Assembly (NCBI GenBank): GCA_003569705.1
Contig: BGOU01000002.1
Span: 124,001 to 188,000 of the forward strand
Length of the DNA: 64,000 nucleotides
Reading direction: 5' to 3'
DNA from: Nitrosarchaeum sp.
GTDB taxonomy: Archaea > Thermoproteota > Nitrososphaeria > Nitrososphaerales > Nitrosopumilaceae
The notes beneath the pieces are model-generated. The model was not told the origin of the DNA. It was given only the letters and a program-made list of their open reading frames with translations, and did not search any database. Position numbers and translations under genes: made by a program. Below are positions 1 to 64,000 of the stretch, piece after piece. Position 1 is the stretch's first letter; each line of letters begins with the position of its first letter.

Positions 1-1
1 G

Positions 2-616
2 ATTCTTTCATTGTTGGGAGTAGTAATTCTTACAGGAACTCTAAATCTTTCTGAAATTGTTGCTAGCCAATCTAATTTTCCTTGGATTATATTTTTGCCA
101 ATCGGTGCAATTATTTTCTTTATTACAATATTAGCTGAATTAGAAAGAATTCCATTTGATTTACCAGAAGCAGAAAGTGAAATTGTTGCTGGTTGGTTAA
201 CTGAATTTTCTGGAATGATTTATGGTCTTGTTCAATTAGGAACATACTTGAAACTTTATGCATTTGCCGCATTGTTTGTTGTTTTATTCCTTGGTGGTTG
301 GACTGGACCAATGATTTGGCCTCCTTTTCCTGAAGATATTATCACTAATGGAATAGTATTAGGTCCAATTACTGCTAAAATTCCTGGATTGCCAATATTT
401 TCACAAGAGATGCTAAATGGCGTTTTATGGTTTGTGATAAAAACAATGGGAGTAATCTTTTTCATTTTATTACCCAGAGGAGTTTTTCCAAGAATTAGAG
501 TTGATATGTTATTGAGTCTTGGTTGGTACAAACTAATTGGACTTGCATTCGTTAACATCTTTATAGCACTCGGTTTGTTGTACGCTGGAGTCTTGGGACC
601 TGGAGGAATATTGTAA
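2..616 (+). CDS. nuoH: NADH-quinone oxidoreductase subunit H (NuoH), 5' end outside window
   Basis: This is the C-terminal 204 residues of the complex I membrane subunit next to the quinone chamber. The reading frame is open from base 2, so the start lies upstream of the window. The family loop ELERIPFDLPEAESE is present at about residue 50 of the visible part; its acidic residues line the quinone-site/E-channel in complex I. Several hydrophobic helices surround it and the protein ends GPGGIL. Its stop codon shares the A of the next ATG (TAATG), so it is translationally coupled to nuoI. The gene order H-I-J-K-M-L-N is that of the archaeal 11-subunit complex I. Confidence 0.95.
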   Translation: MLSLLGVVILTGTLNLSEIVASQSNFPWIIFLPIGAIIFFITILAELERIPFDLPEAESEIVAGWLTEFSGMIYGLVQLGTYLKLYAFAALFVVLFLGGWTGPMIWPPFPEDIITNGIVLGPITAKIPGLPIFSQEMLNGVLWFVIKTMGVIFFILLPRGVFPRIRVDMLLSLGWYKLIGLAFVNIFIALGLLYAGVLGPGGIL

Positions 617-1113
617 TGAATACAGCTACTGGAATTATCAAGGCACTCAATTCAGGAATTAAACATTTAGCCATTAAACGATTTACATTACGATATCCTG
701 AAGAGAAACTAAAGTTTGTTGGTGATGGTTATCAATTTGATCCATCCACAGGTGTTGGAATCGCAGGTTACAAAGGCCGTCATATGTTATTTCATGATCA
801 TTGTACTGGCTGTCAGCTATGTTCCATTGCATGTGAAGGGGTAGCAGAAGCAATTGCAATGGTAAAAGTTCCAGAAGAATACAAACACAATAAAAAAGCT
901 ATCATGCCACAAATTGATTATGGCAAATGTGTATTTTGTGGATTATGTGTTGACGCATGTCCATTTTATGCATTGTATATGACTAATGACTATGAACTTT
1001 CTTCATTTAGCAAGGAAGGTTTGATTTACACACCAGCTCAGCTTCAAGTAAAACCATTTGTTTCTCAAGATTCTGAAATAAAAATTACTGATAGAGGTGC
1101 AACACATGGCTGA
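616..1113 (+). CDS. nuoI: NADH-quinone oxidoreductase subunit I (NuoI), 2x[4Fe-4S] ferredoxin-like
   Basis: This 165-residue electron-wire subunit carries clusters N6a/N6b to the quinone site. Two ferredoxin motifs are visible: C63-x2-C66-x2-C69-x3-C73 followed by E-G instead of the usual proline, and C105-x2-C108-x2-C111-x3-C115-P. No N-terminal membrane helix is seen, so it is a peripheral subunit on the cytoplasmic side. The start ATG abuts the nuoH stop, and the 3' end overlaps nuoJ by 8 bases. The identification is firm from motif spacing and operon position. Confidence 0.96.
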   Translation: MNTATGIIKALNSGIKHLAIKRFTLRYPEEKLKFVGDGYQFDPSTGVGIAGYKGRHMLFHDHCTGCQLCSIACEGVAEAIAMVKVPEEYKHNKKAIMPQIDYGKCVFCGLCVDACPFYALYMTNDYELSSFSKEGLIYTPAQLQVKPFVSQDSEIKITDRGATHG

Positions 1114-1615
1114 TGTTGTATTTCTTGCATTATCTGTAATTACAATTGGTTGTGCAATAGCTGCACTAGAAATGAGATCTTTGATTTATGGTTCAATTGC
1201 TTTGATGGGTACACTTGGTGGAATAGCAGGTTTCTTTTTGCTTTTGGACTCACCATTTGTTGCAATGTTCCAACTAGCAGTTTACGTAGGTTCTATCGCA
1301 GTTTTGATTTTGTTTACAGTTATGCTAGTAAAAAGAGAACTAATCTTTAAGAAAGTTGAGGATAAAAGAAGAAAATTTGTTGGCATTGCACTGATGCTGG
1401 TTTTTATCGTTGCATTGGGTTCAATTATAATGGATTCTGGCATCAAAACAATTACTACTGATGAGCCTGCAGTTGATTTTAGAAATATTGGTGCAGACTT
1501 TTTGACATATTATTGGCCAGCTTTGATTTTAATGGCACTAATTTTAACAAGTTCAGTTACAGGTGCACTAATTTTAGCAAGAAGAGAGGATGAGAATGAG
1601 CAACGAACTGATTGA
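1106..1615 (+). CDS. nuoJ: NADH-quinone oxidoreductase subunit J (NuoJ)
   Basis: This hydrophobic subunit of about 169 residues has five predicted membrane helices and belongs to the complex I membrane arm, where NuoJ carries the pi-bulge helix that links quinone chemistry to the proton channels. The stretch AVYVGSIAVLILFTVML matches the conserved NuoJ TM3 region (YxGAixVLilFxxML). I chose ATG 1106 (MADVVFLAL) over the GTG three codons upstream, because it gives an 8-base overlap with nuoI. It overlaps nuoK by about 20 bases. Confidence 0.93.
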   Translation: MADVVFLALSVITIGCAIAALEMRSLIYGSIALMGTLGGIAGFFLLLDSPFVAMFQLAVYVGSIAVLILFTVMLVKRELIFKKVEDKRRKFVGIALMLVFIVALGSIIMDSGIKTITTDEPAVDFRNIGADFLTYYWPALILMALILTSSVTGALILARREDENEQRTD

Positions 1616-1901
1616 TTTTGTTTTAGTATCTGTTGCCATGTTAGGCATTGGAATTTATGGTTTATCTGTAAAGAGAAATGCCATTCGAATGTTATTTGCA
1701 ATTGAAATAATTATCAATGCTGCAAATCTTAATCTGGTTGCATTTGGAAGATTCTTACCCCATAGTGGTGGTCAAACATTGGCCTTATTTTCAATTGCAA
1801 TAGCTGCAGCTGAAGTTGCAGTTGGACTTTCATTAATTATTGTAGCATATCGTATGTATCAGAATATTGACATTGCAGACTTTAGGAGTTTGAAAGGATA
1901 A
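1596..1901 (+). CDS. nuoK: NADH-quinone oxidoreductase subunit K (NuoK)
   Basis: This small three-helix subunit of about 101 residues (103 if ATG 1590 is used) is the proton-path subunit between NuoJ and the antiporter-like subunits. The pattern MLFAIEIIINAANLN in TM2 includes the conserved membrane glutamate (E of AIEI), and a second glutamate lies in AAAEVAVGL of TM3, as in the family. Two in-frame ATGs exist at 1590 and 1596; the second is preferred by length. The stop overlaps the nuoM ATG by one base. Confidence 0.94.
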   Translation: MSNELIDFVLVSVAMLGIGIYGLSVKRNAIRMLFAIEIIINAANLNLVAFGRFLPHSGGQTLALFSIAIAAAEVAVGLSLIIVAYRMYQNIDIADFRSLKG

Positions 1902-3450
1902 TGGAATATGCACTTTTACAGGCAGTTTTCTTGCCTTTGTTATTATCTCCAATTGCTTACATAATTGGAAGAAAAATAGGCCCTACACCTGCAATGTGGT
2001 TTACATTTGGAATTTTACTTTACACTACTGTATTGGTGATTCTAGCTACACTTAGTGGTACTACAGAAGAACATTATCCATGGACCGAACAATTCGGCGA
2101 ATTTGGTTTCCTATTGGACGGTTTAGCATCACCATTTGCTATTATGATCTACGTACTTAGTACAATATTGGTGCTTTACTCAAAACCATACATGATTCAC
2201 AGATTTCATGAACAATATGAGGAAGAACAACACGAAATTACATCTAGTGGTCATTCAACAATAATTGAATCATCTTCTCTTTCAAACTATGTCAATGCCA
2301 AGTCTGGACTTTACTTTGCTCTTTATCTTGTCTTTGCAATGGGGATGCTTGGCACAGTACTATCTACAAATCTAATTGAATTTTATGTATTCTTTGAGGT
2401 GATGTTGATTCCTGGTTTCTTTTTGGTTGCTCTTTGGGGTGCTGGTCCAAGAAGAAAAATTGGTTTAATGTTTTTGCTTTGGACTCATGCAGGTGCAGTT
2501 GTTTTACTATTAGGATTTTTAATGATTGGTTTTACAATTGGAAGTTTTGACTTTGCAGATATTCAAGAATCAAAAATTCCACAAGACATTCTGATGCTTT
2601 CAGCGATTGCAATTTCAATTGGACTAGGAGTTAAACTAGCAGTATTCATGTTCCACATATGGCTTCCATGGGTTCATGGTTCTGCACCAACTCCAATTAG
2701 TGCATTATTATCACCTGCAATGATCGGCATTGGTGCTTATGGTATTTTCAGATTAATTGTAGAATTTTTACCAACACATTTGCCGACCTTTCAATTTGGT
2801 TCCACATTTGGGGTCTTGTTACAATGATTTATGGTGGTGCAATGGCACTAATGCAAGACGATATCAAACGATTACTTGCATATTCTAGTATTAGTCAAAT
2901 GGGCTATATTCTATTTGGAATTGGTTCCATGTCTGTCCTTGGGTTATCTGGAGCTGAGATGATGTATGTCACACATGCACTTGGTAAAGGCATTCTCTTC
3001 ATGATGGCTGGAATTATAATTGTTAAAGTTGGTACTAGAAATATTTCTCAACTAGGTGGGTTAGCTGGTAAGATGCCCATAACTGCTGTTTGTGCAGTAA
3101 TTGGTGCATTGACAATTATGGGAGTACCACCAACTAGTGGCTTTATGGGTGAATGGACTTTATTTTACGGAGCATTAGAAACTGCTATTGAGGATGGTTC
3201 TACCGTTAGAGCCGTTACATTTGGTTTGGGTCTTGTTGCAACTGTATTGACAATGTCTTACATCCTTTGGATGCTAAAACGTGTATTCTTTGGAAAACTC
3301 CCAGAACATCTTGAGCATGTTAAAGAAGGAAGTTGGTATATGACTGCACCAATGATGGTACTTGCAGGATTTACAATAGTTCTAGGAATTTATCCTGACA
3401 TATTCTTTAATCAAATAATCCCATACATGAGTGGGGTACTGGGGGTTTAG
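1901..3450 (+). CDS. nuoM: NADH-quinone oxidoreductase subunit M (NuoM), interrupted by a -1 frameshift near base 2791
   Basis: This antiporter-like proton-pumping subunit of complex I is split between two frames. The first frame runs 1901-2827 and the second contributes 2824-3450 from its own ATG. The second frame already encodes family-like sequence upstream of that ATG (SIWFHIWGLVTMIYGG, from about 2791). The first frame goes out of register after LPTF and ends with the unrelated tail QFGSTFGVLLQ. Adding one T to the TTT at 2789-2791 restores a single protein of about 516 residues, the normal NuoM length. Conserved elements are FFEVMLIPGFFLV (TM5 glutamate), VKLAVFMFHIWLPWVHG, and LMQDDIKRLLAYSSISQMGYI. 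This is an assembly error, a real lesion or a recoded gene; the ATGA overlap would allow a split gene, but the upstream conserved residues argue against that. Confidence 0.9.
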
Positions 3451-3453
3451 TTT

Positions 3454-5532
3454 ATGACAATTGAAATGTTAGGTTTATCACTTGAAGTAGGTGCAGCAAG
3501 TGCTTGGTTAGTTTGGATACTGCCTTTTATTGCTGCATTGATAATGCCGGGAATTGGAAAAATATCTAAACATGCAACTGGATATGTAGCAGTTGGATTT
3601 GCTTTGATGAGTGCAATTTCTGCAGCATCTCTACTACCAATGGCATTGGAAGCACATGAAATTCATGATCAAATATCTTGGATTAATTCAATTGGTCTGA
3701 AAGCAGGTGTACTAGCTGATCCACTTTCAATAATTATGGCAAATGTAGTTGGATGGATTTCATTTCTCATTATGATTTACAGTACAGGATACATGAAAGG
3801 CGATAAATCCATTACTCGATTTTGGTTCTGGATGATGTTCTTTATTGGTTCAATGCAATTAATTGTATTATCTGATAATTTATTACAAGTATTTTTTGGT
3901 TGGGAAGGTGTAGGACTTGCATCATATGCATTGATCAGCTTTTGGTATCGTGATAAAAAGAAAGATCACGTTGGTGTCGAAGGACGAACTGTTCTTGGTC
4001 TTTTAGATTATTATTCGCCAACTCATGCTGGTATGAAGGCTTTCATCATGACAAAAGTTGGTGATGTTATGATGATTGCAGGCATGCTTTTGATATTCCT
4101 ATTTGCCGGAACATTTGGATTTAGAGAATTAATGCATAATACATCTTGGGCAACAACAATGTCTGCACAAGGTCTCTTAGTACCTGCATTCATTTTATTA
4201 TTTGGTGGTGCTGTTGGTAAATCTGCACAATTTCCACTAAACGAATGGCTCTTAGAGGCAATGACTGGACCAACAGCAGTTTCTGCTTTGATTCATGCAG
4301 CAACAATGGTAAAGGCAGGTGTTTTCCTAGTTATGAGATTAGCACCATTGGTTTTTGCTTTAAGTGCAGCTGGAATTTTAGCCGATCAATTCTTTGAAAT
4401 AATCCTCATCGTTGGTGCTGCTACTGCACTTCTCTTGGGACTTCAGGGTATGGTTAATTCTGAAATTAAAAAAGTTCTTGCATATTCTACTGGTTCTCAG
4501 ATTGGTTATATGATGATGGTACTAGGTATTGCTGGATTATCACAACAATTTGTTAATGGATATACTGCAGGTTTCTTTCATCTAATTTCACATGCAATGT
4601 TTAAGGCATCATTGTTTATGGCTGCAGGTTCATTGCTACATGTTGTCGGTTCAAGATTCATGACTGATATGGGTGGATTACGTAAAAACATGAAAAAGAC
4701 TTATGCGTTTATGTGGGCTGCAGGTCTTGGATTGATGGGTGCACCATTTATCACAACTGGCTTCTGGAGTAAGGATTCTATCTTTGGTGCAATTTATACA
4801 TCAGGACATCCATGGGCCATGCCAATATTTGCAATTGCTGTATTGACTGCAGTAATAACTGCATTTTATACAACTAGAATGCTCGGACTGGTCTTCTATG
4901 GTTCAAAGAGTAAACATATTCAAAAAATGGAAGAAGAAGGTCATCATATTCATGAAGCACCATTATCTATGTGGGTACCATATGGAATTCTCGCAGTACT
5001 CACGATTGCTATTGGTTTAGTTGGTTTATCATTTGAGGGTGGATTGCATGAACTGTTTACAAATTATCTTGAAGACTCTTTTGGAATTCATTCTGTACAT
5101 CACGAAATTGAAAATTCAATATTGCCTGGATTTTTAGATGGAATTAATCCTATTGCACTCACTGCGTCATTATCTGCTTTTGGAATTGGAACTGGATTAG
5201 GATATGTATTCTATATTGGTAGATGGGTTGATCCTGTTAAATTTGTAAATTCAAATATTTTCTTTTCTGCTATTCATAAAGTTATTCTAAACCGATTTTA
5301 CCTGAATGCAATTGTCTATTGGTGCTTTGTTGTAGCTCCATTATGGCTTTCAAGAGGAGTATTCAGATACTTTGAAAAAACTGTTATTGATTATGGAATG
5401 AATAATGGATTGCAAAAAGCAGCTAGTTGGAGTGCCAAAGTAGTTCAAGGGACTCAAACCGGTGTTACACAATCATATCTATTCGTATTTGGAGCAGGAT
5501 TACTATTTGTAGTCCTGATATTGTTGATATAG
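3454..5532 (+). CDS. nuoL: NADH-quinone oxidoreductase subunit L (NuoL)
   Basis: This is the largest antiporter-like subunit, 692 residues, at the distal end of the membrane arm; the family translocates protons and has a long lateral helix at its C-terminus. Visible family signatures are FFGWEGVGLASYALISFWY (the TM5 glutamate), FPLNEWLLEAMTGPTAVSALIHAATMVKAG (lysine/histidine proton path) and a hydrophobic terminal anchor. It starts 3 bases after the nuoM stop and ends 12 bases before nuoN. Length and motifs are normal. Confidence 0.96.
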   Translation: MTIEMLGLSLEVGAASAWLVWILPFIAALIMPGIGKISKHATGYVAVGFALMSAISAASLLPMALEAHEIHDQISWINSIGLKAGVLADPLSIIMANVVGWISFLIMIYSTGYMKGDKSITRFWFWMMFFIGSMQLIVLSDNLLQVFFGWEGVGLASYALISFWYRDKKKDHVGVEGRTVLGLLDYYSPTHAGMKAFIMTKVGDVMMIAGMLLIFLFAGTFGFRELMHNTSWATTMSAQGLLVPAFILLFGGAVGKSAQFPLNEWLLEAMTGPTAVSALIHAATMVKAGVFLVMRLAPLVFALSAAGILADQFFEIILIVGAATALLLGLQGMVNSEIKKVLAYSTGSQIGYMMMVLGIAGLSQQFVNGYTAGFFHLISHAMFKASLFMAAGSLLHVVGSRFMTDMGGLRKNMKKTYAFMWAAGLGLMGAPFITTGFWSKDSIFGAIYTSGHPWAMPIFAIAVLTAVITAFYTTRMLGLVFYGSKSKHIQKMEEEGHHIHEAPLSMWVPYGILAVLTIAIGLVGLSFEGGLHELFTNYLEDSFGIHSVHHEIENSILPGFLDGINPIALTASLSAFGIGTGLGYVFYIGRWVDPVKFVNSNIFFSAIHKVILNRFYLNAIVYWCFVVAPLWLSRGVFRYFEKTVIDYGMNNGLQKAASWSAKVVQGTQTGVTQSYLFVFGAGLLFVVLILLI

Positions 5533-5544
5533 GAGATAGATGAG

Positions 5545-7029
5545 ATGTTAGAAATTAGTTCCACCCCATTGGTAATAATCGCAATTCTTGGTACAGTGGG
5601 AGTCTTGTTACCAATAATTAGTATTGCCAGAAAAGAAAAAGGTTCAAATTCATTTTATGCAATTATTGCATTTGCCGCATTGATTGCATCAATTGGATAT
5701 GTTGCATATCAATTCATCAATGATAATATTCTTCCATCTGCTTTATTCTCTAAAGATGTACTTGTGGATGATGCCTTTGGTGGATTCTTTGCAATAGCAA
5801 TGCTAATTGTTGCAATCTTCTCCACAGTTGGTTCCTTTAATTACATGCGAAAAAAGAATTATCCTGCTGTTTACTATTCCTTAATACTACTTTCAACAAT
5901 TGGTATGGTGTTAGTAGCTTATTCTACTGACTTGGTGATGTTATTTGTTGCGTGGGAGCTCATGAGTATTCCAACATACGTTCTTGTTGGATTTATGAAA
6001 AAGAATCCAAGCTCAAATGAAGCTGCACTGAAATATTTCTTGTTTGGAGCACTGTCATCTGCAATTATTGTTTATGGAATTTCATTATCTTATGGATTAA
6101 CTGGTTCAACAAATATTGGTGAAGTTATTCAGGCTTATGCCACTCTTGATTCTTCGTTATTACCATTAGCACTACTCTCTGTTGGAATGTTTATTGCCGG
6201 ATTTGGATTTAAGATGGGACTAGTACCTTTCCATCAATGGTTGCCTGATACTTATGAAGGTGCACCTCCAACCATTACTACTTTACTTGCAGCTGGAACA
6301 AAGAAAGCAGGATTTGCAGCAACAATTAGAATAGTTGTTCTGGGTATGGTTGTACTTAATCTTGATTGGACTTTAGCTCTTGGTATAATTGCAGTAATGA
6401 CAATGACCATTGGTAACATTGCTGCAATCATGCAAAAAAATCTTGCAAGAATGTTAGCATATTCTAGCATTGCACATGCTGGTTACATTTTGATTGGACT
6501 TGCCGTAGCTCCATACAGTCACCTTGGGTTGCAAGGCTCTCTGTATCAAATATTTAATCACGCAGTAATGAAAGGTGCTGCATTCATAGCAGTTACAGGA
6601 ATAGTGACCACACTTGCAGTAACTAACATCGATAAACTCAAAGGACTTGGTAGAAGAATGCCTATCACTTCGCTTGGGTTAGTAATCTCCTTGTTTGCTT
6701 TAGCTGGTGTACCGCCACTTGCTGGATTTTGGAGTAAAATAATGTTATTTGGTGGTGCACTGGATGCTGGTTCAACTATATGGTGGGCACCTTGGCTTGC
6801 AATCGCTGGAGTTCTAAACAGCGCTCTATCATTAGCTTACTATGGTTGGCTCACAAGAAAAATGTATTTTGAAGGAGAAACTGAAAAAAGAGTATCAGAA
6901 CCAAAATCTGTAATTGCAATCATGATATTTTCAATAATATTCTTGGTAGGATTTGGTGTCTATCCAGATCCAATTATTAAATTTGTAGAATTTGCTGCCC
7001 CGACACTTAGCTTAGGTATTATGCCTTAA
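5545..7029 (+). CDS. nuoN: NADH-quinone oxidoreductase subunit N (NuoN)
   Basis: This 494-residue antiporter-like subunit is the last gene of the complex I operon here. Conserved elements are FVAWELMSIPTYVLVGF (TM5 glutamate), FKMGLVPFHQWLPDTYEGAPP, and MQKNLARMLAYSSIAHAGYILIG. The 3' end overlaps the convergent prenyl synthase gene by 11 bases, so both transcripts must terminate inside each other's coding region. No nuoE, nuoF or nuoG follows, as expected for archaeal complex I that does not take electrons from a NADH-dehydrogenase module. Confidence 0.95.
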   Translation: MLEISSTPLVIIAILGTVGVLLPIISIARKEKGSNSFYAIIAFAALIASIGYVAYQFINDNILPSALFSKDVLVDDAFGGFFAIAMLIVAIFSTVGSFNYMRKKNYPAVYYSLILLSTIGMVLVAYSTDLVMLFVAWELMSIPTYVLVGFMKKNPSSNEAALKYFLFGALSSAIIVYGISLSYGLTGSTNIGEVIQAYATLDSSLLPLALLSVGMFIAGFGFKMGLVPFHQWLPDTYEGAPPTITTLLAAGTKKAGFAATIRIVVLGMVVLNLDWTLALGIIAVMTMTIGNIAAIMQKNLARMLAYSSIAHAGYILIGLAVAPYSHLGLQGSLYQIFNHAVMKGAAFIAVTGIVTTLAVTNIDKLKGLGRRMPITSLGLVISLFALAGVPPLAGFWSKIMLFGGALDAGSTIWWAPWLAIAGVLNSALSLAYYGWLTRKMYFEGETEKRVSEPKSVIAIMIFSIIFLVGFGVYPDPIIKFVEFAAPTLSLGIMP

Positions 7030-7870
7030 ATGTTGTAAATTTTATAAGATTATCTAAATTCATTTTTGCATCATTGTCTGGAATTTTTCTTAAACTTGTT
7101 CTAGCTTTGTCAGAATATTTTTTTAAAAGTTCTTCCATTTCATTGAAAACATCTCTTGGATCAGAACTTTTCTTGATCAACAAATTAAATAATTTATCCT
7201 CATTTTTCCAGTCTAACAAATCATCTCTTATTTGATATGCAATTCCTATGTTTTTCCCATATTCTGTCAGTGCTTCTATTTCTTCTTCACTGCCATTTGC
7301 AATAATTGCACCTATTCTTGCTGCTACTCCAAATGCAGTAGCAGTTTTGTATTCAATTACTTTGAGATAATCATCAAAAGTAACGTCTTCACTGCTTTCT
7401 AATCTGCCTTCTATCATTTCTCCTTCACTCATCAACATTGCTGTTGTTGCCAAATCCTTTGTCATTCTTGCATTGTCTAATCTTGAAGAAATTGCAAGAA
7501 TTAATCCCAAAACAAAATCGCCTGTTAGCACACTTGTATTGTATCCATATTTGATATGGAATGGTTCTTTTTGTCTTCTCATTGTTTCGTTATCTATAAT
7601 GTCATCATGTATGATAGACTCCATATGTAAAAATTCCACGGCGCATGATGCTGCTAATGTATTGTCGTCAACTTTTCCTACGCTTTCAGCAGCCAAAACT
7701 AAGATGATTGGTCTAATTCGTTTTCCGCCCTCTAATGAATACTTTAATGGTTCAATGAATTCTGATTCTGAATAAAGTGATAATTCTCTATCTAATGCAT
7801 CGTTGATTTTATCGATATACTTACCGTATGTTCCAAGTAAAGGATTAATCTCGATATTTTTCCTGTCCAA
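7019..7870 (-). CDS. Polyprenyl synthetase family protein (trans-isoprenyl diphosphate synthase)
   Basis: This 283-residue protein has the two aspartate-rich motifs of trans-prenyltransferases: HDDIIDN (D89, D90, D93) and RDDLLDW (D216, D217, D220), which bind Mg2+-diphosphate. It should condense IPP with an allylic diphosphate. It is shorter than the second prenyl synthase at 29402-30397, so the two may make different chain lengths; the sequence alone does not tell which one makes the C20 lipid precursor. The gene stands alone, convergent with nuoN, with a tRNA gene 44 bases upstream of its start. Confidence 0.9.
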   Translation of the reverse strand: MDRKNIEINPLLGTYGKYIDKINDALDRELSLYSESEFIEPLKYSLEGGKRIRPIILVLAAESVGKVDDNTLAASCAVEFLHMESIIHDDIIDNETMRRQKEPFHIKYGYNTSVLTGDFVLGLILAISSRLDNARMTKDLATTAMLMSEGEMIEGRLESSEDVTFDDYLKVIEYKTATAFGVAARIGAIIANGSEEEIEALTEYGKNIGIAYQIRDDLLDWKNEDKLFNLLIKKSSDPRDVFNEMEELLKKYSDKARTSLRKIPDNDAKMNLDNLIKFTTFKA

Positions 7871-7914
7871 GATATAGGCCTAATCAAAAAACTTTCTCAT
7901 TAGTAATTAAATCT

Positions 7915-8008
7915 TGGTGCTCCAGCCGGGATTTTCATCGTTAGATTTTGAACCCGGGATCACTGCCTTGAAAGGGCAGTATGCTTGACCGGTCTACACC
8001 ACTGGAAC
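7915..8008 (-). tRNA. trnE: tRNA-Glu(TTC) with a 15-base intron in the T-loop; CCA encoded
   Basis: Read on the minus strand: acceptor GTTCCAG (8008-8002) pairs with CTGGAGC (7925-7919), discriminator A at 7918, encoded CCA at 7917-7915. The anticodon stem CTGCC/GGCAG closes the loop CTTTCAA with anticodon TTC (7972-7970). The T-stem CCGGG/CCCGG encloses 22 bases instead of 7. Removing 15 of them gives the standard loop TTCAAAT. The mature tRNA is 76 bases plus CCA. The T-loop interruption would make standard covariance scores low, so this gene could be missed. Confidence 0.93.
7932..7946 (-). other. tRNA-Glu intron, 15 bases, between T-loop positions 59 and 60
   Basis: The precursor folds as a bulge-helix-bulge. 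The central 4-bp helix is TTCA (exon) with TGAA (intron), the two 3-base bulges are AAA and AAT, and the inner hairpin is TC-TAAC-GA. The outer helix is the T-stem itself. Cutting after the second base of each bulge releases 15 bases and leaves exactly TTCAAAT. Splicing would need the archaeal tRNA splicing endonuclease; positions outside 37/38 require the broad-specificity type known from Crenarchaeota and Thaumarchaeota. Confidence 0.88.
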
Positions 8009-8087
8009 CCAACAAAATTGGGTAATTTGTCCATAAAATCTTTTGTAAACCACAAAGATTTTTTATTGGCGAATTGGGAGATGTGTT

Positions 8088-8720
8088 ATGAATCTAATAA
8101 AGCGAATTGATGAAATGATTGAAGAAAGAAGTTTACTAAAACACCCATTTTATCAGATGTGGTCTGATGGAAAATTAACTCTTGATTCTTTATCTGGTTA
8201 TTCTAAAGAATACTTTCAACTCGTCAAGGCAGTTCCATCCTTTATGACTCCTATTATAGAAAAAGCTCCAAATTCTGTAATTAGTGAATTAATTGATAAT
8301 CAACAAGAGGAATCTGATCACATAAAATCTTGGATTCGATTTGCAGGAGAACTAGGAGTTTCTGAATCTAAATTAATTCATTATGAAGGATTAGAAAAGA
8401 CTAGGAAATCTGTTTCAGATTTATCCGAATTAATGAATACTTATGAAGGCGGAGCATGTGCAATGTATGCTTTTGAAAAAGAAATTCCTAAAATTAGTCA
8501 AACAAAACTTGATGGCTTAGCAGAATTCTATGGAATATCTAATGATGAGGCTACAGAATACTTTAAACTTCATACTGAAGCTGATATTCGTCATGCTGCA
8601 TCTTGGAGAACCATTCTTGAAAAAACATCAACTGATTCAAATAATTTGATCCAAATTGCAGACAAATCTATTTCTGCACAAAATCTGTTACTTGACAGTT
8701 GTTATGAAGCATATTGTTGA
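8088..8720 (+). CDS. TenA/PqqC/CADD-like heme-oxygenase-fold protein
   Basis: This 210-residue all-helical protein belongs to the TenA/PqqC superfamily. Candidate diiron ligands are spaced as in the CADD branch: E74/E75 and H78 in QQEESDH, E130/E132 in YAFEKE, H162, D166 and H169 in LHTEADIRH. CADD proteins such as that of Chlamydia make para-aminobenzoate from an internal tyrosine in a diiron, oxygen-dependent reaction. Here Y22 and Y42 are candidates for the sacrificed residue. TenA thiaminase normally uses a catalytic cysteine, not seen in an equivalent place. The specific function (pABA synthesis) is inference; the fold is well supported. Monocistronic, between two tRNA genes. Confidence 0.75.
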   Translation: MNLIKRIDEMIEERSLLKHPFYQMWSDGKLTLDSLSGYSKEYFQLVKAVPSFMTPIIEKAPNSVISELIDNQQEESDHIKSWIRFAGELGVSESKLIHYEGLEKTRKSVSDLSELMNTYEGGACAMYAFEKEIPKISQTKLDGLAEFYGISNDEATEYFKLHTEADIRHAASWRTILEKTSTDSNNLIQIADKSISAQNLLLDSCYEAYC

Positions 8721-8761
8721 ACTCATAACATTTTATACTGAAGATAAAATTCATTTGCTTA

Positions 8762-8835
8762 GGGCCCATAACTCAGCTTGGTAGAGTACCCGGCTCATAA
8801 CCGGGGAGTCAAGGGATCGAAGCCCTTTGGGCCCA
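8762..8835 (+). tRNA. tRNA-Met(CAT), elongator type (tRNA-Ile2 possible)
   Basis: Acceptor GGGCCCA (8762-8768) pairs with TGGGCCC (8828-8834), discriminator A 8835. The anticodon arm is CCCGG-CTCATAA-CCGGG, the T-arm AAGGG-ATCGAAG-CCCTT. CCA is not encoded and no intron is visible. The acceptor does not look like the archaeal initiator. A CAT tRNA read as Ile after agmatidine modification of C34 cannot be excluded from sequence alone. Confidence 0.9.
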
Positions 8836-8947
8836 TATTATTTCCGTTAGTTTTAAAATGAGCACAGACAAAATTTACTGGCCGCAATGAAGAATCAGAG
8901 TTATATCTGAAAGATGATTGAAAGGCATTTGTCTGAGCTGCCAAAAA

Positions 8948-9598
8948 TTACTTACCAATCTGATTTCTTACTTTCTCTAAAATGTCATCATCGACAAGTT
9001 TTTGTTCGTGTAATGCTTGTGTAATTTGCATTACGTCAGTTATCGAATGCAATTTAACTCCTAATTCTTTCAGCGCTTCATCAGCACCCTCCATTCTGTT
9101 AACAATTACATATGCGTCTTCTATTGTTATGTTTGCTTCTTTCAATGATTTTATTGCATTTACAACTGAACCTCCAGTTGTTGCAACATCATCTATCATT
9201 ACAACTTTCATTCCTTCATAAATTTGTCCTTCAACCGATTTTGAAGTTCCATAATCTTTTGGTTTACTTCTTACATAGATTAATGGCTTAACTATTTCAA
9301 TTGCTAACGCTGAGGCAATAATCAACCCACCGGTAGGGACTGATACTAAAGAATCAAAACTATTCAATCCTATACTTTCTACAATATTGTTTTGCAAATA
9401 TTTTATCATAGTTCTGAATTGATGAGGATAACTAGGAACTAGTCTCAAATCAACATAGTATGAACTTTTTTTGCCACTAGCAAGTGTAAACTCTCCAAAT
9501 TTTATTATCTCCTTTTGATGTAAAAAGGTTGCAAACTCTTTTACAAATTCCATATCTAAATTAACTACGCTGGATTTATTTTGGTTTGTATTATGCAT
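8948..9598 (-). CDS. pyrE: Orotate phosphoribosyltransferase
   Basis: This 216-residue enzyme converts orotate plus PRPP to OMP in pyrimidine synthesis. The PRPP-binding signature KVVMIDDVATTGGSV lies at residues 131-145, with the N-terminal FTLASGKKSSYYVDLR substrate region and the mobile loop KPKDYGTSKSVEGQ. The N-terminus is uncertain: ATG 9598 gives 15 extra residues before MEFVKEF, and the 9598 start would sit only 5 bases from the divergent gene's ATG at 9604. OMP decarboxylase is not adjacent. Confidence 0.93.
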   Translation of the reverse strand: MHNTNQNKSSVVNLDMEFVKEFATFLHQKEIIKFGEFTLASGKKSSYYVDLRLVPSYPHQFRTMIKYLQNNIVESIGLNSFDSLVSVPTGGLIIASALAIEIVKPLIYVRSKPKDYGTSKSVEGQIYEGMKVVMIDDVATTGGSVVNAIKSLKEANITIEDAYVIVNRMEGADEALKELGVKLHSITDVMQITQALHEQKLVDDDILEKVRNQIGK

Positions 9599-9603
9599 TA
9601 ATC

Positions 9604-10686
9604 ATGCCTGAAATCTGGTTAAATTATGGTATTACTGACGTTGTTCTTGATATTCGAGCAGAGAATTTAGAACAAAAAATTGATTCTGATGGTAAATTTT
9701 TGGAAGATACCGCGATCAATGAAAAATTGAGTACTGTTGATTTAACAACACCTATGGAACTTGTAGTTTTACATAACTCAAAATCCGTTCAAAAAATTAT
9801 CTCATCATTATTTACAATATGTGAACAAAAATCATTACCATTTCCTAAAATTTTGGCTGAGAAAAAAATAATGAATCTGGTAAAATCTGGTTTACCAGAA
9901 GGAAGTTCAATTAATGAATTTGATAATGCTGATCTTTCCAATTCTAATCTTGTTTTTATCGGAGAAATGGAATTTGATGGTTTATTTGGATATGAGACAA
10001 TTTCTACTCGATTAATCAAAAAGTTTGGTCAGGAATCAATGCTTTCTGCATATGCAAAAAGAAAGAGTAACCTTCCTACACCTGGACAACTAACAGAAAG
10101 TTTTGATGAAGCCAAAAAATTTGTTGATAATTTTGAAATTAAGGCAATTGAAATTGTAGCAAATTCTCAAGGTATTGTTGATTTTACAATAGGACATCCT
10201 TCAGAAACTATTTCATCTACAAAAACTATGGAATCATTTGCAATCAAAGATATCGGCCACCACAAATCAATGATAATTAGCACTGGAAAAGATTCAAGTA
10301 ATGATAATCTTGGAAAATCGCTTTCATCTCTTTGGAATTGTGCTAGTGCAATACAAAATGGTGGCTTATCTATCTTGGTAGCAGAATGTAAATCTGGATT
10401 GGGTTCTGATGCACTTCAACAATACATTGAGGGTAGATTAAGTCTTGATCAACTTAAAAATCCAACTAAATATATTTCTGGAATGGAGGATCTACTATTT
10501 TTATCAGAAATACAAAAGAATTTTCAAATTGGATTGGTTTCAATTCTTCCAGAATATTATGTAAAAAAATTAAATATGATTTCGATGTCTGGAATAAAAC
10601 CTTCTCTGGATTATATTTTAAAAACACAAGGTGTTAGACAAAAAGTTGCAGTTGTAATGGATGGGGCTAGAGTTTTACTAAGGTAA
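9604..10686 (+). CDS. Divergent LarA-like (lactate racemase family) protein without recognisable nickel ligands
   Basis: This is a 360-residue protein of uncertain function. Its start (IWLNYGITDVVLDI) and the C-terminal segment GGLSILVAECKSGLG resemble the N-terminal strand and the conserved GGxIILVAECxEGxG region of LarA-like (DUF2088) proteins. The middle, where LarA has GH-x-EPHYFAGYSGGRK (nickel histidine and pincer-binding lysine), here reads GEMEFDGLFGYETIST, so the ligand histidines and lysine are absent. It may be a non-racemase or regulatory relative. ATG 9604 is preferred to 9586, which would run into pyrE. Its 3' end overlaps the convergent protease gene by 9 bases. LarB, LarC and LarE homologues occur about 44 kb away. 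Confidence 0.55.
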   Translation: MPEIWLNYGITDVVLDIRAENLEQKIDSDGKFLEDTAINEKLSTVDLTTPMELVVLHNSKSVQKIISSLFTICEQKSLPFPKILAEKKIMNLVKSGLPEGSSINEFDNADLSNSNLVFIGEMEFDGLFGYETISTRLIKKFGQESMLSAYAKRKSNLPTPGQLTESFDEAKKFVDNFEIKAIEIVANSQGIVDFTIGHPSETISSTKTMESFAIKDIGHHKSMIISTGKDSSNDNLGKSLSSLWNCASAIQNGGLSILVAECKSGLGSDALQQYIEGRLSLDQLKNPTKYISGMEDLLFLSEIQKNFQIGLVSILPEYYVKKLNMISMSGIKPSLDYILKTQGVRQKVAVVMDGARVLLR

Positions 10687-11784
10687 AAAATTAGATAAAA
10701 AATTTGTTGGTATTGGTGCACACAAAACAGCTAATCCTATAACCCCCAAGTATGCAAGTTTCCTATTTTTTGATAATGGAGAAACATCATCAAGTGGCAT
10801 TGCACTGGGATTTCTTGAACTTAAAACAAGAATTAACATTGCCATTAACCAATAATTTAACAAAACAAGAATTGCCATACTTCCAATTGTTGCATACTTG
10901 TGACGTTTGGCACCAAGTAGAGTTCTTGCCATATGGCCACCATCTAGCTGCCAAGCTGGTAATAAATTCAAGAATGTGATTAAAAATCCAATCCAAGCTG
11001 CAAATAAAACTGGTGTCATTATTACTTCATGACCTGTTCCACCTTTTCCAAACAACGCTAAACTTGCAGTCATTAGTAATGGCTCTCCTTGATTCCATTC
11101 CATTAATTTTGAATCTGCAAAAAGTCCATGTGCAATATCTTCTTGCAGTATAGGTGCAGTGTATGCACCATACATTGAAACTATAATTGTGATTATCAGT
11201 CCCGCAATTGGCCCTGCTATTGCCACATCAAATAAAATTTCTCGATTAATTGTTAATCCACGTGATTGAATAAATGCGCCAAAAGTTGGAATCCCAATAA
11301 TTGGTAATCCTGGTATGAAAAATGGCCATGTTGTCTTTAGTTTGTGAGCCTTAGCTGCAACTAGATGACCCAACTCATGAATCCCTAAAATTCCTAAAAG
11401 TGAAAGTGTATAGATTCCTGCCATTTCTAATGGCTCGCCAATATTTATGATAGAATTTGTTCCTGTAGTACGATAATACCCATCAATCATTACAAATGCA
11501 ATCACAATTGCAAACAAAATTCGTGGAGTCCAAGATGTGTTTAACCACTTCTTTTGTTTTTTTGGAGTAAATTTTTGAATGATGATATATTTACCATCTT
11601 CCATTTGTTCAAGCTTACAGACATAGTTCATATTTTCTAATTTTCTTGCCAAATCCTCAAATTTTGATTTAAAATCATGATCATCAATCCTAAATTCCAA
11701 AGAATACATCTCTCTGTTGAACTGACTCACTTCAAACAATGAATTGACTAAGGAAATCACGTCTTCCTGACTAGAGTCACTCAT
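10678..11784 (-). CDS. Site-2 protease family (M50) intramembrane metalloprotease
   Basis: This 368-residue multi-pass membrane protein carries HELGH at residues 136-140 (zinc ligands and catalytic glutamate) and the second zinc motif LDGGH near residue 280, the hallmark of S2P/SpoIVFB peptidases that cut membrane-bound substrates. A soluble N-terminal region of about 85 residues precedes the first helix. Substrates are not known from the sequence. It is convergent with the LarA-like gene and divergent from the acetyltransferase gene at 11860, with a 75-base shared promoter region. Confidence 0.9.
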   Translation of the reverse strand: MSDSSQEDVISLVNSLFEVSQFNREMYSLEFRIDDHDFKSKFEDLARKLENMNYVCKLEQMEDGKYIIIQKFTPKKQKKWLNTSWTPRILFAIVIAFVMIDGYYRTTGTNSIINIGEPLEMAGIYTLSLLGILGIHELGHLVAAKAHKLKTTWPFFIPGLPIIGIPTFGAFIQSRGLTINREILFDVAIAGPIAGLIITIIVSMYGAYTAPILQEDIAHGLFADSKLMEWNQGEPLLMTASLALFGKGGTGHEVIMTPVLFAAWIGFLITFLNLLPAWQLDGGHMARTLLGAKRHKYATIGSMAILVLLNYWLMAMLILVLSSRNPSAMPLDDVSPLSKNRKLAYLGVIGLAVLCAPIPTNFLSNFLP

Positions 11785-11859
11785 TCTGTTTACGGCTATT
11801 CCTTTCCATTAAATGGTTTGTGGTCTAAAATTAAATATTGATAATACAATATACTAGTA

Positions 11860-12357
11860 ATGCAAGTAATTCTTAGACAATTGGATGACTGCAACATACG
11901 CCGTGCAGAACCAAGTGATTTGATTCCTGTAATGGAAATCAATCTGAAAACACTTCCTGAACACTATTCAGATTATTTCTATGAAAGTCTACTTGCCGAA
12001 ATTCCAGAGGCATTCATTGTTGCAGAAATTGGGGGAAAACATGTTGGTTACATAATGTGTAAAACTGAATACGGTTTCTCTAATTTTAAAAAATTAGGAT
12101 TTGTAAAAAAAGGTCACGTGGTATCTATTGCAGTTCTTGATGAATATAGAAAAAAAGGAATTGGTAAAGCACTGGTTGAAGAATCTGTAAATGGTGTTAA
12201 ACTAAAAAAATGCGACGAGTTTTATCTTGAGGTACGATCTAGTAATAATGATGCCGTACGATTGTATGAAAAACTAGGTTTTGTTATTAGACAAAAACTT
12301 AATGCATATTATCGTGATGGCGAAGATGCATATCTTATGGCAATTGAATTGAACTAG
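11860..12357 (+). CDS. rimI: RimI/Ard1-type N-terminal protein acetyltransferase
   Basis: This 165-residue GNAT enzyme has the acetyl-CoA loop RKKGIGKAL at about residues 102-110, and motif B residues SSNNDAVRLYEKLGF; the ending YYRDGEDAYLMAIEL is typical of archaeal Ard1/NatA-like catalytic subunits that acetylate nascent protein N-termini. ATG 11860 follows a TATA-like stretch by about 25 bases, suggesting a leaderless message. A small membrane protein gene follows 37 bases downstream and may be co-transcribed. Confidence 0.88.
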   Translation: MQVILRQLDDCNIRRAEPSDLIPVMEINLKTLPEHYSDYFYESLLAEIPEAFIVAEIGGKHVGYIMCKTEYGFSNFKKLGFVKKGHVVSIAVLDEYRKKGIGKALVEESVNGVKLKKCDEFYLEVRSSNNDAVRLYEKLGFVIRQKLNAYYRDGEDAYLMAIELN

Positions 12358-12394
12358 TTCAAACCAATAAATAACTCACAACAAACTTGAGCTC

Positions 12395-12613
12395 ATGGAT
12401 AAACGTAAAGGAATGGGGATTACAATTTTTGTACTATGTATTACTGCATTCTTTCTTTACGCATACTTGCTAATGCTATCTGAATGGAGTCCTATTGTAT
12501 TACAATTATCTATTTTGATGATTGCAGGCGGAATACTTGGTGTAGTAGCTTGGATTGGATATGTAATGGCAACGACAAAACCTTCATCTGCATCAATTTC
12601 ATCAGATGATTAA
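12395..12613 (+). CDS. Small two-helix membrane protein, function unknown
   Basis: This 72-residue protein has a basic N-terminus (MDKRKG), two hydrophobic helices (about residues 8-29 and 34-58) and a short serine-rich polar tail. I do not recognise a family. It ends one base before the stop of the convergent Trm5-like gene, so it is tightly packed between real genes, which supports its being coding. It may share a transcript with the acetyltransferase upstream. Confidence 0.65.
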   Translation: MDKRKGMGITIFVLCITAFFLYAYLLMLSEWSPIVLQLSILMIAGGILGVVAWIGYVMATTKPSSASISSDD

Positions 12614-12614
12614 T

Positions 12615-13451
12615 TTATTTTGAAATCTTAACATCAACAACTGTTTGATAGTATCTAGGACCTACAGCTCTTACGATTTTTGATCCTAAAATTTCTGATT
12701 TAACTGGAGTTACTTGCAGATAATGTTCTTCAGAAAGTTTTCCTGCATTTGATTTTTTATCGGCATGAATATGAGAATAATAGTGAATTATCCCACCGTT
12801 TTTTGTTGCATTAATTGCAGACTCTAAGAATTCATCTGATCTTTCAGGAAGAAGCATTAAAGTTCTATCTGATTTATTTTTTAATTGTTCTTGAATTACT
12901 TGCGATGCGTCTCCATTTATCGAGATTATACTTCCTGCAATCTTATTTGAGATGATGTTCTTTTCACAAAGTTTTGTTGCAACTGGATTGATATCTATAC
13001 TATACACTGTACATCTCTTTTTTTTTGCAATCATGATTGAAAACATGCCTACACCAGCAAACATATTGACAACAATTTCTCCATCTTGAACCAAATTAGC
13101 AATTCTTTCTCTTTCCGTAGATAATCTCGGCGAAAAAAATGCATTTTCAACATCCACTGTAAATTTACAGCCAAATTCTTTGTATTCTGTTTCTGTCCTA
13201 TCCTCTCCTGCTAGGATCTCTAAATTTCTGGTACGAAAATCTCCTTCAACAGCAGAAGCCTGATAAAAAACACTCTTTGCAATTTTTACTTCATTTAGGA
13301 GAGTTTCTCCGATGAGTTTCTTCTTAGTTAGTAACGAATTTGGGATTTTAACTATAATTATATCTCCAATCTGATCAAAAGATGAGATGAGTTCTTGACT
13401 CTCTTGCGAAGTAAGTATATTTTCCAATGACTTCTTTAACATTCGAGTCAA
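12615..13451 (-). CDS. Trm5/TYW2-like tRNA-G37 methyltransferase
   Basis: This 278-residue class I SAM enzyme has the Trm5-family core: the SAM loop VVNMFAGVGMFS at residues 127-138, preceded by FSPRLSTERERI, which is diagnostic of the Trm5/Taw2 group (substrate region before motif I). The motif IV region reads MLLPERSDEF. Trm5 makes m1G37, which protects the reading frame; Taw2 instead transfers an aminocarboxypropyl group for wyosine. The two cannot be separated with certainty here. Its start overlaps the ABCE1 stop by 4 bases, so the two translation genes are coupled. Confidence 0.85.
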   Translation of the reverse strand: MTRMLKKSLENILTSQESQELISSFDQIGDIIIVKIPNSLLTKKKLIGETLLNEVKIAKSVFYQASAVEGDFRTRNLEILAGEDRTETEYKEFGCKFTVDVENAFFSPRLSTERERIANLVQDGEIVVNMFAGVGMFSIMIAKKKRCTVYSIDINPVATKLCEKNIISNKIAGSIISINGDASQVIQEQLKNKSDRTLMLLPERSDEFLESAINATKNGGIIHYYSHIHADKKSNAGKLSEEHYLQVTPVKSEILGSKIVRAVGPRYYQTVVDVKISK

Positions 13452-15235
13452 TTTTTGTAATAAAAATTACCTGAACTTTTTTGCTCTTTATCTAATCTAC
13501 TTTCTAGTTTGTTTACACGCGGTCTCAAACTTCTTTCATCTCTTCTAAATGACATGTCAAGTGATTTTAGGAATCTATTCATTGCATCTGCTTTTGGCAT
13601 TGGGGATGTTGCATGTCCAGATAATCCTGATATGCCTTCAAAAATTATCATAGAGTCAGATATAAGATCCATTAATTGTATGTCATGATCTACAACAATA
13701 GCTGTTTTTCCAAATGATCGAACAAATTTCTGTACGAATTTTGCAACAGTTATTCTGTCTTCTACATCTAAAAATGCAGATGGTTCATCTAATGCATAAA
13801 GATCTACTTTTTGTAAAAGACATGCAGCAACTGAAACTTTTTGTAATTCACCACCTGATAGATTCTTTACTGATTTATTGTATAATTTTTTAATTTTTAA
13901 TGGATCTAGTATCTGCTCTTCTTCCTGACTTCCTTCAATTGGACCTCCGTTTGCCTTGTCTAACAATACTATGACTTCGGCATCAACATCGTTCTGAAGA
14001 TATTGCGGTTTATACGCGATTTTTATTTTTTTATCAATATGTCCTAAATCTGGTTTTTCTACACCTGCAATCATCTTCATTAGTGTTGTTTTTCCAAGTG
14101 CATTTGCACCCATTATCCCTAATACTTCACCTTTTCTTACTCTACCAGGCTCAACCGTAACTGAGAATGATGAATATTTTTTCTCCAATCTTGGATATGA
14201 TATAATTTCACTCCCTTCTTGAAATTCATCAGTAGTTGAAGAAGATATATCGAAAGAAAATTTCTTGTCTCTGAATCTAACATTTTCAGTTGGTAGATAA
14301 CCATCGAGAAACACATTGATTCCAATTTTGGTTGATAATACACTAGAAACTATTCCATATGCTGAAGGTTCACCATAAAGTAATTCTATGTAATCACTAA
14401 GAAAATCAAGTAATGTTAAATCATGTTCAACAACCATTACGCTTTTTCCAATTTTAGCTAGGCTTTGAATTACTCTTGCTACGCTTTTTCTTTGAAATAC
14501 ATCATTGTATGATGATGGTTCGTCAAAAAAGTAAAACTCTGTATCTTTTGATGCAACAGCTGCTATAGCTAATCTTTGAAGCTCACCACCACTAAGTTCT
14601 TTGAGATTTTGTTCCATCGAATTTTCTAATCCTAATTCTTTGATTAATTCTCTTGATACTCCACGTTCATCATATTTTTCCATTAACTCTTTTCCAGTAC
14701 CATCAAATGCTTGTGCAACATGATGTACTTGCTGTGGTTTAATCGATGCACGAAGTTGTTTATTTTTAATTTTTTCAAAATGAGATTTTAATTCTGTTCC
14801 ACCATAATACTTTAAAACTTCATCCCATTCTGGAGGGTTTTCATATCTTCCTAAATTTGGTTTTAAGTTCCCAGAAAGAATGTTTACTACGGTACTTTTC
14901 CCCATACCGTTTCTTCCTAGTAATCCTATGACTTCTCCTTTTCTTGGCGTAGGTAACCTGTATAATCGAAATGAGTTTGGACCATATTGATGAATTTTAT
15001 CCGATGCTAATTCAGCTGCTAAATTAACAATAGTAATTGCATCAAAGGGACAAACTTTGACGCATATGCCACATCCATTACAAACATCTTCATCTATCTG
15101 GGCTTTTTTTGTCTCTTCGTTAAGTATGATGCAATCAGCCCCTGATTTGTTGACTGGGCAATACTTTATGCACTCCAACCCGCATTTTTTTGGTTGGCAA
15201 AGGTCTTTGTCTAATACTGCAACTCTGTGAGTCAT
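13448..15235 (-). CDS. rli1: ABCE1/Rli1 ribosome-recycling ATPase
   Basis: This 595-residue twin-ATPase splits ribosomes after termination. The N-terminal Fe-S domain has eight cysteines in the order expected (CQPKKCGLECIKYCP, then CNGCGICVKVCP). Both nucleotide-binding domains are complete: Walker A GRNGMGKST and GANALGKTT, signatures LSGGELQ twice, and a hinge-like C-terminus. Length matches the family. It is first in a two-gene operon with the Trm5-like gene. The 5S rRNA gene lies about 95 bases upstream, divergently transcribed. Confidence 0.97.
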   Translation of the reverse strand: MTHRVAVLDKDLCQPKKCGLECIKYCPVNKSGADCIILNEETKKAQIDEDVCNGCGICVKVCPFDAITIVNLAAELASDKIHQYGPNSFRLYRLPTPRKGEVIGLLGRNGMGKSTVVNILSGNLKPNLGRYENPPEWDEVLKYYGGTELKSHFEKIKNKQLRASIKPQQVHHVAQAFDGTGKELMEKYDERGVSRELIKELGLENSMEQNLKELSGGELQRLAIAAVASKDTEFYFFDEPSSYNDVFQRKSVARVIQSLAKIGKSVMVVEHDLTLLDFLSDYIELLYGEPSAYGIVSSVLSTKIGINVFLDGYLPTENVRFRDKKFSFDISSSTTDEFQEGSEIISYPRLEKKYSSFSVTVEPGRVRKGEVLGIMGANALGKTTLMKMIAGVEKPDLGHIDKKIKIAYKPQYLQNDVDAEVIVLLDKANGGPIEGSQEEEQILDPLKIKKLYNKSVKNLSGGELQKVSVAACLLQKVDLYALDEPSAFLDVEDRITVAKFVQKFVRSFGKTAIVVDHDIQLMDLISDSMIIFEGISGLSGHATSPMPKADAMNRFLKSLDMSFRRDERSLRPRVNKLESRLDKEQKSSGNFYYKN

Positions 15236-15328
15236 GTCGTAATTCGATTATTCCTTGCTTTATACCTCTTTTGAACTATCTAAAACAAGGCGTTACCTTA
15301 ATAGATAAGAATCTGTCAACGTTGTTCA

Positions 15329-15444
15329 AGCCGGCCATAGCGTTAGGGTGCGACCCAATCCCATTCCGAACTTGGAAGTCAAACCTAATGTCGCTGTTGT
15401 GCTACTAAGGTGCGAGAGCCCTTGGGAAGCAACAGTGCTGGCAT
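15329..15444 (+). rRNA. rrf: 5S ribosomal RNA
   Basis: The ends pair as helix I (GCCGGC at about 15330 with GCTGGC at about 15437-15442). The conserved loop-B/helix-III core GACCCAATCCCATTCCGAACTTGGAAG is recognisable from about 15352 (shown here in part: CCCATTCCGAACTTGGAAG), as is the 3' half loop-E segment GCGAGAGCCCTTGGGAAG. The gene stands alone, not next to 16S or 23S. A TATA-like TTAATAGATAAG lies about 25 bases upstream. The exact ends are uncertain by a few bases. Confidence 0.92.
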
Positions 15445-15468
15445 TTTCTATTATCTCTCAATCAATCT

Positions 15469-15476
15469 TTTAATAT
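15469..15476 (+). promoter_or_regulatory. TATA box for the mini zinc-finger gene
   Basis: TTTAATAT sits 29-36 bases before ATG 15505. This spacing fits a leaderless transcript from 15505 and argues against the in-frame ATG at 15475, which would overlap the box. Confidence 0.5.
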
Positions 15477-15504
15477 GGAATTTATGATTTGTACTGTGAT
15501 TTCA

Positions 15505-15633
15505 ATGGCTACCTGTGTTGTTTGTGGACAGCAATTTTCAGATGATATACGATTTTTAAATCATATGATGGATAAACATGGTTTTAGAAATCCAAATACC
15601 GATAAACCAGATAGAAACAGTAGGGGCTACTGA
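15505..15633 (+). CDS. 42-residue single C2H2 zinc-finger protein
   Basis: The reading frame from ATG 15505 encodes MATCVVCGQQF and contains C-x2-C-x12-H-x4-H (CVVC...NHMMDKH), a complete classical C2H2 finger, followed by a short basic, polar tail ending SRGY. It is too short for ordinary gene callers. Small stand-alone zinc fingers are common in these archaea and can bind DNA, RNA or proteins; the target here is unknown. It lies between 5S rRNA and the convergent gene at 15635, whose stop is one base away. An upstream in-frame ATG at 15475 would add ten residues. Confidence 0.75.
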   Translation: MATCVVCGQQFSDDIRFLNHMMDKHGFRNPNTDKPDRNSRGY

Positions 15634-15634
15634 T

Positions 15635-15823
15635 TTAATCCAATTCTTTTAAAATATCTTTGAGTGTTTCTATTTCATCATTTAGAAAATCAACTCTTAC
15701 AATTACACTTGTTTTGGCACTTTCTGATATGTTGTATTTCAATTCTTTTTGAATTAATTCTGTGAACTGTTCACGTTCCATTATGAGATCACTTAATCGC
15801 ATTATTGCATTTTCAATAGTCAT
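15635..15823 (-). CDS. Small helical protein, function unknown
   Basis: This protein is 62 residues from ATG 15823 (MTIENAIMRL); a longer form to 15868 would add a less plausible leader (MHTSRWTHAQNW). It is rich in charged and leucine residues with heptad-like spacing (LSDLIMEREQFTELIQKEL, VDFLNDEIETLKDILKEL), so a coiled coil or helical hairpin is likely. No family was recognised. It is convergent with the zinc-finger gene. Bases 15869-16030 upstream hold no gene that I can support. Confidence 0.55.
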   Translation of the reverse strand: MTIENAIMRLSDLIMEREQFTELIQKELKYNISESAKTSVIVRVDFLNDEIETLKDILKELD

Positions 15824-16030
15824 CACTTTTCTCCAATTTTGTGCATGTGTCCATCTGGATGTATGCATTGATTCCCTATGTGTTTGTAATGTATGTAATC
15901 ATGACCTGTATGATGTACGTCGTTACAATTACAAGGACTCTTTTTTATCATGTTATGTTGATGATATTTTTGTATAATAACTTAGAAACTGATTTTCAAT
16001 AATGATATTGATCTAATTTGTATTTTTAAT

Positions 16031-17509
16031 TTATATATTTTGTAAGTAATCTAGAATTAATCTTACTCCAAAACCTGTGGCGCCTTTTGGATTGTAAGGC
16101 TTTTCTTTTGTTGCTACTTGTGTCCATGCAACCCCTGCAATATCAATATGAATCCAAGGCGTATTTTCAATCGCATTTCTTAAAAATGCTGCAGCGGTAA
16201 TTGTGCCTGCAGCTCTTCCAATTCCAACATTTTTCATATCTGCAACGTCTGATTTCACCATATCCATATAATCGCCATTTAGTGGGAGCTCCCAAATCTC
16301 TTCTGTTGTTCTTTTTGATGATTCCATGATCTTTTGTGTTAGCTTGTCATTGTTTGAAACTATACCTGCTATGTTTGTACCTAGTGCAATTATACAAGCA
16401 CCAGTCAATGTTGCAAAATCAATAATTGCCTTTGGTGAATATTGTTTTTCACCATAAGATAATGCATCTGCTAAAATTATTCTTCCTTCCGCATCTGTAT
16501 TTAGAATCTCTGCAGTTTTTCCGCTGTATAATTTTATGATATCTCCAGGTCGGTATGACTCTCCTCCAGGCATATTTTCAACTGATGGAATAATTCCCAC
16601 TACATTGATTGGCAATTTTAATTCTGATACTGCTTTCATTATTCCAATAACTGTACATCCACCACATTTATCGAATTTCATTTCATCCATTTTCTCACCA
16701 GGTTTTAATGAAATACCACCTGTGTCAAACGTTACTGCTTTGCCAACTAATACAATTGGTTTTTCATTTCTAGAACCATGATTGTATTCTAAAATTATCA
16801 GTTTAGGTTCATTTTTACTTCCTTGTCCTACTGCAGTAATTCCGCCGAATCCTTTCTTTTTGAGTTCATTTTTTGAAATGATATTGCATTTCATATTGTT
16901 CTTTTTTGATATGATTCTTGCAAAATTTGCTAATGTTGCAGGTATGCATTCGTTTGGAGGTAGATTGGCAATACTTTTTGTGTATATAGCACCATCCGAA
17001 ACTATCTCTGCAATTTTTATTGCTTTTGAAATTTTTTCTGATTTGGAAACTAAAATAGTAAGATCTGGAATATTATTTTCTTTTTTTGATTTATATTTTT
17101 CAAATTTATAAAGAGACATTTTACATCCTTCTACTATCTGAGATACTGACGAAATAGGTTCAATTAGAGAACTTGGTGGTACTATTATGGAAAATTCTTT
17201 TAGTTTTAACTCTCTGGCCTTTTGAGCAATTTTACCTGAAACAAATCTTATGGTGTCATTAGTAAAGTTCTCTTTTTTACCTAATCCTGCTAAGAGTATT
17301 CTTTGCGATGCTGTTCTACCTGTAGTTGGAATGACTAATATTTTGCCAAATACTCCTCCCATGTCATTTGTTGATTGTTTTATTGATGGGATGATTTTAA
17401 AATCAATATTTTCTAATCCTAATACTTTATCTGAATCTTCTAATACAAATCCACAAAGCATTGCTGTTTTCTTTTTCGAATTATTTGGATTTTCTATTCT
17501 TATCTTCAT
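16031..17509 (-). CDS. pepA: Leucyl aminopeptidase (M17, PepA)
   Basis: This 492-residue cytosolic aminopeptidase removes N-terminal residues from peptides. The metal-site motifs of M17 are present: VGKAVTFDTGGISLKP with the binding lysine and aspartate, MKFDKCGG, and the family signature NTDAEGRIILADAL. The catalytic domain is in the C-terminal half and the variable N-terminal domain in the first 160 residues, as usual. The protein may also act in PepA-like peptide turnover during starvation; nothing in context specifies that. Confidence 0.95.
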   Translation of the reverse strand: MKIRIENPNNSKKKTAMLCGFVLEDSDKVLGLENIDFKIIPSIKQSTNDMGGVFGKILVIPTTGRTASQRILLAGLGKKENFTNDTIRFVSGKIAQKARELKLKEFSIIVPPSSLIEPISSVSQIVEGCKMSLYKFEKYKSKKENNIPDLTILVSKSEKISKAIKIAEIVSDGAIYTKSIANLPPNECIPATLANFARIISKKNNMKCNIISKNELKKKGFGGITAVGQGSKNEPKLIILEYNHGSRNEKPIVLVGKAVTFDTGGISLKPGEKMDEMKFDKCGGCTVIGIMKAVSELKLPINVVGIIPSVENMPGGESYRPGDIIKLYSGKTAEILNTDAEGRIILADALSYGEKQYSPKAIIDFATLTGACIIALGTNIAGIVSNNDKLTQKIMESSKRTTEEIWELPLNGDYMDMVKSDVADMKNVGIGRAAGTITAAAFLRNAIENTPWIHIDIAGVAWTQVATKEKPYNPKGATGFGVRLILDYLQNI

Positions 17510-17549
17510 TATTATAAAAATCTGAGTTTTGATGTGCTATTTAGATTTA

Positions 17550-17927
17550 CTAGAGATCTATCTTTTTACTATTTGAGAATAAGCTTGCAGATCTTATAAA
17601 AACAGCTTTTACAGTTTTACATTCATGTTCGCATTTTTCATTCATTTTAATTTTGTTTGAGTTTCCTCCTTTTGTTGTAATTATTGCTCTTAGTAATGGC
17701 AAAAGTGCAGCTCTTCCACCGTATGCCGTTTTTTCATCTATTAACCAAAACATTTCTAATGCTGATTCTCCCAATATTGTTTTTTTTAGTTTTATGCCAA
17801 ATTCTGAATAATGTCCGATCATTATCAAATTACCTCTTGTGAGAAATTCAACCATTTTTGCAAATTTCACACACAAATAACATTGATTATCATAAACTAC
17901 CATTGGCACTTTTTCTTTGTTATTCAC
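17550..17927 (-). CDS. DCC-family (DUF393, YuxK-like) thiol-disulfide protein
   Basis: This 125-residue protein begins with VVYDNQCYLCVKF, the D-x-x-C-x-x-C motif (C16, C19) of the DCC thioredoxin-like family, placed as usual after the first beta strand. The WLIDEKTAYGGRAAL segment matches the family's G-x-A-A-L region. A redox role is inferred from the family; its partners are unknown. The gene lies 40 bases upstream of pepA on the same strand and is divergent from the transketolase operon. Confidence 0.75.
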   Translation of the reverse strand: MNNKEKVPMVVYDNQCYLCVKFAKMVEFLTRGNLIMIGHYSEFGIKLKKTILGESALEMFWLIDEKTAYGGRAALLPLLRAIITTKGGNSNKIKMNEKCEHECKTVKAVFIRSASLFSNSKKIDL

Positions 17928-18006
17928 AATACTGCTTAGTTACCATCAGATTAAAATTTTGCAGAAGTAGATTTTTATTAAATTTGTGAATGATTATAAT
18001 CGAGAA

Positions 18007-19674
18007 ATGGGGCTTAATTATTATCAAATCAAACAAAATGTTTTACAAGCCCGTAAGTTAGTGATTAAGGCAATAAGCAATGCTGGCTCCGGTCATCCTG
18101 GAGGTTCTTTTTCGATGGCTGAAATTCTGGGGTGTCTATTCTACAAACACCTACAATATGATCCTAAAAATCCACAATGGGATGATAGAGATCGATTAAT
18201 CTTATCTAAAGGACATGCTGCACCTGGTTTGTTTTCAAATATGGCTATTGCAGGCTATTTTCCAGAATCTGAACTTGAAACTTTAAGAAAATTTGGTAGT
18301 AAATTGCAGGGACATCCTGATCTAAAATGCCCTGGTGTTGAATTTTGTGGCGGTTCATTGGGAACTGGACTATCTTATTCTATAGGTGTTGCACTTGCTG
18401 CAAAAATTGATGGCAAAAATCATCATGTCTATACTATAATGGGTGACGGTGAATCTGATGAAGGACAAGTATGGGAAGCTGCGATGACTGCTGCAAAATA
18501 CAAAGTAGATAATCTTACAGCTTTTTTGGATAGAAATTTTATCCAACAGGATTCTTACACTGAAAAAATTATGCCATTAGATGAAAAATTGGAAGGCGAT
18601 AACATTTCTGAAATGTGGAAAGATGCATCAAGATGGAAAACTGGTGATAAATGGAGATCATTTGGTTGGAATGTAATTGAAATAGATGGACATAGGATTG
18701 AACAAATTGATGCTGCAATTACTAAAGCAAATTTAACAAAAGGTATACCCTCAATAATTATTGCCAGAACAATTAAAGGGAAAGGAGTTGAACATATGGA
18801 AGATAATCCACAATGGCATGGAAAAGCTCCTGATCCTGATGTATCTCCAATAATTAATCTAGAACTTGACTCTCAGTTTATGATTGCACCTTCAATCATT
18901 GCAGGTGATATGACAAATCTGGAAAATGAAGTAAAACGATGTGTAACTGGAAGAGCCGATTATATTCATCTTGATGTAATGGATGGCCAATTTGTTACTA
19001 CCACAACTTTTGATCATAGAAAAATCAAGGAATTACGATCTTTAACTGTAATTCCATTTGATTCTCATTTGATGATTAATGAACCTGTAAAACATGTTCG
19101 AGATTATGTTGAAGCAGGAAGTGATATCATTACAGTTCATGCTGAAGTTTGTGATGAATCAAGTTTCGGTGAAATTCATGATTTGTTAAAACAGAATCAA
19201 GTTGGTGTAGGTCTTGCAATCAATCCAGACACTGAACTTCCTGCATGGTCTTACAAATTCATACCTACACTTGATCAGCTCATTGTAATGTCTGTTGTAC
19301 CTGGAAAATCAGGTCAAAAATACATTGAAGAAACACATGGAAAAATGATTAGGCTGAATACTATTCTAAATGAGCACAAGTTTTCAGGTTGTATTGAAGC
19401 TGATGGTGGCGTAACTCTTGATAATATTGGCTCATGTTTTGTAGATGGTGCTAGATCTTTTGTAGGTGGTAGTGCAATTATTGGAAAACAAGATGTACGT
19501 GGTGCTATGAGAGATTTTAGAAATCAAGTTTTCAAAACAAGACGAAAAATCTTGCTTGATAAAGCAAATGAATTAGGAGGTTCTGATCTTGTAAAGAAAT
19601 GGATTGGATTGCATGTCGTTGGTGAAAAACAAGAGCAGATTAAGAAAATAGCAGAAGAGGCAGGTTATCTTTGA
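18007..19674 (+). CDS. Fusion: transketolase N-terminal subunit + ribulose-phosphate 3-epimerase
   Basis: About 555 residues holding two enzymes. Residues 1-285 are the thiamine-diphosphate half of transketolase: SGHPGGSFS, KGHAAPGLF and GDGESDEGQVWEA. From about residue 292 (FMIAPSIIAGDMTN) a complete ribulose-5-phosphate 3-epimerase follows, with HLDVMDGQF, DSHLMINEP, SVVPGKSGQKYI and EADGGV, so the catalytic aspartates and metal histidines are kept. A C-terminal 45-residue helical tail follows. The transketolase pyrimidine/C-terminal half is the next gene. The start is ambiguous: ATG 18007 is used; GTG 17986 would add seven residues. Fusion makes the epimerase co-localise with the transketolase acting on the same pentose phosphates. 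Confidence 0.92.
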   Translation: MGLNYYQIKQNVLQARKLVIKAISNAGSGHPGGSFSMAEILGCLFYKHLQYDPKNPQWDDRDRLILSKGHAAPGLFSNMAIAGYFPESELETLRKFGSKLQGHPDLKCPGVEFCGGSLGTGLSYSIGVALAAKIDGKNHHVYTIMGDGESDEGQVWEAAMTAAKYKVDNLTAFLDRNFIQQDSYTEKIMPLDEKLEGDNISEMWKDASRWKTGDKWRSFGWNVIEIDGHRIEQIDAAITKANLTKGIPSIIIARTIKGKGVEHMEDNPQWHGKAPDPDVSPIINLELDSQFMIAPSIIAGDMTNLENEVKRCVTGRADYIHLDVMDGQFVTTTTFDHRKIKELRSLTVIPFDSHLMINEPVKHVRDYVEAGSDIITVHAEVCDESSFGEIHDLLKQNQVGVGLAINPDTELPAWSYKFIPTLDQLIVMSVVPGKSGQKYIEETHGKMIRLNTILNEHKFSGCIEADGGVTLDNIGSCFVDGARSFVGGSAIIGKQDVRGAMRDFRNQVFKTRRKILLDKANELGGSDLVKKWIGLHVVGEKQEQIKKIAEEAGYL

Positions 19675-19685
19675 ATCCTCCAATT

Positions 19686-20645
19686 ATGACTGATATGCGT
19701 TCAGAGTACTCAAAGACACTAATTGAACTTGGAAAAGAAAATCCAAACATAGTGGTTTTGGGTGCTGATACAACCGATTCTCTTAAAACCTCTGGATTTG
19801 GTAAGATGTTTCCAAATAGATTCTTTAATGTGGGAATCGCAGAGGCAAATTTGGTTTCTCTATCTGCAGGTCTTGCAGCTTCTGGAAAAATATCTTTTGC
19901 TAGTACTTATGCGATATTCCTACCTGGACGTGCAGTTGATCAAATAAGAAATGGCATTGCTTACCCTTCTCCTGGAAACAAAAAAGGACTCAATGTAAAA
20001 TTAGTTGTCTCTCATGGTGGATTGTCTGTTGGACCTGATGGTGGTTCTCATCAACAAATTGAAGATATTGCAATTATGCGAGCAATTCCAAATTTTCGTG
20101 TATTCATACCTGCTGACACTTTTGCAGTTTCAAAATTAACTAAATTAATGGCAAATGAATACGGTCCATTTTACATGAGAATGACAAGGTCGAATACTCC
20201 GATAGTTCATTCTGAATCACAGGATTTCCAAATTGGTAAAGGAATTACAATTCGTGATGGTTCTGATTGCACTATAGCGGCATGTGGCATAACAGTAAGA
20301 ATGGCACTTGAAGCGGCTGAATCATTACAACAAGAAGGAATTTCTTGTCGAGTATTGGACATGTTTTCTGTAAAACCAATTGATGCTGAACTTTTGGAAA
20401 AAGCAGCAAGAGAAACTGGGTGTATAGTTACTTGTGAAGAACACAATATCTTGGGAGGTATGGGTTCTGCAGTTGCAGAATCTGTTTCTGAGAGATATCC
20501 TGTTCCAATAAAACGAATAGGTGCTCAAGACATGTTTGGTGAATCTGCTAGAGATAATGAAATTCCACTGCTTTTAGAAAAACATGGAATAACATCTTTT
20601 AATATGGCAAAACAAGTCAAAGAAATTAGGAGTAGAAAACTATGA
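19686..20645 (+). CDS. Transketolase, C-terminal subunit
   Basis: This protein of about 319 residues supplies the pyrimidine-binding and C-terminal domains missing from the upstream fusion; both must assemble to form active transketolase. [13 protein letters not shown] includes the glutamate that activates thiamine diphosphate. The C-terminal domain [19 protein letters not shown] is typical. I chose ATG 19686; a TTG at 19671 overlapping the upstream stop is the alternative. The gene overlaps the transaldolase ATG by 4 bases (ATGA), indicating one operon. Confidence 0.94.
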
Positions 20646-21313
20646 AAATTTTTCTTGATACTGCAAATCTAGAATCAATCAGAAAATTCAATGATATGGG
20701 TCTGTTAGATGGTATTACTACCAACCCTTCTCTTATGTCAAAAGAAGGTGGTGATCCAAAAAAGGTTATGGAAGAAATCACAAAAATCATCAAGGGTGAT
20801 GTCAGCTTAGAAGTTATAAGCACTGAATATTCTGGAATGATTGAAGAAGGAAAGCGTCTACGTCAATATGGTAAAAATGTTGTCGTGAAAGTTCCTATGA
20901 CTCCTGATGGTTTGAAAGCATGCAAACAACTAACATCTGAAGACATACCTGTAAATGTCACATTGATTTTTTCACCAAATCAAGCATTACTTGCAGCAAA
21001 ATCAGGTGCAAAATATGTCAGTCCATTTATTGGTAGATTAGATGATATTGGTAAAGATGGAATGAATTTGATTAGAGATATTAAGAAAATATTTGATAAT
21101 TATCAGGATAATTTTAAAACACAGATTCTCGTTGCAAGTATTCGTCATCCAATACATGTTATTGATGCCGCAAAAATTGGAGCGCATGTTGTAACTCTAC
21201 CTCCTGCAGTTTTAGATAAAATGCTACAACACCCTCTGACTGATATTGGACTAGAAAATTTTCTATCTGATTGGAAAAAACTAAAAACAGAAAACTCTGA
21301 TATAAAAATTTAA
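20642..21313 (+). CDS. tal: Transaldolase (small MipB/TalC-like type)
   Basis: This 223-residue class I aldolase-fold enzyme carries [13 protein letters not shown] at the N-terminus, [14 protein letters not shown], and [14 protein letters not shown] with the Schiff-base lysine. Its size is that of the short transaldolase/fructose-6-phosphate aldolase group. Next to transketolase and ribulose-phosphate epimerase it most likely serves as transaldolase in the non-oxidative pentose phosphate route. It is the last gene of the operon. Bases 21314-21571 downstream are AT-rich and hold nothing I can support. Confidence 0.92.
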
Positions 21314-21571
21314 AATTCATGTGAGTTATTTTTTATAGTCATTTTATAATAAATTATTTTATTATATTAATTAGCATCTTTAATTTATGAAGTAAATAGC
21401 TTGCAACACTTCAAGAAATAGTTCAGAATCTGACTCAGATCGTCTTAACCCTGTTATGATGAGATTGAATTTCTTAATTTTTAAAAATTTGGCAATTATT
21501 TTACCTATGCTTTCTTTTTTTTGAACAGTACAAACTAGAATAATATGCTTAAAAATGAAAATTGAGGTTTT

Positions 21572-21844
21572 TTATGATGATCCTTTGTTTGTGCTCTTTC
21601 TTGAACCAGTTCCCCTACCTGTGATTCTGGTCATCCCCTCAGTTGAAGGTCTTGGTTTTACACTTGGCACGTCTCCTAATCTTTTTGAACCTGTTCCCCT
21701 GCCTGTGTGAACCATTCTATTTGCTGCTAATTTTTTCTTTTCTTCCTGCACTTTTTGGTATGCGTCTCCAGCCCAAGCTTTTGCACCGTCATCAATCTCT
21801 CTTGTTCCTGTTCCTCTACCTGTTCTAATTCTAATTTTTCCCAT
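21572..21844 (-). CDS. Protein with three TGRGTG repeats, function unknown
   Basis: This 90-residue, strongly basic protein is built on three copies of a short motif: RTGRGTGTR near residue 7, HTGRGTGSK near 47 and ITGRGTGSR near 73. The first linker is a charged helix (KVQEEKKKLAANR). The motif is also visible at DNA level as repeated CCTGTTCC-like stretches. The glycine/arginine pattern resembles RGG-type nucleic-acid-binding tails, but no named family was recognised. It is flanked by gene-free AT-rich DNA on both sides and therefore probably transcribed alone; bases 21845-22003 contain only its promoter region. Confidence 0.7.
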   Translation of the reverse strand: MGKIRIRTGRGTGTREIDDGAKAWAGDAYQKVQEEKKKLAANRMVHTGRGTGSKRLGDVPSVKPRPSTEGMTRITGRGTGSRKSTNKGSS

Positions 21845-22003
21845 AATTGAGGTTACTATATCTTGTATTTATTTAAGCTCATTATGTTATGAGAAATTCT
21901 ATTTCATATGATATTGAATAGGTCTTTTTATTATCGTACTTGTGCAATCCAATATTGACACTAATTTTATAATCTTTTTTAAAATCATGTTTGGATGTGT
22001 TTT

Positions 22004-22816
22004 ATGAAAAATAAATTGTATTTTTTGATTCCTTTGATTGTCCTTGTTCTAATTTTATTCAATGCTCTTTTTGGTCATTTGATATTTGGTTCCCCTTATG
22101 GTCAGGATATTAACAAGTATTCCATCTATGTTCATCTTCAACCTGAATGGAATAGTTACCCTGGAAATATCATCTATGATATAACAAACGTGTGGTCAAA
22201 TTCAAAATCTAATGCTAAAGGATTTGATTATAATTCTTCAAACACTACAATGTTTTCTGATTATAACTCTAATCAATTACAATATCAAAAGCAAAAATCA
22301 TTTGTTGAATTAAAACATGAATTTAGTAATTGTGAATTTAGTTGGAAACCACATCTCTACAGATATGCAATTGACAGTGTTCGTAATAGTATTGAATTAA
22401 TTCAAGGAACTGAATTAAATAATGATCCGTACGTATCAATTTATCCAAATATTCTAAATGAGAAATATAATTCAGAAAAACAAAAAGAAATTATAAAGCA
22501 AGGATACGCTCAATTCATACCAATTTGTACTTCAAAAGATTTGACTTCTTATGAATTTGCAGTTTCGATAAATGACAAAAATACTGCTTTTGATGTCTAT
22601 TTTATACCGTCTGAAATCGAATTAAGAGATTATTTGGAAGATCATTCTTTTATCTTTTATACTAAAGAAGGATGTTTTGCAACCAATCACAATAGTTTTA
22701 GTGGCATTTGTAATAATGTGGGAAAAAATTCAGGGTTATTGGTTGTACTACCTGATAATCTGAAATTGTCTTTAACTAAAGTGAAAATCAGCTTGCATGA
22801 AAAGTTACTGAATTAA
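22004..22816 (+). CDS. Membrane-anchored extracytoplasmic protein, function unknown
   Basis: About 270 residues. One hydrophobic segment (residues 5-25, LYFLIPLIVLVLILFNAL) acts as signal anchor; the rest is polar and rich in Asn, Ser and Tyr, as in secreted proteins of this group. Four cysteines in the outer domain (in NCEF, ICTS, EGCFA and GICNN) could form two disulfides. No family was recognised. ATG 22004 is preferred to 21995 because it places lysines directly before the helix. Convergent with corA, 6 bases between stops. Confidence 0.6.
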   Translation: MKNKLYFLIPLIVLVLILFNALFGHLIFGSPYGQDINKYSIYVHLQPEWNSYPGNIIYDITNVWSNSKSNAKGFDYNSSNTTMFSDYNSNQLQYQKQKSFVELKHEFSNCEFSWKPHLYRYAIDSVRNSIELIQGTELNNDPYVSIYPNILNEKYNSEKQKEIIKQGYAQFIPICTSKDLTSYEFAVSINDKNTAFDVYFIPSEIELRDYLEDHSFIFYTKEGCFATNHNSFSGICNNVGKNSGLLVVLPDNLKLSLTKVKISLHEKLLN

Positions 22817-22822
22817 ATTATT

Positions 22823-23839
22823 TTAATTATTAATCCAACCGAGTTTTCTAAAATGAACAAACATTATTGCTACTGGTATTAATGCTGCTAGAATTATTAT
22901 TATGAATGATGTATATGGTCCTAAAAACGTTGAATGATCACTCAATCCTCCAGGTAAATTTACATTCATTCCATAAAATGCTGCAATAGCTGTTCCAGGA
23001 ATTGAAAATGTGAAGATTATGGTTAATGCTGCAAGTATTTTGTTTGTTTTTTCAGTACTTAGCATGTAATCTGTATCTTTGTAAATTTCCATCGTTTCTC
23101 TGGATTCTTCCAGAGTTTCAATTACTTTATCAATATGATCAATTACGTCGTCAAAATATAATGAAAGATCTTCTTCATCTGAAAATCTTTTAATATTTTT
23201 AGCAATCTCTAATACGAATTTTTTTAATGGATTTGCTATTCTTCTCATTATGTTAATTTCTCTTCTAAGTAATGCAATATTTCTTGCAACTGATATTGTT
23301 TCATCAAATACTTCATCTTCAATGTCATCTAAATTAGCAATTACCCTTCTTGATATGTGCAAGAGATCATCTACTAGAATATCTAATATTTCGTGAAGTA
23401 GATATCCTGATGATTTCCCAAGTAATCTTTCTTTTCTATGTTGATCCAAATTATTTTTACAAATATTTACTAAATCCACTAATGGTTTTAAATCTCCTTG
23501 ATGAACAGTTACTAGAAAATCTTTTCCTATGAATATAGAAAGTTGACTATTTCTTGAAGTTCCAGGTTGTTGTAAAAGTGGAGGGAAATGTAATATTACA
23601 AAGAAATGATCATCATAACTGTCTAATTTTGGAAGCTCAAATTTAGTCATACAGTCTTCAATGTTTAATGTATTGAAATGATATGTTTCAGCTAATTTTT
23701 CAACATCGCTTCTATCTGGACTTTGTAAATCAAGCCATACGAATTTCTTACCTTGAACTGTTTCTATCTTTCTTTCCACCGGTAATCCTGTAGGTTTTTT
23801 CCCACCATGCAATCGATTAGTGATGAATCCGTTCTTCAA
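22823..23839 (-). CDS. corA: CorA-type magnesium/divalent cation channel
   Basis: This 338-residue protein has the long cytoplasmic alpha/beta domain followed by two C-terminal membrane helices. The selectivity signature YGMNVNLPGG (GMN) ends the first helix, and the second helix is followed by the short basic tail FRKLGWINN. Pentameric Mg2+ uptake is known for the family; Co2+ or Ni2+ passage is possible. Monocistronic; the short gene at 23940 lies just upstream on the same strand. Confidence 0.93.
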   Translation of the reverse strand: MKNGFITNRLHGGKKPTGLPVERKIETVQGKKFVWLDLQSPDRSDVEKLAETYHFNTLNIEDCMTKFELPKLDSYDDHFFVILHFPPLLQQPGTSRNSQLSIFIGKDFLVTVHQGDLKPLVDLVNICKNNLDQHRKERLLGKSSGYLLHEILDILVDDLLHISRRVIANLDDIEDEVFDETISVARNIALLRREINIMRRIANPLKKFVLEIAKNIKRFSDEEDLSLYFDDVIDHIDKVIETLEESRETMEIYKDTDYMLSTEKTNKILAALTIIFTFSIPGTAIAAFYGMNVNLPGGLSDHSTFLGPYTSFIIIILAALIPVAIMFVHFRKLGWINN

Positions 23840-23939
23840 GTTGAATGATAGCCTGATTGAACAAATTTAAAGCGATCGATTATTTTGATAAAAAATTCTA
23901 GCGATTCATTTGAATCAATTATACATCTTAAATTTTAGG

Positions 23940-24020
23940 TTATTTCCATGGAAGTAAGTAATTAACGCCGACCCATGTGAGTGCGATTGTTATTCCCATA
24001 GCTACCCACCAAAATCTCAT
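23940..24020 (-). CDS. Possible 26-residue tryptophan-rich membrane microprotein
   Basis: An ATG at 24020 opens a 26-codon frame encoding a single hydrophobic helix framed by tryptophans (MRFWWVAMG...LTWVGVNYLLPWK), with Arg at the N-terminus and Lys at the end. A TATA-like TTTATTATTAA lies about 20-30 bases upstream on the minus strand, fitting a leaderless message. It looks like the tiny single-helix subunits of respiratory complexes, but homology was not tested and the frame is short, so chance is possible. Confidence 0.4.
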   Translation of the reverse strand: MRFWWVAMGITIALTWVGVNYLLPWK

Positions 24021-24107
24021 GTCTATAATTTCCACTGGTTAATAATAAATCTACAGGCTAATTTTCATCGTGTTAAAATCAAAGATTATTACAGGATCAA
24101 CAATTTT

Positions 24108-24548
24108 CTATTTTCGTGGCCTTCGTAGTACAGTGGCTAGTATAGGGGATTGTGGATCCCCGGACAGGGTTTCGATTACCCTCGAGGGCCTACATAATTT
24201 TTTAAAAAATACCGTATTTGCTTGATTCCATTCTTCCTTAATGGCCAATTTGAATCGAGGAATTTTACCCTCTAAATTATTTGTAAGCCATGTGAGAAAT
24301 TTTTTTTCAATGCCCTTTCCTTTCAATTTATCAAAATCTGTTCCCATTTGATCAACGAGTTTTTCTACCAATGTTTTGTTAATACTTACAACAAAAAAAT
24401 GCCATCCAAAAGCAAATTCTGAATCTGTCATTACAAAATCATCTTGACTGTGAACCATTTCTTCTAAAAGAGAAAGTTGTTGTGTTATTGCCTTACTTGT
24501 TTTATCATAATCCACGGTAGATACATTGATGTTTATTTTACCTGCCAT
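24108..24548 (-). CDS. Conserved-looking cytosolic protein, function unknown; 3' end reads through tRNA-His
   Basis: 146 residues from ATG 24548 (MAGKININVSTVDYDK); the frame opens further to 24587. The body is a mixed alpha/beta protein of no family I recognise (SEFAFGWHFFVVSINKTLVEKLVDQMG). The last 28 residues (from CRPSRV to the end) are simply the antisense of tRNA-His and are unlikely to be functional. The junction lies at T6A6 (24198-24209); one extra base there would give a TAG at 24192-24190, exactly at the tRNA end, and a protein of about 118 residues. So the real 3' end is probably near 24190. Upstream lies the methyltransferase gene on the same strand. Confidence 0.6.
   Translation of the reverse strand: MAGKININVSTVDYDKTSKAITQQLSLLEEMVHSQDDFVMTDSEFAFGWHFFVVSINKTLVEKLVDQMGTDFDKLKGKGIEKKFLTWLTNNLEGKIPRFKLAIKEEWNQANTVFFKKLCRPSRVIETLSGDPQSPILATVLRRPRK
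24118..24190 (+). tRNA. trnH: tRNA-His(GTG) with encoded G-1
   Basis: G-1 at 24118 faces discriminator C73 at 24190, the histidine identity pair. Acceptor GCCTTCG pairs with CGAGGGC. The anticodon arm is GGGGA-TTGTGGA-TCCCC, anticodon GTG; the T-arm AGGGT-TTCGATT-ACCCT is standard. No intron, no encoded CCA. The reading frame of the gene on the other strand runs across the whole tRNA (see next entry). Confidence 0.94.
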
Positions 24549-24589
24549 AATTGTATATGATTGACACAAAATAAAAGGATTGCACAAAA

Positions 24590-25348
24590 TTATTTTAAAA
24601 GATGTTCAAAATCAATATCGAAATGTGTTTTCATGATGTCTATGTATGTTTGAATTGATTCGGGAATTTTATCTCCACAAGAGACTCCTAAATTCCTTGC
24701 ACTAATCCAAATTATTAGAGTCTGAATAATTGTTAAGAATCTATCATTTCCAATTTCAGGAGTGCTAATTGCTTTTGTGTATCTCTCTGCAAATTCCCAT
24801 GCAGTTATAAAATCCACACATTTTACCCCAAAAATTGCCAACAATTGCTCTTGCAAACTGTTTGCTTTCTTGAAAGGAACTTGGTTCATTATATATGGAA
24901 ATTCCACTTTTTCAGGAAGACAATCTGGTAAGGGTCCCCAAATTGTGATTATTTTTGTACCTGGTTTTAGATCTTCAAATTTATTCATCATATGCTTGAT
25001 GATCTCTTCATTAGTAAACCAAAACAAAATCATAGTAGCATCAGAAATATCTGCATTTCGTATATCTTCACAAATTAACTCCCCTGAAAGACTATCTTGA
25101 TTTAGAATATTTTTTGCTTGTTTTATTTTATCTGGATTATTATCAATACCTACTGCCTTTTTTACATTGAACTCTTTCAAAGATAATGCCACTCCTTTCC
25201 CATCTCCACAACCAAGATGATAAAAAATATCATTTTTTCCTAAATTTAAAAAATTAAAAATTTCTCTAAATGATTTGTCTGGTAATTGGACATCTTCTCC
25301 ACTGACTATATTTGCTGGTAGTGATTTTAGATACTCTTCTATTTTCAA
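24590..25348 (-). CDS. Class I SAM-dependent methyltransferase (DOT1/aKMT-like)
   Basis: This 252-residue protein has motif I FYHLGCGDGKGVAL near residue 41, the acidic ribose-binding residue in GIDNNPDK, and a motif IV region TMILFWFTNEEI. The core resembles the DOT1-like archaeal protein lysine methyltransferases, which modify many cytosolic proteins, but the C-terminal 100 residues are unusual and the substrate cannot be deduced. It is followed by the unknown gene ending in tRNA-His and preceded by UPF0147 on the same strand, with a 25-base gap. Confidence 0.75.
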   Translation of the reverse strand: MKIEEYLKSLPANIVSGEDVQLPDKSFREIFNFLNLGKNDIFYHLGCGDGKGVALSLKEFNVKKAVGIDNNPDKIKQAKNILNQDSLSGELICEDIRNADISDATMILFWFTNEEIIKHMMNKFEDLKPGTKIITIWGPLPDCLPEKVEFPYIMNQVPFKKANSLQEQLLAIFGVKCVDFITAWEFAERYTKAISTPEIGNDRFLTIIQTLIIWISARNLGVSCGDKIPESIQTYIDIMKTHFDIDFEHLLK

Positions 25349-25373
25349 TATTAGAATTAAAACAATATAGGAT

Positions 25374-25643
25374 TTATTCTCTTATACTTTCAAGCTTTGA
25401 GACTGCTTGCCATAACTGTGTTCTTACATATGATGGCATATTGGGATCCTGCGTCACATCATCTAACAAACTAATTGTATTGTTAGCTCTGACTGATAGT
25501 GAGTATTCTGCATTATTCAAATCCGTTATGAGATCAACAATGGACTTTTTAATTGTCTTTGGTGTTGAATGGTTTGTAGCAATTTGATTTAACGTTTCTA
25601 TCGCTTCTTTCATTGCTTCTTTGTTTTGTTTATCATCAGCCAT
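25374..25643 (-). CDS. UPF0147 family protein
   Basis: This 89-residue all-helical protein matches the archaeal UPF0147 family in length and pattern: IETLNQIATNHSTPKTIKK, then NNAEYSLSVRANNTISLLDDVTQDPNMP and a terminal R-T-Q-L-W helix. The family is widespread in archaea with no established function. It lies between the Rieske gene and the methyltransferase gene on the same strand, likely one transcription unit. Confidence 0.85.
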   Translation of the reverse strand: MADDKQNKEAMKEAIETLNQIATNHSTPKTIKKSIVDLITDLNNAEYSLSVRANNTISLLDDVTQDPNMPSYVRTQLWQAVSKLESIRE

Positions 25644-25679
25644 TTTTTATACCATTTAATGAAAATTTGAAGTATATAG

Positions 25680-25988
25680 TCACATCTCTACAAATACGTT
25701 GTCTGATTCTACAGAAACATTGTATGATGCTAAATCTCTAATTTTAGCGGGAAATTTAACTAATTTACCTGTTTTACAATCAAATTCGGCTCCATGCCAT
25801 CCACATATCACTTTACATCCATCTAATTTTCCTTCTGAAAGACTTGAACCTGAATGAGTGCAAGAATCATCCATGGCACAATAATTACCATCAATATTTG
25901 CGACCATTATCTCTTTACCATCCACAGAAACTTTGATCATTTTTCCAGGAGAAATATCTGTGGTTTTTCCAGCTATTATTTTACCCAT
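25680..25988 (-). CDS. Rieske [2Fe-2S] ferredoxin-like protein
   Basis: This 102-residue soluble protein has the two Rieske boxes C43-T-H45-S-G and C62-G-W-H65, with the rest of the fold compact (no membrane anchor, no twin-arginine signal). This is the stand-alone Rieske ferredoxin type, used for electron transfer to oxygenases or nitrite-reductase-like partners. A disulfide-forming pair, usual in the high-potential bc1 type, is not seen. Divergent from the GNAT gene at 26028, sharing a 39-base promoter interval. Confidence 0.9.
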   Translation of the reverse strand: MGKIIAGKTTDISPGKMIKVSVDGKEIMVANIDGNYCAMDDSCTHSGSSLSEGKLDGCKVICGWHGAEFDCKTGKLVKFPAKIRDLASYNVSVESDNVFVEM

Positions 25989-26027
25989 TACTGTTTTTAG
26001 TCTATCATTCTTAATATTTTTTCGTAT

Positions 26028-26814
26028 ATGGGGACGATAATAATTAGAAATGCAATCAATTCAGATAAATTTTCTGTATTGAATTTTTGTAAAGATACTT
26101 TTTCATGGGGTGATTACATTCCAAGATGTTTGGGATTATTGGTTATCTGAAGGTAATTTACTCCTTATTGAAAAACAATGTCCTGTTGGTGTATGTCATG
26201 CATTTTTCTCTAAAAATCAAGTATGGATTGAAGGAATTAGAATTAACTCGAATTTTCGTAGACAAGGTTTAGCTTCAGAATTAGTTAAGCATGTAGAATC
26301 ACTTGCTAAGGAAAAACAGATATTATTTTCATTCATGCTTATAGATAATGAAAATTCATTATCTCTTTCAATGGCAAAAAATCTCAATTATCATATATTT
26401 CAAACTTGGAATTTTTATTCTCTTTTGCCTCAGTTTAACAATAATCATAAAATACAATTTGGTAATGTTATAAACTATGCAAAAACTCACTATGTACAAT
26501 CATGGAGATGGTTAGTTTTAGATGAAGAAACTTTACTTTTGTTATCTAAACAAAATAAAATAATTTTTTCAGACGTGTCTGGTGATATTTCAATTGCAAT
26601 TCTGACTGATTCAGAACATTTTGATAAAACTCTGATTGTAACTTTGTTTTCAGGTTCTCAAAATAATACTTTGAATCTTGTTTCATACATACAGAATTAT
26701 GGAGCAGAAAAAAATTATAAAAAAATACAAATTTTAACTAAAGAGAAATTGCCTTTATTAAATACTCTAGAACATAAAATCACATTTAATCTAATGCAAA
26801 AATTTTTGCACTAA
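26028..26814 (+). CDS. GNAT-family acetyltransferase, interrupted by a +1 frameshift at base 26124
   Basis: The frame from ATG 26028 encodes a normal GNAT start (TIIIRNAINSDKFSVL, then FCKDTFSWGDYIP). After CCA at 26121-26123 one surplus A shifts the frame. Reading on from GAT 26125 gives DVWDYWLSEGNLL, the natural continuation. The main part (from 26125) holds the acetyl-CoA region IRINSNFRRQGLASELVKHVE. The intact product would be about 261 residues; the only other start is GTG 26110, which would miss strand beta1 and helix alpha1. A C-terminal domain of about 100 residues follows the GNAT core. Substrate unknown. Four-base overlap with the convergent FAH gene. Confidence 0.82.
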
Positions 26815-27680
26815 CTCTCGTGTACAAATCTAATTGTATTTTTTAAAATTCCTAATTTCTCAATTTCCATTTCTATTTTATCACCATTTTTAAGAAACAC
26901 TGCATTTGGTTTGTTTAACATGACTCCTGCAGGGGTTCCAGTTGAAATGATATCTCCTTTCTCAAGAGTCATCACTTTACTTAATTTGGATACTATTTCT
27001 GGTATTTTTATGAACATATTATTTGTAGATGAATTTTGTCTTATCTCTCCATTGATTTTAGTTGTCAATTTTAAATTCTGTGGATCTTTAATTTCATCTG
27101 TAGTTGTTATCCATGGTCCAGATGGTGCAAATGTATCGAAACTTTTTCCTCTGGTGAATTGTTTATCTTTGAATTGAATGTCCCTTGCTGAAACATCATT
27201 TAGAATCATGTATCCAAATATCGCCTCTTTTGCTTGTTCTTCACTGATATTTTTGCAATTTTTACCTATTATCAAGGCTAATTCCACCTCATAATCTAAC
27301 TGAGTAACAAAATCAGGACAAACTATGTCTGATTCTGTACCATTTAGGGTGGTTCTTGGTTTTAGAACTATAGCTGGTTCCTCAGGTGGTAACAGATTTT
27401 GCTCTTTAGCATGATCTATATAATTAAAAGCTAAACAAATAATCTTATTCGGATTTGGAATTGGACTTAATAATTTAAATTTTGAAATATTTTCTTCATA
27501 TGGTAAAGTATCTAACTGATCTTTAATTTCATCATACCAACCATCAAAAAGAAAATCTTTGATACTTTGTGGAATTGGTACTCCAGTTTGATAAGTTATT
27601 TCATCCTTTGTCGCAACTTTATCACCTTTTACAAACCCATACGTCTCATTATTTTCATAGAACAGTCGCGCTATCTTCAT
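26811..27680 (-). CDS. Fumarylacetoacetate hydrolase (FAH) family protein
   Basis: This 289-residue enzyme has the family metal ligands in QLDYEVELALIIGK (two glutamates) and MILNDVSARDIQ (aspartate), and the substrate loop ITTTDEIKDP. FAH-family members include acylpyruvate hydrolases, oxaloacetate decarboxylases and 2-hydroxyhepta-2,4-diene-dioate isomerases; the exact reaction cannot be read from sequence. An N-terminal domain of about 75 residues precedes the catalytic domain, as in bacterial relatives. It follows gltX on the same strand with an 11-base gap. Confidence 0.88.
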   Translation of the reverse strand: MKIARLFYENNETYGFVKGDKVATKDEITYQTGVPIPQSIKDFLFDGWYDEIKDQLDTLPYEENISKFKLLSPIPNPNKIICLAFNYIDHAKEQNLLPPEEPAIVLKPRTTLNGTESDIVCPDFVTQLDYEVELALIIGKNCKNISEEQAKEAIFGYMILNDVSARDIQFKDKQFTRGKSFDTFAPSGPWITTTDEIKDPQNLKLTTKINGEIRQNSSTNNMFIKIPEIVSKLSKVMTLEKGDIISTGTPAGVMLNKPNAVFLKNGDKIEMEIEKLGILKNTIRFVHES

Positions 27681-27691
27681 GATTTCATCAT

Positions 27692-29400
27692 TTACTTGTG
27701 TGTGAAAATTGCTTGATTCTGTGAATCTTTTCTACAATATCCAAATCTTACAAATTGAATCTCCTCACCATCTTTTAATTGTAAGTAATGTGGTTCTGTA
27801 TAAGCCTCCAATTCTTCTAAACTATCTTCATTAAATTTATCATCAATAAACAATTGTTTTGGAATAAGAATTTTGATTATATGAGCATTTTTTGTGAGAC
27901 CCATTGAATTTTTTGTATGTCTATAATATTCTCCTTTTCTATGAATTCTCCTATTAATTCTCCATTGATCTTTGATATTGTAACATTGCCTAATCCTAAT
28001 AGTCTGATCTGAGTACCATCTTTGATGTTTTCTGCATCTTCTCCCGAAATGTAAATATTTTCGTCTAGATTGATTTTCCTTTTCCCCATATCTCTTATTG
28101 GATGATTTGAAATTTCTACAAATGTAAATGGTAATTTTTTAATTGTAAGTTTTTGTGGTTTAGTTACCATAAATAATCTAATGCTATCTGCATCAACAAA
28201 TTTTCTATTAAATGATTCAAGTGCATCAAATGGTGCTAGGGTATTTGCTTTAGTTAATCCCAAAGATAAGATGAATTTTTTTATTGCTTCTGGTTTAATT
28301 CCTCTTCTTCTGAGTGATTCTAACGTTGGTAATCTTGGATCATCATACCATGACACTTTTCCTTCTTCTATCAATGGCTTGATGATTCTCTTAGAAATGG
28401 GCATTCCCTTGAATTCGAGCCTAGAAAAGAAATCCTGATATGGCTTTCGCATATTCAACGCATCTAAAATGGCATCAATCAACTCTTTTCTTAATTCAAA
28501 TTCCTTTGAACGAAATGCATGAGTGACTCCATCATTACTATCTTCAATTGCTACGGCAAAATCATAACTTGGCCAAACTCGGTATTTGTTTCCCAATGTG
28601 TAGTGTTTCTCATCAATTATTCTAAATAATACTGGATCTCGCATTACTGCATTGTCTGCTTTCATATCTCCACGAAATCTTACAATTGCATCTCCTGGCT
28701 TAAATTTATCAAACATTTTCTCCCAACCTTGAATATTTTGTTTAATATCTCCTCTACTGCATTTGCATGCTTTTCGTTCTTTTCTATTATTGCTTATGTC
28801 ATCTCTCTTACAAGTACAAACGTAAGCTTTTCCAGAATCTATCAATTCAATTCCTTTTTTATAAAATAACTCCATATCATCTGAAGTACTTTTTATGATG
28901 TCAAATTTGATTCCTAACCAATCCAACCCGACTTTAATTGCAGCATGGTATTCCATTCTTTCAGCTTCTGGATTTGTATCGTCCATTCTCAAAATAAATT
29001 TGCCCCCATACATCTTTGCATATTCTGCATTGATGATAGCTGCTTTAGCATGTCCTATGTGTGGATATCCATTGGGTTCTGGTGGAAATCTCGTTATGAC
29101 TTTTCCTTGTTCTGCTCCTTTTAATGGTGGCAGTCCGTCTCTTTCCTCAATTTTTTCTTTTGGAATTAAAATTTCTGGAAAATTTTCTTCTATTTCATTT
29201 TTTTGTTCCTCAAATGAGATTTGATTAACTGCCAAAACAATCTCTGCAATATCGCCAACAATTTCTTTTACCTTAGATCTAAATTCTGGTTTTGTTCCAA
29301 GAATTTTTGCTAGTACTATTTTGTCCTGAGTTTTTCCCTCATGTTCAAATGCATTTTGCAATGCTATTTTTCGAATCTCTTTTCTAATCTCTTCATCCAA
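27692..29400 (-). CDS. gltX: Glutamyl-tRNA synthetase (archaeal type), interrupted by a one-base deletion at the A-run 27888-27893
   Basis: The frame from ATG 29400 encodes 507 residues: FPPEPNGYPHIGHAKA (HIGH motif), a cysteine-rich insert CTCKRDD...CKC, and the KMSKS-equivalent PISKRI. It then ends prematurely after IQWVSQKMLI. One more A in the A6 run restores IQWVSQKNAHIIKI and joins the second frame (27904-27692), which encodes the last anticodon-binding strand segment ending EEIQFVRFGYCRKD, a typical archaeal GluRS terminus. The repaired length is about 569 residues, the family norm. In archaea this enzyme commonly also charges tRNA-Gln with Glu. First gene downstream of prenyl synthase in a conserved cluster. 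Confidence 0.92.
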
Positions 29401-29401
29401 A

Positions 29402-30397
29402 TTATAGACTCCTTTTTACTACAAAATCTAAAAGATCTATTAATTCTGTTTTAGCAGAACCAGAATATTTTGAAAGCGATTTTTTTGCCATTTCTGCATA
29501 TTCTAAAGCCTGTGTCCTCACATTTTCCTCTATTCCGAGTGAACGAATTACATCTACTGCATTTTTGAGGTCATTTTTAGTTGTTTTTGGGTTGCCAAAT
29601 GCCTTGAGAATTACTTTTTTGTCTTTTCCCTTGGATAATTCTATTGCCATGAGAATTGGAAGTGATTTTTTCCCTTCTCTTAGATCATTTCCAACCGGCT
29701 TTTTTGTAATTTTTGGATCACCCATAACTCCAATAAGATCATCTGTAATTTGAAACGCAATTCCTAAATTTCTTCCAAAATTTGATAAATTTGAAATGTC
29801 TTTTTGATTGCCTGTTGCACAAATCGCTCCCATCGAACATGATACATCAAATAACGCCGCGGTTTTTTTCCCAATCATTATGATGTATTCTTTTTGTGAT
29901 GGAATTCTTTTTTCCTCTGCCATTTTTACATCTAATAACTGTCCTTCACATACATCCACACATGCTTTTGCCAATCTGGAAACTAATTGGATTGTTGCAT
30001 CGTTAGATAATTTTGAATCTGATATTATTTGATATGCCTTCGAAAATAATACATCACCAGCTAGTATTGCAATCGGCATTCCAAACTTTTTATGAACAGT
30101 AGGTACACCGTGACGCATTTCATCATTATCCATAATGTCATCATGAACCAAAGTAAAATTATGTATCATTTCTACTGCACTCGCAGCTGGTATTGCACTT
30201 GTTATACTACCTCCCAAAATTTGACAACTCTTAATCACCATATGTGGCCTGAGTCTTTTTCCACCATGAATAATCAAATGTGCTGCTGCATCATAAAGTA
30301 ATTTGGGGTTTCCTTTTAGTTTGGAATTTAGATATTTATTGACAATTTTTGCATTTTTTTCAATTGTTTTTGTTTTTTTCATTTTACTAATCTCCAT
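29402..30397 (-). CDS. idsA: Polyprenyl synthetase, probable geranylgeranyl diphosphate synthase
   Basis: This 331-residue trans-prenyltransferase has the first aspartate-rich motif HDDIMDND (D86, D87, D90) and the second TDDLIGVMGD. Position in a cluster with idi, ipk and mvk suggests that it makes the C20 diphosphate for archaeal membrane ethers; the residue at position -5 before the first DD region (LVHDD, with F81) is compatible with a C20 product, though not decisive. The start overlaps the idi stop by 19 bases. Confidence 0.92.
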   Translation of the reverse strand: MEISKMKKTKTIEKNAKIVNKYLNSKLKGNPKLLYDAAAHLIIHGGKRLRPHMVIKSCQILGGSITSAIPAASAVEMIHNFTLVHDDIMDNDEMRHGVPTVHKKFGMPIAILAGDVLFSKAYQIISDSKLSNDATIQLVSRLAKACVDVCEGQLLDVKMAEEKRIPSQKEYIIMIGKKTAALFDVSCSMGAICATGNQKDISNLSNFGRNLGIAFQITDDLIGVMGDPKITKKPVGNDLREGKKSLPILMAIELSKGKDKKVILKAFGNPKTTKNDLKNAVDVIRSLGIEENVRTQALEYAEMAKKSLSKYSGSAKTELIDLLDFVVKRSL

Positions 30398-31020
30398 TTA
30401 TTATCTGGAAGATGATATCTGATTGCTTTTTCTAATTCTTTTTGTAATTCTGAATTAATCCATAATGATAAAATATTTTTATGTTTTTCTAACATTTGTT
30501 TTTCTGATTTATCTAGTAGTTCTAATGCAATTAACATCCAAGGACAATATATTTTTGGATTGTTTTTGATTTCTGAAAGCAATTCTTTTGCTGAGATCCA
30601 TTTAATTTCATCAATTTCACCCTCTACCATTTTGAATACAGTTGACTCATCAACAATACTGATTAATGTCCCACAAATTTCGTTCTCAGAACCAATGTCT
30701 TTGTATGGTACATGATACTCAAATTTCATCAGATAATCCATTTTACAAGGAATTCCAATTTCCTCTGGCATTCTTCTTTCTGCTGATGAGACATACGTTT
30801 CAGGTTCCCTTGGATGACTTGCTACAGTTCCGTCCCAATCTCCTGGCCACAGCATTTTTTCTTTAGCTCTTCTGGTTAAAACCAATCTTCCACTTTTATC
30901 AAATAGTAATGCTGTAAATGCTCTGTGTAGTTTGCCATTTGGTAAATGACACTTTATTTTTTCTTCTGACCCGATTGGATTATCATCTTTATCAACTAAT
31001 ACAAGATATTCTTCACCCAT
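30379..31020 (-). CDS. idi: Isopentenyl-diphosphate delta-isomerase, type 1 (NUDIX)
   Basis: This enzyme interconverts IPP and DMAPP. From ATG 31020 (MGEEYLVLVDKDDNPIG) the product is 213 residues; ATG 31050 would overlap ipk by 38 bases instead of 8. The type-1 signature WDGTVASHPREPE contains the metal-binding histidine, and SENEICG supplies the catalytic glutamate. The position of the E. coli catalytic cysteine (C67, in CGHP) is alanine here, which appears to be an archaeal variation. A 50-residue C-terminal extension follows the NUDIX core. Confidence 0.9.
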   Translation of the reverse strand: MGEEYLVLVDKDDNPIGSEEKIKCHLPNGKLHRAFTALLFDKSGRLVLTRRAKEKMLWPGDWDGTVASHPREPETYVSSAERRMPEEIGIPCKMDYLMKFEYHVPYKDIGSENEICGTLISIVDESTVFKMVEGEIDEIKWISAKELLSEIKNNPKIYCPWMLIALELLDKSEKQMLEKHKNILSLWINSELQKELEKAIRYHLPDNKWRLVK

Positions 31021-31765
31021 TTCTTTTTCCTCTGAATATTGTACCATCAAATTTCCTATTTTTAATCGCTTTCACAATTCTTTCAGGTTTGTTACCATTT
31101 ACAAAAAATACATCCATTCCCATCTTTGAAATTTTTGTTGCTTCTTCAACTTTTCTAGTCATGCCTCCTGTAACATCCATGTTATTTTTTGAAATAATTG
31201 GGTTTTCTCCTTTTAACTCATAAATTAATTTTTTTGATTTTAGATCAGAGTATAACCCATCTTCATTTAGAACAAAAATACTCAATCTTGGTTTTAGGAT
31301 TTTTGAAATGTGTGTCATAATTTTATCTCCTGACAAAATGTATGTTTTTTTGTGGCCATACCATAATGCATCTCCAAAAGTAATCGGAATTAGTCCTGCA
31401 TTTGCAATTTTTTCAATTTCTTTTATTTTATTTGTAATGGGCTTATCTCCTGACATAAAATCTGTAGGTGGAAGACAATATGGGTTTAATTTATTTTTTA
31501 AAAATGTATCTAAAATAATTTTATTTAACTCAATCATTGAATTTTTAACAATAGATATTCCATGTGTATTGTATTTCATTGGTTTTGTATGCATATCATA
31601 TTTTACAGACCAATAATGTCCAAAAGAACCTCCACCATGAACAATTATTATTGGCTCATCTATTTTTTTTAAATGTTTAGCAATATTTTCAATTGTTTTT
31701 TTCCTTGGAGATAATGGTTTTTTCTTATTAGTGATAATTGAACCGCCTAATTTTATTAGAATCAT
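31013..31765 (-). CDS. ipk: Isopentenyl phosphate kinase
   Basis: This 250-residue amino-acid-kinase-fold enzyme phosphorylates isopentenyl phosphate to IPP in archaeal mevalonate variants. The N-terminus MILIKLGGSIITNK holds the nucleotide-binding lysine and glycines. GGGSFGHYW carries the histidine that separates IPK from fosfomycin kinases. The ending MTRKVEEATKISKMGMDVFFVNG is typical. It is coupled to idi by overlap and lies 23 bases downstream of mvk. Confidence 0.94.
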   Translation of the reverse strand: MILIKLGGSIITNKKKPLSPRKKTIENIAKHLKKIDEPIIIVHGGGSFGHYWSVKYDMHTKPMKYNTHGISIVKNSMIELNKIILDTFLKNKLNPYCLPPTDFMSGDKPITNKIKEIEKIANAGLIPITFGDALWYGHKKTYILSGDKIMTHISKILKPRLSIFVLNEDGLYSDLKSKKLIYELKGENPIISKNNMDVTGGMTRKVEEATKISKMGMDVFFVNGNKPERIVKAIKNRKFDGTIFRGKRNG

Positions 31766-31788
31766 GCTGTCACCAAATATTCATTCCA

Positions 31789-32736
31789 TTAAAAAGTATC
31801 CAATCCCATAAAGTCAATTTTTGCAGAAAAACACTCATAGTTTTTCTTTCTAAATTGTTCAATCACATTTTCTAAATTCACTTCATCAGTTAATGCAATA
31901 ATGCATCCACCACCACCTGCACCTGTTAACTTTGCTCCAAATGATGATTTCTGAGCCAATTCAATCATTGAACGTAATTTTTCATTAGATATGCCTATTG
32001 TTTCTAAATATTCTTGATTTTTTAACATATTTTTACCTAAACCTGGTAGATCATTATTTTTCAGAAGAATTAACACATTATTGATAAGATCTGATTCTTC
32101 TTTACATAGATTAGAAAATTTCTCCTCATTTTTTTCTTTAAATTGCTTTACGTTTGCAACTATTACTTCTGTAGAGTGTTGGATTTTTGAATTTGCAATT
32201 ACCAAATGAAAATTAGGTTCTGAATTTATTTTTGTGAATCCATTTTTTTTATCATATTCCATAATCCCTCCAAAAGTACACACTGTACAATCTGCACCTG
32301 ATGTATTTTGAAAAATAGTTTTTTCTGCTTCAATTGCTAATTCTAGAATTTCTTTTTTTGATGTTTCAGAAAATAATCTTGAGATGGCTGCTGCACCTGC
32401 AACACAACACGCAGATGAGGAACCTAAACCTACCCCCATAGGAATTTCTGATCGAACTAGTATCTCTATTCCTGTGTTTTGATTATATTTTTCTATCATT
32501 TTGTTTGCTAAAAAATAAAATGGTTTTAGTGGTGATTTAATTTCTGTAATTGGTCTATTTGGTGGCATGTTCAAATCTCCTATGTTTGATTTAATTGAAA
32601 TTGTATTTTCTTGTATTGTGCTGGCACTTACTGTAATTCGTTTATTTATTGCACATAGTATTGCTTTTACTCCATAAACTACAAAATGCTCCCCAAAAAG
32701 AATTACCTTTCCGGGTGCAGAAGCATTAGATTTCAA
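31789..32736 (-). CDS. mvk: Mevalonate kinase
   Basis: This 315-residue GHMP kinase phosphorylates mevalonate. Motifs: APGKVILFGEHFVVYG, the ATP loop PMGVGLGSSSACCVAGA, TSGADCTVCTFGG, and GAKLTGAGGGGCIIAL. The signature FGEHFVVYG distinguishes mevalonate kinase from phosphomevalonate kinase. Together with ipk and idi it supplies isoprenoid units. It overlaps the MEMO1-like gene by 4 bases. Confidence 0.95.
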   Translation of the reverse strand: MKSNASAPGKVILFGEHFVVYGVKAILCAINKRITVSASTIQENTISIKSNIGDLNMPPNRPITEIKSPLKPFYFLANKMIEKYNQNTGIEILVRSEIPMGVGLGSSSACCVAGAAAISRLFSETSKKEILELAIEAEKTIFQNTSGADCTVCTFGGIMEYDKKNGFTKINSEPNFHLVIANSKIQHSTEVIVANVKQFKEKNEEKFSNLCKEESDLINNVLILLKNNDLPGLGKNMLKNQEYLETIGISNEKLRSMIELAQKSSFGAKLTGAGGGGCIIALTDEVNLENVIEQFRKKNYECFSAKIDFMGLDTF

Positions 32737-33566
32737 GTGAACACTATTGATCCATATCCAACAACTGAACTTGTATCGCCTGTAATGTCTCCGCTTGTAG
32801 CATATTTGAGTAATTCTCCTTTTGTAGCACCTAACTCTTTACATGCTACCATGGTTGATGCAATTGCACCATAGCCACAAGCGCTTACGTTTCTATCTTC
32901 TAAAACATCATAAAATTTTTCTACATCTAATTTCAATATTGGTTCAATCAAAGCCATATCTTGTTCATGTGCAAATTCATTTTGTTCGTAATGGGTAAAA
33001 TCTGAAGAACCAATAATCATGACCTTCTTTTTTTCTACAATTTTTGCAATTGCCATTCCTATGTCTTTGGCAGTATCTTTATTTTGATTAATCATGGATA
33101 TTGGTAATATTTTGAAATCTGAATACATTTCTTGCAGTATTGGTATTTGTACCTCTAAACTATGTTCTCGTGTATGAGAAAAATAATCAATATCGATTAT
33201 TTCTGATATGTGAGAAATTTTTTCTGCTGTTTCTGAATCCACTTCTACATCCCCTAATGGTGTATTCCATTTACAATCCTTCATTGTTGCAATACTACTT
33301 CCAATTCCCCAGTGATTTGGTCCAATTATTATAAATAATTCTGGTATATCTGATGAGATTGCATAAAATGAATGACATGCTATTGGACCTGAATACATGT
33401 ATCCTGCATGTGGGCAAATAACTCCAAAAATTTTCTTTTTAATATTGGATGGTGGAATTTTACCTGGACCAAATTTATGTAAAAAACACTCTTTGATAGC
33501 TTTTTTTAATTCTTTTTTTTCACCGGGATAGAACATTCCGGCTACTGCCGGTGTTCTAATTTGCAT
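32733..33566 (-). CDS. MEMO1 family protein (AmmeMemoRadiSam system protein B)
   Basis: This 277-residue protein has the MEMO signature: RTPAVAGMFYPG at the N-terminus, CPHAGYMYSGPIA, PNHWG, REHSLEVQIP and SSDFTHY, with metal-site histidines like those of extradiol dioxygenases. The AmmeMemoRadiSam radical-SAM partner is not nearby. In archaea the gene is often fixed in the rpsB-mvk cluster, as here; its function is unproven. It starts one base from the rpsB stop. Confidence 0.92.
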   Translation of the reverse strand: MQIRTPAVAGMFYPGEKKELKKAIKECFLHKFGPGKIPPSNIKKKIFGVICPHAGYMYSGPIACHSFYAISSDIPELFIIIGPNHWGIGSSIATMKDCKWNTPLGDVEVDSETAEKISHISEIIDIDYFSHTREHSLEVQIPILQEMYSDFKILPISMINQNKDTAKDIGMAIAKIVEKKKVMIIGSSDFTHYEQNEFAHEQDMALIEPILKLDVEKFYDVLEDRNVSACGYGAIASTMVACKELGATKGELLKYATSGDITGDTSSVVGYGSIVFT

Positions 33567-34189
33567 TACTCTATTTCCTCTTCCGTTATCTTTGTTTCAA
33601 AATCATCGATTTCGTATTTCATTGATTCATCCTCTTTTAATTCCCCTCTTTCTATGAGAACTTGACGAACCAATAGCCAATAAACTGTGGCAAGAGCTTT
33701 TCTTCCTCTGTTGTTTGCTGGAATGATCACATCTAATTTTGATGTAATATTATCTGTATTTGAAATTCCAATTACTGGAATACCTGCATTGGTTGCCTCT
33801 GTAATTGCTTGCACATCTACTTGAGGATCAGAAATTAGAACCAATTTTGGTTCAATATAATATGGTAATGATGGATTGGTAAGAGTACCAGGCATGAATC
33901 TACCTAGTAATTTTTTCGATCCTAACATTTCACAAAATTTCTCAATTGGAGTATTTGCATACTGTCTAGCAGAACAGACGATGAGTTTATCGGCTCCAAG
34001 ACGGTTGATGAATTTGGCAGCTGTTTTAATTTTTTCTAAAGTTATATCGATATCGAGCATGTATAGCCCATCAGTACTAGCTTTTGTGATGAATGACGCC
34101 ATAAATTTTGTTTTAACTGGAGTTCCAACCCTAATTCCTGTGGATAGAATCTTCTTTTTGATATCTGTTGATTCTGCTTGTTCACTCAT
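33566..34189 (-). CDS. rpsB: 30S ribosomal protein uS2
   Basis: This 207-residue protein matches archaeal/eukaryotic uS2: RVGTPVKTKFMASFI, DKLIVCSARQYANTPIEKF, FMPGTLTNPSLPYYIEP and GIPVIGISNTDN. An acidic tail (DDFETKITEEEIE) replaces longer eukaryotic extensions. It is 7 bases downstream of enolase and one base from the MEMO1-like gene, in a single translation-linked operon. Confidence 0.97.
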   Translation of the reverse strand: MSEQAESTDIKKKILSTGIRVGTPVKTKFMASFITKASTDGLYMLDIDITLEKIKTAAKFINRLGADKLIVCSARQYANTPIEKFCEMLGSKKLLGRFMPGTLTNPSLPYYIEPKLVLISDPQVDVQAITEATNAGIPVIGISNTDNITSKLDVIIPANNRGRKALATVYWLLVRQVLIERGELKEDESMKYEIDDFETKITEEEIE

Positions 34190-34196
34190 AGCGATT

Positions 34197-35435
34197 TTAA
34201 ATCTCTGCCATACCGCGTATTAAATCATGCTCTGATAGACGTATAAGCTCATTTAGTTTTGCTACTCTTTCTCCTCCCACTACGCCGACTTTGAGCATTT
34301 TTGACTTTGTTGCCAACCCTATGTGAGAAATATGCGAATCCGTAGATTCTCCCGATCTATGTGATGTGATTAATTTTATGTTGTTTTGATTTGCTACTTT
34401 GGCAAATTCAAAGGCATCATAAAGACTACCTGCCTGATTAACTTTGAGAATTGCAGCATTACAAGATTTTGAATTAATCGCTTTGGTTAGAATGTCTTTA
34501 TTGGTAACCGTTAGATCGTCTCCTACAACTAATGTATCTGGAAATTTAGCAGTTAATTCGGCCATATCGTCAAATGCTTCTTCATGAACTGCATCTTCTG
34601 CATAGATTAATTTGTATTTTTGAATAATATTTGCAGTAAATTCAATTTGTTGTTCTGGAGAATTGACAAATCCTGCTCTTTCATAAACATATTTTCGTTT
34701 TTCTTCACTCCACTGAGTAGATGATGCAAAGTCAACTCCTAAAGCTACTTCTTTTCCCAATGTAAATCCTAAATTTTCACAAGCTTTTGCTGAAACTTCT
34801 AATGCTTTTTCATTTTTTAATTTTGGTGCCCATCCGCCTTCATCTCCTCGCCCGTTAGTGAAATTAGGATCCTCTTTTTCTAAGATATGACGTAATTCTT
34901 TATGAACTGCTAAATTAGTTTCAATAGCGTCTCTAATTGTTTTTGCCCCTATGGCACAAATTAAAATTTCTTGAATATCTGGTGTTCCTGGCCCTGCGTG
35001 AGCACCACCTCCTAAAATATTTCCTAATGGAAATGGAAACTTGAAAGATGAGTCAGATGATAATATTTGAAATAAAGGCTTGTCTAATGATTTTGAAGCA
35101 GATTCCATTGATGCTATAGTTATTGCAAATGCTAGTGCCCCTCCAATTTTTGAATAATTTGACGATTGATCAATACTCCTTAACGTCTCATGTACTGTTT
35201 TAAGATCTGATGATTCTAATCCAATAAATTTTTGAGAATTTTCATTTAATATTCTCAAGCTCTCTTCTGGGTTTCCATTTGGAAAGCTAACTGCTTCATA
35301 TTTTCCAACACTAGCTCCAGATGGTGCACAAACTCTACCTAGAAATTTATTTTCTGATGTAATATCAATTTCAATAGTTTTACTTCCTCGACTGTTGTAA
35401 ATGATACGTCCTTCAATGGAAGTTATTTTTGGCAA
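34197..35435 (-). CDS. eno: Enolase
   Basis: This 412-residue enzyme converts 2-phosphoglycerate to phosphoenolpyruvate. Visible are GRVCAPSGASVGKYEA (loop with the catalytic serine), GRGDEGGWAP, the Mg2+ ligands in ALGVDFASSTQW, YAEDAVHEEAF and VVGDDLTVTN, and LITSHRSGESTDSHISHIGL. The usual VEDP motif reads AEDAVHE. It sits between rpsB and rpoN, the standard archaeal order. Confidence 0.96.
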   Translation of the reverse strand: MPKITSIEGRIIYNSRGSKTIEIDITSENKFLGRVCAPSGASVGKYEAVSFPNGNPEESLRILNENSQKFIGLESSDLKTVHETLRSIDQSSNYSKIGGALAFAITIASMESASKSLDKPLFQILSSDSSFKFPFPLGNILGGGAHAGPGTPDIQEILICAIGAKTIRDAIETNLAVHKELRHILEKEDPNFTNGRGDEGGWAPKLKNEKALEVSAKACENLGFTLGKEVALGVDFASSTQWSEEKRKYVYERAGFVNSPEQQIEFTANIIQKYKLIYAEDAVHEEAFDDMAELTAKFPDTLVVGDDLTVTNKDILTKAINSKSCNAAILKVNQAGSLYDAFEFAKVANQNNIKLITSHRSGESTDSHISHIGLATKSKMLKVGVVGGERVAKLNELIRLSEHDLIRGMAEI

Positions 35436-35436
35436 A

Positions 35437-35673
35437 CTACTCTAACTCAGATTGGACTTCTTGGTGTCTTCTCTGTATTGCTTCATAAAATGGAATAACT
35501 TGTTGAATCGTTTCAACAGTGGTTAACAGCATTCTTCTGCAACAATATCTGCTTATTCCCAAAGAGTCTAGTCCTTTAGCTGGATCTTCTCCTGATTTTA
35601 CTTTATTTTGATAATCTTCAAACTTATCAGCAATTAAACTTCCACAAGTAAAACACCTTACAGGAATTAACAT
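35437..35673 (-). CDS. rpoN: DNA-directed RNA polymerase subunit N (Rpb10)
   Basis: This small zinc-binding subunit of about 78 residues begins MLIPVRCFTCGSLIADKF and later has RYCCRRMLLT, together the CxxC...CC zinc site of Rpb10/RpoN. ATG 35673 is the correct start: the family begins M-I/L-I-P-V-R-C, and the 12-residue extension to 35709 is not family-like. It is the first gene of the eno-rpsB-MEMO-mvk-ipk-idi-idsA-gltX cluster, with tRNA-Leu just upstream on the other strand. Confidence 0.95.
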   Translation of the reverse strand: MLIPVRCFTCGSLIADKFEDYQNKVKSGEDPAKGLDSLGISRYCCRRMLLTTVETIQQVIPFYEAIQRRHQEVQSELE

Positions 35674-35724
35674 ACGAACGAAAAAGTAATCAAGGATTAT
35701 AAAAACCATTCAAGAAATTTCTAT

Positions 35725-35810
35725 TGCGGGTGTCGCCCAGCTCGGTCAAAGGCGCTAGCTTGAGGGGTTAGTCTCTTAGGAGTTCGTGGGTTCAAATCCC
35801 ATCACCCGCA
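35725..35810 (+). tRNA. trnL: tRNA-Leu(GAG)
   Basis: Acceptor GCGGGTG (35725-35731) pairs with CACCCGC (35803-35809), discriminator A 35810. The anticodon arm CTAGC-TTGAGGG-GTTAG gives anticodon GAG. A long class II variable arm (TCTCTTAGGAGTTC) and T-arm GTGGG-TTCAAAT-CCCAT confirm Leu. No intron, no encoded CCA. Confidence 0.95.
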
Positions 35811-35826
35811 TCTAATTTCATTTTAT

Positions 35827-36453
35827 TCAAATTCTATTTTGTAATTTGTTTAATGCTTTGATTAGCTCAGAACGTCTTTTTTCTTCTGTAATTGCACCTC
35901 TGACATCATCTACTAAAATACGATCTACGTCAATTTTTCTTCTTGCCTCTTTTACTACTTTATCATACATTGAAAATGGATACAAATGCAGATACAAATT
36001 TTCCATTATTTCAAAAATTCTTGATGCATTATCTATATCGCCAATTCTAATTTTATCGAAAATCATTCGTTTTAATTCTCCCACACAATCCATTAATCCT
36101 AAAACATATGATTCTGGCATCACATCTAATTCCTTTTCTGAAGGAATTTCATTTTTTTCAACAATGGCAATTAGAGACGATGCCTCAACAAATTCTTGTT
36201 CTGGCATAATCATGTATCTTCGAAGATCCGATGTAGCTTTTTTCTTGTATTTTTTTAGTAACACATCTGCCTGTTTTAGATTGTTTTTTGCAGACTTCAT
36301 ATCTCCTGTATGTACTGATATGATGGATTTACTACAAAGAATTATTATCTCTCTTGTATTTTTTAGTAAAAATTCTCTGTCATCTTGAATTTCTGATAAT
36401 GATTTTGCAATTTTATTCAAAGATGGCTTTACATTTTTTAATGTCATCTTCAT
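35827..36453 (-). CDS. Translin family protein
   Basis: This 208-residue all-helical protein resembles translin/TRAX: an N-terminal helix with DDREFLLKNTREII, EFVEASSLIAIVE (E-Y-V-E-A motif), ESYVLGLMDCVGELKR and a long C-terminal helix with RRKIDVDRILVDDVRGAITEEKRRSELIKAL. Eukaryotic translin binds nucleic acid and with TRAX forms the C3PO RNase, which cleaves RNA fragments; archaeal members can form octameric RNase shells. The catalytic acidic residues typical of TRAX may be the E-E-x-E pattern here but cannot be confirmed. Divergent from the YjeF-N gene. Confidence 0.85.
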   Translation of the reverse strand: MKMTLKNVKPSLNKIAKSLSEIQDDREFLLKNTREIIILCSKSIISVHTGDMKSAKNNLKQADVLLKKYKKKATSDLRRYMIMPEQEFVEASSLIAIVEKNEIPSEKELDVMPESYVLGLMDCVGELKRMIFDKIRIGDIDNASRIFEIMENLYLHLYPFSMYDKVVKEARRKIDVDRILVDDVRGAITEEKRRSELIKALNKLQNRI

Positions 36454-36519
36454 GTATGGTCAAAACCTAGGATAAATCGTTTGCCAAAGCTCTTATTTTG
36501 CTTCTCCTTTATTCTAATT

Positions 36520-37167
36520 ATGGAAATATCTGTAGAGCAAATGATGCAAATAGAAAATAATGGACATCGAATGGGTTTTTTAAAAAAATTTATGATGGAA
36601 AACGCCGGCGCTATCGCAGTTAAAAGATTGGCAGAGAAGTTTGATACTCTTGAATCCAAGAATATTTTAATTTTTATTGGATTGGGAAATAATGGTGGTG
36701 ATGGATTAGTCATGGCTAGACATCTTGCAGGTTATGGTTCAAAAGTCATAGTTGTTTTACTTGGTACTTCAGATAAAATCAAAACTGAAGAAAGTCAATG
36801 GAATTGGTCACTACTGGAAAAAATGTCATCTGTTAAATTAATATCTGGAATGAACACAAATCTTGATTTTATTCCAGACATAATTGTGGATGGAATACTA
36901 GGAACTGGAATTTCTGGAGAAATAAAAGAACCATATGCAAGTGCAATAAAATATATCAATAATTCCAATTGCTTTAAAATCGCCGTTGATATCCCATCTG
37001 GAGTTAATCCTGATAATGGAGAAACTGCAAATATCTTTGTACACAGTGATATGACAGTCACCTTTCATAAAATGAAGAGAGGAATGCCAAAAAGAAGAGA
37101 TTTGTGTGGTGAAATATTTGTTGAAAAAATAGGAATTCCTCCAGAATCTGAAGATGGTGTATTATGA
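36520..37167 (+). CDS. nnrE: NAD(P)H-hydrate epimerase (YjeF N-terminal domain)
   Basis: 215 residues. It epimerises damaged NAD(P)H hydrate. The Rossmann loop IGLGNNGGDGLVMARHL and the metal site IIVDGILGTGISGEI, DIPSGVNPDNG are characteristic. The C-terminal dehydratase (NnrD) domain is absent, so the repair partner must be elsewhere. ATG 36520 (MEISVEQMMQIE) is preferred to the TTG at 36481. It overlaps the MBL gene by 4 bases. Confidence 0.9.
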   Translation: MEISVEQMMQIENNGHRMGFLKKFMMENAGAIAVKRLAEKFDTLESKNILIFIGLGNNGGDGLVMARHLAGYGSKVIVVLLGTSDKIKTEESQWNWSLLEKMSSVKLISGMNTNLDFIPDIIVDGILGTGISGEIKEPYASAIKYINNSNCFKIAVDIPSGVNPDNGETANIFVHSDMTVTFHKMKRGMPKRRDLCGEIFVEKIGIPPESEDGVL

Positions 37168-37772
37168 AAGTTCATCAAATCCAAGTTGGGAATATGCAGA
37201 ATTTTACATATGTTGTAGAAGATGAAGATACCAATGAAGGAATAATAATTGATCCTTCATGGGATCTTGATCAAATTGAACAAATCATTAAACGAAATAA
37301 TTTAAAAATAAAATACATAATCAACACACATCATCATTTTGATCACACCTTGGGAAATGAAGGAATGATGAAATCAACTAATGCAAAAATAATTCAACAT
37401 GAAAAATCTGAATTAAAACATGATATTACAGTCAAAAATGGTGATGTAATTGAATTTGGGAATTCAAAATTGGCTGTTTTACATACTCCTGGTCATTCTA
37501 AAGACAGCATGTGTTTAATTGGAGATGGAAAAATTTTTTCTGGTGATACTCTTTTTGTAGGAAATTGTGGACGTGTAGATTTACCTGGAGGTAGTGCAAA
37601 AGAACAGTATCATAGTCTTTTTGATGTTCTTTATTTATTGAATGATGATCTTATTCTTTATTCTGGCCATAATTATGGGCATTCTTTAACATCCACCATT
37701 GGACAGGAGAAAATAACTAATCTTGTCATGCAAAAGCGAACTGAACAAGAATTTATTGATATGATGGGATAA
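37164..37772 (+). CDS. MBL-fold metallo-hydrolase (glyoxalase II-like)
   Basis: This 202-residue protein has the metal-binding HHHFDHT at about residues 52-58, HTPGHSKDSM, FSGDTLFVGNCGRVD and YSGHNYGHSLTS, the ligand set of glyoxalase II-like hydrolases. The shortened C-terminus lacks the full glutathione-binding domain, so the substrate is likely another thioester or persulfide. It overlaps its upstream neighbour by 4 bases and the CobT-like gene by one base, forming a three-gene operon. Confidence 0.88.
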   Translation: MKVHQIQVGNMQNFTYVVEDEDTNEGIIIDPSWDLDQIEQIIKRNNLKIKYIINTHHHFDHTLGNEGMMKSTNAKIIQHEKSELKHDITVKNGDVIEFGNSKLAVLHTPGHSKDSMCLIGDGKIFSGDTLFVGNCGRVDLPGGSAKEQYHSLFDVLYLLNDDLILYSGHNYGHSLTSTIGQEKITNLVMQKRTEQEFIDMMG

Positions 37773-38845
37773 TGACATATTTAGATGATTTTGAATTTTT
37801 TGGTAATGCAAACAAAACTCATGATTTTATTGACACCCTTAAATCTGGGAATTTTTTATTCTCACTTGTAATTTCTTATACTGAAACATGTGAAATTCCA
37901 GGCATCACATTTGCTGGTGCTGATAAGGATTCAATACAATTTACTCCTCCAGCAGATGCTGAATACCTTTACTATGGATATTGTAAAACAATTGATAAAA
38001 TTCCAATGACTCCTGATGGTAAGCCTACCCCAGCGTTACTTACAAAAACTGCATTAGAATCCTGTAGTATACCTCATATTGTAATTAATGCTGGAAGCAA
38101 AATTCAACCTCAGTTACCTTTCATCCAAACTGGTTTGTCGCATGGGAGAGATATTTCAGTTGAATCTGCAATGAATGATTCTCAAGTATCACAGGCAGTA
38201 GATTATGGACGAATGGTAGGAAGAAATCTTGCATCTATGACTGATTGTCTGATAATAGGAGAAAGTATTCCTGGAGGTACAACCACTGCTCTTGCTGTAT
38301 TGCGTGGATTAGGTTACAAAGCTAAAGTAAGTTCCAGTATTCCAAATAATCCTGTTGAATTAAAAAATCAAATTGTTAATTCGGCATTAGAGCGATTAAC
38401 TTCTGATAATCCATATCATATAATAGCTACAGTTGGTGATCCTATGATTGCTTTTGTAGCTGGTATGTTAAGCTCTGCATCTGAAATCACTAAAGTAATG
38501 TTAGCAGGCGGTACACAAATGGCAGCTGTTTTAGCATTCGCTTCGAAAATTGGATTCAATGAAAAAAATGTTGCTATTGGAACTACTTCTTACATCTCTA
38601 ATGATACCAGTGCTAATTTTAAATCTCTTGTTTCAGAAATTGCAGATATTCCTGCAATATCTGTTAACCCTGGACTTGAAAATTCTAAATTTTCTGGACT
38701 AAAAGCGTTCTCACAGGGATTTGCAAAAGAAGGTGTTGGTGCAGGTGGTAGTATTATTGCATCTATGATAAAAACAGGGAATGACTCTGCACATTTTTTA
38801 ACGTTATCTGAAAAAGAATATCATCGGCTTTTTACTTCACTGTAA
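37772..38845 (+). CDS. cobT: CobT-like nicotinate-nucleotide-dimethylbenzimidazole phosphoribosyltransferase family protein
   Basis: This 357-residue protein matches the archaeal CobT-like family: GRMVGRNLASMTDCLIIGESIPGGTTTALAVL and HIIATVGDPMIAFVAGML, with LAGGTQMAAVLAFASKIG. Bacterial CobT activates the lower ligand of cobalamin; Nitrosopumilales are known cobalamin makers, so a role in nucleotide-loop assembly is plausible. The archaeal family's activity is less certain than the bacterial one. The 3' end overlaps glmS (convergent) by 14 bases. Confidence 0.83.
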   Translation: MTYLDDFEFFGNANKTHDFIDTLKSGNFLFSLVISYTETCEIPGITFAGADKDSIQFTPPADAEYLYYGYCKTIDKIPMTPDGKPTPALLTKTALESCSIPHIVINAGSKIQPQLPFIQTGLSHGRDISVESAMNDSQVSQAVDYGRMVGRNLASMTDCLIIGESIPGGTTTALAVLRGLGYKAKVSSSIPNNPVELKNQIVNSALERLTSDNPYHIIATVGDPMIAFVAGMLSSASEITKVMLAGGTQMAAVLAFASKIGFNEKNVAIGTTSYISNDTSANFKSLVSEIADIPAISVNPGLENSKFSGLKAFSQGFAKEGVGAGGSIIASMIKTGNDSAHFLTLSEKEYHRLFTSL

Positions 38846-40592
38846 CTGATTTAGCCAAATTTCTTGGATAATCTGGGTCTGCATCTTTTTCAATTGCAGC
38901 ATAATATGAAAGCAATTGTATTGGAATTGTTTCTGAAATAGGATATACCAATTCACTAGTTTTTGGAATTTCTATCCAATAATCATACACATCACTTTTT
39001 TCATCTGATATGCCGATGATCTTTGCACCCCGTGCTTTAATTTCTCTAGCACTCGTTAATGTATCTGAATATGTTGAATCATTTGGATTAATTATAATTA
39101 CAAATACATTAGAATCCATAAGTGCCAATGGACCATGTTTTAATTCCCCACCTGGTATCCCTTCTGCATGAATGTATGTCAGTTCTTTTAATTTTAAAGC
39201 AGATTCTATAGCTATTGGATAGTGAATCCCCCTACCTAGAACGTAGATGTCTGAAATTTCTTTAATTTCTTTAGCAATGTACCTAATTTGAGCATGATTT
39301 TCAAGAATTTTTGAAATTGATTCTGATATTTCTTTATAGCTAATCTCAAACTTTCCATTACACAACTCTTCTGTGATTTTGTATATTACAATCATTTGAG
39401 ATGTAAAACTTTTTGTTGCTGCAACACCTATTTCTGGACCACAATTCATTCCAATCACAATATCTGATTCCCTTGCTAAAGATGATGTAAGTGAATTTAC
39501 TATGGAGATAACCTTACAATTTACTTTTTTTACAATATTTACTGCATCTAACACATCTGCACTTTCACCACTTTGTGAAATTGCAATTAATGTTGAATTT
39601 GGTTCAATTATATCTGAAGAAAATTGTAATTCACTTGAAATTATTGCGTCTACTTTTATTTTTGCATATTTAGCTAAAACTTGTTTTGCAATTAACGCTG
39701 CATTATAGCTAGTCCCACTTCCAGTTATGTAGATGTTATTTGAATTTTTTATGTAATTTGCTGCATTTTTAATTGCGTCTTTTGTATTTTCTCCTGCTTT
39801 GAATATGGTATCTGGTTGCTCTGAAATTTCTTTCAATGTAAAATGTGCATAGTCACCCTTATACACATCTGCAAATTCTTTTGATACTTTTGTAATTTGT
39901 TGTTTTACATTTTCTCCATTAAAATCTAAAATTTGCAATTTGTCTTTATCGATTATGACAAAATTACCATTTTCAATGTAAATAGCATTATCTGTTTGTT
40001 CAATAAATCCTAAAACATCACTTGAGAGAAAATAACTATTTTTTCCAATTCCGACAATCAGCGGTTCATGAAATCTTGCAGCTGCCAATTGTCCGTTTTC
40101 AAACATTGCAACAAATGCATAATGACCCTTTAATTCTGAAACTGTTTTGATTATTGCATTTTTAACATTCTTGGTCATCTCATAATTTTTTTGAAGAAGA
40201 TTTGCTATTACTTCACTGTCTGTTTCACTTTTGAAAATATATCCTTCTTTTTCTAATTCTTTTTTTAATTGTTCAAAATTCTCTATAATTCCATTATGTA
40301 CTATTGCTAGTTCTCCAGAATTACTAGGATGTGGATGTGCATTTTTATCTGTCACTTTTCCATGAGTTGCCCATCTGGTGTGACCTATTCCAATTTTTCC
40401 AGGCAATGTATCAAGTTGAATCTTGGCGTTTACTTCTTCTACTTTCCCAACTCCTTTTTTTAGCTCAATTTTACTATTTGACTCAGTTGCAACTCCAACA
40501 CTGTCGTATCCGCGATACTCCATTCTTTTCAGTCCTTTGACTATTATTGGCGCTGCTATTTCATTTCCATAATAACCGATAATTGAACACAT
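38832..40592 (-). CDS. glmS: Glutamine-fructose-6-phosphate aminotransferase (isomerising)
   Basis: This 586-residue enzyme makes glucosamine-6-phosphate for surface glycans. The N-terminal nucleophile is Cys2 (MCSIIGYYG). The glutaminase domain has GIGHTRWATHG and HPHPSN...IVHNGIIEN; the two SIS domains carry TGSGTSYNAAL, SQSGESADVLDAV, and the C-terminal DPDYPRNLAKSVTVK, the catalytic-site tail. Length matches the family. A 60-base leader precedes the start; no glmS ribozyme is seen. Confidence 0.96.
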   Translation of the reverse strand: MCSIIGYYGNEIAAPIIVKGLKRMEYRGYDSVGVATESNSKIELKKGVGKVEEVNAKIQLDTLPGKIGIGHTRWATHGKVTDKNAHPHPSNSGELAIVHNGIIENFEQLKKELEKEGYIFKSETDSEVIANLLQKNYEMTKNVKNAIIKTVSELKGHYAFVAMFENGQLAAARFHEPLIVGIGKNSYFLSSDVLGFIEQTDNAIYIENGNFVIIDKDKLQILDFNGENVKQQITKVSKEFADVYKGDYAHFTLKEISEQPDTIFKAGENTKDAIKNAANYIKNSNNIYITGSGTSYNAALIAKQVLAKYAKIKVDAIISSELQFSSDIIEPNSTLIAISQSGESADVLDAVNIVKKVNCKVISIVNSLTSSLARESDIVIGMNCGPEIGVAATKSFTSQMIVIYKITEELCNGKFEISYKEISESISKILENHAQIRYIAKEIKEISDIYVLGRGIHYPIAIESALKLKELTYIHAEGIPGGELKHGPLALMDSNVFVIIINPNDSTYSDTLTSAREIKARGAKIIGISDEKSDVYDYWIEIPKTSELVYPISETIPIQLLSYYAAIEKDADPDYPRNLAKSVTVK

Positions 40593-40675
40593 GACTAATC
40601 TAACTGATAATATGAGGGGTTATTTACTGTTAAACCTATTTTTGTAATTATTCAATCTAATTTGTTATTCCTGTT

Positions 40676-41239
40676 TTAAGATTCTACTTCAGTTATCTCT
40701 GCAGCTGCATTAGTTTCAGGTTTTGATTCTGGTTTTTTAGTACTCTCTAACATGCTTGGAATGTTGGATTCTGGTGAAAAGTGAATATTCTTTTCCTCTT
40801 CTAATGTTACAATGTATGATGGAATATTTATTTTTCTATCTCCAATCATTATGTGTCCGTGAATTACTGCTTGTCTTGCTTGATATGGTGTTTTAAATCC
40901 AAACTTTCTTGTTACTAATGTTTGTAATCTACGTGAAAGTAAATCATTTACTTGAAGATTGAGTACATCGTCTAATGTAGATTCATTACTGACTAATCCT
41001 ATTCTTGATAATGACTTCATCAAAATTGGTTCTTTTTCTAGTCTAATCTCTTGTCTTAAAGCAAGTAATGATCTTGCTTGATGTCTAACACGAGATAATT
41101 CTGTATGTGCTTTCCATAACTCTCTTTTTGATTTTAAACCAAATGTACCGAGAGTTTTTAATTCCTCCATTTTTAATTCGTAATTAAGTGGTCTCTTTGG
41201 TTTTCTCCACATTTTACTTGGATATTTAGGATCTCCCAT
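40676..41239 (-). CDS. rpsD: 30S ribosomal protein uS4
   Basis: This 187-residue archaeal/eukaryotic type uS4 begins MGDPKYPSKMWRKPKRPL; the S4 RNA-binding domain RRLQTLVTRKFGFKTPYQARQAVIHGHIMIG is complete. The C-terminus is a low-complexity acidic/alanine tail (AAAEITEVES). It follows uS13 by 9 bases. Usually uS11 and rpoD come next in archaea; here glmS follows, so that part of the alpha operon is elsewhere. Confidence 0.96.
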   Translation of the reverse strand: MGDPKYPSKMWRKPKRPLNYELKMEELKTLGTFGLKSKRELWKAHTELSRVRHQARSLLALRQEIRLEKEPILMKSLSRIGLVSNESTLDDVLNLQVNDLLSRRLQTLVTRKFGFKTPYQARQAVIHGHIMIGDRKINIPSYIVTLEEEKNIHFSPESNIPSMLESTKKPESKPETNAAAEITEVES

Positions 41240-41248
41240 TCAATTCAC

Positions 41249-41815
41249 CTATTTCTTTTTCTCCGCAGGAGCTGCCTTCTTTACTTCAGCAGGTTTTGCT
41301 GCAGCTGGTGCTGCGGCTGCAGCTGTTGGCGCTGCCGGTGCAGCTGCTGCTTGTGCAGGAGCTGCTTTTCCAGCTTTGGCAACACCTACTGCTCCACCTT
41401 TTCTACCTGTAGTTCTTGTACATTGTCCTCTAACTTTTAATCCATACATGTGACGATAACCTCTCCAACTATTGGTGATTCTTTCTCTTTCAATATCATT
41501 TCTTAAAGTGAAAGGAATGTCTGATGTTAATAGATGCATATTTGCTCCAGTCTCGATGTCTTTTCTTCTATTAAGAAACCACACTGGAAAATTTCCTGCT
41601 ATTGGATTGGTAATTAATTTTTCAATTGATTGAACATCCGATTCAGATAGAAAACCGATATTTGTATTGGTATTAATTTTTAATGTATCTAAAATTGCTG
41701 TTGCAAAACTATATCCTATTCCTTTAATCTGGGTTAATCCCACAATAGCCTTTCTGGCTCCAGGAATATCGTTTCCTACAATCCTAACAATGTGTCTGTA
41801 TTCTTGAGTGCTCAA
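41249..41815 (-). CDS. rpsM: 30S ribosomal protein uS13 with Ala/Pro/Lys-rich C-terminal tail
   Basis: The first 145 residues are a standard archaeal uS13 ([34 protein letters not shown]...[17 protein letters not shown]), which contacts tRNA and the head of the 30S subunit. The last 40 or so residues are almost entirely Ala, Pro and Lys (from [12 protein letters not shown] to the end PAEKKK), an extension not part of the common family. It is the first gene of a uS13-uS4 pair; a 150-base AT-rich interval without a supportable gene lies upstream (41816-41968). Confidence 0.95.
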
Positions 41816-41968
41816 GTATTCAAAAATTCTTAGTTACCCCGATAAAAACCATGCTAGGCGTCAATTAGATGTGTTTCAAAGAGGATCATTACGAGGTCCA
41901 TATTGTAATTTTCATCTTTAATTTTTTATTTTAGCCTCCGATCTGATATATTGAGTATATTCTGGAAT

Positions 41969-42121
41969 TTATCTGAAGTCCGAATCTTCTGTCCAGTCTT
42001 TACCTTGTACATTCCATTGATTACATTTGCAACACTTCTTTACTCCTCTTTGAGTGTCTATTTCAATGCAGAAACAATGCTCTCCTTTTCCTGATGTATC
42101 TTTAATACATAATTTCTGCAT
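41969..42121 (-). CDS. Small cysteine-rich protein, function unknown
   Basis: 50 residues from ATG 42121 (MQKLCIKDTSGKGEHC); an 18-residue extension to 42175 is possible. Five cysteines besides C5: HCFC, KKCCKC, pattern CxC...CCxC, plausible as a metal site or redox protein. No family was recognised. Divergent from the winged-helix gene at 42224, sharing the interval with its TATA box. Confidence 0.5.
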   Translation of the reverse strand: MQKLCIKDTSGKGEHCFCIEIDTQRGVKKCCKCNQWNVQGKDWTEDSDFR

Positions 42122-42190
42122 TATTTGTAATTCTATTATTTTACTAATTATCTTATTGGTGTAAATCATATACAATTTCCAATTAGAAAA

Positions 42191-42199
42191 GTTATAAAT
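42191..42199 (+). promoter_or_regulatory. TATA box of the winged-helix gene
   Basis: GTTATAAAT lies 25-33 bases before ATG 42224, so the message should start at or next to the ATG (leaderless). Confidence 0.6.
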
Positions 42200-42223
42200 T
42201 CACACAAAGATTGATGATTAGAA

Positions 42224-42535
42224 ATGGATGATACTTTTGATAGAGAAAAAGTGGTCGATTGTATGTTTGATCCTATTACATCATCTATTTTAGCTGAATT
42301 GGAAGACGGTGAAAAAGAATGTTCATTCTTAGCAAAAAAATCTTCTATTTCTGAAAGTGAAGTTTTTGAAAGACTTTCTTATTTATTAGATCATGGATTT
42401 ATTTTTAAAAATTCTAATAATGGAAAATCTATCTTTTCTGCAAATACTGAAAAATTAACTCAAATTGTAGAGAACAGTGATACCTTTAATGCAACAATTG
42501 AAGGATTAGAAAAAATGGATAGTTATCTTAACTGA
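42224..42535 (+). CDS. Winged-helix DNA-binding protein (ArsR-like)
   Basis: This 103-residue protein has a helix-turn-helix pattern CSFLAKKSSISESEVFERLSYLLDHGFI followed by a wing (KNSNNGKSIFSAN) and a C-terminal helix that may dimerise. No metal-binding cysteines are obvious apart from C13 and C34, so a sensor role is not shown. It is convergent with the membrane protein gene at 42528, overlapping by 8 bases. Confidence 0.75.
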   Translation: MDDTFDREKVVDCMFDPITSSILAELEDGEKECSFLAKKSSISESEVFERLSYLLDHGFIFKNSNNGKSIFSANTEKLTQIVENSDTFNATIEGLEKMDSYLN

Positions 42536-43031
42536 GAGCTTTCTTACGATTTTTGATTGCATATATTGCAACTCCTACAACTCCAATCAAACCAATTATG
42601 AGAATCCATGGAGAAATGGATACTAGTGATTTCTTACCTGCATCTGGTTCTGGTCCTATTACCCCAAAGATTTTGACTTCTTTTTCATCTGTATTTTCTA
42701 TAACTAATTTGTATATTCCTGACATTGTAATGTTGAATCGTCCTTCAAAAACTTCTTCATTAATTGATTGAGATTCTATTTCTTTATCAGATGGATCTAA
42801 TATTTTTGCTGTAATACCTTCTTTGAAATTAATTATCTGTATTGCATAAATCCCAGTTTGTGTTTCTGTATTATCTAATTCAACTGGAATTATCAAATTT
42901 TCTCCAAACTTGACTTGACCTTCTCCTTTAATCAAATCCTCAAAAATTACCTGATTTCCATAAAATGATAATATTATTCCTACACCTACTATGCTGCCTA
43001 CAATCACAAAAAAAATGCCCTGTCTTTGCAC
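42528..43031 (-). CDS. Double-anchored extracytoplasmic beta-sandwich protein, function unknown
   Basis: This 167-residue protein has an N-terminal hydrophobic helix (residues 6-25), an outer domain of about 110 residues with alternating beta pattern (FGENLIIPVELDNTETQTGIYAI...), and a C-terminal helix (ISPWILIIGLIGVVGVAIYAI) with a basic tail. The outer part recalls emp24/GOLD-like or Ig-like sandwiches; not certain. It is divergent from the multicopper oxidase operon and its own promoter region holds a related imperfect palindrome at 43051-43065. Confidence 0.65.
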   Translation of the reverse strand: MQRQGIFFVIVGSIVGVGIILSFYGNQVIFEDLIKGEGQVKFGENLIIPVELDNTETQTGIYAIQIINFKEGITAKILDPSDKEIESQSINEEVFEGRFNITMSGIYKLVIENTDEKEVKIFGVIGPEPDAGKKSLVSISPWILIIGLIGVVGVAIYAIKNRKKALS

Positions 43032-43050
43032 AACTTATTTGTGATATTCT

Positions 43051-43065
43051 TTAGTTTAAACCTAA
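43051..43065. promoter_or_regulatory. Imperfect palindrome (DtxR-like) upstream of the 42528-43031 gene
   Basis: TTAGTTTAAACCTAA contains the perfect core GTTTAAAC with TTAG/CCTAA flanks. It lies 20-34 bases upstream of the minus-strand start at 43031, over its probable TATA box. It resembles the stronger site at 43118-43141 and could be bound by the same regulator. Confidence 0.4.
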
Positions 43066-43117
43066 TTTTTTTAATAAATCGAATTCATTTTTATTTCATA
43101 AATTTAGATTAGGCTAA

Positions 43118-43141
43118 AAAAGTTAGCCTAGGCTAACTTTT
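43118..43141. promoter_or_regulatory. 24-bp perfect palindrome, DtxR/MntR-type operator candidate
   Basis: The core AGTTAGCC-TA-GGCTAACT (43121-43138), extended by AAA/TTT on both sides, is a perfect inverted repeat. It is close to the DtxR-family consensus, whose core is TTAGGTTAGCCTAACCTAA. An extra half-site TTAGGCTAA lies at 43109-43117. The right arm runs into the TATA box (43139-43148), so a bound metal-dependent repressor would block transcription-factor access to the operon. Confidence 0.7.
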
Positions 43142-43148
43142 AAATAAA
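43139..43148 (+). promoter_or_regulatory. TATA box of the multicopper oxidase-ZIP operon
   Basis: TTTAAATAAA, 24-33 bases before the TTG at 43172. This spacing supports a leaderless start at TTG 43172, although ATG 43196 is also in frame. Confidence 0.6.
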
Positions 43149-43171
43149 CAAATTATCACCATTAATTATCC

Positions 43172-44227
43172 TTGAAATTTAATCGATCAACTACTATGGT
43201 GTTGATGTTATCTGCAATTATTGGGGTTTCGACAATTATTGTTTTTTCAGCATTTTCTGAAGCTCAATTAGAACAAAAAATATTTGTTACTCATTCAGGA
43301 CAAGTAATTCAAACCTCTGGTGATGTTTTAGATCCTGTTTATACTGCTTCAACTGTTGAATTTGATCCAGAAAAGTATCTTCGAGATTTTAATTATGGAA
43401 GGATCTCTGAATCAGAAAGTGGTCAAACAATTAGAGATTTCACAATAATTGCAGAAGATGATAAAATACAAGAAATCTCACCTGGTATTTTTTACAATGT
43501 TTGGACTTTTAATGGAACCGTTCCTGGTCCTACAATTCGTGCAACTGAAGGTGATTTGGTTCGTATTCATTTCATTAACAATGGCTCAAAATCACATACA
43601 ATGCATTTCCATGGAATTCATCCAGCTGCGATGGATGGTGTATTTGAAACTGTGGGTCCTGGTGGCGGGCAATTTACTTATGAATTTGAAGCTGGTCCTG
43701 TGGGAGTTCATCCATATCACTGTCATGTAATGCCACTTGAAGAACATATTTCACATGGTCTTTATGGTGTTTTCATAGTAGATCCAAAAATAGCAAGACA
43801 ACAAGCTGATGAAATGGTTATGGTTCTAAATGGATTTGATACTGATTTTGATGCTGAAAATAATTTTTATGCTGCAAACACCATTCCATTTTATTATCAA
43901 CATCATCCTATTCAGATTAAAACAAATGAACTAATTCGTATCTATGTTGTAAATATGGTGGAATTTGATCCGATTAATAATTTTCACTTACATGGAAATC
44001 TGTTTCAATACTATCCTACAGGGACTGCTCTTGTGCCCTCAACTTTTACAGACATGATAACTTTATCTCAAACTGAGCGTGGAATTATGGAATTTCAATA
44101 CAAATATCCTGGGAAATATTTATTCCATGCACATAAAGTTGAATTTTCTGAAAAAGGCTGGGTTGGAATATTTCTAGTAGATAATCCAGATCAAACATCA
44201 CAAACAGGAATAGATTATGGAAATTAA
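43172..44227 (+). CDS. Two-domain multicopper oxidase (type C, laccase-like)
   Basis: 351 residues, exported (hydrophobic N-terminal segment at about 9-30). Two cupredoxin domains. Domain 1 has HTMHFHG (142-148) and HPYHCHVMPLEEHISHGLYG (180-199), giving the type 1 copper cysteine and trinuclear-site histidines. Domain 2 has NFHLHGN (270-276) and FHAH (318-321) but no cysteine. So type 1 copper lies only in domain 1, the type C arrangement; the HCH triad suggests a trinuclear oxidase centre rather than a NirK type 2 centre. It precedes a ZIP transporter with 11-base overlap. Metal oxidation or copper handling is inferred. Confidence 0.85.
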   Translation: MKFNRSTTMVLMLSAIIGVSTIIVFSAFSEAQLEQKIFVTHSGQVIQTSGDVLDPVYTASTVEFDPEKYLRDFNYGRISESESGQTIRDFTIIAEDDKIQEISPGIFYNVWTFNGTVPGPTIRATEGDLVRIHFINNGSKSHTMHFHGIHPAAMDGVFETVGPGGGQFTYEFEAGPVGVHPYHCHVMPLEEHISHGLYGVFIVDPKIARQQADEMVMVLNGFDTDFDAENNFYAANTIPFYYQHHPIQIKTNELIRIYVVNMVEFDPINNFHLHGNLFQYYPTGTALVPSTFTDMITLSQTERGIMEFQYKYPGKYLFHAHKVEFSEKGWVGIFLVDNPDQTSQTGIDYGN

Positions 44228-45389
44228 GAACTACTCAAAGGTAAAAACCATTGTAAGTGGAATAATTCCATTTGGATTTCTCGTTATTATGATATTATAT
44301 CTGGTAGGTCCTAGTTCTAACTTACTTGAATTTGGAGTATCTTTACCAGATATATCTATAGAGAAAGTTGAATTTGTTAATTCTGAAATACATGTCACAG
44401 TTCGAAATACTGGTCCAATTCCTGTTAAGATAGCAATGGCAGATGTCAATGATCGAATCCAACCTGCTGCAATAGAACCTGATAAATCTCTAGAACGATT
44501 TGAAACTGCACTAGTGCGAATTCCTTTTTCTTGGAATAAATCTGAACCATATACAATTGGAATCACTCTTGATGATGGTGTAAGATTTGATAAATTCATT
44601 CAGGCAGCAACTCCTGCAATTAAATCTGATTATCAATTAGCTGGATTTTTTGCTATTATTGGAACTTACGTGGGAGTTATTCCTGTAATGATTGGATTGT
44701 TATGGTTACCATTTATCAAAAGAATTGGAAAAAATAAATACAATTTTTTTCTAGCATTAACTGTTGGACTGTTAATTTTTCTAGGTATTGATGCAATGCT
44801 AGAAGGATTTGAGGTTTCGAAAGAAAATCTTTCTGCTAATTTCAATGGGGGATTACTTATCATAACTATTACCTTGTTATCTTTTCTTGGATTGTATTAT
44901 TCTGCTGAAAAACTAACTTCAAGAACTGGACTTACAGCATCTTCTAAACCATTTGCTATTGGATTGATGATTGCAATTGGAATAGGATTACATAATTTGG
45001 GTGAGGGATTAGCTATTGGGGCAGCGATTGGTTTGGGCCAAGTAGCTTTAAGCACATTTTTGATTGTTGGATTTGCACTTCATAATACGACTGAAGGAAT
45101 TGCCATTGCATCACCACTTGCCAAAACAAAATCACCTGTATCAAAAATAATTCTTTTGGGACTAATCGCAGGTGCACCTGCTATCTTGGGTACTTGGATT
45201 GGAGGATTTTTCTATTCTCCCTATACTGCAATAGTTTTCTTGTCAATAGGTGCAGGAGCAATTTTCCAAGTCGCACTAGTAATTCTAAAATGGATTTATC
45301 AAAGTGAACAAAAACTTGTACAGGCATCAATTGTATCTGGAATTGGAGCTGGAATGCTTATCATGTATCTTACAAGTATTTTGGTTTGA
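44217..45389 (+). CDS. ZIP-family metal transporter with N-terminal extracytoplasmic domain
   Basis: 390 residues. After an N-terminal anchor helix, residues 40-125 form an outer beta-rich domain. The ZIP core starts near residue 140. The metal-binding TM4/TM5 motifs are present: GIGLHNLGEGLAIGAAIGLG and FALHNTTEGIAIASP (H-N-x-x-E-G twice). ZIP proteins bring divalent metals (Zn, Fe, Mn) into the cytoplasm. Pairing with an exported multicopper oxidase under one DtxR-like operator suggests an oxidase-assisted metal uptake route; which metal is unknown. Confidence 0.88.
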   Translation: MEIKNYSKVKTIVSGIIPFGFLVIMILYLVGPSSNLLEFGVSLPDISIEKVEFVNSEIHVTVRNTGPIPVKIAMADVNDRIQPAAIEPDKSLERFETALVRIPFSWNKSEPYTIGITLDDGVRFDKFIQAATPAIKSDYQLAGFFAIIGTYVGVIPVMIGLLWLPFIKRIGKNKYNFFLALTVGLLIFLGIDAMLEGFEVSKENLSANFNGGLLIITITLLSFLGLYYSAEKLTSRTGLTASSKPFAIGLMIAIGIGLHNLGEGLAIGAAIGLGQVALSTFLIVGFALHNTTEGIAIASPLAKTKSPVSKIILLGLIAGAPAILGTWIGGFFYSPYTAIVFLSIGAGAIFQVALVILKWIYQSEQKLVQASIVSGIGAGMLIMYLTSILV

Positions 45390-45495
45390 TTTTTCAAATA
45401 TATTTTGGACATATTGTGATTATTCTCATACATTACAAGTACTCTGAAGATAATTCATGCGACAAGATTATTTGTGATAAGGGATATTTTTTGTT

Positions 45496-48400
45496 GTGAT
45501 ACGCAGAAAATTCATCATTTTACTTACAATTATCTTTTCTATGTTTTTAATCCCAACTATGCAGGCAGAGGCTGCTAGTAACCCAAATCTGTTTGTTTCG
45601 GTTGAAAATTCTCAATTTAACAATCATTTTTCTGGTTCTATGGTAATTGAAGTTGTGATCCGTGATCCGAATATTCATGACACAGGTGAAGGGAAAGGTG
45701 AACCTGATGTTACGCTTAATGGTAACTCTTTACGAATGGTTCAATCTACTGATGGTAATTGGTATGCATATTTTGCAAATGTCGACAAGGCAAAAATAGC
45801 AGATTCTACTCAATCTGCCACTTCTGGTAAAGGTTTAGACTTTGGTGTTTTTTGTAGTAGAGATACTGCATCATCCGTCTTTGGAATTTCTCTTTCTGAA
45901 ACCGATGGCTTTGCTGTTCCAAGAAATACTGGCTTAACTGGTTTTACAAATGGTGATGCTTCATTTAATCAATGCACTGGAACACCTACAAGTTCTACCA
46001 ATCTTAATAATGTTGTAAGATCTGCAAAATCAATTAACACTAGTCAAAATATTCCTTCTGGACAAATTGGACTAAATTCAGACGCATGGCCCTTAATCCA
46101 ACTATATGATTTCTCAACTGGTGGTAATGTCATAATTCAATACAATCCTGGAAGTGGAACACAAACTGTTACCTTACAATATGATGAAATTCCAAATATT
46201 TCTACAACATTAGATAGAACGAATTATCCTCCAAATTCCCAAGTCTTTGCAACTATCAAAGATATACAGCTAAACCAAGATCCGACTTCACGAGATTCCT
46301 GGACATTTAACATTGGAACTCCACAAGCAGTATTTTATGAAGCATTTACAGAAAGCGGGACGAATGCAGCTAACGGTAGTGTTGGACTCACAAATATAAT
46401 ATCAAAATTATCCAGTCTTGGATTTGAGAAAAATGGAAAATTATCTATGAATCTTGGCACAGTTGCACAACTACAAGCCAATGGATATCAAACTGCTACT
46501 GCGACTGATGGAACCACTACGTTTACACAAATCGTAACATTTGTGGAATCCGAGCCAAACACTGGTATATTTGAGAACTTTGATTTTTCTGATTTATCTA
46601 ATGTTCAGATTCTATCCAATGCTCCACGTGGACAATCTGCCAGTATAGAGTATAATCTTCAATCATTATCTATTGTGTCTGGACTAAGCGATGCAAGTAT
46701 CTCATCAGGTACTCCTCAATATGTATCTGGACAAAAAGTACCAATTACTATCACTGATCCTGATCAGAACATCAACCCTGGGGGAAGGGACAAACTAGAC
46801 GTGTTTAGAAGTTCAGCTTTAATTCCATCATTGACTATAGGAACTCCAGCAACACTCCAAAATGCCGGCAGCGTCAAAATCTATTCCTTATCCACAGATG
46901 TTCTAACTGGTGGAACCTCAATCACATCATCTGTTCCAGATACTAACTCTGATAGATTAATTTTGGACACAAGACCATCGACTGGAATAGTAAATCAGAG
47001 TTTTGAAAAAATCTCATTAAATACAGGATTGTCTGCAGTTGATCTTCAAAATCTCTTGATAAAAATAAGCTCAGGTGATCAAGGAACAAACTGGATAAAT
47101 TATGATCTTAGATCTATACAAAACCGTCTTGGAATAACAGATTACACCGATACAAAAATCTCCCTATATTTTGGATTAACTGATGTAACCCCCATCACTC
47201 TAATCAATTCTAGTAATATGACTGGAGCACAAGGATTTGTTCAGATGCCAAATGCAGCCGTAAATCTAATTGCAGCAAAGTCTGGAACTGTATTTCTTGT
47301 AATCAACTTTGATGCATCAAATAACTCTGTAGCACAAGGTTCTATCTCAAGCGAAATAGATACCCAACCAATAGTGTTTGATCTATTTTCATTTGGAAAT
47401 AAAAACAATAAAGACATAACAAATGGGATCTATAGATTTGAATTACAAGAGACTGCATTAAATTCTGCAATATTTACTGGTACTATGGAATATACAATGG
47501 CAAACCAGCTAAATCAATTTGATGCAAATGTAATAGCAGCATTGCGACCAATATCTGAAGATATCAAGTTTTTTGTCAATCAAAGACTAATTGATGAAAA
47601 TGGAATTAATATTGCATATTCTGATGTTGCAAAAGTTGGTACAACAACTGGTGTTTCATCAAAAACTGATATCCGAACACAGTCTGGAACTGTAACTACC
47701 GCATCAAATGTATTGCGATTTGGTCACCCTGTGACAATCACACTCAAAGATCCAGATCTTAATTTGAAAAGTGATGATGTTGATATCTATCTAGTAAACA
47801 ATGATCCAAATTCTCCAAATGTAGACACCGTTGGTAAAGATGGAAATATTTTGTTGGAGATTTTAATTAAAGATATTAGATACAAACGGTGCACTGTAAA
47901 TGGAGTTGAGTATGGTGGTTTGGCTTCTTCAGGTTTCACTTTAGTTGAGACTGGACCTAGTACTGGTGTGTTTGAAGGAGTATTCAAAATGCCCTCACAA
48001 ATTTGTGATAAATCTGGAACAACAGTAATTTCTCCTGCTGGAGGTAGTCTTGATGCAAAATATCATGACTCTAAAGATATCTCTGGAAATTCAAATATAT
48101 TCAGTTTATTGCGAGATAAATCAAATTCAGCATTTTCAAATTCACCCCAATTAAACACAAATAAAATCAAAATTCCATCATCAGGTAACTCTGAAGAAAT
48201 AATTTTATCTGGTAATGTCGCTAATCATAAAAAAGGTATTCCTTTAGCTATCACCTTAACACATCCCGATGGTTTCGTTCAAAATTTTGTTGCGGTTCTA
48301 TCCAATAGTGGAAGTTATCGTGCAGCATTTTCAATAAATGAAAATTCTCAATTAGGTGTTTATAAAATTCAATTATCTCATAATGGATATAATATTGGAT

Positions 48401-48681
48401 TAAGTTCATTTACTGTTTCTCAAAATATTCCTGATTGGGTTAAAGACAATGCAAGACGATGGTCTTCTGCTTCTATTTCTGATTCTGAATTTATTGATGG
48501 GTTAAAGCAAATGATTGAAGACAGGATTATTGTATCTACAAAAGAGGGTTCGATCTCTGAAAGAGTAATCCCTGATTGGGTTAAAAATAATGCAAGATGG
48601 TGGTCTAATAATCAAATTTCAGATGATGACTTTATAAAATCACTTCAATACTTGGTCAAAAAAGGTATAATTCTAGTATAA
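45496..48681 (+). CDS. Large secreted S-layer-like protein with two C-terminal IPDWVK repeats
   Basis: 1061 residues. Signal peptide at 1-27 (ends MQAEAA). The body is Ser/Thr/Asn-rich beta sheet, with repeated phrases such as VIRDPNIHD, ITDPDQNINPGG and TLKDPDLNLKSDD, and ETGPSTGVFEGVF / ESEPNTGIFENF, as in the S-layer proteins of Nitrosopumilus. At residues 978-1013 and 1025-1061 are two copies of the module IPDWVK-(D/N)NAR-W(W/S)...ISD-x-(E/D)FI...I-(I)V, common at the ends of thaumarchaeal secreted proteins. Probably a cell-surface or S-layer paralogue; a C-terminal membrane anchor is not present. Monocistronic. Confidence 0.8.
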   Translation: MIRRKFIILLTIIFSMFLIPTMQAEAASNPNLFVSVENSQFNNHFSGSMVIEVVIRDPNIHDTGEGKGEPDVTLNGNSLRMVQSTDGNWYAYFANVDKAKIADSTQSATSGKGLDFGVFCSRDTASSVFGISLSETDGFAVPRNTGLTGFTNGDASFNQCTGTPTSSTNLNNVVRSAKSINTSQNIPSGQIGLNSDAWPLIQLYDFSTGGNVIIQYNPGSGTQTVTLQYDEIPNISTTLDRTNYPPNSQVFATIKDIQLNQDPTSRDSWTFNIGTPQAVFYEAFTESGTNAANGSVGLTNIISKLSSLGFEKNGKLSMNLGTVAQLQANGYQTATATDGTTTFTQIVTFVESEPNTGIFENFDFSDLSNVQILSNAPRGQSASIEYNLQSLSIVSGLSDASISSGTPQYVSGQKVPITITDPDQNINPGGRDKLDVFRSSALIPSLTIGTPATLQNAGSVKIYSLSTDVLTGGTSITSSVPDTNSDRLILDTRPSTGIVNQSFEKISLNTGLSAVDLQNLLIKISSGDQGTNWINYDLRSIQNRLGITDYTDTKISLYFGLTDVTPITLINSSNMTGAQGFVQMPNAAVNLIAAKSGTVFLVINFDASNNSVAQGSISSEIDTQPIVFDLFSFGNKNNKDITNGIYRFELQETALNSAIFTGTMEYTMANQLNQFDANVIAALRPISEDIKFFVNQRLIDENGINIAYSDVAKVGTTTGVSSKTDIRTQSGTVTTASNVLRFGHPVTITLKDPDLNLKSDDVDIYLVNNDPNSPNVDTVGKDGNILLEILIKDIRYKRCTVNGVEYGGLASSGFTLVETGPSTGVFEGVFKMPSQICDKSGTTVISPAGGSLDAKYHDSKDISGNSNIFSLLRDKSNSAFSNSPQLNTNKIKIPSSGNSEEIILSGNVANHKKGIPLAITLTHPDGFVQNFVAVLSNSGSYRAAFSINENSQLGVYKIQLSHNGYNIGLSSFTVSQNIPDWVKDNARRWSSASISDSEFIDGLKQMIEDRIIVSTKEGSISERVIPDWVKNNARWWSNNQISDDDFIKSLQYLVKKGIILV

Positions 48682-48735
48682 TCAGGTCAATTTTTCTTTC
48701 ATTTAATACATAAATACCCTCAAACATGATTCAAA

Positions 48736-49809
48736 ATGAAAATGAAACTTGGGGCGTTCCTATTATTATTAACAATTTCTTTATTGTCTTATGGATTTAT
48801 TGGAACTGTAAATGCTTTAGGTCCAGAAGACTGTACACCTAACCAAGTATGGCAAAATAATGCATGTGTTGATGCTACAAAACCTCCAAAAAATGATCTA
48901 AATTTACAAACTGACCTAGATCTTTATGCCCAAGGTGGAGTAGTTGTTATTACTGGTTTAATACATAATATTGAAAATCTTAGTACTGGCGATGTTGCAA
49001 TTATTGTTCGAGCACCAGATAACAATATTGTTACAATAGCTCAGGTACATCCTAATGTTGATGGTTCTTTTCAAACAAGTCTTAAAGCCGATGGCCCACA
49101 ATTCAAAGCACCTGGTGTCTATACTGTTCTTGCTAATTTTGCTGGATTAAAATCTCAAATTACGTTTGAATTTACCGGCGGTAATGGATCTATTGTATCT
49201 GGTGGTGAACCACAACCAACAACATGTCCATCTGGTCAAAATCTGATTAATGGAAAATGTGTTACTAAACCAACACCAGAACCTGAACCAACACCAGAAC
49301 CAGTACCAACTGAACCAACACCAGAACCAGAACCAGTACCAACTGAACCAGAACCAACTTGTGGAACAGGAACTGAATTGGTAAATGGTATTTGTCAAGT
49401 TGTCAAAACTGAAGTCAAAGGAAAAGGTGGAGCATGTCTAATTGCAACTGCTGCATATGGTACTGAATTGGCTCCTCAAGTACAGTTCCTTAGAGAAATC
49501 AGAGATAACACTGTAATGAGTACTACATCTGGTATGGCTTTCATGACTGGATTTAACCAACTATACTATTCGTTCTCACCTACAATCGCTGATCTAGAAA
49601 GAGAACATCCTATGTTCCAAGAAGCCGTAAGAGCTTTTATCACTCCTATGATTTCTACACTTTCGATTATGACATTAGCTGAAGATGGTTCTGATGCTGA
49701 AGTGTTAGGATTGGGAATCTCTGTAATTACCTTGAACTTGGGAATGTATATTGCAGCACCAACTGTAATTGGATTCAAGGTTCACAAATACTTGAAATCT
49801 AGAAAATAA
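48736..49809 (+). CDS. Secreted Ig-like protein with Pro/Glu-rich linker and CFI-box-like C-terminal domain
   Basis: 357 residues. Signal peptide 1-27. Residues 50-145 form an Ig-like domain (VVVITGLIHNIE...NNIVTIAQV...DGSFQTSL...GVYTVLANF), the same unit as in the PEFG proteins at 58.6-62.3 kb. Two short cysteine pairs (CPSGQNLINGKC, CGTGTELVNGIC) flank a PTPEPEP linker (residues 177-209). The C-terminus begins CLIATAAYGTELAPQVQ (about 233), the CFI-box/C-x-x-ATAAYG domain, and ends with a hydrophobic segment and a basic tail. TATA at about 48699-48716. Confidence 0.78.
   Translation: MKMKLGAFLLLLTISLLSYGFIGTVNALGPEDCTPNQVWQNNACVDATKPPKNDLNLQTDLDLYAQGGVVVITGLIHNIENLSTGDVAIIVRAPDNNIVTIAQVHPNVDGSFQTSLKADGPQFKAPGVYTVLANFAGLKSQITFEFTGGNGSIVSGGEPQPTTCPSGQNLINGKCVTKPTPEPEPTPEPVPTEPTPEPEPVPTEPEPTCGTGTELVNGICQVVKTEVKGKGGACLIATAAYGTELAPQVQFLREIRDNTVMSTTSGMAFMTGFNQLYYSFSPTIADLEREHPMFQEAVRAFITPMISTLSIMTLAEDGSDAEVLGLGISVITLNLGMYIAAPTVIGFKVHKYLKSRK
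49264..49362 (+). repeat. CCAACACCAGAA-type low-complexity repeat encoding Pro/Thr/Glu linker
   Basis: A short-period repeat (variants of CCAACACCAGAACCA) encodes the PTPEPEP linker. Replication slippage here would lengthen or shorten the linker in frame, since the unit is a multiple of three. Confidence 0.8.
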
Positions 49810-49916
49810 ATTATAAATTTTTATTATCTCTCTCTAAAATTCAAGAAAAATGGATAAAATGATCTCAACGTTTTTTATATCGGAATTTAGATAAGTCCTA
49901 AGCCCGGTAAAGAAAT

Positions 49917-51131
49917 ATGAAAAATAATACAAAATCCATTTTATTCGGTTTCATTTTACTATTCGTTTTATTGCCAAATAGTGTATTTGCAGCAGACCCT
50001 GATACTGATGGTGACGGTATTCCAGATTCTTTAGACTCTTGTCCAACTGATCCTGAGACAATTAATGGATTTCAAGATACAGATGGATGTCCCGATGTAG
50101 TTCCTCCACCAACTGATACTGATGGTGACGGTATTCCAGATTCTTTAGACTCTTGTCCAACACAAGATGAAACAGTTAATGGATTTCAAGATACAGATGG
50201 ATGTCCCGATGTAGTTCCTCCACCAACTGATACTGATGGTGACGGTATTCCAAATTCTATTGATACCTGTATAACACAACCTGAAACATTGAATGGTTAT
50301 CAAGATACAGATGGATGTCCTGACACAAATCCAGCAACAACTGATACTGATGGTGACGGTATTTCTGATTCATTAGATCAATGTCCAACACAAGATGAAA
50401 CAGTTAACGGTTTTGCTGATCTTGATGGATGTCCCGATGTAGTTCCACCAACTGATACTGATGGTGACGGTATTTCTGATTCATTAGATCAATGTCCAAC
50501 ACAACCTGAAACAGTTAACGGTTTTGCTGATCTTGATGGTTGCCCTGATGTAGTAGCGCCAAAAGATACTGATAATGATGGAATTGATGATAAAATAGAT
50601 CAATGTCCAACACAATCTGAAACAGTTAACGGTTTTGATGACTCCGATGGTTGTCCTGATGTTCTCACCATTCAAGATTCAGACAAAGATGGAATTGTAA
50701 ATTCTGCTGATACTTGCCCACGTTCTCCTGAAACATTTAATGGATTTCAAGATACGGACGGTTGTCCAGATGTAGTTCCTGTAAATGATTCTGATGGGGA
50801 TTTGATAATTGATAGCGTTGATTCTTGTCCAACACAAGCTGAGACCGTTAATGGATTTCAAGATACAGATGGTTGTCCAGATACATTGCCTATTCAAGAT
50901 TCAGACAAGGATGGAATTTCAGATGATTATGATAAATGTCCAATCCAATCTGAAACCATAAACAATTATCAAGATACGGACGGTTGTCCAGATGTAGTTC
51001 CTGTAAATGACTCTGTTCCTACATCAAAATCAGAACAAGACAATTCATTTTTCCAGTGGACTGCTATTATTGCTGCAATTATTACTGCAGTAGGTGCTAT
51101 TGGGGCTGCAAAATTCAAAAAACCATCCTAA
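49917..51131 (+). CDS. Secreted thrombospondin type-3-like calcium-binding repeat protein, C-terminal anchor
   Basis: 404 residues. Signal peptide (ends FAA at about 26), then nine tandem units of about 36-38 residues with the pattern D-x-D-x-D-G-I-x-x-x-x-D-x-C-P-x-x-x-E-T-x-N-G-(F/Y)-x-D-x-D-G-C-P-D. Each unit supplies two acidic Ca2+ loops and two cysteines that can form a disulfide. The C-terminus is a transmembrane helix (FFQWTAIIAAIITAVGAIGAAKF) with a basic tail, so the protein is a calcium-stiffened rod anchored to the membrane. TATA TTTTATATC at about 49873. Repeat number may vary between strains. Confidence 0.85.
   Translation: MKNNTKSILFGFILLFVLLPNSVFAADPDTDGDGIPDSLDSCPTDPETINGFQDTDGCPDVVPPPTDTDGDGIPDSLDSCPTQDETVNGFQDTDGCPDVVPPPTDTDGDGIPNSIDTCITQPETLNGYQDTDGCPDTNPATTDTDGDGISDSLDQCPTQDETVNGFADLDGCPDVVPPTDTDGDGISDSLDQCPTQPETVNGFADLDGCPDVVAPKDTDNDGIDDKIDQCPTQSETVNGFDDSDGCPDVLTIQDSDKDGIVNSADTCPRSPETFNGFQDTDGCPDVVPVNDSDGDLIIDSVDSCPTQAETVNGFQDTDGCPDTLPIQDSDKDGISDDYDKCPIQSETINNYQDTDGCPDVVPVNDSVPTSKSEQDNSFFQWTAIIAAIITAVGAIGAAKFKKPS
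50002..51005 (+). repeat. Nine tandem units of about 110 bases (TSP3 repeats)
   Basis: DNA-level repetition is strongest between units 1-3 and between units 4 and 5, where phrases such as ACTGATACTGATGGTGACGG recur exactly. Later units are more diverged. Misassembly or copy-number variation is possible here. Confidence 0.85.
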
Positions 51132-51224
51132 ATTTTCTAAATAATGTTTGATTTTTCTTTACTCTCTTTACTTTATAGTCATTCTGACTAGTCCTTTAAC
51201 CAAACATTTAATGCCAAAAATTCT

Positions 51225-51233
51225 TTTTATAAA
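51225..51233 (+). promoter_or_regulatory. TATA box upstream of the hairpin leader
   Basis: TTTTATAAA, whose expected start site about 25 bases downstream (about 51255) falls just before the hairpin at 51259. Confidence 0.55.
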
Positions 51234-51258
51234 AATAATTGGTTTGCACGCCAACAAT

Positions 51259-51292
51259 CCAGAAGGAATCATCCAACGGTGGTTCTTTCTGG
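51259..51292 (+). ncRNA. 15-bp hairpin with CAAC loop at a probable transcript 5' end
   Basis: Left arm 51259-51273 pairs along its whole length with 51278-51292 (12 Watson-Crick and 3 G-U pairs), loop CAAC at 51274-51277. In RNA this is a stable stem. It precedes ATG 51300 of a small membrane protein gene by 7 bases, so it may be a 5' leader control element or the start of a small RNA. It is not at a gene end and lacks a following T-run, so not an ordinary terminator. Confidence 0.5.
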
Positions 51293-51299
51293 AATTTTA

Positions 51300-51533
51300 A
51301 TGAGGTTTGAGCATATGTTTGATATCTTGTTTTTTGGGTTTCTTCCTCATTTATTTTTGTACACTATGGAAATTGGCCAAATAGCATTTGTTATTGTTGT
51401 CATATTGTTTACCATATCTATAATTATTAAAATCATAAAAAACCGAAAAGCCAAAAAAACTTGTCATAAATTTCCAAAAATAAAATACTTGTTTTCTTTA
51501 ATTTTCTATTATTGCTCTAAGTTATTATATTGA
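51300..51533 (+). CDS. Small membrane protein behind a hairpin leader, function unknown
   Basis: 77 residues from ATG 51300 (MRFEHMFDILFFGF). It has hydrophobic stretches (MFDILFFGFLPHLFLYTM, IGQIAFVIVVILFTISIIIKI), a basic linker (KNRKAKKTCHKFPK) and a hydrophobic ending. No family was recognised. ATG 51315 is an alternative. The GTG at 51279 lies inside the hairpin and is unlikely. Coding status is moderate; the TATA and the leader support transcription. Confidence 0.5.
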   Translation: MRFEHMFDILFFGFLPHLFLYTMEIGQIAFVIVVILFTISIIIKIIKNRKAKKTCHKFPKIKYLFSLIFYYCSKLLY

Positions 51534-51551
51534 AACAAACCACTAATTTCA

Positions 51552-51875
51552 ATGCATATAGAATATGAAGAATTTGATACTATTGAAGATCTCTTCTTGT
51601 ATATGGCATCTGCAGCTCCTCCTATGAAAAATACAATGCCTGTTAATTCGTACAAGGGTTACATTATGGCATTTATTCCACTTAGTTCTACAAATGGAGA
51701 TACATATCTTATGATTTATGCTAAAGGTACACTTGAATCTGGAATTTATGAATTTGATGTAAATTCAAACTCTTTCAAAAAGGTTGATGCTATTGAAAGA
51801 GCAGATAAAAATTACTTTGTTTCTTTAACACCAAAAAGAAATACCATAGCTGACGAAGCTATTAAAAATCTGTAA
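51552..51875 (+). CDS. Small soluble protein, function unknown
   Basis: This 107-residue mixed alpha/beta protein begins MHIEYEEFDTIEDLFLYMA and has a regular beta pattern in the middle (GDTYLMIYAKGTLESGIYEFDV). No signal peptide or membrane helix. No family was recognised. It starts 18 bases after the small membrane protein and probably shares its transcript. Convergent with the radical SAM gene. Confidence 0.6.
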   Translation: MHIEYEEFDTIEDLFLYMASAAPPMKNTMPVNSYKGYIMAFIPLSSTNGDTYLMIYAKGTLESGIYEFDVNSNSFKKVDAIERADKNYFVSLTPKRNTIADEAIKNL

Positions 51876-51901
51876 AAAGGGAATCTCTTTTTATTAAAAA
51901 T

Positions 51902-53488
51902 CTATAATTTCTTTGTTAGAATTTTAGGAGCAGAAATTGATCTACTTCTAGCATATTTGTCTATTATTTCATCTGGGGTTCGCCCATTGAATAGATCTTT
52001 ACATAATCCTCTTAGATATCTCATAATTGCCCATGTGCCAGCTTTTAAAATTCCATACATGAATACTTTCATTGGTGGTCCATATGTTTTATTTCTGAGA
52101 ATAATTGGAATAATATCGTTGATAACGCGAAGATTATTTTCCCAACATTTCCAAAATAATGTAAATTGTGCTTCATTCAAGTTTCCAAAGTGCATGGAAT
52201 TCTTTTCACTAAAGTCTTGGTAAAGTAATGGTGCAACAAGTCCTCTAAAATTCATTGCTCTAAAGTCACTCATCATATCAATTGTATATTGAACATCGTC
52301 TGGAGTCTCATCTGGCCAACCTATGATGATTGTTGCAGCTGGGAACCAGTGATTTTTATTTAAAATTTTTGCTCCTTCTATTACTACACTACCCCACTCT
52401 TCAGGTGCAAATGGTTTTGTTTTTACACCAAGATGTTTTTTTACCATCTTTGGTGCAACTGTTTCAATTCCCAAATTTGTTGCAAGCCATCTGCCTGTTT
52501 CATCTTGTTTGTTAATCATTGAAATTTGTCGCATCAATTCTGGGTCTGCTGCAACTGCTGAAAAAGTCATATGTGTTGTTCCTATAAAGTTGGCTCCTAA
52601 TCCTTTGAGACCTTTCCAAAGATCTGTAATTGCATCTCTATTTGGAATAAAGTCTCTGTTGTCACATCCATAAAGTAACATCTCATCAGAATGCAACCAA
52701 ACAGAGTCAAATCCATAATCTAGGTTAATCTTTGCTTCATGTTGTAATCTTTCTAATGGCAGATCTTTCTTTGATCTTTTATTTACATCACAAAAGTCAC
52801 ATCCTCTACCACATCCTCTCATTGCTTCAATGAGGGAATTTATTGTAGGTCCTTCAATAACTGGAATATTTTGTATGTTCTTTACAAAACAATGCATTAA
52901 TTCTGGTGCGTCACCTTTTTCTAAATCATGAAATAAATCTAATGCTAATTCATCAGCTTCTCCAACCACAACTGTATCAATCCCATGAATTTGCATTCTA
53001 TCTGATTTTGCTAATTCCCATGCTCCATTTCCGCCAACTACTACATGAAAATCATATTTCTTTTTTAGTTGAATAATGTTGGCACACATTTTTTTGAATT
53101 TCATTGCAACATATGATAATTTTTCCGGTGACATAGTTGTTGTAACTGGTGCCATTCCAAGAGGATCCATTACATTGATCCCAACCACTTTAGTATCTGG
53201 ACCTATTGATTTTTCTAACATCTCTGGATTTGCAATAAATACTTCATCACGTCTGTATCCTTGTAGTAATGCACTCTCTACTCTTCTTAATCCAACTTGA
53301 GCAACTTTTGACTCACCTGTAATTGGGTCTGTTTCAACTGGTGGGCAGAAAACTTTGTCAAAAACCCATTCTGGGAGTACTTCATATGGTCCACATGCGA
53401 TAAATCCATACAGAAAATTTCCTCTATAATTTGTCATTAAACTACGATCAGCAGTTAGAACAATTCGTTTCCCAGCCAATATTAACAA
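51902..53488 (-). CDS. B12-binding-type radical SAM protein, possible GDGT ring synthase relative
   Basis: 528 residues. The Fe-S site is CGRGCDFC near residue 226 (C-x3-C-x2-C). Before it lies a Rossmann-like N-terminal domain (VVGINVMDPLG, HVVVGGNGAWELAKS, VVGEADELALDLF), as in B12-binding radical SAM enzymes. The opening RIVLTADRSLM(T/S)NYRGNFLYGF resembles archaeal radical SAM proteins that include the Grs cyclases of tetraether lipids; crenarchaeol makers need such enzymes. Assignment to Grs is inference; the MJ_0865-like group is an alternative. The start is TTG 53488, set by a TATA-like stretch at about 53500-53516. Monocistronic. Confidence 0.78.
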   Translation of the reverse strand: MLILAGKRIVLTADRSLMTNYRGNFLYGFIACGPYEVLPEWVFDKVFCPPVETDPITGESKVAQVGLRRVESALLQGYRRDEVFIANPEMLEKSIGPDTKVVGINVMDPLGMAPVTTTMSPEKLSYVAMKFKKMCANIIQLKKKYDFHVVVGGNGAWELAKSDRMQIHGIDTVVVGEADELALDLFHDLEKGDAPELMHCFVKNIQNIPVIEGPTINSLIEAMRGCGRGCDFCDVNKRSKKDLPLERLQHEAKINLDYGFDSVWLHSDEMLLYGCDNRDFIPNRDAITDLWKGLKGLGANFIGTTHMTFSAVAADPELMRQISMINKQDETGRWLATNLGIETVAPKMVKKHLGVKTKPFAPEEWGSVVIEGAKILNKNHWFPAATIIIGWPDETPDDVQYTIDMMSDFRAMNFRGLVAPLLYQDFSEKNSMHFGNLNEAQFTLFWKCWENNLRVINDIIPIILRNKTYGPPMKVFMYGILKAGTWAIMRYLRGLCKDLFNGRTPDEIIDKYARSRSISAPKILTKKL

Positions 53489-53566
53489 GATTCGTTCTTG
53501 TATGGTATATATGATTTACGAGGTTAATTGACCGTATACTTTTCTAAAATTTCTAAATTGTTATTG

Positions 53567-54349
53567 TTATTTTGTTCTATTTTTTTGTACTGTCCTATTT
53601 GCAATATTTGATGCTATTGCACCAGCTGCAATTCCATTATCTATGTTGACTACTGATAACCCTAATGAACAACTTTGTAGCATTGATGCAAGAGCTGCTA
53701 TTCCTTTTCCACCGTAACCATATCCAACAGATGTGGGTATTCCAATTACTGGAATATCCACCATTGATGAAACTAATGTTGCTAGTGCGCCCTCCATACC
53801 CGCTGCCACAATTATACAATCTACTTCTTCTTTTATCATTTCTTTTAAAATTGGAAATATTCTCTGAATTCCTGCAACCCCTACATCATAGCTAGAAATA
53901 CATTTGCAATTCATTGCTTCACACATTAATCTAGCTTCTTCAGCAACTCCTATATCTGACGTTCCAGCTGTAAGTATGCCTATTTTTCCACCCTCAAATT
54001 TTATTGGGTTTTTAAAAAGTAATAATGATGATGAATTTTTTCCAATTTTAACTTTAATTTTTAATTTTTTTGCAAATGATAAAATTTTTGAATAATCATC
54101 CTTGTTGATTCTTGAAACAACAACTGAGTTTGTTTTTTCTAATGTTTTTTTAATTATTTTTTTAATCTCATCTAATTTTTTAGTTTCTGCAAAAATTACT
54201 TCTGGTACTCCTCGTCGCTTTCTTCTATTTATGTCAATTTTGGCAATGCCTTCTATTTCTTCAATTGAATATAGTGATAATAACTTCTTTGCATTATTTA
54301 CTGAAATCTTTCCTTTTTCCAAAGACTCTAAAATTTCATGAATTTCCAA
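53567..54349 (-). CDS. larB: LarB, nickel-pincer cofactor synthesis carboxylase/hydrolase
   Basis: This 260-residue protein has an N-terminal helical domain and a C-terminal PurE-like domain: GILTAGTSDIGVAEEA, SSYDVGVAGIQRIF, VAAGMEGALATLVSSMVDIPVIGIPTSVGYG. LarB carboxylates nicotinic acid adenine dinucleotide at C5 and hydrolyses it, the first step to the nickel-pincer nucleotide. larC and larE are 1-2 kb away on the other strand. LarB is distinguished from true PurE by the N-terminal region RRKRRGVPEVIFAETK. Confidence 0.9.
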   Translation of the reverse strand: MEIHEILESLEKGKISVNNAKKLLSLYSIEEIEGIAKIDINRRKRRGVPEVIFAETKKLDEIKKIIKKTLEKTNSVVVSRINKDDYSKILSFAKKLKIKVKIGKNSSSLLLFKNPIKFEGGKIGILTAGTSDIGVAEEARLMCEAMNCKCISSYDVGVAGIQRIFPILKEMIKEEVDCIIVAAGMEGALATLVSSMVDIPVIGIPTSVGYGYGGKGIAALASMLQSCSLGLSVVNIDNGIAAGAIASNIANRTVQKNRTK

Positions 54350-54382
54350 TATTGTTTCATCTTTATTTGAATAAAAAAACGC

Positions 54383-55297
54383 TTAGATTTCTATGCCTGA
54401 AATTGCACTCTTTACACTTTGTACGGCTGTATCAAACAACTGTCTTTCTTCGGCATTTAGATCCAATTCGATTATTTTTTCAACGCCTTTCTTTCCAATT
54501 ACTGCCGGAACTCCTATTGTGACATTTGAATGACCATATTCCCCATCAAGATACGTTGCAACCGGTATCACTTGTTTTCTGTCTCTTACAACTGATTCAA
54601 TCATTGCAGAAATTGCATTTCCTGGAGCATGTACTGTTGCACCTTTTAATTCAATAACCTTGGCTGCAACTTGTTTTGTGTTTTGAACAAGTTCATCTAA
54701 TTTTTGTTTTGGAAGAAATGATGACAGTGGAATTCCTGAGACTGAAGAGAATCTTGGCAGAGGTAACATATTTTCACCATGTTCTCCAATCACAAGTGCT
54801 CTAATAGAATCACGAGAATGCCCAGTAGCTTCGTGGATAAATTGTCTGAATCTTGATAAATCTAACATTCCACCCATCCCAAATACTCTGCTTCTATCAA
54901 ATCCTGAAACCTTGTAAGTAATGTATGCCATAGGATCAAGCGGATTTGTCACCGGAATTATCATTGAATCATCGGCATATTTTTTGATATTTTCTACGAT
55001 GCTTTTCACAATAGTTGCATTGATCTTTAAAAGATCCATTCTTGTCATTCCTGGTTTTCTTCCCGAACCTGCTACTACTACTACTATGTTGGAACCTTTC
55101 ATATCTGCAAAATTATTAGAACCCTTCACTTCTACATCGATTCCTTGTTCTGATAGCATGTGATTGATATCCATTGCTTCACCTTGTGGTAATCCCTCTG
55201 CAACATCAAGTAATAATATTTGATCATCTAATCGCTTTAATGCTGAGAATAAAGCTGCATCTCCACCAACTTTTCCTGAACCTATTATTGTAATCAT
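54383..55297 (-). CDS. mdh: Malate dehydrogenase (LDH/MDH superfamily)
   Basis: This 304-residue protein has the NAD(P) fold [15 protein letters not shown], then the substrate loop [14 protein letters not shown] with arginines suited to malate/oxaloacetate, [12 protein letters not shown], and [12 protein letters not shown] with the catalytic histidine. The arginine at the specificity position (RKPGMTR) supports MDH over LDH. It sits between larB and larC, directly upstream of larB; a shared regulation with the nickel-pincer genes is possible, and a link to 2-hydroxyacid metabolism is inference. Confidence 0.92.
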
Positions 55298-55358
55298 AAA
55301 TTGAGCTGTCTATTTTCAATAATTAAATCTAATGAAATTTTTTATCTATTTAGATAGA

Positions 55359-55367
55359 ATTTATATG
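55359..55367 (+). promoter_or_regulatory. TATA box of the larC-larE-nifS operon
   Basis: ATTTATATG about 23-31 bases before ATG 55390, consistent with a leaderless larC message. Confidence 0.55.
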
Positions 55368-55389
55368 CATTTTTGATAATTTTCAATCT

Positions 55390-56622
55390 ATGGTTGTTGT
55401 TATAGATCCTCAAATTGCAGGCATATCTGGCGATATGCTTCTTTGCTCTTTGGTGGATTTGGGTGCAAATAAAGTCAAAATTATTGATGGTATTAAATTA
55501 TCTAACAAATTTCTACCTGATTCAATCATTAAACAAATTGATTTTAAAAAAATAGAAAAACATGGTATAGAGGCAACTGCGCTGTTTTTAGAAATTGATG
55601 AACATGTTCATGAAAGAAAGGGAATTGAAATAAAAAAAGCAATTATAGCCTCAACCAATGAAATTGGCCTTTCCAATCGAGCAAAAATTTTTGCAGAATC
55701 TTGTATTGACACACTGATTTTTTCTGAATCTCATATTCATGGTTTACCTATAGATTCAGTTCATTTTCATGAAGCATCTAGTATTGATACTTTGATAGAT
55801 ATTGTTGGAACTGCAATTGCAATAGATGATTTAGGTATGTTTGATGAAGAAATTATTTGTATGTCTATTGCTGTGGGTGGAGGAAATGTAACCTTTTCTC
55901 ATGGTACTATGTCTAATCCTGCAAATGCCATTCTTGAAATCTTAAAAAATTCTAAATTATCTATTCATGGTAATCAAGTAAAAGATGAATTGACTACTCC
56001 TACAGGTGCCAGCATTCTTGTAAATCTCTCAAAAACTTCAATGGATTATTATCCATCAATGCAGGTAACGTCTATTGGGTATGGTGCAGGCAAAAAAAAC
56101 TTTGATGAATTTTCAAATGTGTTAAAAATTGTAAGAGGAACACAAAAAAATAATTTTCAATTAGATTCTGTTAAAATTTTAGAAACCAATGTTGATGACG
56201 TGTCTGGAGAAATTATTGGAAATCTAATTGAAAAAATCATGAATAAAGGTGCAAAAGATGTTTCTATTTATCATGGTATTACAAAGAAAGGAAGACCAAC
56301 AAATCTCATATCTGTAATTTGTGATGATGCATCCATGCATGAAATCATGGATATTTTAGTAATTGAAGCTGGAACTTTGGGAATTCGTGTCACTACTTCA
56401 AATCGTTTTATCGTCCCAAGAACAACTCATGATGTTAAATTAATTCTTGATGGAACTGAATTTGTAGTAAAATACAAAGTTTCATCCTTTAAAGGAAAAA
56501 ATGACTTTAAAATTGAATTTGATGACTTGAAGTCCATCTCAAACACATTAAACAAGTCAATAAAGGAAACAGAATCATTGATTAGAAAAGAGATTATGCA
56601 GTTAGATGTTGATTATGGCTAA
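55390..56622 (+). CDS. larC: LarC, nickel insertase for the nickel-pincer nucleotide
   Basis: 410 residues. N-terminal signature DPQIAGISGDMLLCSLVDLGA; VHFHEASSIDTLIDIVGTA; SHGTMSNPANAILEIL; ETNVDDVSGEIIGNLIEKIM. LarC inserts nickel in a CTP-dependent step, the last step of cofactor assembly. Lactobacillus makes it through a programmed frameshift (larC1/larC2); here it is one continuous frame. It overlaps larE by 8 bases from larE's preferred start. Confidence 0.92.
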   Translation: MVVVIDPQIAGISGDMLLCSLVDLGANKVKIIDGIKLSNKFLPDSIIKQIDFKKIEKHGIEATALFLEIDEHVHERKGIEIKKAIIASTNEIGLSNRAKIFAESCIDTLIFSESHIHGLPIDSVHFHEASSIDTLIDIVGTAIAIDDLGMFDEEIICMSIAVGGGNVTFSHGTMSNPANAILEILKNSKLSIHGNQVKDELTTPTGASILVNLSKTSMDYYPSMQVTSIGYGAGKKNFDEFSNVLKIVRGTQKNNFQLDSVKILETNVDDVSGEIIGNLIEKIMNKGAKDVSIYHGITKKGRPTNLISVICDDASMHEIMDILVIEAGTLGIRVTTSNRFIVPRTTHDVKLILDGTEFVVKYKVSSFKGKNDFKIEFDDLKSISNTLNKSIKETESLIRKEIMQLDVDYG

Positions 56623-57412
56623 ACTTGATGATCTAATTGATTGGTTTGGAAACAAAAACAAAGTGATAATTGCTCTTTCAGGTGGAGTGGATAGTGCACT
56701 TGTAGCATATGCTGCGTTTCAAAAATTAGGACATTCTGCCATTGCAGTTACTGCTGACTACAAAACTTTATCAAAAGAGGAACTTGAAACAGCCAAACAA
56801 ATTTGTTCAGAGATAGGAATCAGACAAATTCTTTTAGATTATGATGAGCTTCAAAATGAAGAATTTGTCAAGAATGCATCTGATCGTTGTTTTCACTGTA
56901 GAATGGAATTAGGTGATCATTTGATTACTTTGGCAAATGAACATGATGTTAAATTTATTGTCGATGGGACTAATTTGGATGATTTAGGTGATTATAGACC
57001 TGGAATTGAAGCATTAAAAAGAAATGGTATTAGAAGCCCACTAGTAGAAACCAATTTTACAAAAAATGAAATCAGAAGAACTGCAAAACTGATAGGATTA
57101 TCTGTATATGATAAACCATCTAATTCTTGTTTAGCATCACGTATTCCTTGGGGACAAAGAGTTACAACTGAAAAATTAACTCGAATAGAATTAGGAGAAA
57201 CAATTGTTAAACAAATTACAAATTTAAAACAAGTTAGAGTCAGGGATCTTGATGGGATTGCTAAAATCGAAGTGGATAAAGATCGAATTTCTGTTTTTGA
57301 AGATAATATTTTAGCTGAAATTACCAATAAATTAAAATTAATTGGATTTTTATCAGTTCAAATTGATTCTGAGGGATATAGACCAGGAAAAATTAACGTG
57401 ATTACTGATTGA
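56615..57412 (+). CDS. larE: LarE, sulfur transferase for the nickel-pincer nucleotide
   Basis: 265 residues from ATG 56615 (MAKLDDLIDWFG). PP-loop ATP pyrophosphatase motif LSGGVDSALVAYAA; RCFHC near residue 91; the sacrificial cysteine is probably C172 in PSNSCLASRIPWG, matching the L. plantarum Cys176 context. LarE gives up a cysteine sulfur (or uses a cluster-bound sulfide in other types) to make the two thiocarboxylates. The next gene is a cysteine desulfurase, a plausible sulfur supplier. Confidence 0.92.
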   Translation: MAKLDDLIDWFGNKNKVIIALSGGVDSALVAYAAFQKLGHSAIAVTADYKTLSKEELETAKQICSEIGIRQILLDYDELQNEEFVKNASDRCFHCRMELGDHLITLANEHDVKFIVDGTNLDDLGDYRPGIEALKRNGIRSPLVETNFTKNEIRRTAKLIGLSVYDKPSNSCLASRIPWGQRVTTEKLTRIELGETIVKQITNLKQVRVRDLDGIAKIEVDKDRISVFEDNILAEITNKLKLIGFLSVQIDSEGYRPGKINVITD

Positions 57413-58575
57413 TATATCTGGATAATGCAGCATCAACACAGATTCATGACGATGTCTTAGAAGCAATGTTGCCATATCTTAAGGAACAGTATGGTAATCC
57501 TTCATCGATACATCGTTATGGTCGATTGGCCAATAAAGCTATAGAAAAAGCTAGAAAACAAATTGCTATGCTGATTAATGCAGATCCTTCTGAAATTTTA
57601 TTTACTTCTGGAGGTACTGAATCCAATAATACTGCACTTTATGGAATTGCAGCGAAAAAACCTCGTTCTCAAATAATTACTTCATCTATTGAACATGATG
57701 CAATACTTGAACCATGTAAAAAATTAGCAAAAGATGGATTTGATGTGATCTATTTGCCTGTTGATAATCATGGAGTAGTGAATCTATCTATTCTGAAAAA
57801 TTCTCTCTCTGATAACACCTGTCTTGTTTCAGTTATGTTTGGAAATAATGAGATGGGGACAATAGAGCCAATTGCACAAATTGCTCAATTATGTAATGAA
57901 AGAAATATTCTGTTTCATACAGATGCAGTTCAAGCTGTAGGAAAAATTGCAATCGATGTAAAAAAATTAGGTGTGGATTTACTTTCTATATCATCTCATA
58001 AAATTAATGGACCAAAAGGAATTGGAGCATTATACATTAGAAAAGGAATTGATCTAATTCCAATTATTTTAGGAGGAGGTCAAGAACACGGTTTACGTTC
58101 AGGCACAGAAAATGTGGCAAATATTGTAGGATTTGGAAAAGCATGTGAACTTGCTAAACTCAATTTATCTGAAAATATTTCTCATATGAAAAACCTTCGC
58201 GATAATCTTGTTGCAGCAATTCTCAGGGAAATTCCAGGTGTTACTCTTAATGGACATACTGAAAACAGACTACCTAATAATGCTCATTTTACTTTTCTTG
58301 GAGTTGCTGGTGAAGATTTGATTATAAAATTGGATGAGTATGGTATATGTGCATCAACAGGTTCTGCATGTTCAGTACATACACAAAAAGCATCTCATGT
58401 TTTACAGGCTATGGGATTCTCACATGAGCAGATTACTGGTTCGTTAAGATTGACACTTGGATTGTTTAATAATCAACAACAAATAGATGAAACTGTAAAT
58501 ATCTTAAAAAAAGTGACTGCTGAACTTCGTTCGGTCTCACCATTTAAGAAAAATATTCTTTTAACTAAATTCTAA
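57409..58575 (+). CDS. Cysteine desulfurase (IscS/NifS type)
   Basis: This 388-residue PLP enzyme has SSHKINGPKGIGALYI (Schiff-base lysine) and the active cysteine in STGSACSVHTQKASHVLQAMG, as in group I desulfurases. The start TTG 57409 gives MIYLDNAASTQ, the usual family start, and overlaps the larE stop by four bases. It delivers sulfur for Fe-S clusters, tRNA thiolation or, by position, LarE. Convergent with the first PEFG gene; 3' overlap 4 bases. Confidence 0.93.
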   Translation: MIYLDNAASTQIHDDVLEAMLPYLKEQYGNPSSIHRYGRLANKAIEKARKQIAMLINADPSEILFTSGGTESNNTALYGIAAKKPRSQIITSSIEHDAILEPCKKLAKDGFDVIYLPVDNHGVVNLSILKNSLSDNTCLVSVMFGNNEMGTIEPIAQIAQLCNERNILFHTDAVQAVGKIAIDVKKLGVDLLSISSHKINGPKGIGALYIRKGIDLIPIILGGGQEHGLRSGTENVANIVGFGKACELAKLNLSENISHMKNLRDNLVAAILREIPGVTLNGHTENRLPNNAHFTFLGVAGEDLIIKLDEYGICASTGSACSVHTQKASHVLQAMGFSHEQITGSLRLTLGLFNNQQQIDETVNILKKVTAELRSVSPFKKNILLTKF

Positions 58576-59372
58576 ATATGGATTTGAAATTTATTTTTTG
58601 TAACTACTATTGTTGTTATCATTCCTATTACTAGAATCATAACTGCGATTGTACCGAATTCTGGAATTATAGTCGTACCTATTATTTCAATATCTGAATC
58701 CCCTTGTTCAAAATTGATTGTAATTACTCTGGTGTTTGAATCTGTTATCGTTTCTTGGTATGGTGCCTCAATTCCGTCTATTATTATTATGAATGTGTCA
58801 TCTGTTTTATCTTGTTTTTTTGCATCAAGTGCTTCTCTTGGAATCTCTAATGAAATAGATCCATTATCGGTAGATTCGATTACTACTATTAATGCAAAAA
58901 TATCCTTATCGATCAGCATATTTTTTACAATTCCACCCTCTATGGAGTATTGTACATCAAATGTGCCCTGATTACCTGCATCTACTTCAAATGTTTTTGT
59001 TGCAACAGGGGTATCTGTTTTTGGTGAAAAATTAAATTGAGTTTCTGCAATGTTTTCTTTTCCAAATGTTGTTTTTACTGTGTACTCTCCTGCTTTAGAC
59101 CATAGAGGACCTTCTGCAATTACTGTATGTGAATAACTACCGTCTTCTGCTACAGTGATTTGTGCAATATCTACTAAATTACCTTGGCTGAAAATTTGTA
59201 TTGTCACGGGAGTACCTGTTATGATGGTACTTACTTTGCCTGAAACTACTATTGTTTCTCCTTCCTTATAGGAATTAGAATCTGTTTTTACAGAAATCAA
59301 AGATTCTGCAAAAACTGGCAAAGTAAAAACAATTAATAAAATTAAAAATCCTGAAATAATTCTAGTTTTCAT
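58572..59372 (-). CDS. PEFG-CTERM secreted Ig-like protein (diverged tail)
   Basis: 266 residues. Signal peptide 1-22 (ends PVFA). One Ig-like domain (residues 25-118: NSYKEGETIVVSGKVST...LVDIAQITVAEDGSYSHT...PLWSKAGEYTVKT), then a second beta domain, then the sorting tail IPEFGTIAVMILVIG followed by a basic end. The tail DNA still shares about 38 bases (58634-58672) with the other three PEFG genes, but the last residues differ (TIVVTKNKFQIHI). Function unknown; probably processed by an archaeosortase-like enzyme. Confidence 0.8.
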   Translation of the reverse strand: MKTRIISGFLILLIVFTLPVFAESLISVKTDSNSYKEGETIVVSGKVSTIITGTPVTIQIFSQGNLVDIAQITVAEDGSYSHTVIAEGPLWSKAGEYTVKTTFGKENIAETQFNFSPKTDTPVATKTFEVDAGNQGTFDVQYSIEGGIVKNMLIDKDIFALIVVIESTDNGSISLEIPREALDAKKQDKTDDTFIIIIDGIEAPYQETITDSNTRVITINFEQGDSDIEIIGTTIIPEFGTIAVMILVIGMITTIVVTKNKFQIHI

Positions 59373-59420
59373 AAAGTTAATGGTTGTATGATTCTATATT
59401 TCCTTTACTATCTTAAAATG

Positions 59421-59553
59421 AAAAAATGAAAAAAGTTGTGAATTTAGTATCTTGGCATAATGCTTAGTCTTGATTTTGCAGAAACTGCAATTATTGATAT
59501 AATTGCTACTGCTAGAATCATAACTGCGATTGTACCGAATTCTGGAATTACAA
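59421..59553 (-). repeat. PEFG tail-terminator repeat, copy A (133 bp)
   Basis: Identical to copy B (60562-60694) over 133 bases and to copy C (61489-61604) over 116 bases. It encodes the PEFG sorting tail, the stop codon and the T-rich terminator. The ectodomain DNA upstream is not similarly conserved. Confidence 0.9.
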
Positions 59554-60292
59554 AGGTACCTACCACTTCAATTTTTTCAGTGCCTGCTGGGAACATTACT
59601 GTGACTTGATTGCCACTAATTTCTACATCATCCCATTCTTGTCCATCCACAAGTACCATGAAGATACCGTTAAGGATTGATTCATCTGGAGTTAATGTGA
59701 GTATTCCATCTTGTTCTGCACTAATTCTAACGATAATTGAATTATCATTATTGTTTATGCTTGCACCAGTTACCATTCCGCTTGAAATGCTGTATGGTAC
59801 ACAATAATCGCCCTTTAGATATAACTCTGAAGAACTGCAATTGTCTGAGCTAGCTGAAGTTTCACCAGTTAGTTCAACAAGTGCTTTGTTATTTTGAGAA
59901 GCCCCATAGTTGACTTTAATGGTGTATGTACCATCGTGTTTCCACAATCCACCTTCTGTGTTGAGAGTCGTTTCAAAACTACCGTCATTATTCACATCTA
60001 TCTGTGCAATTGTAACGACAGAATTTAATGGACTCGCAACAGTAAGTATTACTGGATTTCCAGAAATATTTGCTACTTTACCGTGTACTGTAATTTTGTC
60101 ATTGTGATCATAGATTGTTCTATCTGTCCAAACAGATATTGGAATATCCATAAGCAACATTTGATTTGCTGCTTTTCTTCCAGCATCTGTTTCTTCACAA
60201 CCTACACATGCTTGAGCATATGCTGATGACATGGTTAAAGTACCGACTGCAGTCAAAACGGCTAATAGCACGAACGACGTACGGTTGTTCAT
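59444..60292 (-). CDS. PEFG-CTERM secreted Ig-like protein, paralogue 2
   Basis: 282 residues. Signal peptide about 1-27 (MSSAYAQA). The mature start has CVGCEE, a CxxC absent from its neighbours. Ig-like domain (VWTDRTIYDHNDKITVHGKVAN...VVTIAQIDVNNDGSFETTLNTEGGLWKHDGTYTIKVNYG), a second domain with C-x18-C spacing of its own, then VIPEFGTIAVMILAVA and basic tail KSRLSIMPRY. The 3' 130 bases match paralogues 3 and 4. TATA on the minus strand at about 60318-60334. Confidence 0.82.
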   Translation of the reverse strand: MNNRTSFVLLAVLTAVGTLTMSSAYAQACVGCEETDAGRKAANQMLLMDIPISVWTDRTIYDHNDKITVHGKVANISGNPVILTVASPLNSVVTIAQIDVNNDGSFETTLNTEGGLWKHDGTYTIKVNYGASQNNKALVELTGETSASSDNCSSSELYLKGDYCVPYSISSGMVTGASINNNDNSIIVRISAEQDGILTLTPDESILNGIFMVLVDGQEWDDVEISGNQVTVMFPAGTEKIEVVGTFVIPEFGTIAVMILAVAIISIIAVSAKSRLSIMPRY

Positions 60293-60317
60293 CTTATTTG
60301 CGAATTGAACCCGTCTC

Positions 60318-60334
60318 TATTTATGTATATTTAA
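60318..60334 (-). promoter_or_regulatory. TATA region of PEFG paralogue 2
   Basis: Minus-strand TTTAAATATACATAAAT lies 26-42 bases upstream of the start at 60292. Confidence 0.5.
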
Positions 60335-60427
60335 AAAAGATTCTGGAGAAACAGAGGGGGTTAGTATACTGATCTTTTCATGTTTACTTCGGGGGTTTAA
60401 TAAAAATATAATTCAGGAGATCAAGTT

Positions 60428-60601
60428 TTGAACGATATTTTTACAATAATTATTAGTTCAGGAATTATGGTTGTATTGTCTTTTCTAGGCGGATACTATA
60501 CATATGATTACTTAAGGAGGATAAAATTTGTGATCGAACCACGTAGATTACCCAGAATCTTAAAAAATGAAAAAAGTTGTGAATTTAGTATCTTGGCATA
60601 A
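60428..60601 (+). CDS. Possible 57-residue membrane protein in the PEFG spacer
   Basis: TTG 60428 follows a Shine-Dalgarno-like GGAGA (60417-60421) by 6 bases and a TATA-like TTTAATAAAAATA at about 60397. The frame encodes one hydrophobic helix (IFTIIISSGIMVVLSFLGGYY), then RRIKFVIEPRRLPR, and ends in the antisense of the PEFG repeat (KNEKSCEFSILA). Either a genuine small protein whose 3' end has been overwritten by the repeat, or chance. Confidence 0.4.
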   Translation: MNDIFTIIISSGIMVVLSFLGGYYTYDYLRRIKFVIEPRRLPRILKNEKSCEFSILA

Positions 60602-60694
60602 TGCTTAGTCTTGATTTTGCAGAAACTGCAATTATTGATATAATTGCTACTGCTAGAATCATAACTGCGATTGTACCGAATTCTGGAATTACAA
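60562..60694 (-). repeat. PEFG tail-terminator repeat, copy B (133 bp)
   Basis: Same block as copy A. It diverges immediately upstream of the tail codons (after ...TTACAA on the plus strand). Confidence 0.9.
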
Positions 60695-61439
60695 CGCCGT
60701 CTTTTATTCCAACTTCAATAGAATACTTGTATCTAGGATCATCGCCTTGTTGAGCTACAATTGTGTATTGACCATCTTGGTTCCATAATGGACCTCCAGT
60801 TGTGATGTCTTTAAGAAAGCGACCATTTGAATCTAGAATTGGTGCAAATTGATCAACGACAACTACGTTTCCGTTTGGTGCTGTTACTTTCATTGTGATA
60901 GTATTTGCACTGTCTGTAGTTCCACTTAGGGCAATTATATTAGATCCTGCTATGGCATTTGCTTCTTTAATTAACAAACCTGTTCTTACTGTAACTTTTG
61001 GTTCAAAAAATCCCGTTTCTAAAGTGGATTCAGTTACATTTGTTTCTGAAGTTTTACCATTGATTACTTCGACACGAAGTGATGCTTTATACAATGAACT
61101 TCCATGTGGGCTTTGTTCAACTTTAATTGTATATACTCCACTTTCTTTCCACATTGGATTTACTATGAATTCTGTGGCAAAGTCACCATTTGCATCAGGT
61201 GTTACTTGATCAATACTAACTACATTTAGACCTGGAGAAATTACTGTAAATGTTATATCTGTAATTTGTGATCTTGTATGTCCACTAACTGATATAGTAT
61301 CTGACCCGTCTAAAGCTGTAGCTGAAATTGACATTCCTGTACCTTGAGCAAAAGCATCCTGTTGAATTGAAGTTATTGAAATTATTGACAATGCCATTAG
61401 GGCTAGTGCTATTGATGTTGTTGAACGTTTCAAATTCAT
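60585..61439 (-). CDS. PEFG-CTERM secreted protein with two Ig-like domains, paralogue 3
   Basis: 284 residues. Signal peptide about 1-31 (ends DAFAQ). Unlike its neighbours it has two clear copies of the Ig-like unit, at about residues 33-130 (SISATALDGSDTISVSGHT...VVSIDQVTPDANGDFATEF...MWKESGVYTIKVEQ) and 150-245 (NVVVVDQFAPILDSNGRF...PLWNQDGQYTIVAQQG), followed by VIPEFGTIAVMILAVA and the basic tail KSRLSIMPRY. Function unknown; likely a surface protein. Confidence 0.82.
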   Translation of the reverse strand: MNLKRSTTSIALALMALSIISITSIQQDAFAQGTGMSISATALDGSDTISVSGHTRSQITDITFTVISPGLNVVSIDQVTPDANGDFATEFIVNPMWKESGVYTIKVEQSPHGSSLYKASLRVEVINGKTSETNVTESTLETGFFEPKVTVRTGLLIKEANAIAGSNIIALSGTTDSANTITMKVTAPNGNVVVVDQFAPILDSNGRFLKDITTGGPLWNQDGQYTIVAQQGDDPRYKYSIEVGIKDGVVIPEFGTIAVMILAVAIISIIAVSAKSRLSIMPRY

Positions 61440-61463
61440 TCTAATTTGAAAACGGTTACTTGG

Positions 61464-61480
61464 TATTTATATATATTTTT
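61464..61480 (-). promoter_or_regulatory. TATA region of PEFG paralogue 3
   Basis: Minus-strand AAAAATATATATAAATA lies 25-41 bases upstream of the start at 61439. Confidence 0.5.
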
Positions 61481-61488
61481 AAAAAGAG

Positions 61489-61604
61489 AAAAAATGAAAA
61501 AAGTTGTGAATTTAGTATCTTGGCATAATGCTTAGTCTTGATTTTGCAGAAACTGCAATTATTGATATAATTGCTACTGCTAGAATCATAACTGCGATTG
61601 TACC
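61489..61604 (-). repeat. PEFG tail-terminator repeat, copy C (116 bp identical)
   Basis: Identical to copies A and B until base 61605, where the codon for the tail phenylalanine region begins to differ (CCAAATTC versus CCGAATTC), a synonymous type of change. Confidence 0.88.
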
Positions 61605-62336
61605 AAATTCTGGGACTACAACAGTACCTATTATCTCGATTTCCTCAGCACCTGCTGGGAATTGTATTGTTAGTGTTCTATCTGTAGATGTTGTAATTTC
61701 CTCAAAGTCAACTTCTTCTCCGTCTACTAAGACAAAGAATGTATCATCTTGATCACCAGTCTTTGCATCAATCAAAGCTCTTGGCAATGTAATGACAAGT
61801 GAACCATCCTGACTTGCAGTTATTGCTATTGTCAGGGAGTGTGAGGCTACATCGGGAGTAATGCTAACAAGCTTACCACCAGTTATCTTGTAGCTGACCA
61901 TAAAGTCAGTACCAGGAACTGCAATTGTGGTTCCCTCTTTACTTGGTACAGTTCCTGTTGAACCGCCAAATGTAAATGTGGTTTCTGATGTACGAGATTC
62001 GGTTCCATAGAGTACTTCAATTGTGTATGTTCCGTCAGCTTTCATAAGTGCTCCACCTGCAGTTAATTCAGTACTGAATTTTTTATCTGAACCAACGTCA
62101 ATTTGTGCAATTGTTACTAAATTGCCGTTTGGTGCTATTACTCTGAGGCTAACAGGATATCCTGAAAGAAGGTCTCTTACTTCTCCAGTTACTAAGATTG
62201 TGTCACCGTCTTCATATGATGGCTTATCTGTAGTAACAACGATTGAATCTGCTATTTGTCCAAATGCTGGTGCTAAACCAATACTTGCAATAATAATTGC
62301 AGATAAGGCAAACACCGATAGATGAGTATTCATCAT
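61512..62336 (-). CDS. PEFG-CTERM secreted Ig-like protein, paralogue 4
   Basis: 274 residues. Signal peptide about 1-27 (ends PAFGQ). Ig-like domain (VTTDKPSYEDGDTILVTGEVRD...LVTIAQIDVGSDKKFSTELTAGGALMKADGTYTIEVLYG), then a second domain (VSYKITGGKLVSITPDVASHSLTIAI...PAGAEEIEIIGTVVV) and the PEFG tail identical to paralogues 2 and 3. Shares its second domain with the 58572 protein. The mature protein has no cysteine. TATA on the minus strand at about 62355-62364; leaderless start probable. Confidence 0.83.
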   Translation of the reverse strand: MMNTHLSVFALSAIIIASIGLAPAFGQIADSIVVTTDKPSYEDGDTILVTGEVRDLLSGYPVSLRVIAPNGNLVTIAQIDVGSDKKFSTELTAGGALMKADGTYTIEVLYGTESRTSETTFTFGGSTGTVPSKEGTTIAVPGTDFMVSYKITGGKLVSITPDVASHSLTIAITASQDGSLVITLPRALIDAKTGDQDDTFFVLVDGEEVDFEEITTSTDRTLTIQFPAGAEEIEIIGTVVVPEFGTIAVMILAVAIISIIAVSAKSRLSIMPRY

Positions 62337-62499
62337 TTTTACGCCCGAATTTATCCTATTTAAGGTTGTGAAAAATATTGTTGACTAAAAAGAAAAAAGA
62401 CTGGTTTTTGCAGAATTTCAGATTAGATATATATTAACCTGAGCGTGACTTTTTGACAGTTTGTGTGTATTATTTACTGTTACATTTAATGTTCGTCAT

Positions 62500-62506
62500 G
62501 GAGGTT
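62500..62506 (+). promoter_or_regulatory. Strong Shine-Dalgarno site of rpoH
   Basis: GGAGGTT ends 6 bases before ATG 62513. It is unusually strong for this genome, where many messages look leaderless, and fixes the start of rpoH. Confidence 0.8.
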
Positions 62507-62512
62507 TTGTAA

Positions 62513-62764
62513 ATGGCAACTAAGAAAAATCAAGTTCTTGTACCTGATCATATCTATGTGCCAAAACATGAAATCATGTCAAAACAAGAAGCTGAGGAAG
62601 TTTTAAAAAAATACAATTGCAAACCTACTGAATTACCATTAATTTTTGTAAACGATCCTGCGATATTGGGACTAGGTGTTAAACCCGGTGATATGATAAA
62701 AATCACAAGAAAAAGCCCAACTGCCGGTGAGAGTCTTTATTATCGATACGTGGTGGAAGTTTAG
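62513..62764 (+). CDS. rpoH: DNA-directed RNA polymerase subunit H (Rpb5 C-terminal domain)
   Basis: This 83-residue protein is the archaeal Rpb5 equivalent, lacking the eukaryotic jaw domain. The family text VPDHIYVPKHEIMSKQEAEEVLKKYN, LPLIFVNDPAI and GVKPGDMIKITRKSPTAG is complete. It begins the polymerase operon and its stop (TAG) ends one base before the rpoB ATG. Strong ribosome-binding site upstream. Confidence 0.96.
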   Translation: MATKKNQVLVPDHIYVPKHEIMSKQEAEEVLKKYNCKPTELPLIFVNDPAILGLGVKPGDMIKITRKSPTAGESLYYRYVVEV

Positions 62765-64000
62765 ATGGCAGACCCTTCAGTTAAACGCTGGCCAGTAATT
62801 CAAGATATATTAAAACGTGAAGGTATCGCACGCCAACATCTTAACTCATTTGATGAATTTCTAGAAAGGGGTCTTCAAAGTATTATCAATGAAGTAGGAC
62901 AAATTGAAATTGAAAATGCAGAATATCCTTACAAAATTCAATTAGGTAAAGTCAAGCTTCAACAACCACGAATGATGGAACTTGATGGCTCTATTACTCA
63001 TATTACTCCAGCTGAAGCTAGACTCAGAAACGTTTCTTACTCTGCACCTGTTATGATGGAGGCAAGCGTTGTAGAGGATGGTAAAATATTAGAATCTAGA
63101 TTTGTCCATATTGGTGATGTGCCCGTAATGGCAAAATCAAACGCTTGCATTTTACATAATTTTTCAACTCAAAAACTTATTGAACATGGCGAGGATCCAA
63201 ATGATCCTGGCGGTTACTTTATCATAAATGGATCTGAAAGAGTTATTGTAGGATTAGAAGATCTATCATACAACAAAATAATTGTTGATAGAGAAAGCGT
63301 TGGTGGAAATACTGTTTTCAAAGCTAAAGTTTATTCTTCTATAGTAGGTTATCGTGCAAAACTAGAACTAGTTATGAAAAGTGATGGTTTAATCGTAGCA
63401 CGAATTCCTGGTTCTCCTGTTGATATTCCAGTTGTTACTCTAACAAGAGCACTTGGATTAGAATCTGATAGGGAGATTGCAGCAGCGGTTTCACTTGTAG
63501 ATGAAATTCAAAATGAATTAGAAGGTTCATTTGAAAAAGCAGGTGATGTACCTACAGCAAAAGATGCAATTGTTTACATCAGTAAAAGAATTGCACCTGG
63601 AATGTTAGAGGAATTCCAAATTAAACGTGCAGAGACACTTTTGGATTGGGGATTATTGCCACATTTGGGTAAACATCCTGAAAATAGAAAGGAAAAGGCT
63701 CAATTTTTAGGTGAAGCTGCATGTAAATTACTAGAGCTCAAATTAGGTTGGATTTCTCCTGATGACAAAGATCATTATGGAAATAAAGTGATTAAATTTG
63801 CAGGGCAAATGTTAGCTGATCTTTTCAGAACTGCTTTTAGAAATTTAGTTCGCGATATGAAATACCAGTTAGAACGATCTGGTCAAAAAAGAGGTATCAA
63901 TGCAGTTGCTGCAGCAATTCGTCCTGGAATTATCACTGATAAATTAAACAATGCAATTGCAACAGGAAACTGGGGCCGAGGACGTGTAGGTGTAACTCAA
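62765..64000 (+). CDS. rpoB: DNA-directed RNA polymerase subunit B (RpoB), 3' end outside window
   Basis: The first 412 residues of the archaeal second-largest polymerase subunit. MADPSVKRWPVIQDILKREG opens the protein, followed by PRMMELDGSITHITPAEARLRNVSYSAP and FIINGSERVIVGLEDLS, all typical of Rpb2 protrusion and lobe regions, and KYQLERSGQKRGINAVAAAI. The gene appears to be a single unsplit rpoB, as in Thaumarchaeota, but only its first third is visible. It continues past base 64000. Confidence 0.96.
   Translation, partial: MADPSVKRWPVIQDILKREGIARQHLNSFDEFLERGLQSIINEVGQIEIENAEYPYKIQLGKVKLQQPRMMELDGSITHITPAEARLRNVSYSAPVMMEASVVEDGKILESRFVHIGDVPVMAKSNACILHNFSTQKLIEHGEDPNDPGGYFIINGSERVIVGLEDLSYNKIIVDRESVGGNTVFKAKVYSSIVGYRAKLELVMKSDGLIVARIPGSPVDIPVVTLTRALGLESDREIAAAVSLVDEIQNELEGSFEKAGDVPTAKDAIVYISKRIAPGMLEEFQIKRAETLLDWGLLPHLGKHPENRKEKAQFLGEAACKLLELKLGWISPDDKDHYGNKVIKFAGQMLADLFRTAFRNLVRDMKYQLERSGQKRGINAVAAAIRPGIITDKLNNAIATGNWGRGRVGVTQ

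Follow-up and report, generated by a model that had tools for sequence, protein, structure and literature searches.

Can a tRNA gene whose T-loop has grown from the usual 7 to 22 nucleotides still yield a normal tRNA, and where would it have to be cut? This question is raised by the minus strand of the window (the whole stretch of 64,000 nucleotides that was analysed), in which an earlier note had proposed a tRNA-Glu with a 15-base intron in the T-loop. The proposal was confirmed by the paired stems, the anticodon and the behaviour of the spliced form. Nucleotides 8008-7915 (minus strand) form a complete tRNA-Glu(UUC) gene, in which every stem is paired when the cloverleaf is drawn by eye: GTTCCAG TG GTGT..GCAT A CTGCC CTTTCAA GGCAG TGATC CCGGG TTCAAA[ATCTAACGATGAAAA]T CCCGG CTGGAGC A CCA. 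Counting the intron and a 3′ CCA, the gene measures 94 nt (91 nt if CCA is left out), and orthologues occur in 17 of the 18 genomes of the genus. The 5′ exon (8008-7947), 99-100% identical within the genus, comprises tRNA positions 1-59, namely, the 5′ strand of the acceptor, the D arm, the anticodon arm, the 5′ strand of the T-stem and TTCAAA; its anticodon TTC (UUC; 7972-7970) reads GAA. The 3′ exon (7931-7915) carries T60, the 3′ strands of the T-stem and acceptor, the discriminator A (7918) and CCA (7917-7915). Some relatives have CTA, TCA or ATA in place of CCA; an encoded CCA tail was set aside on this ground, and the trailing CCA may be incidental. The gene is otherwise complete, and its interruption lies outside 37/38.

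The tRNA is readily overlooked. ARAGORN called no tRNA in the unspliced precursor, with or without its anticodon-intron option, and the Rfam tRNA model gave 17.7 bits, under the 29-bit cut-off, as expected from the suggestion that gene finders would miss it. Once 7946-7932 were removed, ARAGORN called tRNA-Glu(ttc); precise removal thereby restores a standard tRNA, to which intron-less orthologues are identical at the junction. tRNAs were inventoried by means of searches and selected stretches of the genome, an assembly of 10 contigs (1.46 Mb; 97.4% complete). A second Glu(UUC) gene, which the earlier note had named as a point against this locus, was sought across the 97.4%-complete genome and was not found, Glu(CTC) being the only other tRNA-Glu. 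The single-contig relatives G001, G002, G018 and G087 gave one Glu(UUC) match each. GAA was counted 828 times and GAG 180 times in the window open reading frames of at least 150 aa. Given this codon use and the sole Glu(UUC) gene found, the gene at 8008-7915 should be functional and essential.

The interrupted T-arm can be drawn as a bulge-helix-bulge (BHB), and every part that had been listed beforehand was present exactly. The outer helix is the T-stem. The central helix joins TTCA (7952-7949, positions 54-57) to TGAA (7937-7934), a pairing kept in 20/20 distinct sequences, four of which changed U-A to C-G on both sides. This 4-bp helix stands between two 3-nt bulges: the 5′ bulge AAA (7948-7946), with a predicted cut AA^A, has its first two bases fixed and A, T or C as the third in relatives; the 3′ bulge AAT (7933-7931), with a predicted cut AA^T, has A, G, C or T in the middle and a fixed last T, which is position 60. 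The inner mini-hairpin TC-TAAC-GA (7945-7938) has a freely variable tetraloop and a TC/GA stem that is fixed save for a compensatory CC/GG in L132. In ViennaRNA calculations on the window T-arm, the BHB reached -8.0 vs -9.8 kcal/mol for the minimum-energy fold, and is thus 1.8 kcal/mol less stable than this simpler internal-loop fold; the BHB was itself the minimum-energy fold in two of four relatives tested. The minimum-energy fold of the window T-arm, which has a 3-bp ATC/GAT stem, does not hold up as the conserved structure: its third pair fails in 8/20 sequences and a fourth pair in 20/20. Drawn with four pairs, this competing inner stem fails in 35% of its cells.

Excision of 7946-7932 leaves the T-loop TTCAAAT, and the 15-nt intron ATCTAACGATGAAAA lies between positions 59 and 60, with cuts predicted at 7947^7946 and 7932^7931. 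Because of the A-run, four pairs of cuts are equivalent when the window sequence is taken by itself, all of them giving TTCAAAT, and the same intron might in principle be spliced at 56/57, 57/58 or 58/59 in this genome. The relatives separate these choices, which takes the argument further than the earlier note did. In them, TTCAAA is followed by A, T or C, and any of A, G, C or T can precede the final T, with no change in the exon letters; boundary bases vary on the intron side only, so that 59/60 alone always restores TTCAAAT. The standard BHB rule also places the cuts at 59/60, and splicing at any of the three other positions is therefore given only a slight chance. Removal yields exactly TTCAAAT, as had been claimed; the intron-less orthologues at the same locus carry exactly this loop and lack exactly these 15 nucleotides, and the BHB intron at 59/60 gained strong support from the comparisons.

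The insert is conserved far outside the window. Within the genus, 17 of the 18 genomes hold an identical intron; the remaining one, which is 84% complete, gave no match. A pattern scan of named public genomes returned 66 loci, nearly all in Nitrosopumilaceae. Among these, 53 have an insert of 15 nt in this very place, with a variable tetraloop, a near-constant TC...GA and nearly invariant flanks, and 13 are intron-less, with exactly TTCAAAT between mostly similar flanks; the recurrence of the insert at one site and its clean absence elsewhere place it beyond chance. T-loop introns of more distant genera measure 14-19 nt. One locus (L162, JAGXRG010000055.1) is labelled Chitinophagaceae bacterium and holds a thaumarchaeal tRNA-Glu with the identical intron; it is likely a mis-binned contig. 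When the 20 distinct intron-bearing sequences were aligned, every tRNA and BHB pair was kept in all of them. The central helix changed from TTCA/TGAA to TCCA/TGGA in 4/20 sequences, and the inner helix from TC/GA to CC/GG in 1/20, U-A being replaced by C-G on both sides in each case.

These data bear on two readings without splicing. A decayed tRNA-Glu pseudogene that had gained a T-loop insertion by chance would be in keeping with the failure of standard finders, but such a relic would not be expected to have flawless stems, to be conserved at one locus throughout the family, to show compensatory changes in its helices or to be the sole Glu(UUC) gene found in its genome, and we consider it extremely improbable. 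Retention of the insert in a mature tRNA that functions with a 22-nt T-loop hairpin has nothing direct in its favour beyond a hairpin that the insert can form, and is equally implausible in view of the conserved exon-pairing TGAA/TGGA and bulge anatomy, the exact intron-less orthologues, and the T-loop motif required for the elbow, which is regained only through excision.

The preferred reading, a spliced intron, would need an endonuclease and a ligase, and genes for both are present in the host. Two EndA-family genes (C8:26424 and C7:243152) each encode both tRNA-intron-endonuclease domains; the catalytic-type His (IDHAP segment) is present in one EndA-like subunit and missing from the other. 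An α2β2 endonuclease type has been reported for Thaumarchaeota (PMC4090602). The two subunits fit this type and would presumably assemble into an active tetramer. The RtcB exon ligase is also encoded (593.9 bits to PF01139). In the mechanism that we propose, the transcript would fold with the T-stem as outer helix, the 4-bp helix that pairs exon TTCA with intron TGAA, and the two 3-nt bulges; the two-subunit EndA-type tRNA-splicing endonuclease would cut each bulge after the second base; and RtcB would join the exons, thereby producing the normal T-loop UUCAAAU. We infer the cleavage, ligation, timing and enzyme stoichiometry of this scheme. Judged from genomic comparison, the locus is very probably the single-copy tRNA-Glu(UUC) gene of an ammonia-oxidising archaeon of Nitrosopumilaceae, both active and essential, whose minimal 15-nt BHB intron at 59/60 would be cut out by EndA, with RtcB joining the exons. 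Elsewhere in this genome (G000:C7:242302-243403), about 0.8 kb separates tRNA-Glu(CTC) from the gene for the EndA-like subunit without the catalytic-type His.

The intron belongs to a well-known type, among whose members it is well supported but unremarkable. Archaeal tRNA introns range over 11-129 nt, with medians mostly of 12-25 nt, and 59/60 is among their known sites (PMC4090602); tRNAscan-SE 2.0 has a dedicated model and lists 107 non-canonical introns in Thaumarchaeota genomes (PMC8450103). A length of 15 nt is therefore typical, and the earlier view that it approaches the lower limit finds no support. The non-canonical BHB introns of Thermoproteales and Thaumarchaeota (PMC4090602, PMC8450103) are alike in the 4-bp helix, the two 3-nt bulges, the 59/60 site and the length; nothing essential differs, and what is documented here is the particular tRNA, its clade-wide history and its covariation. 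Among the papers searched, none names this particular tRNA-Glu intron in Nitrosopumilus, and the intron is possibly already in tRNA databases. Two tRNAs of the same genome have D-loop introns whose anatomy is BHB-like by eye, but at a different site. The initiator tRNA-Met (L044, G000:C3:18435-18691, bases ~77-166) has a 15-nt intron with a 4-bp helix, a 2-bp inner stem and a 4-nt loop, and ARAGORN calls tRNA-Met(cat) only once the intron is removed; tRNA-Arg(CCU) (L045, G000:C3:142443-142700) has an intron of ~18 nt and is likewise recognised only after removal. Further disrupted tRNAs of this genome (L043, L080 and L081) are probably Gln(CTG), Trp and Leu(TAA), with seemingly one or two introns each. 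In other families of the order (L200, L201 and L203-L205), the same tRNA-Glu(UUC), presumably served by the same enzymes, has canonical 37/38 introns, which differ in being longer and in the anticodon loop; no T-loop intron was seen in these genes where they were readable to the end.

In the family genomes with both genes on one contig, about 2.5 kb separates the tRNA-Glu(UUC) gene from nuoL, whether the gene holds the intron or not. Owing to this shared neighbourhood, intron presence and absence concern a single locus. At least eight changes are needed to explain the distribution on a nuoL tree of 58 genomes, and the tree leaves their direction unfixed. Several independent losses in Nitrosopumilaceae are the simple reading because introns occur across most of the family. 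Family f10 of the same order has longer inserts at the same T-loop site (L208-L212). At the same syntenic locus, one genome of genus g19 (L330, G035:C1:951300-952400) carries a very different intron-less tRNA-Glu(UUC), with T-loop TTCGAAT and anticodon loop CTTTCAC, which is possibly a replaced gene.

The covarying helix also touches the mature tRNA. Exon TCCA goes with intron TGGA in eight intron-bearing genomes, which belong to three genera (g2, g17 and g22), so that their mature tRNA would have C at position 55, the site of the pseudouridine in contact with the D-loop. Another eight genomes, all of g17 (L230-L233 and L235-L238), have an intron-less tRNA-Glu(UUC) with TCCAAAT, the predicted spliced product of their sisters. 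The C55 label requires three changes on the nuoL tree of 58 genomes, and in the four genomes whose Glu(CTC) gene was inspected (G018, G087, G092 and G033), this gene has TTCAAAT. C55 proved not to be confined to intron-bearing Glu genes, as TCC at 54-56 also occurs in tRNA-Lys of the window genome and in the Lys and Thr(TGT) tRNAs of G033; its presence in tRNA-Lys and tRNA-Thr marks C55 as a tolerated change in the group. We give about even chances to the view that the intron shaped the mature tRNA, in which selection for a stronger helix would have fixed U55→C together with A→G in the intron, and C55 would have outlived the intron as a scar in g17, with the partner Glu(CUC) genes keeping TTCAAAT.

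The spliced reading of 8008-7915 mends an annotation gap; without it, the genome would seemingly have no tRNA for a codon in very common use. With genes that hold the intron and genes that lack it at one syntenic locus, the family provides a clean natural series for studying intron loss, and the family-wide set allows one to ask whether the constraints of a splicing helix leave a mark, such as C55, on the mature tRNA.
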